From: Candidatus Aminicenantota bacterium
GTDB lineage: Bacteria > Acidobacteriota > Aminicenantia > JAMOAD01
DNA length: 51,505 nt
Assembly: GCA_027061995.1 (NCBI GenBank)
Contig: JAMOUT010000033.1
Coordinates: 1 to 51,505 of the forward strand
Reading direction: 5' to 3'
How positions within the stretch are numbered: the first letter of the stretch is position 1; each line of letters begins with the position of its first letter. Below, in pieces: positions 1 to 51,505 of the stretch. The position numbers and the translations under genes are program-made. The notes below the pieces were generated by a model, which had not been told where the DNA came from, did no database searches, and saw only the letters and a list, made by a program, of their open reading frames with translations.

Positions 1-1710
1 ATTAAAACAATTACCCCGAAAAATCTCACCGAGCTTTTAAATTATAGTTCGGGAGTATATGTGAGCACCGGAGGAAAGGGGGAATCTTCGGTCAAAATAA
101 GAGGATTGTCAAACAAAAGAACACTCCTTCTGTTTGACGGGATTCCTCTGTATGAACCCTATTTTAACTCATACAGTATTAATCTTATTCCCGCGGAGCA
201 GATAAAAGAGATAAAAATCATTAAAGGTTCGAGTTCTGTTCTTTACGGGCCTAATACTCTCGGAGGGGTAATCAATATTATAACAAAAAGGATGGAGACA
301 AATTTCCTGTCCCTGAATCTTCAGACAGCTCCCGATGAAACTCATTATTTTGCGGGAAGCGGCGGATTGGTTTTTAACAAATTCTCTTTTATCGGAAATC
401 TTGTTTATGATAAATCGGACGGATTTTCCTACTGTGAAAAGGGAGAAAAAAAACTTCGGGAAAACAGTGATTATGAAAGGAAAAATTTTATAGGGAAATT
501 ATATTATTACCCGAATGAAAATTCTGAAATCCTAACGGAAGTTTTTTGGACAAAATCCGATTATGGTCTCCCGATAGCAACGGAACTTTATAAAAAAAGA
601 TATTGGAGATTCAGTGATTGGGAAAGATTCCAATTTAATATCGGAGGAAGTTTTAATCTTTTTAATACAGGCTCTCTGAAAGTAAGGAACTATTATATAA
701 AACATTATAATATTCTTGATGCTTATAAAACTTCCGATTATATTGAAAAAAAATGGAGTTCTGTTTTTAATAATTATTCAATAGGCTCTTTTATTTTGTC
801 CTCTTTTGATATAAACCAAAAAAACGAACTTAAACTCAGCATGAACCTGAGAAAAGATAATGTTAAAACGCAATCAAACATAGGAGAACCTTTTAAAAAA
901 GTGGAACAAGCATTATATTCTTTCGGAGCTGAGGAACATTTTAAATTATCTTCCAAAATAAAATTGATAGCGGGAATCAGTTATGATTTTCTCAATAAGG
1001 AAAGGGGGGGAAACAGTTCGGCTTTTAATCCTATTTTCGGGATAAAATATAATCCCGTAACGGATCTTTCTTTTAATTTCAGTTATTCAAATAAGACAAG
1101 ATTTCCCGCAATGAAGTCTCTTTACAGCACAAAAGGGGGAAATCCCAACCTTAATGCTGAAATCGGTAAAAATATGGAGATCGGTTTTTCATATAATAAA
1201 AGATTCAAGCTCAAAGGAGCAATCTTTTATAATAAAATAAAGGATATGATTACAAGTATAAGATTGCCCTCGGGATATCATCAATACCAAAATATCGGAG
1301 AAGCGGAGATAAAGGGGGTGGAGCTTGAGTTTGTAAAAAATCTTTCTCTGTTTTCCATCTCTCTGAATTTCACATATCTTAATACAAAAAACACTGATAC
1401 CGGAAATAAACTCGACCTTATCCCCGACAGGCAATTTAACTTTATGATAAACAGCAAAAAAATAGAGGGATTTATCCTGTCTTTTTGGGGAATTTTCGCT
1501 TCTCAATCGCAAACAACTTTCAGGAATAATATATTAAATATACCTGCTTACTCTCTTTTAAATTTTTCTCTGAAAAAAGAGATTAACGGATTCATAATTT
1601 ATCTTAAAGGGGAAAATCTGTTAAATAAGGAATATTATACTGAACCCGGATATCCGATGAAAGGGAGAACCGTAAGCATCGGAATAAAATTTAAAATAGG
1701 AGGAAAATAA
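1..1710 (+). CDS. TonB-dependent outer-membrane receptor, 5'-truncated by the window edge
   Basis: This is a TonB-gated outer-membrane transporter that would import a scarce ligand such as a metal chelate, cofactor or glycan into the periplasm. The frame is open from base 1: bases 1-60 translate in frame into typical plug-domain residues (ITPKNLTELLNYSSGVYV), so the GTG at 61 is not the true start. The plug continues with KIRGLSNKRTLLLFDGIPLY and GPNTLGGVINIITK over roughly the first 100 residues. The rest is beta-barrel with the usual closing segment GENLLNKEYY. The ligand cannot be read from the sequence. The next gene starts 1 nt after the stop and is probably co-transcribed. The signal peptide and TonB box lie outside the window. 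The family is clear; the substrate is unknown. Confidence 0.93.
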   Translation: MKTITPKNLTELLNYSSGVYVSTGGKGESSVKIRGLSNKRTLLLFDGIPLYEPYFNSYSINLIPAEQIKEIKIIKGSSSVLYGPNTLGGVINIITKRMETNFLSLNLQTAPDETHYFAGSGGLVFNKFSFIGNLVYDKSDGFSYCEKGEKKLRENSDYERKNFIGKLYYYPNENSEILTEVFWTKSDYGLPIATELYKKRYWRFSDWERFQFNIGGSFNLFNTGSLKVRNYYIKHYNILDAYKTSDYIEKKWSSVFNNYSIGSFILSSFDINQKNELKLSMNLRKDNVKTQSNIGEPFKKVEQALYSFGAEEHFKLSSKIKLIAGISYDFLNKERGGNSSAFNPIFGIKYNPVTDLSFNFSYSNKTRFPAMKSLYSTKGGNPNLNAEIGKNMEIGFSYNKRFKLKGAIFYNKIKDMITSIRLPSGYHQYQNIGEAEIKGVELEFVKNLSLFSISLNFTYLNTKNTDTGNKLDLIPDRQFNFMINSKKIEGFILSFWGIFASQSQTTFRNNILNIPAYSLLNFSLKKEINGFIIYLKGENLLNKEYYTEPGYPMKGRTVSIGIKFKIGGK

Positions 1711-1711
1711 T

Positions 1712-2722
1712 ATGAAAAAAGCAATAAAAATAATTTTCTTTTTGATATTTATTCAATCATTTATATTTGCAAACAATAATAATGATTTTTTTGATGATGC
1801 GAAAACCTATGAGCTCGAAGGGGGGAAAATAATTGTTCAAGGGGAGATCTCTAATCCCGGTCAGGTTGATTTTAAAAATCTGAAACTAAGATCCCTTATT
1901 GTCAGAGAAACAAAATTTGAAAACGGAAAAATTAAATTCACGGGTTCTTACAGATACGATGGTTATTCCCTTTTTGACATACTTAAAAACAGAATTTTAA
2001 ATAAAAAAAACAGAATAGAGTTTAAGCCTGTTGTTGATCTTCTCGTTGTAATAGAAAATTCAAAAGGGGAAAAAGTCGTTTTAACATGGGGAGAACTTTT
2101 TTATCCCGCAAATCTTCACAGAATTTTAATAGCAACAAAAGTATCGCCCGTAATCCCCGTTAAAACAAAAGAACAATGGCCGCTACCGAGAAAAAGAAAA
2201 ATGATTTTCGCAAATGATTTTATAACCGAGAGAAATATTAAAAATCCCGTAAAAATAACGGTTATCTCCGCTCCCGTTCACATTAAGGTCAATAGAAAGG
2301 CGAAACTTTATTCCGAAAAAATCAATTTGATAAAAAACAATAAAATAGCGGGGGAAATAACCGATTGGAAGAATTTTCAATACAGATTGAATTATCCCAC
2401 GGTATTTTACGGAAGGGGAAGAGGTTTTCACGGAATAAATATTTTTAAAGGGGTTCCTTTGAAATCCGTTTTAAAAGATTTTACCGATAAAGAGAATGTG
2501 AATCTTATAAGAAAAGGGTATTTCATAGTATCGGCGGTTGACGGATACAGGATCACAATCTCTTACAGTGAGCTTTTCAACAGAAATGATAATTCCGAAT
2601 TTTTACTGATAGACAAAGGGGTTAATTCAAAAGGGGGAAGATTCAAGATATATCCCTCCGCCGATTTTTTCTCGGACAGGGCTGTAAAATCCATAGATAA
2701 GATATTTTTTAAGAATATATAA
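1712..2722 (+). CDS. Secreted protein with two degenerate sulfite-oxidase-type (molybdopterin-binding-like) domains
   Basis: This 336-residue protein has an N-terminal signal peptide (about residues 1-20, hydrophobic core IIFFLIFIQSFIFA). Two halves each resemble the oxidoreductase molybdopterin-binding fold (Pfam Oxidored_molyb type). Half one has GEISNPGQVDF and later YRYDGYSLFDILKN. Half two has FKGVPLKSVLKDF, VSAVDGYRITISYSELFN and a closing RAVKSIDKI. I see no conserved cysteine in the place where sulfite oxidases ligate molybdenum, so catalysis is doubtful and a binding or carrier role is possible. It follows the TonB receptor by 1 nt, which suggests a shared periplasmic task. The fold assignment comes from motif pattern only. 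Confidence 0.6.
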   Translation: MKKAIKIIFFLIFIQSFIFANNNNDFFDDAKTYELEGGKIIVQGEISNPGQVDFKNLKLRSLIVRETKFENGKIKFTGSYRYDGYSLFDILKNRILNKKNRIEFKPVVDLLVVIENSKGEKVVLTWGELFYPANLHRILIATKVSPVIPVKTKEQWPLPRKRKMIFANDFITERNIKNPVKITVISAPVHIKVNRKAKLYSEKINLIKNNKIAGEITDWKNFQYRLNYPTVFYGRGRGFHGINIFKGVPLKSVLKDFTDKENVNLIRKGYFIVSAVDGYRITISYSELFNRNDNSEFLLIDKGVNSKGGRFKIYPSADFFSDRAVKSIDKIFFKNI

Positions 2723-2741
2723 TTTTAACCTTCAAGCTGAC

Positions 2742-2790
2742 CGGCGACAGCGGATAATTTTATCCGCTGCCGCTGACTTTTTATTTTTTC
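2742..2790 (+). terminator. Rho-independent terminator after the TonB receptor operon
   Basis: A 9-bp perfect stem (2748-2756 with 2761-2769, loop ATTT) is extended by further pairs across one mismatch. It is followed by T-runs at 2778-2782 and 2785-2789. The T-runs lie on the plus-strand side only, so it ends the plus-strand operon before the convergent signalling operon. Confidence 0.85.
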
Positions 2791-2814
2791 ACCTCGAATC
2801 TTCTGAGTTTCACC

Positions 2815-4038
2815 TTATTGCTCCATCTTTCCCAAATCATCATCAATTTCCACGATTATATCCTGAATCTCCTCAAAATTGATTACCCCATTGCAAATAT
2901 CAATATCTTTTAACTCTTCTTTATCACCGTATTTAATAAAAGCTATTATCCTATCTATTGCACATAGAGTCTTAATCTCTTTTTCGTATTCGGGAGAAAC
3001 CAAATCAGGATAATTATAAAAAAGAGCTGATTCTATGAAAATTTCGGGAAGATTCCACGAGCATAAAAAATAAGCTCCGAGTTCTCTATGATTAATATTT
3101 CTACCCATTTTCTCTTCAATATCTCCGAAACAATAGTTGTTTTCTTTTGATAGATTTTTTGCAATTTTCAAAAAATCATCAAAATCAAATTGCATCAGGA
3201 GGATTTTTCCTATGTTATAAAGAAGCGGTATCGCTTCATAATTAACAGATATTTTTTCTTTATAAATCTTTCTATACAGCTGTCCGTAATATTTTGAAGA
3301 TATGAAAGCAAGATTAAACAACTCTTTCATGTATGGCTTTTGTGCCTCTGAAACAGGTATTTTATTTATAGAGTTAAATAATATCAGATTTTTTAACTGT
3401 AAATTACCTATTCTGACAATTGCCTGCTTTAAAGACATAACTTTATATGAACCGTAAAATATGGAATTTGCTATATGCAAGAGTTCTATTGCAAGGGATA
3501 CATCTTTCTTTATAATATCCTCCAACCCTTTTGCCGATACCCCTTTTTCAATCGCTTGTGAAATCTCTTGATATGTTTCCGGCAAAGAGGGGAGTTTTTC
3601 TATGGAATTTATATATTCTATCAATTTTTCATTGTTAACGGTCATATAGATTCTTGCAATCTGTTTTATCTTGTTAATAAGAACACTAACCTCCCAAGGT
3701 TTTCCGACAAAAGTGCTTGCAATCCCCTTTAATATTGCTTCAGAGACTATACCCTCCTCTATATAACCGCTCAAAATAATTCTATAAATCTTAGGATATG
3801 ATTTTTTCACTTGCTTTAGGAATTCAAAACCATTCATCTCGGGCATTTTATAATCGGAAATAATAAGATCAACTTTCTCTTTTTTAAGAATCTCCAACCC
3901 CTCCTTTCCGCTTTCAGCCGTCAAGACAGTGAATCCCTCAGGTATTAAAGTTCTTCTGACAGCTTTTAATATACTTGTCTCATCATCAACTATAAGAATC
4001 GTAATTTTTGAAAAATCATAATTATTTATCATCATCAC
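2815..4038 (-). CDS. Response regulator: receiver domain plus HDOD domain
   Basis: This 407-residue protein has an N-terminal CheY-like receiver with acidic pair D18/D19, phosphoacceptor D62 (IISDYKMPEMNG) and K113 (VGKPWE). From about residue 145 to 350 it carries an HDOD domain (EKLPSLPETYQEISQAIEKG and ELLHIANSIFYG), a catalytically inactive HD-like signalling module. Such proteins link phosphorylation to protein-protein output in motility or stress control. The gene overlaps the 3' end of the upstream histidine-kinase gene by 17 nt, so the kinase is the likely phosphodonor. A GGGGGTG ribosome-binding sequence precedes a run of three ATG codons; which one is used is unclear. The downstream target is unknown. 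Confidence 0.88.
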   Translation of the reverse strand: MMMINNYDFSKITILIVDDETSILKAVRRTLIPEGFTVLTAESGKEGLEILKKEKVDLIISDYKMPEMNGFEFLKQVKKSYPKIYRIILSGYIEEGIVSEAILKGIASTFVGKPWEVSVLINKIKQIARIYMTVNNEKLIEYINSIEKLPSLPETYQEISQAIEKGVSAKGLEDIIKKDVSLAIELLHIANSIFYGSYKVMSLKQAIVRIGNLQLKNLILFNSINKIPVSEAQKPYMKELFNLAFISSKYYGQLYRKIYKEKISVNYEAIPLLYNIGKILLMQFDFDDFLKIAKNLSKENNYCFGDIEEKMGRNINHRELGAYFLCSWNLPEIFIESALFYNYPDLVSPEYEKEIKTLCAIDRIIAFIKYGDKEELKDIDICNGVINFEEIQDIIVEIDDDLGKMEQ

Positions 4039-6970
4039 CCCCTTTAATTTTTTTTGGTAATTTTATAATAAATTTAACCCCTTTCTCAGGACAATTTTTC
4101 ACCAGAAGTTTCCCTTTATGCTTGTTTACAATAATATCATAGGAGATATTTAATCCGAGCCCCGTCCCTTTTCCGGCCTCTTTTGTTGTAAAAAACGGAT
4201 CGAATATTTTATTTATAACGCTTTCCGGTATTTTAGGTCCATCATCATAAATCGAACAACATACAAAATCATCCTCTTCATAAACCTTAATTAGAATCAA
4301 CCCTTTCTCTCTTCTTTGTTCGGATTCAATTGCTTGAGCGGCATTAACTATAATATTAAGAAACACCTGATTAATTTCATTAGGCATACATTGAATCATA
4401 GGAATTTCCTGAAATTCTGTTTTAACTTCCGCCACATATTTATAACTGTTCTTAGCTATAACAAGTGTGCTTATAATCCCTTCCCTAATATCATATTCTT
4501 TTATCTCCCCCATCTGATCTATTCTTGAAAAACTCCTTAGATTTTTTACTATTGAAGTTATCCTGTCAACCCCTTCAAGGCTTTCGCTGACAAGATCTCT
4601 TACATCTTCAATCATAAAATCAACATGATTTTCTTTTTTGTATTTTGAGATTATTTCTATTATCTCCCGACACTCGTCCTCTCGACTCTTCAATTCCATC
4701 CCTATTTTTTCCATAAATTCAAACATTGATTTATTGTATTTTTTCAGGGTGTTAAGATTACTTGCTATAAAACCTATGGGATTATTAAGTTCATGAGCTA
4801 TTCCCGCCGCAAGAGTTCCTATTGAGGCGAGTTTTTCTTGCTGCACCAATTGTGCTTGAGTCTCTTTTAATTTCCTGTTGGTTTCTTCAAGTTCCTTGTT
4901 TTTAAAATATAGTTCTTCCTGGTTCTTTATTTTTTCGGTTATATCCTTTTTTATGGCTGCATAATGAATAATTTTTCCTTTTTTATCAAAAACAGGAAAT
5001 ACTGTCCCACCTTCATAATATATTGTGCCATCTTTCCTTTTATTAATGAAAATATCTCTCCATACCTTGCCGGAGCTTATGGTTATCCATAGATTCTTAT
5101 AAAATTCATCATTATGCTTACCGCTTTTTAAAATATTTTGATTTTTACCAATAACCTCCTCTTTAGTATAACCGGTAATTTTCTCATAGGCGGGATTTAT
5201 ATATTCAACCACTCCGTTTACATCAGTAATTACAAAAGCGGAATCAAAATGTTCTATGGCAAGAGCAAGAATCCTTAGTTTTTCCTCCTCTCGAACTCTC
5301 TCGGTTATATCTCTAACCATACCCTTTATGGCGATAGGCTTATTTTTTTTATCCAAAATAAGATGAGCATTTATACTGGCAACAGCCATTTCACCGTTTT
5401 TTCTAATAAGTTTGAGTTCATAATCCTTAACTTCTTTCTCATTAAGAAGTTTTGTGAAAAACTGTTTTCTTTCACTCTCATCTTTGTAAACGGTCGAAGC
5501 ATGTTTACCTATAAGTTCCTTTGGTTTATATCCCGTAACTTTTTCCACCGAAGGACTGATTAATGTGATTATTCCATTAAGATCAGCCTGATAATATATG
5601 TCAATCAGAGAATTAAATATATTTCGGAATTTTTCTTCGTTTTTTTTAATCTTCTCTTCCGCTTTTTTGAGTTCTGTTATATCTTTATCAGCACCCCTAT
5701 AACCGATTAAATTTTTGTTTTTATCAAAAATCGGAATCCCGTTTGTTAAAAGACAAATTCTTCTTCCGTCTTTTCTTATACTCCAATTTTCAAGATTTAT
5801 AATAGGTTTTTTTTCTCTCTTTAACTTCATAAACTGTCGTTTTACTTTCTTTTTATCCGCTTCCACCATAAAATCAAAAGGGGTTTTCCCAATGATTTCC
5901 TCTTCCGTGTAACCGAGAATATTCTTAACTTTTTCGCTACAATAAGTATATCTTCCATCTTTATCCACCTCCCAAATCCAATCATTAGTGCTTTCGACTA
6001 TATCTTTAAGTCTTTTCTCCCTCTCCATAATTTTTTCATGATATTTAAGTCTTTCGGTTATATCTTTCATTATCCCCTGAAAACCAATGATTTTCCCTTT
6101 CTCATCTTTTATAATAACCGACGAATCTTCAATATAGATTATTTCCCCTGTTTTTTTCTTTAGAGTTAATCTGAAATCTTTTGTATAACCATGCTGCATA
6201 ACAGCTCTTTTAAAAGATTCTCTGTTTTCCATGTCAACATACAGATCCTTTATTATGTCTATTTCCAAAAGTTCTTCCTTATTTGAATAACCGAGCATTC
6301 TAACACAAGCATCATTAACTTCGAGAAATTTTCCCTCAACATTTGAAAAATACACGCAATTCGGCGAAGTTTTAAATAATTCAATATATTTTTTCTCTAA
6401 AAGCATTCTTTCTTTTTCTCTCTCTCTGTTATATAAAAAGAAACCTATATTTTCCGAAAGTTCTACGAATATTTTTTCCTCGTAAAAATTATCATCGCTT
6501 GATAATAAATTTTTCTCCTTAATATTTATTTTTAATATTCCGTAAAAATTATCTTTGTATTTTATTTTTGACAGAAATGTATTGCATTCTTTTTCAGAGC
6601 TGATTAAAGGACAGTTTTTACAGATATCTCTTTTGCCCGAAATCCGTATAAATTGTTTTTTTACCGATATTATTTGTTTTACACATGCGGGAAGTTCATT
6701 ATTATAAACCATCTCTTTTATAATATCTTTTTTATCATTTAATCCTTCGGATATCGCATAATCAACGGGGTTTTGATTTTTGTCAAAGAGAATTATTAAT
6801 CCGTTTTCATAGATATCAGAATCATTTATTGTTTCACAAACCTTATTAATAAATTCATGGCTGTTTTTCGATTTTAAGAGAAGTTTGTGAATATTGTTAA
6901 TGGTTATCAAAATAGAGTTAAATCTTCTCAGATAATCAACACTATTATTAACCTTACTTATCTCTTTCAT
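4022..6970 (-). CDS. Sensor histidine kinase: GAF, four PAS domains, HisKA, HATPase
   Basis: This is a 982-residue kinase with no transmembrane segment visible, so it is probably cytoplasmic. Order: GAF-like domain (about 15-180, with cysteines C117, C120 and C129), PAS domains at about 190-307, 320-432, 445-557 and 567-680, a coiled coil, then HisKA with phospho-histidine H726 (AGIAHELNNPIG). The ATPase domain at about 855-972 has an N box (NEINQVFLNIIVNAAQAI) and G boxes (KGTGLGLNIS). There is no receiver of its own; three receiver proteins are encoded in the same operon. The repeated PAS modules suggest integration of redox or small-molecule cues, and the cysteine cluster could bind a metal or sense redox. 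The signals themselves cannot be inferred. Confidence 0.93.
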   Translation of the reverse strand: MKEISKVNNSVDYLRRFNSILITINNIHKLLLKSKNSHEFINKVCETINDSDIYENGLIILFDKNQNPVDYAISEGLNDKKDIIKEMVYNNELPACVKQIISVKKQFIRISGKRDICKNCPLISSEKECNTFLSKIKYKDNFYGILKINIKEKNLLSSDDNFYEEKIFVELSENIGFFLYNREREKERMLLEKKYIELFKTSPNCVYFSNVEGKFLEVNDACVRMLGYSNKEELLEIDIIKDLYVDMENRESFKRAVMQHGYTKDFRLTLKKKTGEIIYIEDSSVIIKDEKGKIIGFQGIMKDITERLKYHEKIMEREKRLKDIVESTNDWIWEVDKDGRYTYCSEKVKNILGYTEEEIIGKTPFDFMVEADKKKVKRQFMKLKREKKPIINLENWSIRKDGRRICLLTNGIPIFDKNKNLIGYRGADKDITELKKAEEKIKKNEEKFRNIFNSLIDIYYQADLNGIITLISPSVEKVTGYKPKELIGKHASTVYKDESERKQFFTKLLNEKEVKDYELKLIRKNGEMAVASINAHLILDKKNKPIAIKGMVRDITERVREEEKLRILALAIEHFDSAFVITDVNGVVEYINPAYEKITGYTKEEVIGKNQNILKSGKHNDEFYKNLWITISSGKVWRDIFINKRKDGTIYYEGGTVFPVFDKKGKIIHYAAIKKDITEKIKNQEELYFKNKELEETNRKLKETQAQLVQQEKLASIGTLAAGIAHELNNPIGFIASNLNTLKKYNKSMFEFMEKIGMELKSREDECREIIEIISKYKKENHVDFMIEDVRDLVSESLEGVDRITSIVKNLRSFSRIDQMGEIKEYDIREGIISTLVIAKNSYKYVAEVKTEFQEIPMIQCMPNEINQVFLNIIVNAAQAIESEQRREKGLILIKVYEEDDFVCCSIYDDGPKIPESVINKIFDPFFTTKEAGKGTGLGLNISYDIIVNKHKGKLLVKNCPEKGVKFIIKLPKKIKGGDDDK

Positions 6971-6991
6971 CTTAACCCCCTTACAAACTTT

Positions 6992-7516
6992 TTAACTATT
7001 CTTTCTTAATTCTTCAACCTCTTTTTCAAGTTCTTTTATCTTTCTCAGTGCAATTTGATAATCTTTTTTAATTCTGTTTAACTCTTCTTCCCTTGATTTT
7101 AATTGTTGGAATAGCTTTTGATTATCTTTAAAGGTTTTATAAAGTTCAATAGATTGATTAATGGTCGGAATCAACTCCTCTTCAAGATCCCAGGGTTTTG
7201 ATATGAATCTGTGTGTTTCACCTGTTCTTATTGCTTCAAAAACTATATTTATATCGGTAAAAGCGGATAATATTATTCTGACAGTATCGGGATAATTTTG
7301 TTTAACGGAATACAAAAGCTCAAGCCCGTTCAGTTCAGGCATATTCAGGTCGGTTATTATAACGGCTATTTCATTGTTTTTAAGAATCTCCAAAGCTTCA
7401 TTTCCGTTTTTTGCAAAAAACATATTATAAGGTTGATCAAAAAGCTCCCTTCTTAAGGCATTTAATATATTCTCTTCATCGTCAACAAAAAGAATATTTA
7501 ACTCTCCTTTTCCCAT
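6992..7516 (-). CDS. Stand-alone receiver protein with C-terminal coiled coil
   Basis: This 174-residue protein is a CheY-like receiver (D12/D13, phosphoacceptor D56 in IITDLNMPELNG, K107 in ISKPWD). It is followed by a charged helix from about residue 135 to 172 with heptad character (LNRIKKDYQIALRKIKELEK). There is no DNA-binding, HD-GYP or GGDEF output domain. The receiver resembles those of RpfG/HD-GYP regulators, but the output has been replaced by the coil. It lies between another receiver/coil gene and the PAS kinase, 21-nt gaps on both sides, so it probably works as a phosphorylation-dependent partner or phosphate relay for that kinase. Confidence 0.88.
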   Translation of the reverse strand: MGKGELNILFVDDEENILNALRRELFDQPYNMFFAKNGNEALEILKNNEIAVIITDLNMPELNGLELLYSVKQNYPDTVRIILSAFTDINIVFEAIRTGETHRFISKPWDLEEELIPTINQSIELYKTFKDNQKLFQQLKSREEELNRIKKDYQIALRKIKELEKEVEELRKNS

Positions 7517-7536
7517 TTTTTCCTCCCAAAATTAAT

Positions 7537-8229
7537 TTAAAATATATCTTGTATCTTTTTTAATAAGTCTATAACCTGCCTGGCTTTCTCTTTTAATTTA
7601 TCAAGTTCTTTTACTATATGTCCTTCAAGTTTTGTTTCACTCTTTTTAGAAAGATTATCAATCCAATAAATTGCCTCTTCTATAAAAGGAATTGTTTTAG
7701 CACCCACTATGGATAACACCTCCTTTTTCTTTTTATTTGATTCCTCTATCTGTTTAATTAATAACTCTTTTTCCTTTATCTGATTCTGTAATTCAATCGC
7801 TTTAAATTTTAACTCTTTTATCATATTATTTCTTTCAATAATGAGCTTGTGATATTCAAGAGCCTGATTAATTGCAGGTTTAAACTCTGATTCCAATTTC
7901 CACGGTTTGACAAGGTAACGGTATATCTGTCCCGAATTTATAGCCACTATAAGGGTTGAAACCTGAGCATAACCCGTTAGAACCATTCTGACAATATTGG
8001 GATACTTTTTCTTAACAATCTCAAGAAGTTCAAGACCACTCATCTCCGGCATTCTCATATCCGTTACTATAACAGCTATATCATTTTTTGAAAGAATTTC
8101 AAGCGCCTCTTTTCCCGAATTAGCGAGAAAAATCTCGTAAGGCTCATCCATCAGACTTCTTCTGATTGATTTTAAAATATTTTCCTCATCATCAACGAAA
8201 AGAATCGCCCCACCGTTTTTTTCTTCCAT
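7537..8229 (-). CDS. Stand-alone receiver protein with long helical C-terminus
   Basis: This 230-residue protein is the first gene of the signalling operon. Its receiver has D13/D14, phosphoacceptor D57 (VIVTDMRMPEMSG) and the VKPWK lysine. From about residue 125 the chain is helical and coiled-coil (IKELKFKAIELQNQIKEKEL), followed by another helix-rich segment to the end. No known output domain is visible. It resembles its downstream neighbour, which suggests duplication followed by divergence of the tail. A consensus-like promoter lies about 20-50 bases upstream and a TAAGGAGG ribosome-binding site precedes the ATG. Confidence 0.88.
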   Translation of the reverse strand: MEEKNGGAILFVDDEENILKSIRRSLMDEPYEIFLANSGKEALEILSKNDIAVIVTDMRMPEMSGLELLEIVKKKYPNIVRMVLTGYAQVSTLIVAINSGQIYRYLVKPWKLESEFKPAINQALEYHKLIIERNNMIKELKFKAIELQNQIKEKELLIKQIEESNKKKKEVLSIVGAKTIPFIEEAIYWIDNLSKKSETKLEGHIVKELDKLKEKARQVIDLLKKIQDIF

Positions 8230-8247
8230 TTTTCCTCCTTACAATAT

Positions 8248-8276
8248 TATATATACCTTTATTAAAAAAAAATCAA
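8248..8276 (-). promoter_or_regulatory. Sigma-70-type promoter of the receiver/kinase operon
   Basis: On the minus strand TTGATT (8271-8276), a 17-nt T-rich spacer and TATATA (8248-8253) precede the 8229 start codon. TATAAT at 8246-8251 with 19-nt spacing is an alternative -10 element. Confidence 0.55.
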
Positions 8277-8333
8277 GAATTCATAAAAAAGACTGATTTA
8301 TAATAAATAATCGGAGCGTTTAAACATATAAAG

Positions 8334-8960
8334 TTAAAACGATAGGATAAATCCTCCGAAGATGTTTAAGTTGGATATATTTGTTTGTTTGGAAAAGATA
8401 AGATTATATTTGACTCCTAACTTCATCCCGAGGTATTTTATAATCGATAATTTCACTCCTCCGCCAAAAGAAAAAACGGGATCTGTTGTTCTATCCGCAC
8501 GAGAAAATTCTATCTCATAACCATAAGTCGATAAAACAATCTCACTTCTGTTATTTATTATATTTATCCCTCCTCCCATCGTCAGATACGGAGTTATTTT
8601 CCCCAATTGTTTCTCATAGAAAATCTCTAACAGTAGAGAAAGGTTTTTTGAAGAATTTATTTCTACCGAATCTTTGTCGGAGGGATCTTCAAGTTTTAAT
8701 TTTGTTGAAAAATTGTAAATAGTCGAAAATTCAAATCCGAAATTTTCCATGAGATAATAAGATACAGCTCCTCCCGTAAACAATACTTTATGTGCGGGTG
8801 TTATCGGAAAATCATTTTCACCCGCAATATAATCATCTGTGGATCCGTATTGATATATTGAATTTAATCCCACAAATCCGGATAGTTGAAGGTTGTCGGA
8901 AAAACCGAAAGAGATTATTATTATAAAAACAATTATACTGATTTTGTTTTTTTTACTCAT
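8334..8960 (-). CDS. Small outer-membrane beta-barrel protein
   Basis: This 208-residue protein has a signal peptide (about 1-21, core ISIIVFIIIISFGFS). The rest is alternating amphipathic strands with glycine and aromatic residues (LQLSGFVGLNSIYQYG; FSFGGGVKLSIIKYLGMKLG) and it ends LNIFGGFILSF, a terminal aromatic typical of barrel proteins. The size suits an eight-stranded barrel of the OmpA/OmpW/porin-like class. No peptidoglycan-binding domain is present. It follows the sigma-54 regulator gene by 9 nt and is the last gene of the pil-type transcript. No transport or adhesion role can be assigned. Confidence 0.8.
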   Translation of the reverse strand: MSKKNKISIIVFIIIISFGFSDNLQLSGFVGLNSIYQYGSTDDYIAGENDFPITPAHKVLFTGGAVSYYLMENFGFEFSTIYNFSTKLKLEDPSDKDSVEINSSKNLSLLLEIFYEKQLGKITPYLTMGGGINIINNRSEIVLSTYGYEIEFSRADRTTDPVFSFGGGVKLSIIKYLGMKLGVKYNLIFSKQTNISNLNIFGGFILSF

Positions 8961-8969
8961 AACAGGCTC

Positions 8970-10292
8970 CTAAAAATTAATATTATATTTGTTAATCTTC
9001 AACTGGAGTGTTTTATATGTTAATCCGAGGGCTGCCGCCGCTTTCTTTTTATCCCTATACTGTTCAACTGCTTGCTTTATTTTTATCCTCTCGATATTTT
9101 CAAGAGCATCCTTAAGTTTTCCGCTTATATCAAGCTCCTCCCGCTCATTTTCAAGAAGAATATCTCCCCCTTTTATTATTCCATCGGTAGATAATATTAT
9201 GGCTCTCTCAATGGTATTTTGAAGCTCCCTTATATTACCCGACCACCTGTAATTCATGATTTTATCAAAAGCTTTATCATCAATTTTAACAATTTTTTTC
9301 TTGATTCTTCCGGATATTTTTTCTATAAAGTAATTTACAAGCAGGGGAATATCTTCTTTCCTCTCCCTTAAAGGGGGAATAATAATAGGAAAAACAGCTA
9401 TTCTAAAATATAGATCCTCCCTAAATCTTCCCGCTTTCACCTCTTTCTTCAAATCTTTATTTGTTGCAAAAACTATTCTAATATCAGAAGATATTTGGTC
9501 AGTTCCTCCGACTCTTTCAAAGTTTTTTTCTTCAATAACTTTTAATAATTTTGGTTGAAGTTCCAAAGGCAGATCACCTATTTCATCAAGGAAAACAGTC
9601 CCTTGATGAGCAAGCTCAAACTTACCTTGCTTTGTCTTATAGGCACCGGTGAACGCCCCTTTTTCGTATCCGAAAAGCTCTGTCTCAAGAAGTTTCTCGG
9701 GTATGGCGGCACAATTTATACTAACAAAAGGGTTATCCCTTCTATTGCTAAGTTCATGAAGTTTTCTTGCAAAAAGTTCTTTCCCCGTTCCGCTTTCCCC
9801 TTGGAGTAAAACAGTCGCATCCGTAACAGCTACTTTTTCAAGCTTTTGTAATAATTCTTTTATTATTTCACTATCACCTATTATCTCTGTTTTTCCCTCT
9901 TTTGACTTATATATCATATTCTCGGTTTTAAGTTTTATCTCCTCCATGATTTTTCTTATTTTGAGAATCAGATGTTCAGGTTCAAAAGGTTTGGGAATAA
10001 AATCATAAGCACCGAGTTTTATTGCCTGCACAGCCCTTTCGATGGAACTAAAAGCCGTTATCATGATTACGGGTAATTCGGGATATATTTTTTTAACCTC
10101 TTTTATTATTTCAAAACCATCCATATCAGGTAAAAACAGATCTGAAATTATCATGGAATATCTTTGCCTCCTGATTCTCCTTAATCCCTCTTTACCCGTT
10201 AAAACTCCGTCACTTTTCATATCTTCGGAATCAAGTATATCTCGGATAAGTTCAAGATAATTTTTTTTATCTTCTATTACAAGGATTCTCAT
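8970..10292 (-). CDS. Sigma-54-dependent response regulator, NtrC/PilR family
   Basis: This 440-residue activator has a receiver (phosphoacceptor D51, K101) and an AAA+ domain with Walker A GESGTGKE at 165-172, sigma-54 contact loop GAFTGA at 212-217 and Walker B VFLDEIGD at 233-240. A Fis-type helix-turn-helix lies at about 405-437 (KKAAAALGLTYKTLQLKINK). All catalytic motifs are intact. It overlaps the 3' end of the secretin gene by 4 nt, so it is translationally coupled to the pilus genes and may act like PilR. No kinase gene adjoins it; the PAS kinase of the next operon is a candidate. I found no convincing -24/-12 sigma-54 promoter in the window. Confidence 0.94.
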   Translation of the reverse strand: MRILVIEDKKNYLELIRDILDSEDMKSDGVLTGKEGLRRIRRQRYSMIISDLFLPDMDGFEIIKEVKKIYPELPVIMITAFSSIERAVQAIKLGAYDFIPKPFEPEHLILKIRKIMEEIKLKTENMIYKSKEGKTEIIGDSEIIKELLQKLEKVAVTDATVLLQGESGTGKELFARKLHELSNRRDNPFVSINCAAIPEKLLETELFGYEKGAFTGAYKTKQGKFELAHQGTVFLDEIGDLPLELQPKLLKVIEEKNFERVGGTDQISSDIRIVFATNKDLKKEVKAGRFREDLYFRIAVFPIIIPPLRERKEDIPLLVNYFIEKISGRIKKKIVKIDDKAFDKIMNYRWSGNIRELQNTIERAIILSTDGIIKGGDILLENEREELDISGKLKDALENIERIKIKQAVEQYRDKKKAAAALGLTYKTLQLKINKYNINF

Positions 10293-12370
10293 TTCCTTAT
10301 GAATATTTTAATGTCGGTGGGATAAGAGACATCAATGGCTTTTCCGTTTTTGCCGGTTATGAAAAATTTATTTATTTCTATTTTTGATTCCCCGTTTATT
10401 TTGGGCTTGAATTTTATTGAACCAAAATTAACAAAACCTGTTTTTCCCTGAAATTCAACCCCTATATTGATGGTTCCGCTTGAATTGTCGAAGCTGGAAA
10501 AAGTTTTGCCATCGGCTTTTCCGATGGATAAAACCTCAAGTTTTTGAGTATCGAAAGAAAACTCTATATTTGCTTTTTGAGCGGGTGAATCTATCCTGCC
10601 GGAAAGTATCAAAGTGTAGGGATTTCCTTTTAACATATATAATTTTGTCGGAATAAAGAGTTTGTTATTCTTTTTATTAGGTTCTCCTCTCCTGTTTAAA
10701 TTGAGAAATGGTGATCTTGACTTAAAAGGGTGTGTTGTTGTTAAGGAATCATTCTTCCTGATTTCTATAGGTTGTTCATCCTCTGTTGTGATATTCATCC
10801 TCTTTATTATGTGGGGAGTAATTGTAAAAATTATATCGGTTTGATTATATGTTCTATAAGTAGTTCCGAATAATTTTCCTATAATAGGAATCTTTGACAA
10901 ACCGAGAATACCCGCTATCGTTTTTTTCTCCTCCTCCTGTAAAAGCCCCGCAAGTATATTAGTCTGTCCCTCCTTTAACCTTAGGTTAACCTCTATCTCT
11001 CTGTTTCTTATTGAGGGTATGTTTGCATAACCCGTAGCACCGAGGGAGGAAACCTCTATCTTAATTTTCAAAGATACCTCTCCCCCTCTGTGTATGGAAG
11101 GGGTAACAGTAAAATTTAACCCTATATCTTTATACTCAAAATTTGTAACAGGTTGCGAAGCGAATCCTCCGGCAGCCATGGGTTGCCATTGAGAGTTAGG
11201 TAACGGAAATTTTTCCCCGATTTTAAAGGTTAACTTTTCCCCTTCCATCCCCACAATTGTAGGATTAGCAAGAGTCTTTGTCCAACCGCTTCTTTGAAGC
11301 ATTTTTATAATGGAGGCCGGAACAGTTAAATATATATCCGAAGATGACACTTTCGATATCTGATTCAAGCTAAAACCATTACCTGTGATTTTTCCGTCAT
11401 CGGAAGAGTTAGGGAAAAGAGTTACTCCGAGTCCCCCTTCCGAGAAAGTATTTAATCCCAAATCATTTAAAATATTTTTACTTGCTTCCATAATATTAAT
11501 CTCTATCATAACCTGTTCTTTGGGTTTGTCCAATCTTTTAACCAATTGACCTATAAAATTCAATTCTTGAGGGGAACCTCGAGCGATAATCGCATTTATA
11601 TCCTGAAAATAATTTATAATCACCCTTCCCTTTGTTATCCTCGATAATGTTTGAATCAGTTTTTTCCCGTTTGCTTCGTAAAGATAAAATGTTTTTATCT
11701 GATCTTTCTTATATTTACTCCTGTTCATAATATTATCGGGACTTATTATTATTGTATTTGTATCTAATTTTACAAAGAAGAGTTTTGTTGCCTGACAAAC
11801 TATGTTAAGGGCATCTTCCCATGTTTTTTTATTAAGTTCTATAGAGTATATGGAATCTTTAAAACCTTGGTCAAATACAACATTAAGTTTTCCGTATTTA
11901 GCAATTGATTTAATTACCTCTGATACGGGAGAGTCTTTGAATTTTATATTTATGAGTTCCTCTTTCGACTCTTTTTTCAAGGGTGTGATATTTTGTTTAT
12001 TGACACTGTTTTTCTTTACCTCTTTTTTATTAAGCATCTCAAGGGTTGTTTTAAAATAGAATTCTTCAGGAGCAATTGCAATTGCTTTTTTTAAGATATC
12101 TTTTGCCTTATCAATCTCATTCAAATTAATATAATATTTAACCATTCTCATATAGCCGTTTATTATTGCCGTTTTGGCTTTAATAAACCCAAGCCTGTAT
12201 TCTCTGTTTAAAGGGTTTTTTTCAAGCGCTTTTTTATATAAATTAAATGCTTTTAAATAATCTCCCGTTATATAATATTCTTCCGCTGTTTTATATTCCG
12301 TTAGATAAGTTCCGCAAAATGTAAAACTTAAAACTAAGAAAATAAGAACAATCATCTTTTTATTCATCAT
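10289..12370 (-). CDS. pilQ: Secretin (PilQ/GspD family) with TPR-like start and C-terminal cohesin-like domain
   Basis: This 693-residue protein forms the outer-membrane channel of a type IV pilus or type II-like machine. A hydrophobic signal is followed by TPR-like helices (about 25-100), an STN/N0 domain (about 140-205, INIKFKDSPVSEVIKSIAKY), an N1 domain (about 225-290, LVKRLDKPKEQVMIEI) and the secretin core (about 330-530, with LKEGQTNILAGLLQEEEKK and IPIIGKLFG). An extra domain of about 120 residues at the C-terminus (FSFDTQKLEVLSIGKADG; FVNFGSIKFKPKINGE) resembles cohesin, as in some secretins of Desulfuromonadales and Acidobacteria. The signal ends FCGTY, a poor lipobox, so lipidation is uncertain. 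It overlaps the PilP-like gene upstream by 11 nt. Confidence 0.92.
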   Translation of the reverse strand: MMNKKMIVLIFLVLSFTFCGTYLTEYKTAEEYYITGDYLKAFNLYKKALEKNPLNREYRLGFIKAKTAIINGYMRMVKYYINLNEIDKAKDILKKAIAIAPEEFYFKTTLEMLNKKEVKKNSVNKQNITPLKKESKEELINIKFKDSPVSEVIKSIAKYGKLNVVFDQGFKDSIYSIELNKKTWEDALNIVCQATKLFFVKLDTNTIIISPDNIMNRSKYKKDQIKTFYLYEANGKKLIQTLSRITKGRVIINYFQDINAIIARGSPQELNFIGQLVKRLDKPKEQVMIEINIMEASKNILNDLGLNTFSEGGLGVTLFPNSSDDGKITGNGFSLNQISKVSSSDIYLTVPASIIKMLQRSGWTKTLANPTIVGMEGEKLTFKIGEKFPLPNSQWQPMAAGGFASQPVTNFEYKDIGLNFTVTPSIHRGGEVSLKIKIEVSSLGATGYANIPSIRNREIEVNLRLKEGQTNILAGLLQEEEKKTIAGILGLSKIPIIGKLFGTTYRTYNQTDIIFTITPHIIKRMNITTEDEQPIEIRKNDSLTTTHPFKSRSPFLNLNRRGEPNKKNNKLFIPTKLYMLKGNPYTLILSGRIDSPAQKANIEFSFDTQKLEVLSIGKADGKTFSSFDNSSGTINIGVEFQGKTGFVNFGSIKFKPKINGESKIEINKFFITGKNGKAIDVSYPTDIKIFIRK

Positions 12371-12788
12371 CCACCTCTATATCAACCCTTTTTTTATCTA
12401 TTTCAAGGACAAGCCTATCTTTTTTTATTTTAATTATTTTTATTTTAGATTGCACATCACTTTCCCCCTCTCTCAGGTAAAGATATTGTTCCTTGTATTT
12501 TAATAGGACGGCTTTATAATTGTGATTCATTATCATCCCTAAAAACTCCGGTTTTACAAAAACAGGTTTCTCGTTTTTTTTCTCCCGCTTTATCTGTGTA
12601 TCCGCATGGATCGGATTCATAATAGGCAGAGGATGTTTCATCTCCTCTGCATGAGAATCCGCTTTTTTTACAACCTCTTTTTTTCGAGTTATTTTTCTTA
12701 ATTTATCAAGGTTTAAGTAAGAATCTTCAGAATATGAAGAAAAAGCCACGAAAATAAATAGTAGAAAAACGATTATTTTATTTTTCAT
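12360..12788 (-). CDS. PilP-like secreted pilus assembly protein
   Basis: This 142-residue protein has a signal peptide (IIVFLLFIFVAFSSYS), a flexible basic linker, then a small beta-rich domain (about 75-140, VFVKPEFLGMIMNHNYKAVL; YLYLREGESDV). This matches the layout of PilP or the HR domain of GspC, which bridge the inner-membrane complex to the secretin. Similarity to PilP is weak by eye; the call rests mainly on its position between PilO-like and secretin genes, overlapping both (11 nt each). There is no lipobox, unlike classical PilP. Confidence 0.6.
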   Translation of the reverse strand: MKNKIIVFLLFIFVAFSSYSEDSYLNLDKLRKITRKKEVVKKADSHAEEMKHPLPIMNPIHADTQIKREKKNEKPVFVKPEFLGMIMNHNYKAVLLKYKEQYLYLREGESDVQSKIKIIKIKKDRLVLEIDKKRVDIEVDDE

Positions 12789-13302
12789 CTGTTAATACCC
12801 CTTTGATAACTACGGATGATGAAGCTCGGGGAAAATTAACAATGGTTAGAGAAGCTATAAAAACCAATGATTTGTTTTCCCTTATATTTTCTATTAATAA
12901 ATATATATTATCCCGAGGAATCGTGTTAAATTTGAAATTTAATGTCCAAAACCCTTTACCGATTTTTGTTACGGACATATTCTCGTTTGCAGGATTAAAC
13001 CCCGCATCATTCAATATCTTTTCTATGGAAAATCTTAATAGATTACTCTCTTTGATTAGATAACAAAACTCTTTTTTCAGTATATCCAAATCTTTTTCTG
13101 TTTTTATCCATCTGTTAAGTTTATTTGTAATTTCCCTCCTTTTTTTATCAAGCACCACCTTCTCTTTCTCTGTTTTTTTTATTTCCTCTTTTACAGTTTT
13201 TATATTCGCACTTAAATCTCTACCATATGTAAAATAATAAATTATAACCAAAACAATCATAAGTCCCGCAAAAATAAAAAATTGTTTCTCTTTTTTATTC
13301 AT
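12778..13302 (-). CDS. pilO: PilO-like type IV pilus alignment protein
   Basis: This 174-residue bitopic membrane protein has one N-terminal transmembrane helix (QFFIFAGLMIVLVIIYYFTY). It is followed by a coiled coil (about 32-70, KTVKEEIKKTEKEKVVLDKK) and a C-terminal ferredoxin-like domain of about 90 residues ending in beta strands. This is the PilO arrangement, in which PilO pairs with PilN in the periplasm. It overlaps the PilN-like gene by 8 nt and the PilP-like gene by 11 nt, consistent with stoichiometric translation. Sequence identity is not strong, but topology and order agree. Confidence 0.75.
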   Translation of the reverse strand: MNKKEKQFFIFAGLMIVLVIIYYFTYGRDLSANIKTVKEEIKKTEKEKVVLDKKRREITNKLNRWIKTEKDLDILKKEFCYLIKESNLLRFSIEKILNDAGFNPANENMSVTKIGKGFWTLNFKFNTIPRDNIYLLIENIRENKSLVFIASLTIVNFPRASSSVVIKGVLTDEK

Positions 13303-13840
13303 TTCCTTCTCTTTTTAATAATAATATTTGATAGTATAAACCATTCTTTTTCTCATCAGAGGTAATCTTCACTGAGAATTTTTTTTCAAGATAAGATTTA
13401 AAAGATATCAAATCACTAAAATCTTTTGAACCTAACTCGATTTTTATCGAAGAATCCTCTCTATAATTAAAATTAAATAGTGTAATATTACCGAGATTTC
13501 TTTTTATGAATTTTATATCATCTTCTATGGGATATCCTTTTTTATCAATATAGATATTTAACAATGAGACCAGTTTTTTCATGTTTTTTTTGTAAAAGTT
13601 TAATTGTTTTTTCCCTTTTTCAATATCGGTTTTTATTTTTTCAATTTTACGATTTTTAATCCGCAATTCTTGTTGAAGATTATTGAGTTGTTTTGTTTTT
13701 ATTATATGAAAAAAGATGGAAAGGATAACAATTACCGCTAAAAATATTAGCATAAATTGTTTAAAGAAAACTATTTTTTTCCTTTTTTTCTCAAAATATA
13801 AAAAATCAATATTCAGTTTTTTAAGTTTTCTTTTATTCAT
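13295..13840 (-). CDS. pilN: PilN-like type IV pilus alignment protein
   Basis: This 181-residue protein has a short basic cytoplasmic N-terminus (MNKRKLKKLNIDFLYFEKK), one transmembrane helix (about 26-46, QFMLIFLAVIVILSIFFHII), a coiled coil (about 50-90) and a C-terminal globular domain. In PilN proteins the cytoplasmic N-terminus docks into PilM. The usual PilN motif INLLP is not obvious here; LNIDFLYFE may be the equivalent. It overlaps the PilM-like gene by 4 nt (ATGA type) and the PilO-like gene by 8 nt. Confidence 0.72.
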   Translation of the reverse strand: MNKRKLKKLNIDFLYFEKKRKKIVFFKQFMLIFLAVIVILSIFFHIIKTKQLNNLQQELRIKNRKIEKIKTDIEKGKKQLNFYKKNMKKLVSLLNIYIDKKGYPIEDDIKFIKRNLGNITLFNFNYREDSSIKIELGSKDFSDLISFKSYLEKKFSVKITSDEKKNGLYYQILLLKREGNE

Positions 13841-14499
13841 AGTATTATCTTTAACGGGTCTTCCTTTAGCCGAGTTAAATTTTCCATCTCAAGAGATATA
13901 TTTGAATATATCTTATTTATATTCATATTATAATTATTTTTAATGAAATTTTTAGTAATATTCGCCTCTCTGATTTTTTCTTCATAAGTTAAATCATATT
14001 TTTTCCTCAAAAAGAAGGGGGCTGTTTCCCCTATAACAAGAAAACTCGTCAAATTATTATAATCTATCATCATTAACGAAAACGGTTGGATTTCATCCGA
14101 TAATCTATCAAACAACATAAATATGTAGGGATAAACAGAGGAAAGATTATCACCGAAAATATCCCTGATTCTATTTGAGTCTTTTTGGCTGATAATAAAT
14201 GCGAACATATCATTTTCCATCTTTTTTATAGTAAAAAATTGCTTCCCTTTTGCTATTTTCATCTTCCACATCAGATATCGAACAATCTCTTCTTCAGACA
14301 TCTGTTTGGAGATTGATTCATCTATTTTTTCAAAAGAGTAAAGATTTTCAGTTAAAATCAACTCAATGTTTTTCAAGTGAATCTTTTTAATATCATTCTC
14401 TTCAATTTGCACAATCTTCCCGTTATGTTTGAAATAAAAATAATTACCGTCAAAAATAATTCTTTTAATTTTATCCCTTTTTCCCATTTTCCTCAGCAA
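13837..14499 (-). CDS. pilM: Short PilM-like protein
   Basis: This 220-residue cytoplasmic protein lies exactly where pilM is expected, between pilB and pilN. Classical PilM is about 350 residues with an actin-like ATPase fold. Here only a shortened version is seen, with segments like the second subdomain (EEEIVRYLMWKMKI; FSLMMIDYNNLTSFLVIGE) and no clear phosphate-binding loops. It may keep PilN docking while having lost nucleotide binding. Start uncertain: ATG at 14499 overlaps pilB by 29 nt, and the fifth codon is a second ATG at 14487. The call rests on context and partial pattern. Confidence 0.6.
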   Translation of the reverse strand: MLRKMGKRDKIKRIIFDGNYFYFKHNGKIVQIEENDIKKIHLKNIELILTENLYSFEKIDESISKQMSEEEIVRYLMWKMKIAKGKQFFTIKKMENDMFAFIISQKDSNRIRDIFGDNLSSVYPYIFMLFDRLSDEIQPFSLMMIDYNNLTSFLVIGETAPFFLRKKYDLTYEEKIREANITKNFIKNNYNMNINKIYSNISLEMENLTRLKEDPLKIIL

Positions 14500-15982
14500 A
14501 AGTAACTTTATTCAGCTCTTTGAATGTTGTCTGTCCTTCTTGAATCTTCTTTAAACCTTTAATTCTCATGGGCACCAACCCCTCTCTTAATGCCTGTTTT
14601 TTAATTTCCGACGGGGGTTTTTTCTCAAGAATCATATCCCTTATGGAATCCGAAAATTCGAGGATCTCTCCGATTGCCGATCTCCCGTGAAATCCCGTCA
14701 GATTACATTCAGAACATCCTGTGGGCTCATGAAAAGCACCTTTTCTGAATTCTTTCGGAATCATAATATGATCTAAAAATTCATCGGTATAATCCGCTTC
14801 AACTTTACAATTTTCACAGAGTGTTCTCAGTAACCTTTGTGAAATTATGCAGTTAACAGAGGATACAAAACTATACGGATCAACTTTCATATGAAGGAAC
14901 CTTCCTATAACATCAAAAGCATTGTTAGCGTGAACGGTTGTAAACACAAGATGCCCCGTTAAAGCAGCTTGTATGGCTATCTCCGCTGTTTCAGGATCCC
15001 TTATCTCACCCACCATTATCTTATCGGGGTCATGCCTTAGAATTGAACGAAGCCCCCTTGAAAAAGTTAATCCGGTTTTTTCATTAACATTTATCTGAGT
15101 AATCCCGTCTATCTGATATTCAACAGGATCCTCAATCGTTATGATTTTATCTTCCGCTGATTTTATCTCGTTTAAAATTGCATAAAGAGTTGTTGTTTTA
15201 CCGGAACCAGTAGGTCCTGTTATAAGCACCATACCATAGGGGTAATATATATATTTTCTTATCTTTTTTATAAGTTCTTTATTAAATCCGAGAACATCAA
15301 GTTTTAAATCGGAAACCGATTTTGTTATCATCTCTCTGTCAAGTATCCTTATCACCGCATCCTCTCCGTATATTGACGGCATTATCGAAACCCTGAAATC
15401 TATGAGTTTGTTTTTTATGTTCAGCCTGAACCTTCCGTCCTGAGGAACCCTTTTTTCCGATATATCCAAATCAGACATAATTTTTATCCTTGATATTATA
15501 TTCTCAGAAAATTTTCTTCCGAGAGGAGCCATCGCTTCCACAAGAATACCATCCACTCTGTATTTTATAATAACCCTATTCTCCCTTGTCTCTAAATGTA
15601 TGTCCGATGCCAATTTTTGAACCGCCGTAAAAATAATGGAATTAACAAGTTTAACTATGGTGGGATCATCGTCAGAGATTGTTTCAGCTACAATATCTTC
15701 CTTGTATTCCTGCTTGATATTTTCAAAACCGAATTTTTCCCCCGTTGTTTTCAGAATATCGGCGGCAACTTCAGCTTTTCTAAGGATATCAAGTATTTTT
15801 CTTTTATCCTCTTTTATGGGTTTTACCCTTTTGCCCGTTATATTTTCAATCTCATCAATAGCAATAAGATTGTCTTCATCCTCTATTAAGATTTCTATAT
15901 GATTATTATTTTCCTTTATAGGGACAAAAGTATATTTGTAAAGTAATTCAGCTGAAAATTTTTTTAATAATTCTTTATTCAT
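14471..15982 (-). CDS. pilB: Type IV pilus / type II secretion extension ATPase PilB/GspE
   Basis: This 503-residue ATPase powers pilin polymerisation from the cytoplasmic face. An N-terminal T2SSE_N-type domain spans about 5-75. The ATPase core has Walker A GPTGSGKT (256-263), Asp box ITIEDPVEYQ (281-290), Walker B IMVGEI (322-327) and a His box (HLVFTTVHANNAFD). A zinc-binding tetracysteine motif is intact (C389, C392, C423, C426), as in extension ATPases but not the retraction ATPase PilT. It starts 2 nt after pilC ends. It is slightly shorter than many PilB proteins (about 560) because of a compact N-terminal region. Confidence 0.95.
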   Translation of the reverse strand: MNKELLKKFSAELLYKYTFVPIKENNNHIEILIEDEDNLIAIDEIENITGKRVKPIKEDKRKILDILRKAEVAADILKTTGEKFGFENIKQEYKEDIVAETISDDDPTIVKLVNSIIFTAVQKLASDIHLETRENRVIIKYRVDGILVEAMAPLGRKFSENIISRIKIMSDLDISEKRVPQDGRFRLNIKNKLIDFRVSIMPSIYGEDAVIRILDREMITKSVSDLKLDVLGFNKELIKKIRKYIYYPYGMVLITGPTGSGKTTTLYAILNEIKSAEDKIITIEDPVEYQIDGITQINVNEKTGLTFSRGLRSILRHDPDKIMVGEIRDPETAEIAIQAALTGHLVFTTVHANNAFDVIGRFLHMKVDPYSFVSSVNCIISQRLLRTLCENCKVEADYTDEFLDHIMIPKEFRKGAFHEPTGCSECNLTGFHGRSAIGEILEFSDSIRDMILEKKPPSEIKKQALREGLVPMRIKGLKKIQEGQTTFKELNKVTFAEENGKKG

Positions 15983-15984
15983 AA

Positions 15985-17184
15985 TTAATGCACCACCTGT
16001 GAAATTGAAAATATAGGCAAATAGACCGAAATTAATAATCCTGCTATCAGTATTCCCATTCCTATTATGATAGCAGGTTCTATAAAGGAAATCAAAGAGG
16101 TTATTGTTTCCTCGATTTTTTCATCAAGATAATCGGTAGCTTCCCTTAACATCTCCGATATTGAGCCTGAATTTTCACCCACTTTAACTATTTCAAGGTA
16201 AGAGGAGGGGAAAATCCCGGTTTTCTCAAATGTGTCCGATAGAGTATCCCCCTCTATTATTCTTTTTGAGACAGGCTCAAGAAGTTTATAAAGATAAAGA
16301 TTTTTTATCGCTTTAAGGGAGCTGTCTATTGATTTTACTATTGTAACCCCACCTTCAAGAAGGAGTGATAAACTTCTTGAATATATTGAGATATAGAAAT
16401 CTTTTATTAGAAAACCGAAAGGAAGTTTTAATTTTAATTTATCATATATAATTTTAAACCTATGTTGCTTTATCAATTTCCTTAAAAGGATAACCACCAA
16501 AATAATAGTTAGAAAGATGAATAATATATTATTTTTCATAAAATTGCCGAAACTTATTGTTAATGATGTTAATAAAGGTAATTCCGCACCAAAACCTTTA
16601 TAAAATTCCGCAAATTTCGGAATAATAAAAGTTAATATAAAGATAAAAACAACAATGGCGAAACCCGCGACAAAACTCGGATATATGAGAGATTGAAAAA
16701 TTTTTTTCTTAAGATAATTTGTTTTTTTTAGAAAATTATTGTAATCTTCAATAACTTCAACAAGTTTTCCGCTTTTTTCCCCCGAATTAATTATCGGAGC
16801 AAAGAGCGAACCGAAAACATTCGGAAATTTATCAACACTTTCGGAAAGTGATTTTCCTTTTTCCACATTCGATATAATATCCTCCATTATAAGTTTAAAA
16901 TAGGGGTTTTCAACTTTGGAGTTAATGATTTTAAGTGATTTCAACAAAGGAATTCCCGCTCTTAAAAGAGAATATAACTCCCTGTTAAAATGAATTATTT
17001 CATTAGCGCTTATCTTTTTTATCTTGGTTAAATACTCGAAATTCTTTTTTGAAAATTCTATGGAGAGGGGAAACAAGCCCCTTTCCCTGACTGTTTCCTC
17101 TATATCCTTTTTTTTATTTCCGATTATTTTTATTGATAATAGTTTTCCCTCGTAATTAATCCCTTTAACATCATAGATATACAT
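15985..17184 (-). CDS. pilC: Type IV pilus inner-membrane platform protein PilC/GspF
   Basis: This 399-residue polytopic platform protein has two T2SSF domains. The first contains FNRELYSLLRAGIPLLKSLK and ends in a membrane helix (IYPSFVAGFAIVVFIFILTF). The second contains FYISIYSRSLSLLLEGGVT and VKVGENSGSISEML, with the final helix near the C-terminus (IIIGMGILIAGLLISVYLPI). The N-terminal region (YEGKLLSIKIIGNKKKDI) is the usual PilC beta domain. It links PilB to the growing pilus base. The gene abuts serS upstream with no gap and is 2 nt from pilB. Confidence 0.95.
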   Translation of the reverse strand: MYIYDVKGINYEGKLLSIKIIGNKKKDIEETVRERGLFPLSIEFSKKNFEYLTKIKKISANEIIHFNRELYSLLRAGIPLLKSLKIINSKVENPYFKLIMEDIISNVEKGKSLSESVDKFPNVFGSLFAPIINSGEKSGKLVEVIEDYNNFLKKTNYLKKKIFQSLIYPSFVAGFAIVVFIFILTFIIPKFAEFYKGFGAELPLLTSLTISFGNFMKNNILFIFLTIILVVILLRKLIKQHRFKIIYDKLKLKLPFGFLIKDFYISIYSRSLSLLLEGGVTIVKSIDSSLKAIKNLYLYKLLEPVSKRIIEGDTLSDTFEKTGIFPSSYLEIVKVGENSGSISEMLREATDYLDEKIEETITSLISFIEPAIIIGMGILIAGLLISVYLPIFSISQVVH

Positions 17185-18462
<1,278 letters not shown>

Positions 18463-19311
18463 TTATATTCTTGCCATCTCCTCCAATCTTTTTATCCTTT
18501 CTTCCGTAGGGGGATGAGTTGAAAAAAGTTTCATTAATGATTTTCCGCTAAAAGGGTTAACAATAAAAAAATGTGCTGTTGTCTCTTTTGCATTTGTCAT
18601 AGGAATCCTTTTCGAGTATGTTTCGAGTTCGGCAAGAGCATGAGCAAGAGCCAAAGGATCCGATGAAATTTTCGCCCCCTCTTCATCCGCATAAAACTCT
18701 CTTGAACGGGAAATAGCCATTTGGATAATCATGGCAGCAAGAGGACCTACTATTATAAAGACAAGCATTTGAATCAATCCTCCCCCGCGATCATCATCTC
18801 CACCCATTCCGAAAATCCATGAAAATTGAGCTATTCTGACAACAAACATTATGGCTCCGGCTATGGTTGCCGAGACTGCTGAAATCAGGGTATCTCTATG
18901 TTTTATATGGGAAAGTTCATGAGATAAAACCCCTCTTATCTCCCTTTCGTTTAAAAGTTTTAAAAGACCTGTTGTAACGGCTACGGCAGCATGCCGAGGA
19001 TTTCTCCCCGTTGCAAAAGCATTGGGAGACTCATTTTCAACAATATAGATTTTAGGTTTCGGAATTTCCCCGTTTCTTGAAAGCTCCTCAACTATTCCGT
19101 GTAAAGATGGTGAATCAGATGGAGAAACCTCCCTCGCTTTATACATTTTAAGAACTATTTTATCGGAAAACCAATATGAGAAAAAATTCATGAACAAAGC
19201 TATTATAAAAGCGATAATAATCCCGCCCCGACCACCGAGGGCACCGCCGATAAACAAAAGCAAACCTGTTAAGACCGTTAATAATAAAACCGTTTTTACC
19301 TGATTTGCCAT
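18463..19311 (-). CDS. htpX: Membrane zinc metalloprotease HtpX
   Basis: This 282-residue M48-family protease degrades misfolded inner-membrane proteins. It has the zinc motif HELSH (131-135) and a downstream zinc glutamate region ([10 protein letters not shown]). Membrane helices lie at the N-terminus ([32 protein letters not shown]) and flank the active site. Length is normal for HtpX. A GGAGG ribosome-binding site lies just before the ATG and a good promoter is 24-51 nt upstream. It is the first gene of the minus-strand run that continues into serS and the pil genes. Confidence 0.96.
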
Positions 19312-19334
19312 TTTTCCACCTCCAATACAAATAT

Positions 19335-19362
19335 ATTATACCATTTAAGCGAATATAATCAA
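19335..19362 (-). promoter_or_regulatory. Sigma-70-type promoter of htpX-serS-pil
   Basis: On the minus strand TTGATT (19357-19362), a 16-nt spacer and a perfect TATAAT (19335-19340) lie just upstream of the GGAGG and ATG of htpX. It is likely to drive at least htpX-serS and possibly the whole pil run. Confidence 0.7.
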
Positions 19363-19452
19363 AAAGATATCTCTTCTTTCAGAATGTTGTGAATGACCTT
19401 TTAAACCTTGTATCAAAGAAAAAAAATAAAATAGTCGGCGAATATAGTAACC

Positions 19453-19481
19453 TTGATATAATAAAAATGATAGAATATAAT
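19453..19481 (+). promoter_or_regulatory. Sigma-70-type promoter of the AOR operon
   Basis: TTGATA (19453-19458), a 17-nt spacer and a perfect TATAAT (19476-19481) lie immediately before the TGGAGA ribosome-binding site and the ATG at 19500. Transcription would start near 19488, giving a leader of only about 12 nt. This supports 19500, not an upstream ATG, as the start of the AOR gene. Confidence 0.65.
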
Positions 19482-19499
19482 TACTTCTGGAGAATAATA

Positions 19500-21170
19500 A
19501 TGTATGGATGGCATAATAATTTCTTAGATATAAATCTTACAACCAAAAAGATAGAAAAATTCAAGTTAGAGGAAGAGATTCTTTTAAATTATATCGGCGG
19601 AAGAGGGTTGGGGGTCTATTTTTTAAAAGATTATTATAATACGGAACCTTTTGATGATAATATGATAGTGGCTATTCTAACTGGACCTCTGACAGGAACT
19701 TCAGGCTATTCCACCGGAAGATTCTCAATAAGCTCCCGTTCACCTCTGACTAAAACCGTTTTTGATTCCAATTCGGGTGGCAGTTTCGGATACTATCTTA
19801 AAAAAGCGGGTTATGACGGAATCATTATAAGAGGTAAAAGCCAAAAACCCGTTATAATTAAGATTGACAATGAGACTATTGTTATAGAAGATAGCTCAAA
19901 ATTATGGGGAAGAAACCTGAGGGAGGTTTTTAAACTTATGCCCAAAGGTTTTCACGGGATGTTCATAGGAACAGCCGGAGAAAAATTGAGTTATCTTTCA
20001 AATATAGGATTATCAAAGGAAAATTATTTTGGCAGAGGGGGACTCGGTGCTATCTTCGGACATAAGAATCTTAAAGGTTTGATTGTCAGAGGGGATAAAA
20101 AGCTTAAAATATCAGATAAAAACAGATGGACAGAAGCCCAAAAAGAGATTAAGCGGATGATTGAGGCTTCTCCAACAATTAAAGGATTAAGAAAATACGG
20201 GACCTCCGTTCTTGTTTCAATAACCGATTTTATGAAAATTTTCCCGATAAAAAATTTTTCAGATCGATATTCTTTAAATACAAAAAAACTTTATATTGAT
20301 AAAATTTTTAAAAACAATAATTTCAGGAAAAAAAGTTGTATCACTTGTCCCATAGCTTGCAAAAAATTTGATGAGGAGGGAGAGCTTCCCGAATTTGAAA
20401 CAGTGGGACTTCTCGGAGGCGGTAATTCCATTTTTAATTATAATATTATAGTTAAAGCGAATAGAATCTTGAATGATTTCGGGATTGATACGATAAGTGC
20501 GGGAGGAACACTTGCATCTTTTTATGAATATAATAAAAATTTTCCCGAAGAAAAAAAATTTTTAAATGATATAGTGAGCCTTGCCGGAAGAGAGAAAGAG
20601 TTTGATGAGCTTAATTTCGGAAGTTACAGATATCTTGAAAAATTTAAAGCTGAAAAATTATCGATGAGTGTTAAAAAACTTGAGCTTCCCGCTTATGATC
20701 CGCGAGGTGTCAAAGGGATGGCTTTGAGTTACGGCACTTCAAACAGAGGGGGATGTCATCTCAGATCCTACATGGTATCTCCTGAAATATTAAGAAAACC
20801 CCGCCCTCTTGATCCGAAGATAATATCGGGTAAAGCCGGCTATACAATGATATTTCAGAACAGGTTTGCAATAACAGATTCACTTTCCGTTTGCAAATTT
20901 GCTTTCCTCGGAACTTCCGAAGAGGAGTATGCGGAATTATTATCCGCAATAACGGGAATAGAATTCAGCGGAGACGGATTATTAACATCCGGAAAACTTA
21001 TCTATGATTCGGAGCATGAGTTTAACAGAAAAGCGGGGTTTACCGACAAAGATGATTATCTTCCCGAAAGATTTTACAATGAGGGGGGAGATTCCGAACT
21101 TGAACCCATAGATTATTCCGAATATAAAAAGGAGTTGGAATTATATTATAAGATGAGGGGATATAAATAA
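19500..21170 (+). CDS. aor: Tungsten-dependent aldehyde:ferredoxin oxidoreductase (AOR family)
   Basis: This 556-residue cytoplasmic enzyme would oxidise aldehydes to carboxylic acids with ferredoxin, using a tungsto-bispyranopterin and a [4Fe-4S] cluster. The start was set at 19500 because MYGWHNNFLDINLTT matches the family N-terminus and a GGAG site and promoter precede it; the frame is open further upstream, to an ATG-like codon at 19389. Cluster ligands are C280, C283, C287 (CITCPIAC) and C465 (SLSVCKF). Pterin-binding segments are present (GGRGLG at 33-38, GRGGLGAIFGHKNLKG, SNRGGCHLR). It is about 50 residues shorter than Pyrococcus AOR. The stop overlaps mobA by 1 nt (TAATG). The exact substrate is not determinable. 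Confidence 0.94.
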   Translation: MYGWHNNFLDINLTTKKIEKFKLEEEILLNYIGGRGLGVYFLKDYYNTEPFDDNMIVAILTGPLTGTSGYSTGRFSISSRSPLTKTVFDSNSGGSFGYYLKKAGYDGIIIRGKSQKPVIIKIDNETIVIEDSSKLWGRNLREVFKLMPKGFHGMFIGTAGEKLSYLSNIGLSKENYFGRGGLGAIFGHKNLKGLIVRGDKKLKISDKNRWTEAQKEIKRMIEASPTIKGLRKYGTSVLVSITDFMKIFPIKNFSDRYSLNTKKLYIDKIFKNNNFRKKSCITCPIACKKFDEEGELPEFETVGLLGGGNSIFNYNIIVKANRILNDFGIDTISAGGTLASFYEYNKNFPEEKKFLNDIVSLAGREKEFDELNFGSYRYLEKFKAEKLSMSVKKLELPAYDPRGVKGMALSYGTSNRGGCHLRSYMVSPEILRKPRPLDPKIISGKAGYTMIFQNRFAITDSLSVCKFAFLGTSEEEYAELLSAITGIEFSGDGLLTSGKLIYDSEHEFNRKAGFTDKDDYLPERFYNEGGDSELEPIDYSEYKKELELYYKMRGYK

Positions 21171-21757
21171 TGGTAAAAACAGATAACATTTGCGGCGCTA
21201 TTCTTGTGGGAGGAAAAGGGAGAAGATTGGGAACGGATAAAATATTCGTGGAAATAAAAGGTAAGCCGCTTTTTAAAATAATGTATGAAAAACTCTCTAA
21301 AATATTTTCCAATGTTTATTTTATAGGAAGAGAGATTAAAAATCACCCTTTTTATCTTGATGAAATGGACAAAAAAGCGGCTATAATAGGAATTTATACC
21401 GCTTTAAAAAAAGCTGATACAGATTATTGTTTTATAACCGCCGTTGATTTGCCTCTGTTAAAACTCGAGTTAATAGAACTTTTGATCCGAAATATTAATC
21501 CCGAATACGATATCATTGTCCCGTTCATAAAAGGATTCTTTGAGCCTATGGTAGCTATCTATTCAAAAAAAATACTGGATATTGTCGAAAAAAACATAAA
21601 GGGGAATAATTTAAAAATCAATTCACTGTTTAATGAATCAAAAGTTTTGAAAATAGAAGAAAACGCAGTGCAAAAGATAGATCCTTTTTTTGATTCTTTT
21701 ATTAACATAAATAGAGCGGAGGATCTAAAAAACTTGTTGGAAAAGGTGGAAAAATGA
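21170..21757 (+). CDS. mobA: Molybdenum cofactor guanylyltransferase MobA
   Basis: This 195-residue nucleotidyltransferase attaches GMP to molybdopterin to give the guanine dinucleotide cofactor. The nucleotide-binding signature is at the N-terminus (GAILVGGKGRRLGTDK), and the metal-binding aspartate lies in FITAVDLPLLK. Length is normal. It overlaps the AOR gene by 1 nt and the glycosyltransferase by 4 nt. Known AORs use the non-nucleotide bispyranopterin, so MobA may serve another Mo/W enzyme of the cell. Alternatively it could be a MobA-like nucleotidyltransferase with a different substrate. Confidence 0.88.
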   Translation: MVKTDNICGAILVGGKGRRLGTDKIFVEIKGKPLFKIMYEKLSKIFSNVYFIGREIKNHPFYLDEMDKKAAIIGIYTALKKADTDYCFITAVDLPLLKLELIELLIRNINPEYDIIVPFIKGFFEPMVAIYSKKILDIVEKNIKGNNLKINSLFNESKVLKIEENAVQKIDPFFDSFININRAEDLKNLLEKVEK

Positions 21758-22788
21758 AGATAATCGTAGCAACATCATCTCCCCCCTTTGTTAGCGGAGG
21801 GCATCTTGTTATAGCAAAAGAACTTGTAAATGCAATAAATGAATACGGACATAAAGCCGAATTATTGTTGACTCCTCAAAATAGTTTCGGGAAAGTTTAT
21901 CAGGCATATATCTCAACAAGATTGATAGATTTGAGTGAGGACGGAGTCGGGGATAAAATAGATAAAGTTATCTCTTTCAGATATCCTTCATATGCTTTAA
22001 AACATTCTAATCATACCTTATGGTTAAATCATAGGATGAGAGAATATTATGATTTATGGGAAAATTTTAAAAATCAATTAAGCCGCAGAGGAAAAATAAA
22101 AGAAACCATTAAAAGAAAAATAATCTTTGGTTTTGACAGATATTTTTTAAACAGAGTTAAAAACATATTTGTTCAATCCGAAAATATAGCAAAGAGGTTG
22201 GAAAGATGGGGGAATTTTAAAAACAAAGTGCTTTACCCCCCTCCGCCGAACAGAGAATATCGTGTTGACGGTTATAATAATACTATTTTTACGGTTTCTC
22301 GGCTTGTAAATCACAAGAGAGTCGATTTTTTAATAAAGGCATTAAAACATGTTCAATCAGATGAAATTGATGTAAGAGTTGCGGGACACGGGCCTGAGCT
22401 TCAGAGTCTGAAAAATCTTGCTTCCCGTTTAAATTTGGGAAATAGGGTGAAATTTCTCGGAAAAATATCCGAAGATAAACTTATTGAGGAATATGCGAAA
22501 TGCGGAGCTGTTTATTATGCCCCTTACAATGAGGATTACGGGTTTGTAACGGTTGAAGCTTTTAGTTCGTTTAAACCTGTGATTTCAACCGATGATTCCG
22601 GTGGTGTTAAGGAATTGATTGAGAAAAGCGGCGGAGGGATATTATCGGAAGCTGTTCCCGAAAAAATAGCGGCGAGTATTGACAAACTTTTTGAGAAAAG
22701 GGAGACTCTTTTATCACTCGGAGATAAAGGTAATGGATGGGTTTCCCAATTAAGATGGGAGGATACTGTGAAAATCCTTTTAAAATAG
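21754..22788 (+). CDS. Family 4 (group 1) glycosyltransferase
   Basis: This 344-residue GT-B retaining glycosyltransferase has an N-terminal acceptor domain opening PPFVSGGHLVIAKELVNAI. The C-terminal donor domain has FTVSRLVNHKRVDFLIKAL, VAGHGPELQSLKNLA and the E-x7-E motif in EDYGFVTVEAFSS. It would transfer a sugar from a nucleotide donor to a glycan, lipid or small molecule; which one is unknown. It overlaps mobA by 4 nt (ATGA), so it is co-transcribed with AOR and mobA, although a functional link to molybdenum chemistry is not evident. Confidence 0.9.
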   Translation: MKIIVATSSPPFVSGGHLVIAKELVNAINEYGHKAELLLTPQNSFGKVYQAYISTRLIDLSEDGVGDKIDKVISFRYPSYALKHSNHTLWLNHRMREYYDLWENFKNQLSRRGKIKETIKRKIIFGFDRYFLNRVKNIFVQSENIAKRLERWGNFKNKVLYPPPPNREYRVDGYNNTIFTVSRLVNHKRVDFLIKALKHVQSDEIDVRVAGHGPELQSLKNLASRLNLGNRVKFLGKISEDKLIEEYAKCGAVYYAPYNEDYGFVTVEAFSSFKPVISTDDSGGVKELIEKSGGGILSEAVPEKIAASIDKLFEKRETLLSLGDKGNGWVSQLRWEDTVKILLK

Positions 22789-22880
22789 AGTTACAATAAT
22801 TCTATAAATCGTTTTTTTAAGGTTTAAACTCTTTATGAAAAAAACAATATCTGATAAAATAATACGGAGGAGATAATTTA

Positions 22881-23681
22881 ATGGAAAATTTAGGTGAGTT
22901 CTTAAGAACAGAAAGAGAGAAGAAAAATATTACAATGGATCAGATTGCAAAAGATACCAAGATATCAAAAGGGGTTCTTTTTGCGATTGAATCAAACAGT
23001 TTTGAGGATCTTCCCGGAGGCTTTTTTAATGTGGGAATTTTAAGAACATATTCAAAATACATAGGTGTCGATGAAAATCTGGTTATATCGGAATATAAAA
23101 GACAGTATGAAAAAAAAGAGGAAAAAACATTTTTCGATGAATTCAAAAAAGAAAAAATTAATTTTTCTTTTAATAAAAAAAGAGTGATAATAATATTATT
23201 ACCCCTTTTAATATTATTATTCTTGATATGGTTATTTTATCCTTCGGGAATCTCTTCTAAAGAGGTTATCGCAATAGGTAAGACAATAAAACAAAACCAT
23301 TCTATTACTCAAAAAGAACAAAATAATAAAGATATTAATAATAATATCGAGACGAACCCTTCTGAAATAGAGACTCCTTTAGTCTTGAAATCCGAAGAAA
23401 ATCAAACGAATGAAAATATCAAAACATTAAATATAGCCTTGCATTTTAATGATCAGTGTTGGATAGAGATTACAAAAGGGGGGAAGATTATCGTATCAAA
23501 ATTATTTCTTGCGGGGCAAAATTTTATTGCCAACGGAGATAATTTCAATATCAAACTCGGTAATCCGACAGCGGTTCAATTTTTAATAAACGGTAAAAAA
23601 GCAACCCTGAATTCAAAACCGGGTTTTACACTAACATTTAACTTAAATACGACCAATTATAAAAAATACATAAACGAATGA
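22881..23681 (+). CDS. RodZ-like membrane protein: Xre-type HTH, TM helix, DUF4115
   Basis: This 266-residue protein has an N-terminal helix-turn-helix of the RodZ/HTH_25 type (LGEFLRTEREKKNITMDQIA; GVLFAIESNSFEDLPGG). A transmembrane helix follows at about 95-117 (RVIIILLPLLILLFLIWLFY), then a low-complexity linker and a C-terminal DUF4115 beta domain (DQCWIEITKGGKIIV; NIKLGNPTAVQFLINGKK). RodZ links MreB to the cell-wall machinery, but no mreB is nearby, so a regulatory role is also possible. A GGAGGAG ribosome-binding site precedes the ATG. It overlaps the next gene by 4 nt. Confidence 0.87.
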   Translation: MENLGEFLRTEREKKNITMDQIAKDTKISKGVLFAIESNSFEDLPGGFFNVGILRTYSKYIGVDENLVISEYKRQYEKKEEKTFFDEFKKEKINFSFNKKRVIIILLPLLILLFLIWLFYPSGISSKEVIAIGKTIKQNHSITQKEQNNKDINNNIETNPSEIETPLVLKSEENQTNENIKTLNIALHFNDQCWIEITKGGKIIVSKLFLAGQNFIANGDNFNIKLGNPTAVQFLINGKKATLNSKPGFTLTFNLNTTNYKKYINE

Positions 23682-24694
23682 AAAATGATCAGGAGATAAT
23701 TGATAAATTAAAAACAGGGGCTCTTGATTCTTCAATAAAAAAATTTATTATAGACAGAACAATCCCCCTTTCAAAATTTGTTTATCTTCACGCTTTGTAT
23801 CTGTTATTGGAAGATCCCTATTTCAAAACCTCCGCTCAAAAAAGCATTGATGAAATTGATATAACAACCGTAGAAGAATATCTATCTGAAAACACCGTTG
23901 ATTTGAAACTTGCAAACTATCTCTATTTTAAATTTAAAAATCAAATAAGTAGAGAAGCCATTAAAAAACTGATTAATAATTTTTCAATCCCCCCGTTGAT
24001 TTTAATTGACATAGGTAAAGGGGATGATAAAGAGATTCTCGAATTATTATCTTACAAACAGATAAAATTGTTGGCTCATCCCGAAGTTATAATAACATTG
24101 ATAAATAATGAGTTTTTAGATAGAGAAAGAAGGTTTTACCTTAAAGAGATGAAGGAAAGATTTATTGATGTGGCTATAGAAGACAGTGTAGAAGAGACCG
24201 AGGATGATATTGAAGATATAAAGGAAGAGGAAGAAGTCGAGGTTGATTTTGAATTGGATATGGGGGATGAACAAAAGAAAATTGTAATAAACCAAAATGA
24301 GATAAAAAAATTATCCGTAGGTAATAAAATAAAGTTCGCCCTGTTCGGCCCCAAGGAGGTCAGAAAGATGCTTATCATAGATCCAAACAGGCTTGTCAGA
24401 GAAGCTGTTTTGATGAGCCCTAAGATAACAGAAACGGAAATCGAAACTTTTGCAAAACAAAAAGGGATAGCTGAAGATGTAATAAGGAAAATCACAATTA
24501 ATAAAAAATGGGTATCAAAATATTCCATAAGCCTCTCATTGTTAAAAAATCCCAAAACTCCAATTGGTTTTTCCCTGAATGTTTTGGATAAATTAATTAA
24601 TAGAGATTTGAAACTTATTGTAAAAGATAAGGATATTCCCGATCCTGTCAGAAAAAAAGCGAAACTCATACTAAGAAGGAAAGCAGGAGGATGA
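23678..24694 (+). CDS. Conserved unknown helical protein with acidic centre
   Basis: This 338-residue protein has no signal peptide or membrane segment. The N-terminal half is helical (SKFVYLHALYLLLEDPYF). The centre is a strongly acidic stretch (about 170-200, VEETEDDIEDIKEEEEVEVD). The C-terminal part has a pattern (LSVGNKIKFALFGPKEVRKM; DPNRLVREAVLMSPKITETE) like leucine-rich or HEAT-like variant proteins of unknown function in Myxococcota and Acidobacteriota. There it tends to carry segments where rows of short helices mark each repeat. It overlaps both neighbours by 4 nt, so it is coupled to the RodZ-like and NlpC genes. I cannot assign a function. Confidence 0.75.
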   Translation: MKNDQEIIDKLKTGALDSSIKKFIIDRTIPLSKFVYLHALYLLLEDPYFKTSAQKSIDEIDITTVEEYLSENTVDLKLANYLYFKFKNQISREAIKKLINNFSIPPLILIDIGKGDDKEILELLSYKQIKLLAHPEVIITLINNEFLDRERRFYLKEMKERFIDVAIEDSVEETEDDIEDIKEEEEVEVDFELDMGDEQKKIVINQNEIKKLSVGNKIKFALFGPKEVRKMLIIDPNRLVREAVLMSPKITETEIETFAKQKGIAEDVIRKITINKKWVSKYSISLSLLKNPKTPIGFSLNVLDKLINRDLKLIVKDKDIPDPVRKKAKLILRRKAGG

Positions 24695-25152
24695 AGAACG
24701 GAATAATTTATCTGTTATCCCTCATTATAGCCGCAACACTAATTCTAACTTCTTGCCTGAAAGAGAGAAGAATATCAACTGTTAAAGTTAAACAAAAAGA
24801 GATAATAAATACCGCTAAAAACCAAATAGGGAAAAAATATTGTTATGGAGGTAAAGGACCATCATGTTTTGATTGTAGCGGTTTTATTCATTTTGTTTAT
24901 AAGATGAACGGGATAGATATCCCTTGGACAACAGACTCTTTAAAAAAAACCGGCAGGAAAATAAGAAAAATCAGGAACCTTAAACCTGCGGATATTCTTA
25001 TCTTTAGGATAAGAAGAAAATTCTATCATGCGGGTCTTTATATGGGAAATGATGAGTTTATCCATTCCCCGAAAAAGGGAGATAGAGTTAGAAAAGAAAG
25101 ATTAAACAAATATTGGAGAAAAAAGTTTAAATACGCAAGGAGAGTTCTATGA
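24691..25152 (+). CDS. NlpC/P60-family lipoprotein endopeptidase
   Basis: This 153-residue putative lipoprotein has a signal ending LILTSC (lipid cysteine C22) followed by an NlpC/P60 domain. Catalytic residues are C62 (CFDCSGFIHFVY), H113 (FYHAGLYMGN) and polar third residue H125 (EFIHSPKKGD). This family cleaves D-Glu-diaminopimelate bonds in peptidoglycan stem peptides. It is compact, with no SH3 domain. Overlaps of 4 nt with both neighbours place it in the RodZ-like/truA operon, so a cell-wall theme is plausible. Confidence 0.93.
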   Translation: MKNGIIYLLSLIIAATLILTSCLKERRISTVKVKQKEIINTAKNQIGKKYCYGGKGPSCFDCSGFIHFVYKMNGIDIPWTTDSLKKTGRKIRKIRNLKPADILIFRIRRKFYHAGLYMGNDEFIHSPKKGDRVRKERLNKYWRKKFKYARRVL

Positions 25153-25619
25153 GTAAACATAAAATAAATATATCGGTTATAGGGGGGCATCAGGTTGATA
25201 AAGAGATTTATGATTTTGCATATGAATTCGGTAAGATTGCCGCTGAAAAAGGGTGGACTATTATTTGCGGAGGATTAAGCGGTGTAATGGAAGCTGTTTC
25301 AAAAGGGGTAAGCGAAAAAGAGGGAACGGTTATAGGAATTTTGCCCGGGGATGATAGAAATAGTGGAAATAGATATCTTAGTTTTGCCATTGCTACCGGA
25401 CTTGGTTGGATAAGGAACTCTCTTGTTGTTATGAACGGAGATATTATTGTTGCAATTAACGGAAGCTACGGGACTCTTTCGGAGATATCTTATGCTTTTA
25501 TTATGGGGAAAAAAGTTTTTTCATACAAAAGCTGGGATATTGATGGTGTTGAAAAAGTCTCGAATCTGAGTGAACTTATAGATAAGATAGAGTTATATTT
25601 AAGCAATGCCGAATTATAA
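25149..25619 (+). CDS. LOG-like Rossmann protein (TIGR00725 type)
   Basis: This 156-residue Rossmann-fold protein resembles the LOG/lysine-decarboxylase-like family. Nucleotide-binding features are GGHQVDKEIYDFAYEFGK, IICGGLSGVMEAVSKG and the glycine-rich INGSYGTLSEISYAF. LOG enzymes release free bases from nucleotide monophosphates, but the canonical PGGxGTxxE motif here reads NGSYGTLSE, so activity is uncertain. It overlaps nlpC by 4 nt and truA by 14 nt. Confidence 0.85.
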   Translation: MSKHKINISVIGGHQVDKEIYDFAYEFGKIAAEKGWTIICGGLSGVMEAVSKGVSEKEGTVIGILPGDDRNSGNRYLSFAIATGLGWIRNSLVVMNGDIIVAINGSYGTLSEISYAFIMGKKVFSYKSWDIDGVEKVSNLSELIDKIELYLSNAEL

Positions 25620-26358
25620 GATAAAAATTCAATATGATGGAACCGACTTTCACGGGTGGCAGATTCAAAAGGATAGAAGGACTATTCAAGGTGAGATATC
25701 CAGAGCACTAACAATTATCACTGGTAAAAGGGTGAGAATAACAGGTTCGGGAAGAACCGATGCCGGTGTTCATGCACTTGATCAAACCGCAAATTTTTAC
25801 ACAACCCTTAATATAGAAGCGGATTCAATGCAAAGAGCATTGAATTCTCTTCTTCCTCAGTCCATAAGAATAATGGAATCCGCTATCGTTGATAATAGTT
25901 TTAATGCCCGTTTTCATTGTATTGAAAAAACATACAGATATTCGATTTTCAGAGGTAAAATAATAACCCCTTTTTTATACAGATACTATCTCCACTATCC
26001 TTATGATATTGATGTTAATAAAATGAAACAAGCGGGGGAATATATGTTGGGGGAAAAGGATTTTACGAGTTTTACATCAAAATCATCCGCAAACAATCAT
26101 GTAAAAGAGTTGAGAAGCATTGAATTTACAGAGGAAGAAAATATTTTAAGGATGTTTTTCGTGGGAAGCGGATTCTTGAGATATATGGTCAGAACAATTG
26201 TTGGCACTCTTCTTGAGGTGGGAGGGGGAAAGATAGAACCTGATGAAATTCCCAATATTATAGAGGCAAAGGATAGAAGTCTTGCAGGTCCCACTTCTCC
26301 ACCGCAGGGACTCTTTCTCTTTAAAGCAAAATATCCCGAAGAATATGAAAAACTTTAA
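25606..26358 (+). CDS. truA: tRNA pseudouridine(38-40) synthase TruA
   Basis: This 250-residue enzyme isomerises uridines at positions 38-40 of tRNA anticodon arms to pseudouridine. The catalytic aspartate is in ITGSGRTDAGVHALDQ. Other family segments are IQYDGTDFHGWQIQ at the N-terminus, FNARFHCIEKTYRY and GFLRYMVRTIVGTLLEVG. Full length for the family. The start overlaps the upstream gene by 14 nt. It is the last gene of the plus-strand run; a hairpin with a T-run follows the stop. Confidence 0.97.
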   Translation: MPNYKIKIQYDGTDFHGWQIQKDRRTIQGEISRALTIITGKRVRITGSGRTDAGVHALDQTANFYTTLNIEADSMQRALNSLLPQSIRIMESAIVDNSFNARFHCIEKTYRYSIFRGKIITPFLYRYYLHYPYDIDVNKMKQAGEYMLGEKDFTSFTSKSSANNHVKELRSIEFTEEENILRMFFVGSGFLRYMVRTIVGTLLEVGGGKIEPDEIPNIIEAKDRSLAGPTSPPQGLFLFKAKYPEEYEKL

Positions 26359-26360
26359 TT

Positions 26361-26414
26361 ATTGCTCTTGATTATAAATAATTATTATATTAAACATTAT
26401 TCGAGCAATTTTTT
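26361..26414 (+). terminator. Probable terminator after truA
   Basis: ATTGCTC (26361-26367) pairs with GAGCAAT (26403-26409), directly followed by a T-run to 26414. The loop is long (35 nt), so efficiency is uncertain, but the position just after the truA stop fits. Confidence 0.5.
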
Positions 26415-26417
26415 AGT

Positions 26418-27383
26418 TTATATTTTTACCGAATAAAGCTCCCAATCATCATTTTCATCCCTTTTAAGATAATAATAGCTATTATTATTAAAAGTAAATA
26501 TATTCTGGTCAGGAAGATAAATTTTCTTCAACTCTTTTCCTTTTGTATCAAATATCCTGAAAAGGATTTTATCTCCTTTTTTTTCATATGTTTTAAAATA
26601 CAGATGTCCGTCAAATATATAGAATTTATGAAAAGGAGGAAAATAATCCGGGCATGAGATATTGAATTTTATCCCTTTGGGCATATTCTTTTTAAATTTA
26701 TCAATTCTTTCTTTTTTATAAGATTCACTTATTTTAATTTTTTTATAGGGATTTTTAAACTCTTTAAGTTTTTCCCCTTTATCATTTAAAACAATAATAT
26801 ATAATCCTTTGTGTGAATCCGCTATGAATATTTTATTATTCCATATATCAAAATCAATTGTTTCGGGAACTATATTTATTTTTTTCCCTGAGTTCTCAGG
26901 TGATGAATAAAGAGTTTTTATCTCTTCTATTTTATTGTTACACAAGGAAACAACAAGAGCGTTTTTTATTTTCTTGTTTTTTTTCATCATGGAAAAATGT
27001 AACAAAACAAAGTTATCTTTTATCGGAGCAATTTTAAAATTCCAAAATCCTTTTAATCTATTTTCAGTTAAGAATTTACCATTCGTATCTATTATCGATA
27101 ATTTGTTTAGAGAATAGGCATAAAGTTTTTCATTATAGATTCTTATTTTCGGACTATATTGAAATTCTTCGGGTCCATTCCCTTTTCTACCGATTTTTTT
27201 AATCAATTTCATGTCTTTTGAAGAGTATATATGAATGGAATTATCACCTGATATAAAAATTTTGTCATTTGAAACCGTGATATAAGCTGCTTCAAGAATA
27301 TCAGTGAGTTTTGCAAGTTTTTTCGCATTGATAAGCATGGTAAGATTAAAAAGAATGATTAAAAAACATAGTGCTTTTTTCAT
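26418..27383 (-). CDS. Secreted six-bladed beta-propeller protein
   Basis: This 321-residue protein has a signal peptide (ALCFLIILFNLTMLINA) and a repeated beta pattern. The hallmark segment IGRKGNGPEEFQYSPKI matches the GxGPGEF signature of secreted six-bladed (NHL-like) propellers. Further blades show KIFISGDNSIHIYSS and NKIFIADSHKGLYIIVLNDK. Such proteins occur in large families in Bacteroidetes, Aminicenantes and Acidobacteriota, with unknown ligands. It is transcribed alone from its own promoter, convergent with truA. No enzymatic residues are evident. Confidence 0.82.
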   Translation of the reverse strand: MKKALCFLIILFNLTMLINAKKLAKLTDILEAAYITVSNDKIFISGDNSIHIYSSKDMKLIKKIGRKGNGPEEFQYSPKIRIYNEKLYAYSLNKLSIIDTNGKFLTENRLKGFWNFKIAPIKDNFVLLHFSMMKKNKKIKNALVVSLCNNKIEEIKTLYSSPENSGKKINIVPETIDFDIWNNKIFIADSHKGLYIIVLNDKGEKLKEFKNPYKKIKISESYKKERIDKFKKNMPKGIKFNISCPDYFPPFHKFYIFDGHLYFKTYEKKGDKILFRIFDTKGKELKKIYLPDQNIFTFNNNSYYYLKRDENDDWELYSVKI

Positions 27384-27409
27384 TTTTCTCCCCCTAATTA
27401 ATATTTAAT

Positions 27410-27438
27410 ATAATACTTAATGATTAAAAAATAGTCAA
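27410..27438 (-). promoter_or_regulatory. Sigma-70-type promoter of the propeller gene
   Basis: On the minus strand TTGACT (27433-27438), a 17-nt spacer and TATTAT (27410-27415) lie 27-55 nt upstream of the 27383 start codon. The element sits between this gene and the decayed DUF2202 gene on the other strand. Confidence 0.65.
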
Positions 27439-27452
27439 ACTGTTTTCAATAA

Positions 27453-27780
27453 TTAAAAAAATTGTATGATAAACTTGTTACAAAGGGAAGAATCTCCATT
27501 ACGGAAGCTTTAAAAGCGGGAGCTACCATAGAAGATCTTGATATATGACCTTGAGAAGCAAGCTATTCTTAAATCCGATAACATGGATATTGTATTTGTT
27601 TTCGGAAATCTCAGAAAAGGCTCCGAAAATCATATGAGAGCTTTTATCTCTCAATTGAATAATTATGGTATCTCATATACTCCTCAATATATCTCCCAAG
27701 AAGAGTTTGAAAAAATAATAGACGGCGACAATAATTCAGGTCAAGGAAATGGTAATGGCAGAGGCGGAAGAGGGTGGTAA
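27453..27780 (+). pseudogene. DUF2202 ferritin-like gene remnant, 5'-truncated and frameshifted
   Basis: The C-terminal part of a DUF2202 protein, a ferritin-like four-helix family, is readable in two frames. Frame one (from the stop at 27450-27452 to the TGA at 27546) gives YDKLVTKGRIS and GATIEDLDI. Frame two (27538-27780) continues with YDLEKQAI, FVFGNLRKGSENHMRAF and YTPQYISQEEF. Joining them needs two extra bases in the AT repeat at 27540-27547, so the break is a 2-nt contraction. The N-terminal helices with most metal ligands are missing; the divergent promoter of the propeller gene occupies that side. The C-terminus ends in a Gly/Asn-rich tail, as in intact members. A sequencing error would explain the frameshift but not the missing start. 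Confidence 0.75.
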
Positions 27781-27794
27781 CATAGGAAAATATT

Positions 27795-27826
27795 AAAAAG
27801 CCCGAGCTTAATGGTTCGGGTTTTTT
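27795..27826. terminator. Bidirectional terminator between the DUF2202 remnant and wtpA
   Basis: The stem AAAAAGCCCGAGC pairs with GTTCGGGTTTTT around a 6-nt loop (27808-27813) with two G-T pairs. T-runs exist in both directions, since the A-run at 27795-27799 serves the minus strand. It lies just after the wtpA stop on the minus strand. Confidence 0.85.
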
Positions 27827-27831
27827 AATTG

Positions 27832-28728
27832 TTATTTATTATCAGTGATTTTTACGGGGGGAATTATAGGCTCTTGATAAGCTTTTATTAAAAGTTTTCC
27901 TCCTTTTTCAGATAAAAGATATTTGATAAATTTTTCAGCTCCTTTTTTATTGTGAGCTTTTTTCAAAATTGTAATACCGTAAACAATGGATTTTCCGTAT
28001 AACTCTTTTCCCTTTTTCCCTTTAAGAATAACTTTCGCTTGAGAATAATATTTATCAAACTTAGGGTTACCGAGATTAACATTATCCGGCAAGGAAACAT
28101 AAGGAAGTTTATGTTGAAGAGAGACGGATTTATATTCAAATGCACCGTCTATCTCTCCTGTTTCAAGGAGTGCGAGAAGTTCAACTGATTTGGGTCTTAT
28201 CCATTTGCTTCCGATTTTATTTTTTATAAGAGTATAAAAACCTTTAATATTATAAAATTTTTCTGAGAGTTGCAGAACCATTCTTGCTCTGTATCCGCAG
28301 GGATCAATGTCAGGATCGGAGTGAGCCAAAATAAAATCTTTTTTTTCGATTATTTTATACCAATTATCACTATTTATCTTTTTTAACCATTTTGAATAGG
28401 GACTCATTGTAATTACCATTCTGTTTGTTGCAAATTCATAGAGAGTATCGGAATATTTCGGAAACATCATCTCTTTTATAAGTCTGTAATCTGCTGAAGC
28501 AAGTATATCAGGTGTTTTACCGAGCTCCGTTACCTGTCTGATAAGTCCCCTCGAACCGCCTGAAACAGTTAAAACTTTAATTCCCGTATCTTTTGTAAAA
28601 TTATTTGTTATGATTTTAAAAGGGAGAGTTAAAGAGCCCGCATGAAAGATGGTTATTGTTTCTTGTGAAAACAAAAACATTGATAATATTAATACAAAAA
28701 CAAAAAGTATAATACCCTTTTTTTTCAT
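27832..28728 (-). CDS. wtpA: Tungstate/molybdate-binding periplasmic protein, WtpA family
   Basis: This 298-residue secreted binding protein (signal about 1-21, ILFVFVLILSMFLFS) has the WtpA pattern: TIFHAGSLTLPFK at the mature N-terminus, VSGGSRGLIRQVTELGKTPD, ADYRLIKEMMFPKYSD and HSDPDIDPCGYRARM. WtpA captures tungstate or molybdate for an ABC importer. No wtpB/wtpC permease or ATPase gene is present nearby; it is the last gene of the lon transcript, 13 nt after the PAP2 gene. It would supply metal for enzymes such as the AOR encoded 8 kb away. Preference for W over Mo cannot be read from sequence. Confidence 0.9.
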   Translation of the reverse strand: MKKKGIILFVFVLILSMFLFSQETITIFHAGSLTLPFKIITNNFTKDTGIKVLTVSGGSRGLIRQVTELGKTPDILASADYRLIKEMMFPKYSDTLYEFATNRMVITMSPYSKWLKKINSDNWYKIIEKKDFILAHSDPDIDPCGYRARMVLQLSEKFYNIKGFYTLIKNKIGSKWIRPKSVELLALLETGEIDGAFEYKSVSLQHKLPYVSLPDNVNLGNPKFDKYYSQAKVILKGKKGKELYGKSIVYGITILKKAHNKKGAEKFIKYLLSEKGGKLLIKAYQEPIIPPVKITDNK

Positions 28729-28741
28729 TTTATCCTCCTTA

Positions 28742-29572
28742 TTAAAACCCTGTATAAATCAGATTTATTCCTACACTATTTGTTGAAGCAAAAGGGGTGA
28801 TTTGCCATTTTCTCCCTCTTCTTTTAACTATAAATTTTCCGATTGTCCATCCGAGAACAGCTCCCACAAAAACATCGGACAGCCAATGAGCGTCCTCTGT
28901 TACCCGTGAAAGACCTGCGGCTGTCGCAAGACTATATGATATAATCGGTATCAAAGGTTTATCTTTATACTCTTCGGCTATAACGGTTGCCATCCCCCAA
29001 ACTGTAATCGTATGTCCCGAAGGGAAAGAATCATAATGGGTAAATCCTTCATCATATCTTTTAAAAAAACCGGATATTCCCGTCCAATGATCCATTCCAC
29101 CGGTAGCTCCCGGCCGTGTCCTTCCCGTCAGATGTTTCCCGACCTGAACCATAATTCCCGTATGTATGAGAACTTGAAGTCCGAGAGAAGCGGTTTCTTT
29201 CGCTCTCTCATCATTAAAAGCAAGACCTCCTATGTAAAACAATCCCGAGATTACCACACTTGCCGTCCCATCTCCGAGTTTTGTTATCTGAGGACTCACA
29301 CTATCCACCCAGCCATGTTTATTTTGATAATCTTTAAACCCTCTGTATATCTGCTCATCATTTGCAATTAATATGGCGGTTGTAGTTATAACAGGAACCC
29401 AGAAAATCAAATCCTTTGTTTTTATTTTTGCGGGAGAACTCCAAATCGAAAGTTCATCTTTAAGGATATTCCCCCAAAAACCTTTATCTTCAATCTTTTC
29501 CTCTTTTGAATAGAGAAATATATTTAAAGAAAAAACAAGCAACAGTAGGATAATTATTTTATTTTTTTTCAA
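28742..29572 (-). CDS. PAP2-family membrane phosphatase
   Basis: This 276-residue protein has an N-terminal signal (IIILLLLVFSLNIFLYS) and a PAP2 acid-phosphatase domain. The three conserved motifs are present: KHLTGRTRP (KX6RP), FPSGHTITVWG (PSGH) and SRVTEDAHWLSDVFVGAVLG (SRX5HX3D). Such enzymes dephosphorylate lipid phosphates, such as undecaprenyl pyrophosphate, or lipid A on the periplasmic side. It overlaps the end of lon by 14 nt and precedes wtpA by 13 nt. The actual substrate is not evident. Confidence 0.92.
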   Translation of the reverse strand: MKKNKIIILLLLVFSLNIFLYSKEEKIEDKGFWGNILKDELSIWSSPAKIKTKDLIFWVPVITTTAILIANDEQIYRGFKDYQNKHGWVDSVSPQITKLGDGTASVVISGLFYIGGLAFNDERAKETASLGLQVLIHTGIMVQVGKHLTGRTRPGATGGMDHWTGISGFFKRYDEGFTHYDSFPSGHTITVWGMATVIAEEYKDKPLIPIISYSLATAAGLSRVTEDAHWLSDVFVGAVLGWTIGKFIVKRRGRKWQITPFASTNSVGINLIYTGF

Positions 29573-31967
29573 TGGTTTTTTTCCTATCTTTTTTTATCAG
29601 AGCATTTTTTATAACTTCATCAACAGTATCAACAAAAATAAATTTCATTTTTTTTCTTATTTGTTTGGGGATTTCCTCCAAATCTTTTTCATTGTAGGAA
29701 GGTAAAATAACAGTGGTTATTCCGGCTCTTAAAGCTGCAAGAACCTTTGATTTTATTCCCCCGACGGGTAAAACTCTTCCCTGAAGGGTAATCTCTCCCG
29801 TCATAGCAATATCTTTTTTTACCGGAGAACCTGTTAAAAGAGATACTATGGATGTAAAAATTGTTACGCCCGCGGAAGGTCCGTCTTTGGGAATAGCACC
29901 TTCAGGCACATGAATATGGATATCTTTATTTTTAAAAGCCTCCTCTTTAATCTTAAATTTTCTATGATTTGATTTCAGGTAAGATAATGCGGCTGTCGCG
30001 GATTCTTTCATAACATTACCGAGAGATCCTGTTAAAATTAATCCACCCTTACCTTTCATTATTATACTCTCTATGAATAAGATATCCCCTCCCGAAGGGG
30101 TCCAAGCCAAACCTGTGGCAACACCGATTGTATTTTTCGCCAAAAGTTGATCTCTGAATATCTTCGGATGACCGAGATATTTTTCAAGATTTTTATCCGT
30201 TATTCTGAATTTTTTTCTCCCTTGTTCCGCAATTTTTTTAACAATTTTTCTACATACACTCCCTATGGTTCTTTCGAGGTTTCTGACACCTGATTCTCTC
30301 GTATATTCATTTATAATTTTAAGTATCGCTTTATCCGAAAAGGATAGATCCCCTTTTCTCAGACCATTCTCTTTTTTCTGCCTCGGAATAAGATACTTTC
30401 TTGCAATATGAAGTTTTTCCTCATCAGTATAACCTGATAAAAAGATTATCTCCATTCTGTCTCTAAAAGCGGGTTGTATTGTATCAAGGAGATTAGCGGT
30501 TGCTATAAAAAAAACATTGGACAGATCAAAGGGAACCCCGAGATAATTATCTCTGAAAGAGTGATTTTGTTCAGGGTCAAGAACTTCCAATAGGGCGGAA
30601 GAGGGATCCCCCCTGAAATCCGCTCCGATTTTATCAACTTCATCAAGCATAAACACGGGGTTATTGCTTCCCGCTTGTCTTATACTCTGGATTATTCTCC
30701 CGGGTAATGCTCCGACATAAGTTCTTCTGTGCCCTCTAATCTCAGCTTCATCATGAACTCCTCCGAGAGATGTTCTGACAAATTTTCTTCCCATTGCTCT
30801 TGCGATTGATTTTCCGAGAGATGTTTTTCCCACCCCCGGAGGTCCTACAAAACATAAGATAGGTCCCTTGTTTTTTTTCGTAAGTTTCCTGACGGCAAGA
30901 AATTCAAGAATTCTCTCTTTAACCTTTTCAAGATCATAATGATCCTCATTAAGTATTTTTTGAGCTTTTTTAATATTAAGATTATCTTTTGTTTTTTTAT
31001 CCCAAGGCAAAGAGAGCATCCAATCAAGATAATTTCTTATAACATTGCTTTCGGCGGATTCGGGATGCATTTTTTCAAGTCTTGATAATTGCCTTTCCAC
31101 CTCTTCCTTCGCTTCTTCGGGAAATTTTGTTTCCTCTATCTTTTTTTTGTAATTTTTTATCTCCTCATTTATTTCTCCGGTTTCTCCGAGTTGTTCTTTT
31201 ATTGCTTTAAGCTGTTGTCTTAAAATATATTCTTTCTGAAGATTATCTATCTCCTCTTTCGCTTTGTTTGAGATCTCGTTTTGCACCTGTAAAACCTTTA
31301 TCTCTTTTAATAATAATTCATAAACCTTATTCAATCGGTTTACGGGATTTGTTTCCTCAAGGATATTTTGCGCAATGTCAACATTGATTGAAAGATATGA
31401 AATAATATTGTCCGATAACTTGTTCAAATCTTCTATATCCTGAATATAAAAAACAAGTTCGGGAGGGAGTTGTTTTCCAAGTTGAACAAATTTTTCAAAG
31501 CCCTCTTTGACATTTCTTTTCAATGCCTTAATCTCCAGCGTTTCTTTTTCAGGTTGTTGTTCTTCTATAACTTCTATCTTTGCTCTCGGAAAGGGCAAAT
31601 CCGTTTTGAGTTCCTTAATCTTTGCCCTTTTTATCCCCTGGACAAATAATCTTATATCGCCGGTTGAGAGTTTTAGCATCCTTAGAATAAGAGTTACAGT
31701 TCCCACTTTATGAACTTCTTCCTCGTTCGGATCTTCCACTTTCGCATTCTTTTGTGTTACAAGCAGAACCATTCTGTCTTTTCTCAAAGCCTCATCAATG
31801 GCATTCTTTGATTTTTCCCTACCTACATGAAGAGGTAATGCCATATAGGGGAAAACAACCAGATCCCTTATGAAAATTACGGGAATATCTTCCGGTATAA
31901 TTGTCTCTTCCTCTTTTTTATCAAATTCTCCCTCTTTAATAATTTTTATATCTTTTTCTTCACTCAT
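29559..31967 (-). CDS. lon: ATP-dependent protease Lon (LonA)
   Basis: This 802-residue cytoplasmic AAA+ serine protease clears misfolded and regulatory proteins. The N-terminal LON substrate domain spans about 25-225. A coiled region follows, then Walker A GPPGVGKT (375-382) and Walker [13 protein letters not shown]. The C-terminal protease domain has the catalytic dyad S698 (PKDGPSAG) and K741 (GGIKSK). It is full length and intact. It follows hsp20 by 14 nt, so a chaperone and a protease are made together, and it overlaps the PAP2 gene by 14 nt. Confidence 0.98.
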
Positions 31968-31981
31968 ACAAATTACCTCCG

Positions 31982-32350
31982 CTACATTATATCGATTTTT
32001 ATATTTAATTTTGATTTTTTTAATTTTACGGTTAAAACTCCGTTTTTAAGAATGGCAACAATGTTTTTACAATCTATTCTCTCTTTAAATTTTATCTTTC
32101 TTCGGAAAACCCCGAACTCTCTTTCAATCATATGGAATTTTCTCTCGCTTCCATATATAGGTTTTTCCTTCAAACCCTCAATTATCAATACCTGTGTTTC
32201 CATATTTATCTTTATATCCTCTTTTTTTACACCCGGCAGATTAACCCTGACAAAATAATAATCCCCTTTTTCACTGATATCCGTTAAAGGGGAAAAGATA
32301 CGAAGAATATTATTATTTGAATCCAAAACCTTAATATCCAATTTTTCCAT
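31982..32350 (-). CDS. Small heat-shock protein, Hsp20/alpha-crystallin family
   Basis: This 122-residue holdase chaperone consists almost only of the alpha-crystallin domain. Typical strands are YYFVRVNLPGVKKEDIKINM, VLIIEGLKEK and the closing NGVLTVKLKKSK. The N-terminal arm is short and there is no IXI motif at the C-terminus (NIKIDIM may be a weak equivalent), so oligomer size may differ from classical members. It is 5 nt downstream of nrdR and 14 nt upstream of lon. I saw no CIRCE element nearby. Confidence 0.92.
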   Translation of the reverse strand: MEKLDIKVLDSNNNILRIFSPLTDISEKGDYYFVRVNLPGVKKEDIKINMETQVLIIEGLKEKPIYGSERKFHMIEREFGVFRRKIKFKERIDCKNIVAILKNGVLTVKLKKSKLNIKIDIM

Positions 32351-32355
32351 ATTGT

Positions 32356-32811
32356 TTACTCCTGTTCTCTTAATTCTTTTAATTCTTTCTCAAATTCCTT
32401 AATATCTCTGAAATCTCTATAAACAGAAGCGAACCTGACATATGCAACTTTATCTAATTTTCTTAATTCTTCCATAATGAGTTCACCGATAAAAATCGAT
32501 TTAATCTCTTTCCTTTCACTTTCACATATTTTATTGTAAATTTTATTAACTATCTCATCTATCTGCTCGGCGGATATGGGCCTTTTCCTGCATGCTATTA
32601 TAATGCTTTTCTCCATTTTTTCCCTATTAAGAATCTCTCTATCACCGTTTTTCTTTATTACAAGAATATGTTTTTCTTCTATTCTCTCATAAGTGGTAAA
32701 TCTTGCCCCGCAGTCAATACATTCTCTTCTTCTTCTAATCTCCAGCCCCCCTTTAATATCTCGACTATCTATAACCTTTACATTATCACTTTTGCAATAG
32801 GGACACTTCAT
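32356..32811 (-). CDS. nrdR: Transcriptional repressor NrdR
   Basis: This 151-residue repressor senses ATP/dATP and controls ribonucleotide reductase genes. An N-terminal zinc ribbon has C3, C6, C31 and C34 (MKCPYCKSDN; RECIDCGARFTTYER), followed by an ATP-cone domain (LVIKKNGDREILNREKME; VAYVRFASVYRDF). Length and motifs are standard. No nrd gene is in the window, so its targets lie elsewhere. It overlaps the upstream membrane-protein gene by 4 nt. Confidence 0.97.
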   Translation of the reverse strand: MKCPYCKSDNVKVIDSRDIKGGLEIRRRRECIDCGARFTTYERIEEKHILVIKKNGDREILNREKMEKSIIIACRKRPISAEQIDEIVNKIYNKICESERKEIKSIFIGELIMEELRKLDKVAYVRFASVYRDFRDIKEFEKELKELREQE

Positions 32812-33839
32812 TTTTCTTTCTTGTATTTTGCTATTTTAAACACCCATAGTCCTTCACGAAGAATGAATGGAGTCGCAATAATAATTGTAATTATAACAAG
32901 ACCAATATGTAATATTATTGTCGCTGCAGCGGCAATATTAGTATTCATCCCGTATAAGCCTGTTAATGCGAGTTGAGAAAGCGCTTCAAAACCACCGACC
33001 ATTCCGGGGGTCGGTATTGAGGCACCAACGAGTAGAGCTATTATATAAGGGATAATCGTAATAAAATTCACTTTTAAACCGAAATCTATCAGAGCAATCC
33101 AATACGAGATTGATATTAATCCCCAAATTATTAATGAGTGAATTATTATTGCAATTTTCCTTTTGTTATTAAATAATTCTATTATTCCCTCTATAAATTT
33201 ATCACCAAAATTAATCAACCCTTTTGATATTTTATTCGGAAAAATTGTGCATATTTTCCCCCAGAAATCCATTGTCTTTTGTTTGAATAAAAAAATAACA
33301 AGAAACAATATCATAAGGATAATAAAAAGTATAAAAGCGATAAGACTACCATCTTTAATAAATTCAAGACTTTTAGCAGTGGGGTGAAGATCACGAAATG
33401 CCAGAGGTCTCAGAAGATAAAAAACTCCGGCAAAAACAACCATGGCACCAAGATCAAGTATTCGCTCTATAATGACTGTTCCGAAAACAAAACCTACGCT
33501 TATATCTTCATTTTTACCCAGGATATATGCTCTTGCGAATTCACCTATTCGCGCAGGTAAAACATAGTTAAAAGCAAACCCTATTACATTAGCGGAATAA
33601 ACATTGATAAGTTTAACTTTCTCCCCATCTTCACCAAGAAGATATTTCCATCTTAAAGACCTAAAATAATAGATAAAAGGGTATATAAAAAGTATTGAAA
33701 AAGTAAACCTTAATTTAGTGTGTAATATATAATATTTTGCTTTTTCCACATCAATCTGTTTAACGAAAAACCATAATAAAACAATTAATATTGACAAGAC
33801 AATAATCGCTTTTATACTGTTCACTATTTTATCTTTCAT
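32808..33839 (-). CDS. Lysylphosphatidylglycerol synthase-type transmembrane protein (UPF0104)
   Basis: This is an integral membrane protein of about 343 residues with roughly eight hydrophobic helices (IKAIIVLSILIVLLWFFVKQ; FAFNYVLPARIGEFARAY). It belongs to the AglD/MprF-N-terminal flippase-like family. Conserved features include the RSLRWKYLL segment and TPGMVGGFEALSQLAL near the C-terminus. These proteins are thought to move lipids or lipid-linked sugars. The cytoplasmic synthase domain of MprF is absent. Start: ATG at 33839 chosen; an in-frame GTG at 33845 lies almost on top of the promoter. Either way there is no clear ribosome-binding site, so the message may be leaderless. Confidence 0.88.
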   Translation of the reverse strand: MKDKIVNSIKAIIVLSILIVLLWFFVKQIDVEKAKYYILHTKLRFTFSILFIYPFIYYFRSLRWKYLLGEDGEKVKLINVYSANVIGFAFNYVLPARIGEFARAYILGKNEDISVGFVFGTVIIERILDLGAMVVFAGVFYLLRPLAFRDLHPTAKSLEFIKDGSLIAFILFIILMILFLVIFLFKQKTMDFWGKICTIFPNKISKGLINFGDKFIEGIIELFNNKRKIAIIIHSLIIWGLISISYWIALIDFGLKVNFITIIPYIIALLVGASIPTPGMVGGFEALSQLALTGLYGMNTNIAAAATIILHIGLVIITIIIATPFILREGLWVFKIAKYKKEK

Positions 33840-33848
33840 AATCACATA

Positions 33849-33877
33849 AAAATATCATTTATAAGGGATAAAGTCAA
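33849..33877 (-). promoter_or_regulatory. Sigma-70-type promoter of the flippase-nrdR-hsp20-lon operon
   Basis: On the minus strand TTGACT (33872-33877), a 17-nt spacer and TATTTT (33849-33854). Transcription would start around 33842, within a few bases of the first start codon, which implies a leaderless or nearly leaderless message. Confidence 0.55.
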
Positions 33878-34299
33878 ATTAGGAACGATACTTGAACATA
33901 GGAGAATATGAATGAAAACCGTCCGGCTCCAAAATAATAAAAAAAACATACTGAAAACTAAAAAGGTAATATAATAAATCAATATTCGTGAGATTCACCG
34001 TATTAAGACACCGAGGTTAAATATCGTTCGAAAGAGACTGTAATTGCGTTTTAAGCGCCGGATATCTGATAATAAGTTTGACCCGTCGTATTTATTACAA
34101 CACTACAAATGATGAAAATATTTAAGAGCTGCTTAAATAAAAACTCAAAAGAAAGGGTGGTTTTAAATTCAAAGAAAACGGTTTGTTTAAAACGGAAGAT
34201 TCTTGTTTTTTCACTCTTATCCGTCCGTTTTTCCATTATTTCAGACTTATGGTTAATTTACAAAGACTTCCTGTTAATAATTTATGATTTGCAATTCGG
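33878..34299. other. Intergenic stretch without a supported gene
   Basis: Between the flippase promoter and the 3' end of the chemoreceptor gene I see no gene, tRNA or strong terminator. A 79-codon plus-strand frame (34109-34348) runs into the end of the chemoreceptor gene and has no family resemblance or ribosome-binding site. The sequence is AT-rich with few G/C runs. Confidence 0.5.
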
Positions 34300-36336
34300 T
34301 TATTCTGTTTTAAATAATTCGACAAGTTCAAGAAGTTTTTCAGCTTGAGAAGAGAGGTCCCCTGCAGTTTGAGCGATCTGCATAATAGCTTGATTACTTT
34401 GCTCCGTAGCCTGAGCAATCTGTTGGATATTCATATTAACCTCTTTTACAGTTGCCGCTTGCTCTGTTGTTGCGGTTGAGATAGCAATTGTTATCTCCTG
34501 AACCTTTCTTGATTCCTCTATAACTTTCTCAAGCATACTCTTTCCATTATAAGCAAGGTCTTGTCCCTTGATTACCCCTTCTAACGAGTTTTCCATTGCA
34601 CTAACCGCATCCTCGGCTCCCACCTGTATCTTTTTCGTTATACTCTCTATCTCTTTTATTGATTTTGAAGTTCTTTCAGCTAACTTTCTAATCTCGTCCG
34701 CAACAACGGCAAATCCTCTTCCCGCTTCTCCAGCTCTTGCAGCTTCTATGGCAGCATTAAGAGCAAGTAGATTTGTTTGGTCAGCGATCTCTGTTATAAC
34801 GGTAAGTATCTCCCCTATCCCTTTTGCGGATTCTCCGAATTCATTGATAAGCATCGAAAGATTCTCGGATTTATCCGCTATATCTTGTATTGCTCCGAGT
34901 ATCTTGGTTATTGTCTCCGATGTTTGGTTAATAACATCTTCCATCGTTTGAACATTCGCTTGAGCCTGACCCGTCATCATTTGATTATCTTCTATTGTTG
35001 CGGTTAACTCTTCCATGGCTGATGCAACGGATGCTGATTGGGCTGATTGCTCCTCTGATGTCGAGGATAATTCCTCCGCCGTTGAAGACAATTCCGCTGA
35101 TGCCGATGATACGGAAGAGGTATTAAGTTTAACATCCTTAATAATAAGTTGAATTCGTTCTATGAACTTATTTAACCATTTTGATAATTCTCCTAACTCA
35201 TCCTCTTTTTCCGCTTTTATTCTCATTGTAAGATCAGCATCATCGGTAGCGAGATCTTTAGCTCTCTCAGTCATTAATTTAATGGGTGTAATTATCCGTT
35301 TTGCAAAAGTAAAAGCAAGTATAGCAATCAATATGGTCATTATAAGCAAAAGCAAGTATAAAATATTCGTTAACCTTTTTTCCGGTGCAAGAAACTCCGA
35401 TAATGCAATCGTTGTAAACATTCCCCATTTTAAATCTTTTATTTTTAAAGGATTATATATAACAAGCTCTTTTTTCCCGGTCGAGCCTATTTTAATGTCT
35501 ATGCCCGATTCACCCTTAAAAAGACATTTTTCTATTTTCTTATCAAATTTAGGATCCCCTATTTTTCCCTTTTTTATGGTTCTATTGCTTCTTAAATAGG
35601 TTTTTCCATCCGCACCTATTCCCACTATATAAGTTTCTCCTGTTTTACCAAGGCCTTCCCTAACTTGAATAACTTTCATATATCTTCTATGTATAATCGG
35701 AACTACAATTACACCTATATATTTATTATTTTTGTTTCTAAGCGGAACCCCTATAAAACCCATTTGTTTATTATTTAAAGGGGGATAAGGTTCAAAATCC
35801 ACTATACTTATTTTTTTTGATGTTGTAACTTTTTTCCATATTTTCCCGAGAACAGTATTTCTATATTCACCATATTTCAGATTCGCCCCGAGATCTTTTC
35901 CTTTGCTTAGGGAAAACATCACATGACCATGTTTCCAACAAATAAAATAAAGGTCATCCACTTCCAAATCTTCTATATTCTTTTTCAGTTCATCAAAAAT
36001 AATTTTATAAAGTTTTTTATATCTTAAAGTGTTAACCGGATAATTATCTTTTTCTCCTGTTTTAGTTTGAACATGATAGTCAGATAATAATTTATAAAAA
36101 TCTTTAACAGACTTATCATCTGCAAAAGCTTCGGCTGTTTTTATATTATCTTTTATACTCTGAATGACAAAGTTTGATTTCGCTGCCTGCAAAGCTTTCA
36201 AAGAGGTTTTTCCCTGGTTTTCCAACATTGTTGAAACTTCTGATTTTGTTATTAAAATTCCTATTAGAAGAGGGATGATTCCTATTAATATCATTAATGC
36301 GATTAATTTTTGAAACAATGTTAGTTTTTTAAACAT
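34300..36336 (-). CDS. Methyl-accepting chemotaxis protein with dCache-type sensor
   Basis: This 678-residue chemoreceptor has TM1 near residues 10-30 ([19 protein letters not shown]), a large periplasmic dCache-like sensor (about 35-310, with [20 protein letters not shown]), TM2 near 325-345 and a HAMP domain. The cytoplasmic signalling domain has the conserved hairpin tip ([20 protein letters not shown] and [15 protein letters not shown]), which binds CheA/CheW. There is no C-terminal CheR-binding pentapeptide (ends LVELFKTE). It is monocistronic, with its own strong promoter. The ligand is unknown; no che genes lie nearby. Confidence 0.95.
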
Positions 36337-36365
36337 TTAAACCTCCTTGCTTTCATTTATAAATT

Positions 36366-36394
36366 AATATAACTTTATTTATTTTGAATGTCAA
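36366..36394 (-). promoter_or_regulatory. Sigma-70-type promoter of the chemoreceptor gene
   Basis: On the minus strand a perfect TTGACA (36389-36394), a 17-nt spacer and TATATT (36366-36371) lie 30-58 nt upstream of the 36336 start, followed by AAGGAGG. Confidence 0.75.
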
Positions 36395-36711
36395 TATCCG
36401 CTCTTTTACCTTAAAAATGCGAATAATAAGATCGGCGAGTAGAGATTGAATTTTTGTCAAAAAACAAAGATGATTTATGGCACGGTTTTAGACGGTTTCA
36501 CCCTAAAGGAGTTCATGAGCTACCCCCCATGTATTACATTGGAATAGTATCTAAGATTAAGGTCCCTATTAGTTATTATTACAAGCCATAACCAAAGCAT
36601 AATATACCCGAAAATTACTGCCTATTATAAAAAACAGTGAAAAATAAAATCTCACCCTTTTTTGACCGCTTTGTCTTTTTTCCGGATTTCCATGCAACAA
36701 ACGAATTCCCC
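36395..36711. other. Intergenic stretch with a possible peptide remnant
   Basis: No complete gene is visible. On the plus strand a stop-to-stop frame of about 50 codons (roughly 36439-36588) gives a non-random-looking peptide containing WHGFRRFHPKGVHELPPMYY and is locally richer in G/C than its surroundings. It has no start codon with a ribosome-binding site and I do not recognise it. It may be a fragment of a lost gene or chance. Confidence 0.3.
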
Positions 36712-36745
36712 TTGACTTTTTTATGTAATAAGCATAAAGTATAAT
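36712..36745 (+). promoter_or_regulatory. Possible promoter of pepD
   Basis: TTGACT at 36712-36717 and TATAAT at 36740-36745 are both present, but 22 nt apart. Alternative pairings are TTGACT with TAAAGT (36735-36740, 17-nt spacer) or TATAAT with TTTTTA (36717-36722). An AGGAGG follows before the ATG at 36773. Confidence 0.4.
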
Positions 36746-36772
36746 TTAATAATAATATATTAGGAGGTTATT

Positions 36773-38227
36773 ATGGATAAAGTATTTGAAGGGTTAACTC
36801 CCGAACTTTTATGGAAACATTTTGATGAAATAAGGAAAATTCCGAGATGCTCTGGAAGCGAAGAAAAAATTATCGATTATATCGTGAATTTTGCAAAAGA
36901 AAGAAATCTTGATTACAAAGTTGATGAAGTCGGAAATGTTGTTATAAAGAAGAAAGCAACTCCGGGAAAAGAGGGAAAGCCGGGTGTGATATTACAAGGG
37001 CATATTGATATGGTTTGCGAAAAAAACAATGATGTTCAGCATGATTTTACAAAGGATCCTATTAAGGTTGTAAGAGAAGGGGATTGGCTTACAGCCGACG
37101 GAACCACTCTTGGAGCTGACAATGGGATAGGTGTAGCTGCCGCCCTTGCAATTTTGGATGATGATTCCCTTGTTCACGGACCTGTGGAAGCTCTGTTTAC
37201 AGTTGATGAAGAAAGGGGGTTAACAGGTGCCGCCAACATATCAGCCGATTCTTTAAACGGTAGAATATTGCTTAATCTTGATAGTGAGGATGATGGTGTT
37301 TTTACGATAGGATGTGCAGGAGGGGGAGATTCCCTTTTTAAACTTGAGTTTGAAAAAATAAATCCCGAGAATAATAAAACCATTAAAATAAATGTTTCAG
37401 GTTTAAAAGGGGGACATTCGGGAATAGATATTAATAAAGGGAGAGGCAATGCCATTAAAATATTAACAAGAGTATTATTCGATATCAGAGAAAAAAATAA
37501 TTTTGAACTCGCTATAATTGAAGGCGGAGATAAAAGAAATGCTATCCCGAGAGAAGCTCATGCCATAATTGTCCTTGATTCCAAAGATGAATCCTCCGTT
37601 AAAGCGATTGCCGAAAAAGTTAACAATGAGGTGAAAGAGGAGTTAAAAGGAACAGACGACGGGGTGAAAATAGATGTTCTTGACTCAGAAAAAGTTGATA
37701 AAGTTGTTACAAATTCTGTCAGGGATAAAATTATAAATACAATTCTCGCCTTACCTCACGGAGTTCTTGCAATGAGTCAAGCTATCGAAGGTTTGGTTGA
37801 AAGTTCGACTAATTTAGCGGCCGTTCATACTAATGATAATTATTTTGAAATTGTAAAAAGCAGTAGAAGCTCCATTAATTCAATGCTTGGATTTATTTTA
37901 AAGTCCTTAAAAGCTTTTGCACAATTGATAAATGCTTCCATAGAGCAACCGCCCCCGTATCCTGGATGGACCCCTAATCCTTCCTCCCCTCTTCTTCAAA
38001 CGATGAAAGATATCTATAAGAATCTGTTCGGCAAGGAACCCGTTGTTGAAGCTATTCATGCGGGACTTGAAACAGGAATCATCGGCGAAAAAATCCCCGG
38101 AATGGATATGATTTCTTTCGGTCCCACCATAAAGAATCCGCATTCTCCCGATGAAAAAGTCGAGATAAACACGGTTGAAAGATTTTGGACATTACTAACC
38201 AAAACATTGGAGCACTTGGCAAGCTGA
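36773..38227 (+). CDS. pepD: Aminoacyl-histidine dipeptidase PepD (M20C)
   Basis: This 484-residue zinc dipeptidase (carnosinase-like) cleaves Xaa-His and other dipeptides in the cytoplasm. The metal-binding motifs of family M20 are present: VILQGHIDMVCEK (His and Asp), TLGADNGIGVAAALAIL (bridging Asp) and FTVDEERGLTGAANI (catalytic Glu and metal Glu). C-terminal AIHAGLETGIIGEKIPGMD supplies the last metal-binding region. The length is typical. It precedes the M14 peptidase gene by 50 nt, so both may serve peptide use. Confidence 0.96.
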   Translation: MDKVFEGLTPELLWKHFDEIRKIPRCSGSEEKIIDYIVNFAKERNLDYKVDEVGNVVIKKKATPGKEGKPGVILQGHIDMVCEKNNDVQHDFTKDPIKVVREGDWLTADGTTLGADNGIGVAAALAILDDDSLVHGPVEALFTVDEERGLTGAANISADSLNGRILLNLDSEDDGVFTIGCAGGGDSLFKLEFEKINPENNKTIKINVSGLKGGHSGIDINKGRGNAIKILTRVLFDIREKNNFELAIIEGGDKRNAIPREAHAIIVLDSKDESSVKAIAEKVNNEVKEELKGTDDGVKIDVLDSEKVDKVVTNSVRDKIINTILALPHGVLAMSQAIEGLVESSTNLAAVHTNDNYFEIVKSSRSSINSMLGFILKSLKAFAQLINASIEQPPPYPGWTPNPSSPLLQTMKDIYKNLFGKEPVVEAIHAGLETGIIGEKIPGMDMISFGPTIKNPHSPDEKVEINTVERFWTLLTKTLEHLAS

Positions 38228-38277
38228 TAATTCTAATAAATTAATTTTTTACAAACAAATAAAATCGGAGGTTTATT

Positions 38278-40857
38278 ATGTCAAAAAGAAAAGTCTCCTT
38301 TATTCTTTTGCTCACATTACTAATAAGCTTAATATCCTTAAGCTATTCTCAAAAATCTCCGGATCTCTTTTTTAAAAAGAAGATAGGCTCGGATAAAACA
38401 TTAATAATTTATCCGGATATTATCAGATATTTTAATTATCTCGGTAAAAACTCAAAAAGGATTAAATTAAGCAAAGAGGGATATTCAACTTTAAACAATC
38501 CCATGTATCTTGTTTTTATCTCTTCCGAAAATAATATTGATAATTTGGATAAATATATCAACATTAACAAAAAACTCGCTAATCCGGATAAAATTTCAGG
38601 GAGCGAAGCAAAAGAGATGATTAAAGCCGGAAAAGTTTTTATTTTAATAACAGCTACAATACATTCCACCGAAATTGCCGCTTCTCAGGTGTCGATGCTT
38701 TTTGCTTATAAATTAGCGACAACTAAAAATCCCGAATTATTAAAAATCCTTAATAATGTTGTTATTATGTTTATGCCATCCATAAATCCCGATGGAAATA
38801 TCATGGTTACCAATTGGTATAATAAATACTTAAATACCCCTTATGAAGGGGGAAGAATCCCTTTCCTTTATCATTATTATGCCGGTCATGATAATAATAG
38901 AGATTATGTGGCTCTTAACCTTAAAGAAACCCGTGTGGTTAATGCTGTTTTACATAAAAAATATTTTCCGCAAATTTTTCTTGATATGCATCAGATGGGA
39001 AGAACAGGTCCGAGAATGTTTGTTCCCCCTTTTAAAGATCCTTTGAATAAGAATCTATCTCCCGTAATGTTAAACAGCACTGCAATGATAGGTTCTTTTT
39101 TGGCATATAAATTAACAAGTGCCGGGAAAAGGGGGGTTGCCAGTGCTTATTCATTTGATGCTTATTGGATTGGAGGCTCTAAAAATACCGCTTGGTATAA
39201 AAATGTCGTGGGATTGCTGACTGAGTTGGCAAGTGCAAAAATCGCAACACCTGTTTTTATTGATCACAATGAACTTTCCGGCGGAAGAAAAGGTCTGCCC
39301 GAATATAAGGCTCAAGTTAATTTTCCCGCCCCGTGGAAAGGGGGATGGTGGAGACTTGAAGATATAATTGATTATGAGATGATAGCTGACGAGGGGTTAA
39401 TTGAAGTCGCTTCCAAAAACAGGCAATATTTTCTTGAAAATTTTTATAACATGGGGAAAGAACAGATTGAAAAAGGGAAAACACAACCCCCTTACGGATA
39501 TATAATAGATTATAAACAATGGGATTTACCCGAAACTTATACTTTCCTGAAAAAGATTTGCGAACATGGTGTCAGGATTTATAGAATCAATGAAGATACT
39601 ATTGTAAACAATCGATTGATTAAAAAAGGTTCGTATTTAATACCGATGAATCAACCTTACAGAGCATTTATAAAGACCATAATGGAGAAACAGGTTTATC
39701 CGAAAATCAAATATATGACAGACAGTGATAAGATTATCGAACCTTATGATGCAACAGGTTGGACAATACCGATTTTAATGGGGGTTACTTACAGGACATT
39801 AAATTCTCCCGTGGATTGGAAAGGAAAAATTACGAGAGTAAAAACAATCAATTACCCTAAAACCAATATTTCAACTGAGAAAGGGGATTACTATATCCTT
39901 CCTACAAATTCAAACAGAACTTTTATTATAATTAATAAACTGATTAATGATAATTTTAAAGTATATAGAGCGGTGAAAAAAGAGGGAATCATTAATCAGG
40001 GGGATTTCCTTATAAAGATATCAGATATAGAAAAGAAAAAATTTCTTGAATACAGCAAAAAAAGCGGACTTTCCGAAATTAAAACTGTTTCAGGGAAATT
40101 ACCCGATAACATAAGAATTATCAAACCGAAATTAGCTATATATCAATCTTACAGAGCAAGTATTGATGAGGGCTGGACAAGATGGGTTTTGGATAATTAT
40201 TCTTTCAAATACAAAACTCTTCATAATGAAGATTTTGTAAAGAAAAACGGATTAAAAGATATTAAAACAATTATTATTCCAGATATTTCCAGGGAAACTG
40301 TCCTTGATGGTAAAAGAATAAGGAATTGGTATCTTTCATCAAGTTTACCTCCGAGATATTCAGGGGGAATAGAAAAAAAAGGGATTAATTTATTGAAACA
40401 AATTGTAAAAAAAGGGGGAAAACTTATTCTTTTCGGAAGAGCTTACACCATTGCACAAAAAGATTTTAACCTTCCTCTTATAAATGTTTTAAAAAATGTA
40501 AAAAGGGAAAAATTTAATTGCCCGGGGTCAATTTTAAATCTTTACATTGATAATAAATCTCCCATGGCATGGGGGATGCCGAAAAAATCAATTATCTATT
40601 TTTCGAATAGTCCGGTTTTTAAAACAACTTTACCCTCTGTCGGGTTTGTAAACAGAAAAATTGTGGGAAGATTTTCAGATGAGGGGCCTCATCTGATAAG
40701 CGGATATTTAAAAGGGGGCGATTATCTGAACAGAAGAGTTGAAATTATTCAATTTAACTATTATAAAGGTAAAATATTCGTAATAGGCGGGAAAATTCAA
40801 AACAGAGCTCAAACTTTTTCCACCTTTAAAATTTTGTTTAATGCGATTCTTAATTGA
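38278..40857 (+). CDS. Large secreted M14-family zinc carboxypeptidase
   Basis: This 859-residue protein has a signal peptide (VSFILLLTLLISLISLSYS) and an N-terminal M14 metallopeptidase domain. Zinc ligands are in ATIHSTEIAASQ (HxxE), the second histidine is in FLDMHQMGRTGPRMFVPP and the catalytic glutamate in GLLTELASAKIATP. About 450 residues follow with no catalytic motif; their beta-rich pattern and a glutaminase-like segment near 690-760 (LILFGRAYTIAQKDFNLP) recall other long M14 proteins. It probably trims peptides in the periplasm or outside the cell. It is typical of proteolytic, amino-acid-using bacteria. Confidence 0.9.
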   Translation: MSKRKVSFILLLTLLISLISLSYSQKSPDLFFKKKIGSDKTLIIYPDIIRYFNYLGKNSKRIKLSKEGYSTLNNPMYLVFISSENNIDNLDKYININKKLANPDKISGSEAKEMIKAGKVFILITATIHSTEIAASQVSMLFAYKLATTKNPELLKILNNVVIMFMPSINPDGNIMVTNWYNKYLNTPYEGGRIPFLYHYYAGHDNNRDYVALNLKETRVVNAVLHKKYFPQIFLDMHQMGRTGPRMFVPPFKDPLNKNLSPVMLNSTAMIGSFLAYKLTSAGKRGVASAYSFDAYWIGGSKNTAWYKNVVGLLTELASAKIATPVFIDHNELSGGRKGLPEYKAQVNFPAPWKGGWWRLEDIIDYEMIADEGLIEVASKNRQYFLENFYNMGKEQIEKGKTQPPYGYIIDYKQWDLPETYTFLKKICEHGVRIYRINEDTIVNNRLIKKGSYLIPMNQPYRAFIKTIMEKQVYPKIKYMTDSDKIIEPYDATGWTIPILMGVTYRTLNSPVDWKGKITRVKTINYPKTNISTEKGDYYILPTNSNRTFIIINKLINDNFKVYRAVKKEGIINQGDFLIKISDIEKKKFLEYSKKSGLSEIKTVSGKLPDNIRIIKPKLAIYQSYRASIDEGWTRWVLDNYSFKYKTLHNEDFVKKNGLKDIKTIIIPDISRETVLDGKRIRNWYLSSSLPPRYSGGIEKKGINLLKQIVKKGGKLILFGRAYTIAQKDFNLPLINVLKNVKREKFNCPGSILNLYIDNKSPMAWGMPKKSIIYFSNSPVFKTTLPSVGFVNRKIVGRFSDEGPHLISGYLKGGDYLNRRVEIIQFNYYKGKIFVIGGKIQNRAQTFSTFKILFNAILN

Positions 40858-40881
40858 TGATTTCAAATTCATTTAAATTAA

Positions 40882-40910
40882 TTGACAAAAACCGATGATT
40901 TTTTTATAAT
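40882..40910 (+). promoter_or_regulatory. Consensus sigma-70 promoter of tRNA-Glu
   Basis: A perfect TTGACA (40882-40887), a 17-nt spacer and a perfect TATAAT (40905-40910) stand 16 nt before the mature 5' end of the tRNA, as expected for a strong stable-RNA promoter. Confidence 0.92.
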
Positions 40911-40925
40911 ACCTACAATTAATGC

Positions 40926-41003
40926 GGCGCTATCGTCTAGCCAGGCCTAGGACGGGTGGTTCTCAGCCATCAAACTGGGGTTCGAATCCCCATAGCGCTG
41001 CCA
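40926..41003 (+). tRNA. tRNA-Glu (anticodon CTC)
   Basis: A full cloverleaf folds: acceptor GGCGCTA with TAGCGCT (G1-U72 wobble, common in tRNA-Glu), anticodon stem GGTGG/CCATC with loop TTCTCAG (anticodon CTC, reading GAG) and T-loop TTCGAAT. The 3' CCA is encoded. A T-run follows directly after CCA and may end transcription. Confidence 0.95.
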
Positions 41004-41058
41004 TTTTTTCTTTAAAATTAAAGTTATTTTTTAATTCAAAGTTCCACTTACTCGGGAA

Positions 41059-41092
41059 TTATTATAGAGTCTCCGTTTTACTCCGATAATAA
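41059..41092 (+). other. Inverted repeat in the purH leader region
   Basis: TTATTAT plus GAGT (41059-41070) can pair with ACTC plus ATAATAA (41080-41092) across a small internal loop and a 9-nt terminal loop. There is no T-run after it, so it is not a standard terminator. Its role is unknown. Confidence 0.35.
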
Positions 41093-41154
41093 ACTCACTT
41101 GTTTTAAGTTTATAAAAACCTGTTTTTGTAATATAATATTAAAAGGAGGTTTTT

Positions 41155-42681
41155 ATGAATAAATATGCTTTGGTTTCCGTTTTTGATAAAACAGAGGTTG
41201 AAATAATCTCAAAATTCTTATCTGAAGAGGGTTATAAAATTATCTCGACCGGAGGAACCGCAAAATACCTTAAGGAAAAGGGGATAGAGATAATTTCTCT
41301 TGGCTCTGTAACAGGTTTTCCCGAGGTTTTCGATGGCAGAGTTAAAACCCTTAACCCTAAAATTTTCGGCGGGCTTTTGTATAGAAGAGGGATAGATGAT
41401 GAAGTTAAGGAAAAACATGAAATCCCCTCCATAGATATTGTTATTGTAAATTTTTATCCTTTTGAATCTGTTCTTGAAAAAACACTCTCTTTTGAAGAGA
41501 TGATAGAAAACATAGATATTGGTGGCCCTTCAATGGTTAGGGCCTCCGCCAAAAATTTTAAAGATGTTGTTATAATAACCGATCCTGCCGATTATAAGAA
41601 TTTTATGGATATTTACAATGAAAACGATGGAAAAATCCCTTTTGAAACAAGAAAAATATTTGCTGCCAAAGCCTTTTTAAACACAGCTTACTATGATTCT
41701 CTCATCTTTAATTATTTGAATGAAAAAGAGATTACCGAATCCGATTTTTTTGTTCTCGGAGGAAGAAAAGAAACGGATTTAAGATACGGGGAAAACCCGC
41801 ATCAAAAAGCGGCTCTTTATTCTTTTCCTCCCGATTCCTACATAAAAGGGCTTTATCAGATACAGGGGAAAAAACTCTCCTATAATAATATTAAAGATGT
41901 TTTTGAAACAATGTCGCTTGTGGCTGACTTTAAAAATGATACTTTTTGTGCAATAACAAAACATAATAATTCTTGCGGAGCAGCTGTGGGTAATTCAGTC
42001 AAAGATTCTTTTTTAAGAGCTTTGGAAGGGGATCCTATCTCGGCTTTCGGAGGGATTATCGGGTTTACAAAGACAGTTGACAAAGAGACAGCTGAAGAGA
42101 TTGTAAAATCTTTTTTTGAAGTTGTTATAGCTCCCGATTTTAATGAAGAGGCTCTTATTGTTTTCAAGAAGAAAAAGAATTTAAGAATTTTAAAACAGAA
42201 AAAATTTCCCGAAAGAGAGTTTAATATCTCTGTTTTGGACGGAGGGTTTTTGGTTCAGCAGGAGGATAAACCATTGTGGATAAAAGATGAGAAATATGAG
42301 CAGGTATCGGGAGAAAGCATTTCGGAAAAAGAGGAAAAAGATTTGGAATTTTCTTTTAAAATAGTAAAACATCTTAAATCAAATGCTATCTGTATAGTTA
42401 AGGATGGAAAACTTATAACGATGGGAACAGGATTTACATCAAGAATCGATGCTCTTAAATTTGCCGTAAGCAGAGTTGAGGATAAATCAGTATTGGAAAA
42501 TTCAACTTTGGCATCTTCAGCTTTTTTCCCTTTTCCCGATTCTGTTGAGTTCGCTCATAAATACGGAATAAAAAATATAATACAACCCGGGGGTTCCATA
42601 AGAGATAAAGAGGTTATTAACAAAGCGGTTGAGCTGAAAATAAATATGTTCTTAACGGGCATAAGGCATTTTAAACACTGA
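41155..42681 (+). CDS. purH: Bifunctional AICAR transformylase/IMP cyclohydrolase PurH
   Basis: This 508-residue enzyme carries out the last two steps of de novo purine synthesis. The N-terminal IMP cyclohydrolase domain starts MNKYALVSVFDKTEVEIISK and includes IISTGGTAKYLKEKG and VTGFPEVFDGRVKTLNPKI. The C-terminal formyltransferase has LRYGENPHQKAALY and KHNNSCGAA, where most relatives have proline before the cysteine. It ends FLTGIRHFKH, as usual. AAAGGAGG precedes the ATG. The stop overlaps the next start by 1 nt (TGATG). Confidence 0.96.
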   Translation: MNKYALVSVFDKTEVEIISKFLSEEGYKIISTGGTAKYLKEKGIEIISLGSVTGFPEVFDGRVKTLNPKIFGGLLYRRGIDDEVKEKHEIPSIDIVIVNFYPFESVLEKTLSFEEMIENIDIGGPSMVRASAKNFKDVVIITDPADYKNFMDIYNENDGKIPFETRKIFAAKAFLNTAYYDSLIFNYLNEKEITESDFFVLGGRKETDLRYGENPHQKAALYSFPPDSYIKGLYQIQGKKLSYNNIKDVFETMSLVADFKNDTFCAITKHNNSCGAAVGNSVKDSFLRALEGDPISAFGGIIGFTKTVDKETAEEIVKSFFEVVIAPDFNEEALIVFKKKKNLRILKQKKFPEREFNISVLDGGFLVQQEDKPLWIKDEKYEQVSGESISEKEEKDLEFSFKIVKHLKSNAICIVKDGKLITMGTGFTSRIDALKFAVSRVEDKSVLENSTLASSAFFPFPDSVEFAHKYGIKNIIQPGGSIRDKEVINKAVELKINMFLTGIRHFKH

Positions 42682-43463
42682 TGTTTCCTAATAAAGCAAA
42701 TTCAAACCTTTTAAAAGAAGTATCTAAAGAGTTGAAAAATCTTAAAAAAAACAGACTTTTTTTAATAGAAGATATTAAAACTTTTGAGATAGCTGTTGAC
42801 AGGAACTTGAAACCGGTGAATATCTTTATAACCGAAGATATTTTTAAAAAGATGGAATCAGTTTTTAAAAATTCCCCCGAAATTATGGATAAAACATTCT
42901 TAATCAATAACAGAGAGTTAAAAAAGATGCAGCAACTTAAAACAAATGTAGGGTTGCTATCCCTTTTCAGATATAGAAAAGAGCTGAAACCTTCGAAAGA
43001 TTCCCTCCCTTTTCATCTGTTTTTTGATAGAGTCCAAGACCCCGGCAATATGGGAACGATTATAAGATCAGCTTTGAGTTTTAATATAAGAAAATTGTAT
43101 CTGTCTTCGGGAACCGCTTCTATCTATAATCCTAAGGTTATCAGGGGAAGCATGGGGGCTGTTTTTTCTCTTCCGATAGAGGAAAGGGTGAACCTGAAGA
43201 AAACTTTTGATAAAATGAGAAAAGAGGGAAAACAGATTCTTTTTACCTCTTCGGAGACAGGAAAAGATTTAAACAGGATAGAGATTAAACCGGGTGCGGC
43301 AATTGTTTTCGGTAATGAAAGCAAGGGGATATCCGAAGAATTGGAAGAGTTTGCAACAGGATGGTTGAAAATACCGACCTCGGGGAAAACCGAATCTTTG
43401 AGCGTTTCAATAGCCGCTTCAATTATTATGTCCGAACTTTTTTCAAGAAATCTGAAAAATTAA
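42681..43463 (+). CDS. TrmH/SpoU-family RNA 2'-O-methyltransferase
   Basis: This 260-residue SPOUT methyltransferase has an N-terminal RNA-binding (L30e-like) region and a knotted catalytic domain. The three SpoU motifs are visible: VQDPGNMGTIIRSALSF, VFGNESKGISEEL and IPTSGKTESLSVSIAASIIM. The family methylates the 2'-OH of ribose in rRNA or tRNA; RlmB-like 23S rRNA modification is most likely but not certain. It overlaps purH by 1 nt, and its stop overlaps the convergent SGNH gene by 4 nt. Confidence 0.93.
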   Translation: MFPNKANSNLLKEVSKELKNLKKNRLFLIEDIKTFEIAVDRNLKPVNIFITEDIFKKMESVFKNSPEIMDKTFLINNRELKKMQQLKTNVGLLSLFRYRKELKPSKDSLPFHLFFDRVQDPGNMGTIIRSALSFNIRKLYLSSGTASIYNPKVIRGSMGAVFSLPIEERVNLKKTFDKMRKEGKQILFTSSETGKDLNRIEIKPGAAIVFGNESKGISEELEEFATGWLKIPTSGKTESLSVSIAASIIMSELFSRNLKN

Positions 43464-45049
43464 AAAAACAGATGATAAGAGATATATTTTAAAGGCAAAC
43501 TCATCTCACTTTCATTTCCATAATTATCTTCCGATTTGATTGCAATATAATATTTTCCCGCCGGAAGTATAATTAAAGCTCTTCGCTCTATTACACTTTT
43601 ATAAAAATTGTTTATGGAATCGGGTTTCTCTCCGTAATATATATTAAACCTTTTAAAATCAGGATCAACTATATCTTTTAAATTAATCATGATTCCCACC
43701 GTGTTAGATACGGAATCTATTGTGTTTTTATGAGATAAAATTATCGGAACATCGGGGGGGATACTTTTTAAACTCGAAAACCATTCTTCCGCCATAAGTT
43801 GATATCCTTTTTCGGAAGGGTGAACAGTATCAGACATAAGAGACATGTAGCCACCTTCGGATTCGGGATAATTTAGAAAAATATCGAAAAAATCGATTAA
43901 TTCTGTTTTATATTCCGAAGAAATCTCTATTATCCCGTTTGAAATCTCTATGCTTCTTTCCCTGTAGATTCCCTCGCCCCATTTCCCGTTTCGAGGTATA
44001 ATTGTTGTTAAAATAGGAATCATATCATAATCAATCGCTTTTTTTATCATGTATTTTATGTTAAAAAGTATTGAAGATACACTGAATCTATTAGGAAAAA
44101 TCGCATCATTTGTTCCTTCATGAAAAAGAAGATATTTAGCATGATATTTTAAGATAACTTCTTCAAACCTATTAACAGCATCCGCAGTTACTTCTCCCGG
44201 AACACCCTCATTTATCACCTTTCCTCCATACCACTGAGTGTCCACAATCTCCTGCAGACGAGGGATATACCCTTTATCGGGGGCTTCTTGCCTATTGATA
44301 TACCCGAAGGTTATACTATCTCCGAAACCGAGAAATTTTTTATAGTCGGGAGAAAAATACTCTGAAAATTTTCTTCCAAAAAAGCCGCCGTTTTCCGTAT
44401 AAAGAAGCGGGTTTTTATATTTTTCTCTATTATAAGCCTTTTTTTCCCTTTTAATTATTTTTTTTCCTAATATTAAGTCTTTTATATCAATAAAAATTTT
44501 TACATACTTTCCTTTGAAAAAATTGTAAAATTCAATTTTATTTTCATTTTTTATATATTTAAGGGAATTAATCGGAGTTTTAAAAGATATTTTTGAAACA
44601 AAAGAGGTTGAATTATAATCGATAACTTGAATAGAAAAATCCTCATCAATATAAGCAAAATATGTTTTATTGTTAAAAGAGAATATTACAGGGGTATAAA
44701 AAGGGGAAGATGAATTTTTAATCAATTCCTTTGTTTCTTCCTTAAATACGATTTTAAGAGAATATAATTGATTATTAAAATATTCTTTTATAACAAAAAA
44801 GGAGTTTTCTTTCTCCATAAAACCGGTGGATAAAAAAAGGGTGTTTTTCTCTTTTAAAATATTTTTATTAAAGACAGGCAACCCTTTCTTATCTGAGATT
44901 TCTATCATTTTATCAGAAAGATAATAAAAGTATGTTTGTCCTTTTACTTTGATTTTTCCTTTTTGTAAAACTAAATCCTTAGGATATAAAAGAGAGACAT
45001 GTAACAATAATATTAAGCAAACAATTATATAATGATTTAATTTTTTCAT
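43460..45049 (-). CDS. Secreted SGNH/GDSL-type hydrolase with beta-rich N-terminus and C-terminal Fn3-like domain
   Basis: This is a protein of about 529 residues. The start was set at 45049 (13th codon of a longer frame beginning at 45085) because a signal peptide follows it (IIVCLILLLHVSLLYPKD). About 190 beta-rich residues precede the SGNH domain, where FLGFGDSITFG holds the nucleophile serine. NEGVPGE gives the glycine block, LLFHEGTNDAIF the asparagine block and DTVHPSEKGY the catalytic Asp-His pair. The last 100 residues look like a fibronectin-3 fold. It would deacetylate or de-esterify glycans or lipids outside the cytoplasm. No ribosome-binding site is evident at either start. Confidence 0.88.
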   Translation of the reverse strand: MKKLNHYIIVCLILLLHVSLLYPKDLVLQKGKIKVKGQTYFYYLSDKMIEISDKKGLPVFNKNILKEKNTLFLSTGFMEKENSFFVIKEYFNNQLYSLKIVFKEETKELIKNSSSPFYTPVIFSFNNKTYFAYIDEDFSIQVIDYNSTSFVSKISFKTPINSLKYIKNENKIEFYNFFKGKYVKIFIDIKDLILGKKIIKREKKAYNREKYKNPLLYTENGGFFGRKFSEYFSPDYKKFLGFGDSITFGYINRQEAPDKGYIPRLQEIVDTQWYGGKVINEGVPGEVTADAVNRFEEVILKYHAKYLLFHEGTNDAIFPNRFSVSSILFNIKYMIKKAIDYDMIPILTTIIPRNGKWGEGIYRERSIEISNGIIEISSEYKTELIDFFDIFLNYPESEGGYMSLMSDTVHPSEKGYQLMAEEWFSSLKSIPPDVPIILSHKNTIDSVSNTVGIMINLKDIVDPDFKRFNIYYGEKPDSINNFYKSVIERRALIILPAGKYYIAIKSEDNYGNESEMSLPLKYISYHLFF

Positions 45050-45215
45050 TTTTTTATTATAGCACAAGAAAAGATTCTCTTCCATTTGTCTTAATTAAAT
45101 CTCTTGCATTCTTAATAAATTTTAAAGAATGCATTTAAACAATTGAAAAAAAGATTCGGTTGGTTAAATTCATAAAAGCAGAAGTTGTCCGGCTATCACA
45201 ATCGGAATTCAAGGA

Positions 45216-45244
45216 TTGTATAAGAATATTTAAAATGTTATAAT
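45216..45244 (+). promoter_or_regulatory. Sigma-70-type promoter of the tRNA-Arg/tadA/tRNA-Ser transcript
   Basis: TTGTAT (45216-45221), a 17-nt spacer and a perfect TATAAT (45239-45244) lie 15 nt before the mature tRNA-Arg. No other promoter or terminator is evident before the second tRNA-Ser, so the four genes are probably one transcript. Confidence 0.75.
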
Positions 45245-45258
45245 AACCGATTGAAAAA

Positions 45259-45332
45259 GCGCCCGTAGCTCAACCGGACAGAGCGTCTGACTACGAATCA
45301 GCAGGTTGGAGGTTCGAATCCTCTCGGGCGTA
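45259..45332 (+). tRNA. tRNA-Arg (anticodon ACG)
   Basis: The acceptor GCGCCCG pairs with CGGGCGT (G1-U72 wobble), D-stem GCTC/GAGC, anticodon loop CTACGAA (anticodon ACG, read as ICG after deamination) and T-loop TTCGAAT. CCA is not encoded; the discriminator A is followed by ATAAAAAGG. Positions 27 and 43 (T, C) do not pair. It is the substrate of TadA, whose gene starts 19 nt downstream. Confidence 0.95.
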
Positions 45333-45351
45333 ATAAAAAGGAGAATGATTC

Positions 45352-45927
45352 GTGAATAGATTTATGAAAGAAGCATTGATTGAAGCGAAAAAAGCGGAAA
45401 TTGAAGGTGAAGTTCCCGTTGGAGCAATTGCGGTAAAGAACAATAGAATTATTGCAAGAGCACACAATCAGGTTATCTCTTTAAATGACCCCACCGCACA
45501 TGCGGAGCTTCTTCTCATAAAAAAAGCAGCGGAAAAAATCAATAATTACAGATTAAATGATATAGAGATATTCGTAACAAAAGAACCATGCCTCATGTGT
45601 GTAGGAGTTATGGTTAATGCAAGAATAAAAAAACTCTACTTCGGAGCATACGACCCGATAAGAGGCGGAATTGATGTTTATTTAAGATATTTTGAAAAAT
45701 TCAACCATCATTTTGAAATTCAGCCTGAATTGGAGAAAGAAGAATGTGAAATAATACTTAAAAATTTTTTCAAGAAGAGGAGAGGTACCGAAGTGGTCGT
45801 AACGGGGTCGACTCGAAATCGATTTTCCGGTGATGAGCCGGGACGGGGGTTCGAATCCCTCCCTCTCCGCCAGAAGGATAGTAAAAAAAAAATAAAGAAT
45901 AAATGGAGGGGTGTCCGAGTGGCTTAA
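45352..45927 (+). CDS. tadA: tRNA-specific adenosine deaminase TadA, frame running into two tRNA genes
   Basis: TadA deaminates A34 of tRNA-Arg(ACG) to inosine. Starts at GTG 45352 after AAGGAG. Zinc and catalytic residues are intact: H50 and E52 (PTAHAELLLI), C80 and C83 (KEPCLMCVGVM). The family normally ends about where this protein reaches FFKKRR (residue 144). Here no stop codon follows in any frame before the tRNA-Ser gene at 45779. The frame continues through all of tRNA-Ser(CGA) and stops at a TAA inside tRNA-Ser(GGA), adding about 48 residues that are translated tRNA. RNase P cutting at 45778/45779 would leave a nonstop tadA message ending after codon 142. Confidence 0.93.
   Translation: MNRFMKEALIEAKKAEIEGEVPVGAIAVKNNRIIARAHNQVISLNDPTAHAELLLIKKAAEKINNYRLNDIEIFVTKEPCLMCVGVMVNARIKKLYFGAYDPIRGGIDVYLRYFEKFNHHFEIQPELEKEECEIILKNFFKKRRGTEVVVTGSTRNRFSGDEPGRGFESLPLRQKDSKKKIKNKWRGVRVA
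45779..45872 (+). tRNA. tRNA-Ser (anticodon CGA), lying inside the tadA reading frame
   Basis: Class II tRNA with perfect 7-bp acceptor GGAGAGG/CCTCTCC, anticodon stem GTCGA/TCGAT with loop CTCGAAA (anticodon CGA, reading UCG), a long variable arm and T-loop TTCGAAT. Discriminator G and CCA are encoded. All 94 nt are also codons of the tadA frame. Confidence 0.95.
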
Positions 45928-45994
45928 GGAGCACGCTTGGAAAGCGTGTGTCCCGATTACGGGACCGTGGGTTCGAATCCCACCTCCTCCGCCA
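45905..45994 (+). tRNA. tRNA-Ser (anticodon GGA)
   Basis: Acceptor GGAGGGG pairs with CTCCTCC (one G-T), anticodon stem CACGC/GCGTG with loop TTGGAAA (anticodon GGA, reading UCC/UCU), long variable arm TGTCCCGATTACGGGACC, T-loop TTCGAAT, G73 and encoded CCA. The D-arm contains the TAA that ends the tadA frame. Confidence 0.95.
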
Positions 45995-46081
45995 TTTATC
46001 AACAATGAACCGTCAAAATAATAAACAAACCACCCCCTTTTTTTAATTTTATCAATTATCCGATTTTTTTATTATTAGTTG

Positions 46082-46882
46082 TTAATAAACAATTATACCC
46101 GCATACCCGACAACACTGTCAGGATCACCCGAAGCATCTCCCGAAGTTGCATATTTTATCAATTTGGCATTATTAACTCGCTCTTTTACTATTTCAAGCA
46201 TCATTGTTGTAGGTGCAACTCCGCACATGGAGATTCTCTTATCTTTTACCTTATGCCATAATTCTTCGGGATTTACGGATAATATTTGCTCAATGGCAAT
46301 AAAATCAAGCTTTTTGGCTTCTTCAGCCGAAACATAATGACTAAAATCAGTGCTTGCCACTATAAGAACTTCTTTATTATATTCATTTATAGCATTTATA
46401 ATCCCTTTTGCCAAAATCATAATCTCTCTCAGTTCATAGCCCATTAATGATACGGGAACAATATTAAAGTCTTCTTTAAAATATTGTAAAAAAGGTAATT
46501 GCACTTCAATTGAATGTTCATACATATGGGAGGTATCATCAATTTGAATGAAGGGGGAATATTTGATTATCATATCAGTTAACTCTTTATTAACGGGAAC
46601 CTTTCCCAAGGGAGTTTCCCAAAAATCAGCACCCGATAAAGAATAAAATCCCCCAAAACCATTATGGTTGGGTCCCAAAATCAAAACAGTTTCCGGTATA
46701 TCTATATAACTATATACTTTTGCCGCTATATCTCCCGAATAAAAATATCCCGCATGCGGGGAAACAACTCCTTTTGCTTTATATTTTTTTTCAACATCAA
46801 TTGATTTAACCCTTATGGTTTTTTTTAGTATTTCAGGGTCATCAGGGTAAAATTTACCTGCCGCCACAGGTTGTCTTATCAT
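46082..46882 (-). CDS. Memo-family protein (AmmeMemoRadiSam system protein B)
   Basis: This 266-residue protein has the MEMO1 fold, related to extradiol dioxygenases. Metal-site residues lie in VVSPHAGYFYSG, LILGPNHNGFGGFYS, YEHSIEVQLPFLQYF and VASTDFSHYVSAEEA, with a conserved cysteine in MCGVAPTTMML. Full length. In many bacteria and archaea it neighbours AMMECR1 and a radical SAM gene; neither is found here. The function in prokaryotes is unknown. It lies 13 nt after the DUF4412 gene. Confidence 0.93.
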   Translation of the reverse strand: MIRQPVAAGKFYPDDPEILKKTIRVKSIDVEKKYKAKGVVSPHAGYFYSGDIAAKVYSYIDIPETVLILGPNHNGFGGFYSLSGADFWETPLGKVPVNKELTDMIIKYSPFIQIDDTSHMYEHSIEVQLPFLQYFKEDFNIVPVSLMGYELREIMILAKGIINAINEYNKEVLIVASTDFSHYVSAEEAKKLDFIAIEQILSVNPEELWHKVKDKRISMCGVAPTTMMLEIVKERVNNAKLIKYATSGDASGDPDSVVGYAGIIVY

Positions 46883-46895
46883 TTTTTCTCCGTTC

Positions 46896-47600
46896 TTACT
46901 TCCCTCCCAAGCCCATTTTAGGCTCTGTTTTTGTAAATCCCGATAAGTTATAATTAAATATTGAGGAGGGAATCTTCATCTCTTTAAATTTCAGAAGTTT
47001 TGTTGTGGTTTTCATATCCATCCCCATAAAACTCATTGTAGTAATTGTTTCTACGGGAAAACCTTTTATCTTTTTATACTCGGGGTTATTAATCATTGAA
47101 TCAAAATCCTCTTTACTCATCATCATCTTGGATACTTCCGCATATAGTTCTTTAGGGATATTTACTTTTGTTGAATACCAACTTGTTGTTTTTATCCCGA
47201 ACATATCCATTATAACTTTATAACAAGGATACTCATTTATAACCTTTTTTTCACCGGTTAAAGTGATTTTAATCCCCTTGTTTTGAGATTTCATCATCTG
47301 CTTAACCATCTTCATCCCCATTGAAACCATTTCTCTGAATTGATCAATAGTCATCTCGGAATATGTTTTTTTATCAGGCTGAATATTCATAATATGATTT
47401 TTTGCAAGATCAATAATAATTATTGATTTCCCATTATCCACCCTTATCTTTCCGTTTGTTACCCATGTTATACTTGTAACAGTTTTTTTACCCTGGGGTC
47501 CCGAATTAACACTCAGTTGTTCATAATAATAACCTGCAAAGATAAAAGATGTTGATACTAATAAAATTAAAACAAATAATAGAATTCTGTTTTTTTTCAC
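46896..47600 (-). CDS. Secreted DUF4412-family protein
   Basis: This 234-residue protein has a signal peptide (ILLFVLILLVSTSFIFA). Its beta-rich body fits DUF4412: TSITWVTNGKIRVDNGKSI, NIQPDKKTYSEMTIDQFREM and ETITTMSFMGMDMKTTTKLL. Members of this lipoprotein-localisation-like fold are periplasmic and of unknown role. It overlaps the DUF1232 gene by 4 nt and precedes the Memo gene by 13 nt, so the three are one operon. Confidence 0.85.
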   Translation of the reverse strand: MKKNRILLFVLILLVSTSFIFAGYYYEQLSVNSGPQGKKTVTSITWVTNGKIRVDNGKSIIIIDLAKNHIMNIQPDKKTYSEMTIDQFREMVSMGMKMVKQMMKSQNKGIKITLTGEKKVINEYPCYKVIMDMFGIKTTSWYSTKVNIPKELYAEVSKMMMSKEDFDSMINNPEYKKIKGFPVETITTMSFMGMDMKTTTKLLKFKEMKIPSSIFNYNLSGFTKTEPKMGLGGK

Positions 47601-48163
47601 TTTTCCTCCTTTTTTACCGTTCTTTTTTTTATCTTTTTTTTCGGTAATGCTTTTTTTGTTCTTTTTTTTGTTGAGCCTGCCTCTTTTTTCTTGGTGTTTT
47701 CGGTTTTTGTTTGCTCTTTCCCCTTTGCATCAACAAACCTGACTATCCTTTCCCAAAGTCCGGAACCAAGGTATTCATCCACTTTGGATATAATTTTCTC
47801 TATAGTTATAACCAAATCCTCCTCTCCGGGCCAATATTTTTTCACTTTTTCCTCACCTGCGCTTTTTATAACTTTCTTTATCACATATGCTGATAGAGCT
47901 ATGTCATCAAGATAACCTATAGGTCCTATAATCCCCTCGGGTAAAAAATCAAAAGGGGATATGAAATACAAAAGAGCAAAACCCACGAGGACTCTATCCT
48001 CTGCGGGGATATCGGGATCAAGCGATAATTTCCATAACAGATAGAAAAAATCGGGTGCAGCAAGTATATATTCCACGATTTTACGGTTTTTAAACCCTTT
48101 GTTTTCAACCCAAACTAATATTTTTTTTCTCAGATTAAGATAAAACGCTTCTTTTTTGTCCAT
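47597..48163 (-). CDS. DUF1232 (YkvA-like) protein with lysine-rich tail
   Basis: This 188-residue protein has a DUF1232 domain at about 50-100 (DIPAEDRVLVGFALLYFISP; FDFLPEGIIGPIGYLDDIAL), a short membrane-associated module. Residues from about 148 onward are almost all Lys, Arg, Thr and Glu (GSTKKRTKKALPKKKIKKRT), resembling histone-like tails that bind nucleic acid or acidic lipid. The function is unknown. It is the first gene of the operon, with GGAGG before the ATG and a promoter 28-56 nt upstream. Confidence 0.87.
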   Translation of the reverse strand: MDKKEAFYLNLRKKILVWVENKGFKNRKIVEYILAAPDFFYLLWKLSLDPDIPAEDRVLVGFALLYFISPFDFLPEGIIGPIGYLDDIALSAYVIKKVIKSAGEEKVKKYWPGEEDLVITIEKIISKVDEYLGSGLWERIVRFVDAKGKEQTKTENTKKKEAGSTKKRTKKALPKKKIKKRTVKKEEK

Positions 48164-48190
48164 TTTCCGCCTCCTTATTTGGCTATTTTT

Positions 48191-48219
48191 ATAATAAATT
48201 AAATTAAGCTTTAAGTCAA
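48191..48219 (-). promoter_or_regulatory. Sigma-70-type promoter of the DUF1232-DUF4412-Memo operon
   Basis: On the minus strand TTGACT (48214-48219), a 17-nt spacer and TATTAT (48191-48196), 28-56 nt upstream of the 48163 start codon. Confidence 0.65.
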
Positions 48220-48338
48220 GATTTTTTTTAATTCCACCGGATTTTTAAAAAATAATTAAGCAAGAGAATTATCTATAATTATCTACTTTTTGCCCATCAA
48301 TTTTAGAATATAATGATAATAAGGGTAAGCTGCATTTT

Positions 48339-49520
48339 TTATTTATTATTTCCCTCTTTTAAGAAAATTTCCTTAGGTTTTTTCACTCTGTATTCTGTAA
48401 ATAAAATTCCTTTATCTGTCTCTTTAAGATAACCGAGATGTCCGTCGGTTAAAATCATTAATTCTCCGAATTTAATTTTTTTCAAGGGATTCAAATGATA
48501 AATATAGTACCCCTTATTATCAAAAATATCAATAGAATTACTTAGATCTCTGCTTGGAATATAAACTGCAATATATCCTGAAGGTAAAACTTTTATCTTG
48601 GAAAAAAACATAAGTCTATTCGGAAGCTGCTTCAAAAATGCTCTTTTTAATTCCTTAGGAAGACCATCAAACCTTTTACCTATTTTTTCTTTATCTGTCT
48701 CTGACAGTGTTTTTCTCTTGCAAGTCCTACCGAATGAAAATTGCTTTTTTCCGTTAAGTTGAACTGCAAAAATTTTATATTCATTAGCAATTCCATAATA
48801 GATTATTCTGTTTTTCGCATCGTATGACCATTCAATGTTAGAATTTAATCCTGAAATCGAAATAGAATAAATTCCTTTGGTTATTTTTACGGTAATTATT
48901 CCCAAATCTTTCAAAGTCACATATTTTTTAATTAACCGTTCATCAATATTAAATAAACCGAAAGCTTTTTTATAAGGTGGTGTTTGACCTCTTTTATCAC
49001 TTTTAACCATCTCATAAAAAGATGCAATATATCTATTATCATCCACTGTTTCTATAGAAGAGTAAACTTGTTTAAGAGTTCTCTTTAAAACAGCTTTTCC
49101 TTTTTCATCAATTTTCATTATCTCTCTTGAATTTGATAGAAAAACGCCATTTTCAACTGGTTTGATATGGTCAACATATCTCATCTCACCGGGACCAAGT
49201 CCGTATTTACAAATCTTTCTTAAAAACTTGCCTTTCGGAGAGTATTTTAACACCATTGCTTTTTCGGGGACTACAAAATAATAATTACCTTTATCATCCT
49301 TTTCCACAATCTTTGCTCCGAGAGCTTCAATATTTGTTTTTGAAGGGTCAAAACTCAAAACTTTTTTAAGCCCAAGTTTAATATCCCCTTTCAAAGGTGT
49401 CGTTTGTTCGAGAAGATTGTTTTCAACGGTTTTTTCAATATGTTTTTTTGTGGTTTTACTTTTACAAGAAAACAAAAACAGAGTAAATAAAATAATAAAT
49501 AAAACGGATATTTTTTTCAT
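48339..49520 (-). CDS. Six-bladed beta-propeller lipoprotein
   Basis: This 393-residue putative lipoprotein (signal ending TLFLFSC, lipid cysteine about residue 19) is of the secreted propeller family. It has the hallmark FLRKICKYGLGPGEMRYVDH and repeated blades (YYFVVPEKAMVLKYSPKGKF; GYIAVYIPSRDLSNSIDIFD). It resembles the protein encoded at 26418-27383 and the partial gene at the window end. Such proteins probably bind carbohydrate or protein ligands at the surface. GGAGGG precedes the ATG, and just upstream of that lies the first copy of the interspersed repeat, so the repeat forms its 5' leader. Confidence 0.83.
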   Translation of the reverse strand: MKKISVLFIILFTLFLFSCKSKTTKKHIEKTVENNLLEQTTPLKGDIKLGLKKVLSFDPSKTNIEALGAKIVEKDDKGNYYFVVPEKAMVLKYSPKGKFLRKICKYGLGPGEMRYVDHIKPVENGVFLSNSREIMKIDEKGKAVLKRTLKQVYSSIETVDDNRYIASFYEMVKSDKRGQTPPYKKAFGLFNIDERLIKKYVTLKDLGIITVKITKGIYSISISGLNSNIEWSYDAKNRIIYYGIANEYKIFAVQLNGKKQFSFGRTCKRKTLSETDKEKIGKRFDGLPKELKRAFLKQLPNRLMFFSKIKVLPSGYIAVYIPSRDLSNSIDIFDNKGYYIYHLNPLKKIKFGELMILTDGHLGYLKETDKGILFTEYRVKKPKEIFLKEGNNK

Positions 49521-49526
49521 CTTCCC

Positions 49527-49807
49527 TCCTTTCTAAAAGCTTAAAGCCGTTCCTTCGGGCAGCCCCGCACCAAATTCTGAAGCTTAAAGCCTCGGAGCAT
49601 CGAAGCTTTAAAACCTTCAAGGCAGCTTTTCGAGCTATAAAGCTACCAAAGCTCTTAAGCTTCTGCAAAATTGAGCTGTTGGGGCTTTCAGTATTCGAAG
49701 CTCTTAGCTTTTGCAAAATCATGAAGCCTTCGAACTAAAAACATCTCTATCAGCTTTCGGCAATTTCAGCCCTCCGCTCTTGCAAAAGCTCGCACTATTT
49801 TGAAAAA
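49527..49807. repeat. Interspersed repeat, long copy
   Basis: The 65-bp core 49527-49591 matches 50703-50767 at 61 of 65 positions, all four differences being transitions. It is bounded inside by the 12-mer AAGCTTAAAGCC, which occurs twice. Homology to the second copy resumes after it (GGCAGCTTTTCGAGC, AAGCTTCTGCAAAAT) and ends near TTGCAAAAGCTCGCAC. This copy has additional internal AGCT/TTGCAAAA units. It fills most of the 351-nt gap between two genes. A minus-strand frame through it has no support. Confidence 0.8.
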
Positions 49808-49871
49808 TGGATTAGACGCTTTAGATAAAGCTATTAAGGTTCTCTTATTCTTTCTCTTTATCATTAGATAT

Positions 49872-50693
49872 TTAGTTAATTCCTTTAATTGCAAAGGGTA
49901 AATATTTTTCGTTCTTTTTGTATTCGCTTATAATGAGTTTCTTTAATTTGGGATTTTCCAACATCAAAACAAGAAAAGCTCCCTGAGTCCTTAAAAGTCT
50001 TTCTTTTTTATCAAGTCCGAGGTTAAGTTTTTTCACCCTTTTTAATACCTCGGAAATATTGTCCAGAATTCTGTTATTGCTTCGACGATCTTTGAAAATA
50101 GTATTTATAACAAAAGCCTCCACTTGTGGTAATCTCTCTTTTTCTGTCTCTCTGATCAAATTTATTCCTACGCAGAGGTGCATAATATATCGGTCTTTAA
50201 CTATGTTTGATATTGTAAAAAATTTTGTTGCAATTTCAATCACCCTATCAAGAGAAATAATTTTCTTCTTTTCAGCGGGAGCATTTTTATTAACATAATA
50301 ATACTCAAACTCTTTCAAAAGATTTACAAATTTTTTGTCATTTTTCAAGCTCTTAATAAATTCCTTTTTTAATTTTTCAGGATCGGAAATCCCTTTCAGT
50401 TTTTCATAATAATCCTTTTTTGCAAAGTTTACGAGAAGATAGTCAAGATAAATAGTATTGTTGTTGACTATTTTAGCATAAGGATCATTTTCAGGCAGTT
50501 TGACGACTCTGGTGGATAAGAACTCCTTTCCTTTAAATTTTAGCTTTTGAATGGAAAATATTTTATCAAAGCGATCAATAATAGAATCAGCACTTAAGAA
50601 ACTTACCATAACAAAAAACAAAAAGAATAAAACCAAAACCTTAAAAATTGAAATATTTTTTCCCTTCACCCGGGAAGTGTTAAAATTTTTCAT
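49872..50693 (-). CDS. Secreted protein of unknown function
   Basis: This 273-residue protein has an N-terminal hydrophobic segment after a basic start (VLVLFFLFFVMVSFLSADS), consistent with a signal peptide. The rest is helical and highly charged (YAKIVNNNTIYLDYLLVNFA; LLRTQGAFLVLMLENPKLKK), with no cysteines or catalytic motif I recognise. AAGGAGG lies 8 nt before the ATG. It sits between the two repeat copies and beside propeller genes, so it is probably part of a surface or periplasmic accessory set. I do not recognise the family. Confidence 0.7.
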   Translation of the reverse strand: MKNFNTSRVKGKNISIFKVLVLFFLFFVMVSFLSADSIIDRFDKIFSIQKLKFKGKEFLSTRVVKLPENDPYAKIVNNNTIYLDYLLVNFAKKDYYEKLKGISDPEKLKKEFIKSLKNDKKFVNLLKEFEYYYVNKNAPAEKKKIISLDRVIEIATKFFTISNIVKDRYIMHLCVGINLIRETEKERLPQVEAFVINTIFKDRRSNNRILDNISEVLKRVKKLNLGLDKKERLLRTQGAFLVLMLENPKLKKLIISEYKKNEKYLPFAIKGIN

Positions 50694-50702
50694 TTACTAT
50701 CC

Positions 50703-50855
50703 TCCTTTTTAAAAGCTTAAAGCCATTCCTTCGGGCAGTTCCGCACCAAATTCTGAAGCTTAAAGCCACAAGCCTCGAAGCCTCCGGGGCAGCTCTTTGG
50801 GCATAAAGCAATTAAAGCCCTAAGCTTTTGCAAAATCCCGCACGGTTTAAAAAAT
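50703..50855. repeat. Interspersed repeat, short copy
   Basis: This is the second copy: 65-bp core 50703-50767, then a shortened tail ending TTTTGCAAAATCCCGCAC. The left end (TTTTTAAAAGCTTAAAGCC, 50706-50724) is an imperfect inverted repeat of the segment 50814-50835, differing by one indel and two mismatches. As with copy one, it lies just upstream of the ribosome-binding site of a minus-strand gene, so it would be part of that gene's leader. Confidence 0.8.
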
Positions 50856-50891
50856 TCAGCATTCATAATTCATAATTATTAATCTTTCCTC

Positions 50892-51505
50892 CTATTTTAT
50901 TTTTTCCCGCGCGGATTTTATTTTTATTTTTGCTAATTTTTCATCTTTTTCATCATAATAGAACATACTTCCTCTATCAAACCATAAATCATTTCCCCTC
51001 AAAAAGCCTCTCATCAGATTTTCGCTTATTTCACCCTTTTTAAATCTTATTGATGTAATCTTATCCCCTTTTTCATTAAAAATATCCATCCTAACCTCCT
51101 CTTTGATTACAAGAGCTCCATTACTAAAATAAAAAATATTACTCCTTAAAATAATGATATTTCCCTTTTCGTTTACCATTAATAATCTGTAATAAGGCTT
51201 ATACTCAGGTAATAGTGTTCTTGTTTTATACTGTTTCCTTAATGCTTCGAGTATATCGATTCTACCTTTTCGGGAAAATTCTTCTTTATACATTTTATAA
51301 AAATATTTTCTTATCTTATCATTTATCTCCCCCCTTTTATATTCATTCTTGAAAACTCTGATTTTCTTTATTTTATAATCATATATTCTTATCTCCCTAC
51401 CCCAGTTACATGAAAATAATATTTTTTCATTATTAAGCTTTTTTAAGAAAAACGATTCTTTAAAAAATGAAGAAGAAAGTCTTCCTACAGCCCCTTTATT
51501 CTTCT
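50892..51505 (-). CDS. Partial gene, probable six-bladed propeller protein (5' end outside window)
   Basis: The frame is open to the window edge: codons upstream of the first visible ATG (51293) contain no stop up to 51505. About 204 residues are seen. The readable part is beta-rich and charged (FFLKKLNNEKILFSCNWGRE; YDYKIKKIRVFKNEYKRGEI; LLMVNEKGNIIILRSNIFYF) and ends REKIK. The strand pattern resembles the propeller proteins nearby, although the GxGPGEF hallmark is not in the visible part. No start, signal or promoter can be described. Confidence 0.65.
   Translation of the reverse strand, partial: KNKGAVGRLSSSFFKESFFLKKLNNEKILFSCNWGREIRIYDYKIKKIRVFKNEYKRGEINDKIRKYFYKMYKEEFSRKGRIDILEALRKQYKTRTLLPEYKPYYRLLMVNEKGNIIILRSNIFYFSNGALVIKEEVRMDIFNEKGDKITSIRFKKGEISENLMRGFLRGNDLWFDRGSMFYYDEKDEKLAKIKIKSAREKIK

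Follow-up and report, generated by a model that had tools for sequence, protein, structure and literature searches.

How is the synthesis of an essential enzyme ended when its gene lacks a stop codon and runs on into a tRNA gene? This question is raised by the tadA gene in the window analysed here, a stretch of 51,505 nucleotides from an uncultured Candidatus Aminicenantota bacterium (contig JAMOUT010000033.1), which belongs to a draft genome of 2.4 Mb in 104 contigs. TadA, the tRNA adenosine(34) deaminase, is an essential tRNA-editing enzyme whose standard substrate is tRNA-Arg(ACG).

Organization of the tadA locus

ORF calling placed tadA on the forward strand at 45352..45927, as 191 codons plus TAA with a GTG start at 45352, and direct reading of the sequence found a Shine-Dalgarno-like AAGGAG ahead of this start (45338..45343). 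On the same strand, ARAGORN identified tRNA-Arg(ACG) (45259..45332), which ends 19 nt upstream of tadA, tRNA-Ser(CGA), 94 nt long (45779..45872), and tRNA-Ser(GGA) (45905..45994), the last two with encoded CCA. The first-pass annotation had reported that the tadA frame has no stop ahead of tRNA-Ser(CGA) at 45779, reads through all 94 nt of that tRNA and ends in the D-arm of tRNA-Ser(GGA) after 191 residues. The ARAGORN and ORF coordinates agree with this description: tRNA-Ser(CGA) lies entirely within the tadA frame, the 32-nt linker between the two tRNA-Ser genes (45873..45904) is open in the tadA frame only, and the closing TAA (45925..45927) corresponds to nt 21-23 of tRNA-Ser(GGA). Direct reading also found no stop in any of the three frames from the T-run at 45765-45770 to 45779, as had been claimed, and a cut by RNase P at 45778/45779 would indeed leave 142 codons plus 1 nt with no stop.

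The four genes, tRNA-Arg(ACG), tadA, tRNA-Ser(CGA) and tRNA-Ser(GGA), most likely form a single transcription unit, since they share one strand and are tightly spaced, and the nearest large ORFs on either side are on the opposite strand. No intrinsic terminator was found in the tadA/tRNA region. A weak sigma-70-like promoter candidate, with 9 of 12 consensus matches, lies upstream of the cluster on the forward strand (45143..45170); the number of sigma-70-like sites in the tadA region was at chance level in this consensus scan, and little is known of promoters in this phylum. Each of the three tRNA genes is single-copy in the assembly, which has 43 tRNAs in all, and only weaker relatives of tRNA-Arg(ACG) occur elsewhere in the genome. 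A minus-strand ORF of 107 aa (45682-46005), which is antisense to both tRNA-Ser genes and has no Pfam match, is probably spurious.

As the locus reads, TadA and tRNA-Ser(CGA) have to come from overlapping RNA. The first-pass annotation had treated the two as competing outcomes of one transcript; TadA synthesis and tRNA processing need not be strictly exclusive, because translation can be completed before the tRNA has folded and been cut.

The tRNA-encoded C-terminus of TadA

The deaminase domain of TadA was delimited to residues 3-144 by Pfam, NCBIfam and PDB matches. Both PF14437 and PF00383 scored above their cut-offs, the NCBIfam TadA equivalog gave 141 bits, slightly below its cut-off of 150, and TadA structures in the PDB were matched with E values as low as 5e-33. 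The zinc motif of the HxE/PCxxC type is present as H50-A-E52 and P79-C-L-M-C83; this HAE/PCLMC motif and the extent of the domain are shared with other bacterial TadA proteins. The natural end of the protein was placed at about residue 144, where it had been put before, because the deaminase profiles stop at residues 144-146.

Codons 143-144 (AGG AGA, Arg-Arg, 45778..45783) lie over nt 1-5 of the acceptor stem of tRNA-Ser(CGA), whose acceptor strand GGAGAGG reads Arg-Arg-Gly in the tadA phase. Comparison with 133 other TadA proteins, from outside the overlapping genomes of the window's family (f1) and of a second family (f5), found Arg or Lys at the first of these positions in 127 and Arg at the second in 131. 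In an AlphaFold model of TadA the two Arg close a C-terminal helix (residues 129-144), and the C-terminal helix of TadA interacts with the anticodon stem-loop (PMC8216470). Read in this frame, the last conserved residues of TadA, including the near-invariant C-terminal Arg, are encoded by the acceptor stem of tRNA-Ser(CGA). With the basic pair supplied by the acceptor strand, tadA could dispense with an end and a stop codon of its own. The tRNA-encoded tail of 47 residues is predicted to be disordered, with pLDDT below 50 for residues 149-191 in the AlphaFold model. Unlike other bacterial TadA proteins, this one thus has no stop of its own, takes its Arg pair from a tRNA gene and carries a predicted-disordered tail.

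Conservation in the window's family

The window's family includes five genomes, and the locus was found in the window's genome and in the Aminicenantes assemblies G003 and G004, which are its closest relatives by TadA; it is absent from the assemblies of the other two (G001 and G002). The loci of G003 and G004 (L002/L169 and L003/L170) have the same gene order, junction and final TAA as the window, and tRNA-Arg(ACG) is placed likewise. The TadA proteins of these two separate assemblies are 73-75% identical to that of the window, with a range of 73-85% among the three genomes.

The linkers between the two tRNA-Ser genes are 32, 35 and 38 nt long in the three genomes, which is 2 modulo 3 in every case and in steps of 3 nt. 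In each linker the tadA frame is open and the other two frames are closed; a shuffled linker was open in 22-28% of draws. These whole-codon differences, together with openness solely in the tadA frame, favour selection on the frame, and they are suggestive and not decisive, as they come from three genomes, two of which belong to one genus. Identity of tRNA-Ser(CGA) at 94 of 94 nt among the three genomes was considered as a sign of extra constraint on the nested tRNA and was dropped, since tRNA-Ser(TGA) is equally conserved and the identity therefore adds no evidence. Across the phylum, 54 of 99 tRNA-Ser(CGA) genes are open in the tadA phase. What points to constraint is that the same junction, phase and closing stop are conserved; an open tRNA is in itself nothing unusual.

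The tadA/tRNA-Ser junction across the phylum

In 153 genomes from across the phylum that have a tadA match, the position of the tadA stop was scored relative to the first co-directional tRNA-Ser downstream. The stop precedes this tRNA in 76 genomes, falls inside it in 21 and is beyond it in five, and the remaining 51 have no such tRNA within 400 nt. In genomes where the stop comes first, 0-60 nt mostly separate it from the tRNA, and in family f35 the distance is 3-29 nt. The five genomes with a stop beyond the tRNA are the three of the window's family and two of family f59, from another class, whose tadA frame passes through the entire tRNA, in a phase other than the window's; in family f66 of that class, near f59, the tadA stop is 24 nt inside the tRNA, and the phase is likewise not that of the window.

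In f5, which is also a family of Aminicenantia, tadA runs into tRNA-Ser(CGA) at the same FF-x-x-RR position in 16 of 22 genomes, whose TadA proteins are as little as 46% identical to one another, and the stop falls within the anticodon-stem/variable region of the tRNA. The overlap is dispensable, as several f5 genomes have lost it or resolved it. In two of them (G012, L100, and G066, L115) an intact tRNA-Ser(CGA) is found 443 and 226 nt downstream and tadA keeps the tail RRGAGRK, a remnant of the tRNA 5' end, which suggests that DNA was inserted or duplicated once the overlap had formed; in two further f5 genomes the tRNA is on the opposite strand. Among adjacent pairs, a TadA tree requires no fewer than six changes between overlap and its absence, gains and losses together. 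A tree joining the f1 and f5 overlaps was not rejected (p-AU 0.396), and these overlaps may have one shared origin. The first-pass annotation had proposed looking for a conserved missing stop at this junction in related genomes: the missing stop is kept in the window's family, and other families of the class have a tadA stop ahead of the tRNA. Among 80 named loci inspected for cases in other phyla, a tadA frame that enters a tRNA was seen only in the two family members.

An upstream tRNA-Arg(ACG) accompanies tadA in 13 of the 26 genomes with an overlap versus 10 of the 76 without (Fisher p 0.0003), counts that come from related genomes and are not independent. In several families of Acidobacteriota tRNA-Arg(ACG) adjoins tadA, upstream and on the same strand, and in two Clostridia (L208, L238) it lies convergently, downstream of a gene for a TadA-related deaminase.

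A second gene that enters a tRNA: ispE, tRNA-Gln(TTG) and prs

As a control, sense ORFs of at least 60 aa that enter a tRNA were sought around every one of the 43 tRNA genes of the window's genome, in which each anticodon occurs once and CAT three times. Two recognisable genes were found among such ORFs, tadA and ispE. The product of the latter was identified as IspE by NCBIfam TIGR00154, above cut-off. Its frame (L312:449-1369 / L318; G000:C57:10648-11568) has no stop before tRNA-Gln(TTG), crosses this tRNA (L312:1273-1344) in frame and ends in TAATG, where its TAA and the prs start codon overlap. On the opposite strand, a histidine-kinase/response-regulator-like ORF (L291; G000:C75:114200-116800) ends 35 nt into tRNA-Thr(CGT), with the tail KPMGGLDPPTC.

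A survey of 54 ispE loci included 47 Aminicenantia genomes with tRNA-Gln(TTG) downstream, and in 45 of these 47 ispE enters the tRNA. The frame stops inside the tRNA in 21 of the 45, nearly always at U8-A9-G10, and crosses it in the other 24 (four genomes of f1, 16 of f5 and four of f9). For nine of the f5 crossings, the frame closes with ATGA at the start of prs. In one f9 genome (G097, L338) ispE, tRNA-Gln and prs form one open frame of 633 codons, counted from the first matched residue, which is a possible IspE-tRNA-Prs fusion frame.

The position of the ispE stop over the prs start suggests translational coupling. Since stop/start overlaps with prs are what would be expected from translation through the tRNA, frames that cross a tRNA in this class are likely to be translated. 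One genome thus has two genes, ispE and tadA, that continue in frame into or across the tRNA that follows, and the ispE case differs from tadA in that its stop is often over the start of the next gene and in that it is far wider in the class.

A model for TadA synthesis and its alternatives

The explanation that we put forward is that tRNA excision ends TadA synthesis from each transcript and holds the TadA level low; taken as a whole, we would give it an even chance. Because the frame runs to tRNA-Ser(GGA), TadA with a stop codon could come only from a precursor in which both tRNA-Ser are uncut. The first ribosomes, following behind the polymerase, would read tadA and then the emerging tRNA, add the tail of 47 residues and stop within the second tRNA. 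Once the tRNAs had folded, RNase P would cut at 45778/45779 and turn tadA into a non-stop piece, whose ribosomes would need rescue by tmRNA/SmpB; tmRNA and SmpB are present in all five genomes of the family. TadA might in this way be kept low and tied to the transcription of its substrate, tRNA-Arg(ACG), which is adjacent to the tadA frame and not nested in it. Direct feedback through the nested tRNA would not be expected, as tRNA-Ser(CGA) has C34 and is not a TadA substrate. It is plausible that the read-through arrangement regulates TadA.

The same layout could have arisen through a tolerated loss of the stop codon with no regulatory role, by a deletion between genes that had long been close neighbours: leading ribosomes would finish before the tRNA is processed, the tail would be harmless, and ordinary rescue would clear the remnants. 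The short gaps between tadA and tRNA-Ser elsewhere in the phylum mean that losing the tadA stop readily leads into the tRNA, more than half of the tRNA-Ser(CGA) genes are open in the required phase, the tail is predicted to be disordered, and several f5 genomes have done away with the overlap. Such a history accounts less well for the retention of the exact junction across f5 and f1 in spite of TadA divergence, for whole-codon indels in the linkers and for ispE, another gene in which the frame that crosses the tRNA frequently closes at the start of the gene behind it. We regard it as a serious contender that falls somewhat short of an even chance; for tadA alone, harmless stop loss is nearly as likely as regulation.

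Other explanations fit less well. Bacterial tRNA genes can carry their own promoters within clusters, and tRNA-Ser(CGA) might be made from a promoter within tadA while TadA came from longer, slowly processed transcripts. This is improbable in our view, as the scan found no sigma-70-like site within tadA on the forward strand, an argument that is weak where the promoters of the phylum are not well known. The heptamer T TTT TTC (45765..45771), which forms in-frame Phe-Phe codons on the forward strand with the tRNA 7 nt further on, recalls a site for -1 frameshifting with the folded tRNA as stimulator and a second C-terminus as product, and each of the three family genomes has it, always 7 nt from the tRNA (as T TTT TTC and T TTT TTT in G003 and G004). 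A heptamer of this kind is expected in an AT-rich gene, since it encodes the conserved Phe-Phe of TadA, and it is probably a by-product of these codons; the -1 frame likewise runs into the tRNA (QEEERYRSGRNGVDSKSIFR), lacks the Arg-Arg pair and meets no stop ahead of the tRNA, so that we consider frameshifting very improbable. An assembly or sequencing error that deleted a stop, conceivable in a draft of 104 contigs, is ruled out by the same junction in the two separately deposited assemblies of relatives, and the closure of no frame between the T-run and the tRNA argues against it as well.

Relation to known gene/tRNA overlaps and significance

The nearest counterpart of the proposed termination of TadA synthesis by tRNA excision is selB of Alphaproteobacteria, in which tRNA-Sec (selC) was predicted by bioinformatics to be nested (Mukai 2021, PMC8124441); partial selB/selC overlaps were described in Dyella/Luteibacter and in a Nitrospirae lineage, and a non-stop mRNA after tRNA processing was proposed for selB without experiment (PMC8124441). 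In both systems a whole sense tRNA lies in the 3' part of a translation-related ORF, and the protein extension is translated tRNA. Stops in mid-tRNA occur at nt 46-48 in selB relatives and at about nt 45-47 in part of f5, and remnants after separation of the tRNA are common to selB relatives and to tadA in f5. The tadA case differs in the protein, the tRNA (Ser-CGA), the phase of the frame and the phylum (Acidobacteriota in GTDB). The tadA frame ends inside a second tRNA, whereas that of selB ends at a downstream ORF, as the ispE frame does at prs. Unlike in selB, the nested tRNA is not the ligand of the protein, and the substrate tRNA-Arg(ACG) is just upstream. In the mitochondria of Armadillidium vulgare, as cited in PMC8124441, tRNA-Lys is integrated in cox1 (Doublet 2015); from that account a sense tRNA is again fully within a coding region, with tRNA and mRNA as alternative products, in a compact organelle genome there and in a 2.4 Mb bacterial genome here. 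In the literature searched, which leaves out most subscription journals, the selB prediction was the sole bacterial precedent, and no report of tadA or ispE overlapping a tRNA was found.

Two further, unrelated gene/tRNA pairs in one genome are thus added to the selB prediction: the ispE pair spans nearly the whole class, with a frame that often closes at the start codon of the following gene, and the tadA pair is met again in distinct lineages of the phylum. Where annotation pipelines disallow a coding sequence over a tRNA, or cut it back, essential genes may be shortened. The proposal that tRNA excision is a post-transcriptional off switch for the preceding gene is testable. Its extension to Aminicenantia, in which co-directional tRNA genes would be built-in translation off switches for tadA and ispE, is offered as a tentative idea that we hold to be rather doubtful. 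If it is true, a few proteins would be made from each transcript by pioneer translation before tRNA excision silences it, and enzyme dosage, and for ispE the translation of prs as well, would be coupled to tRNA maturation.
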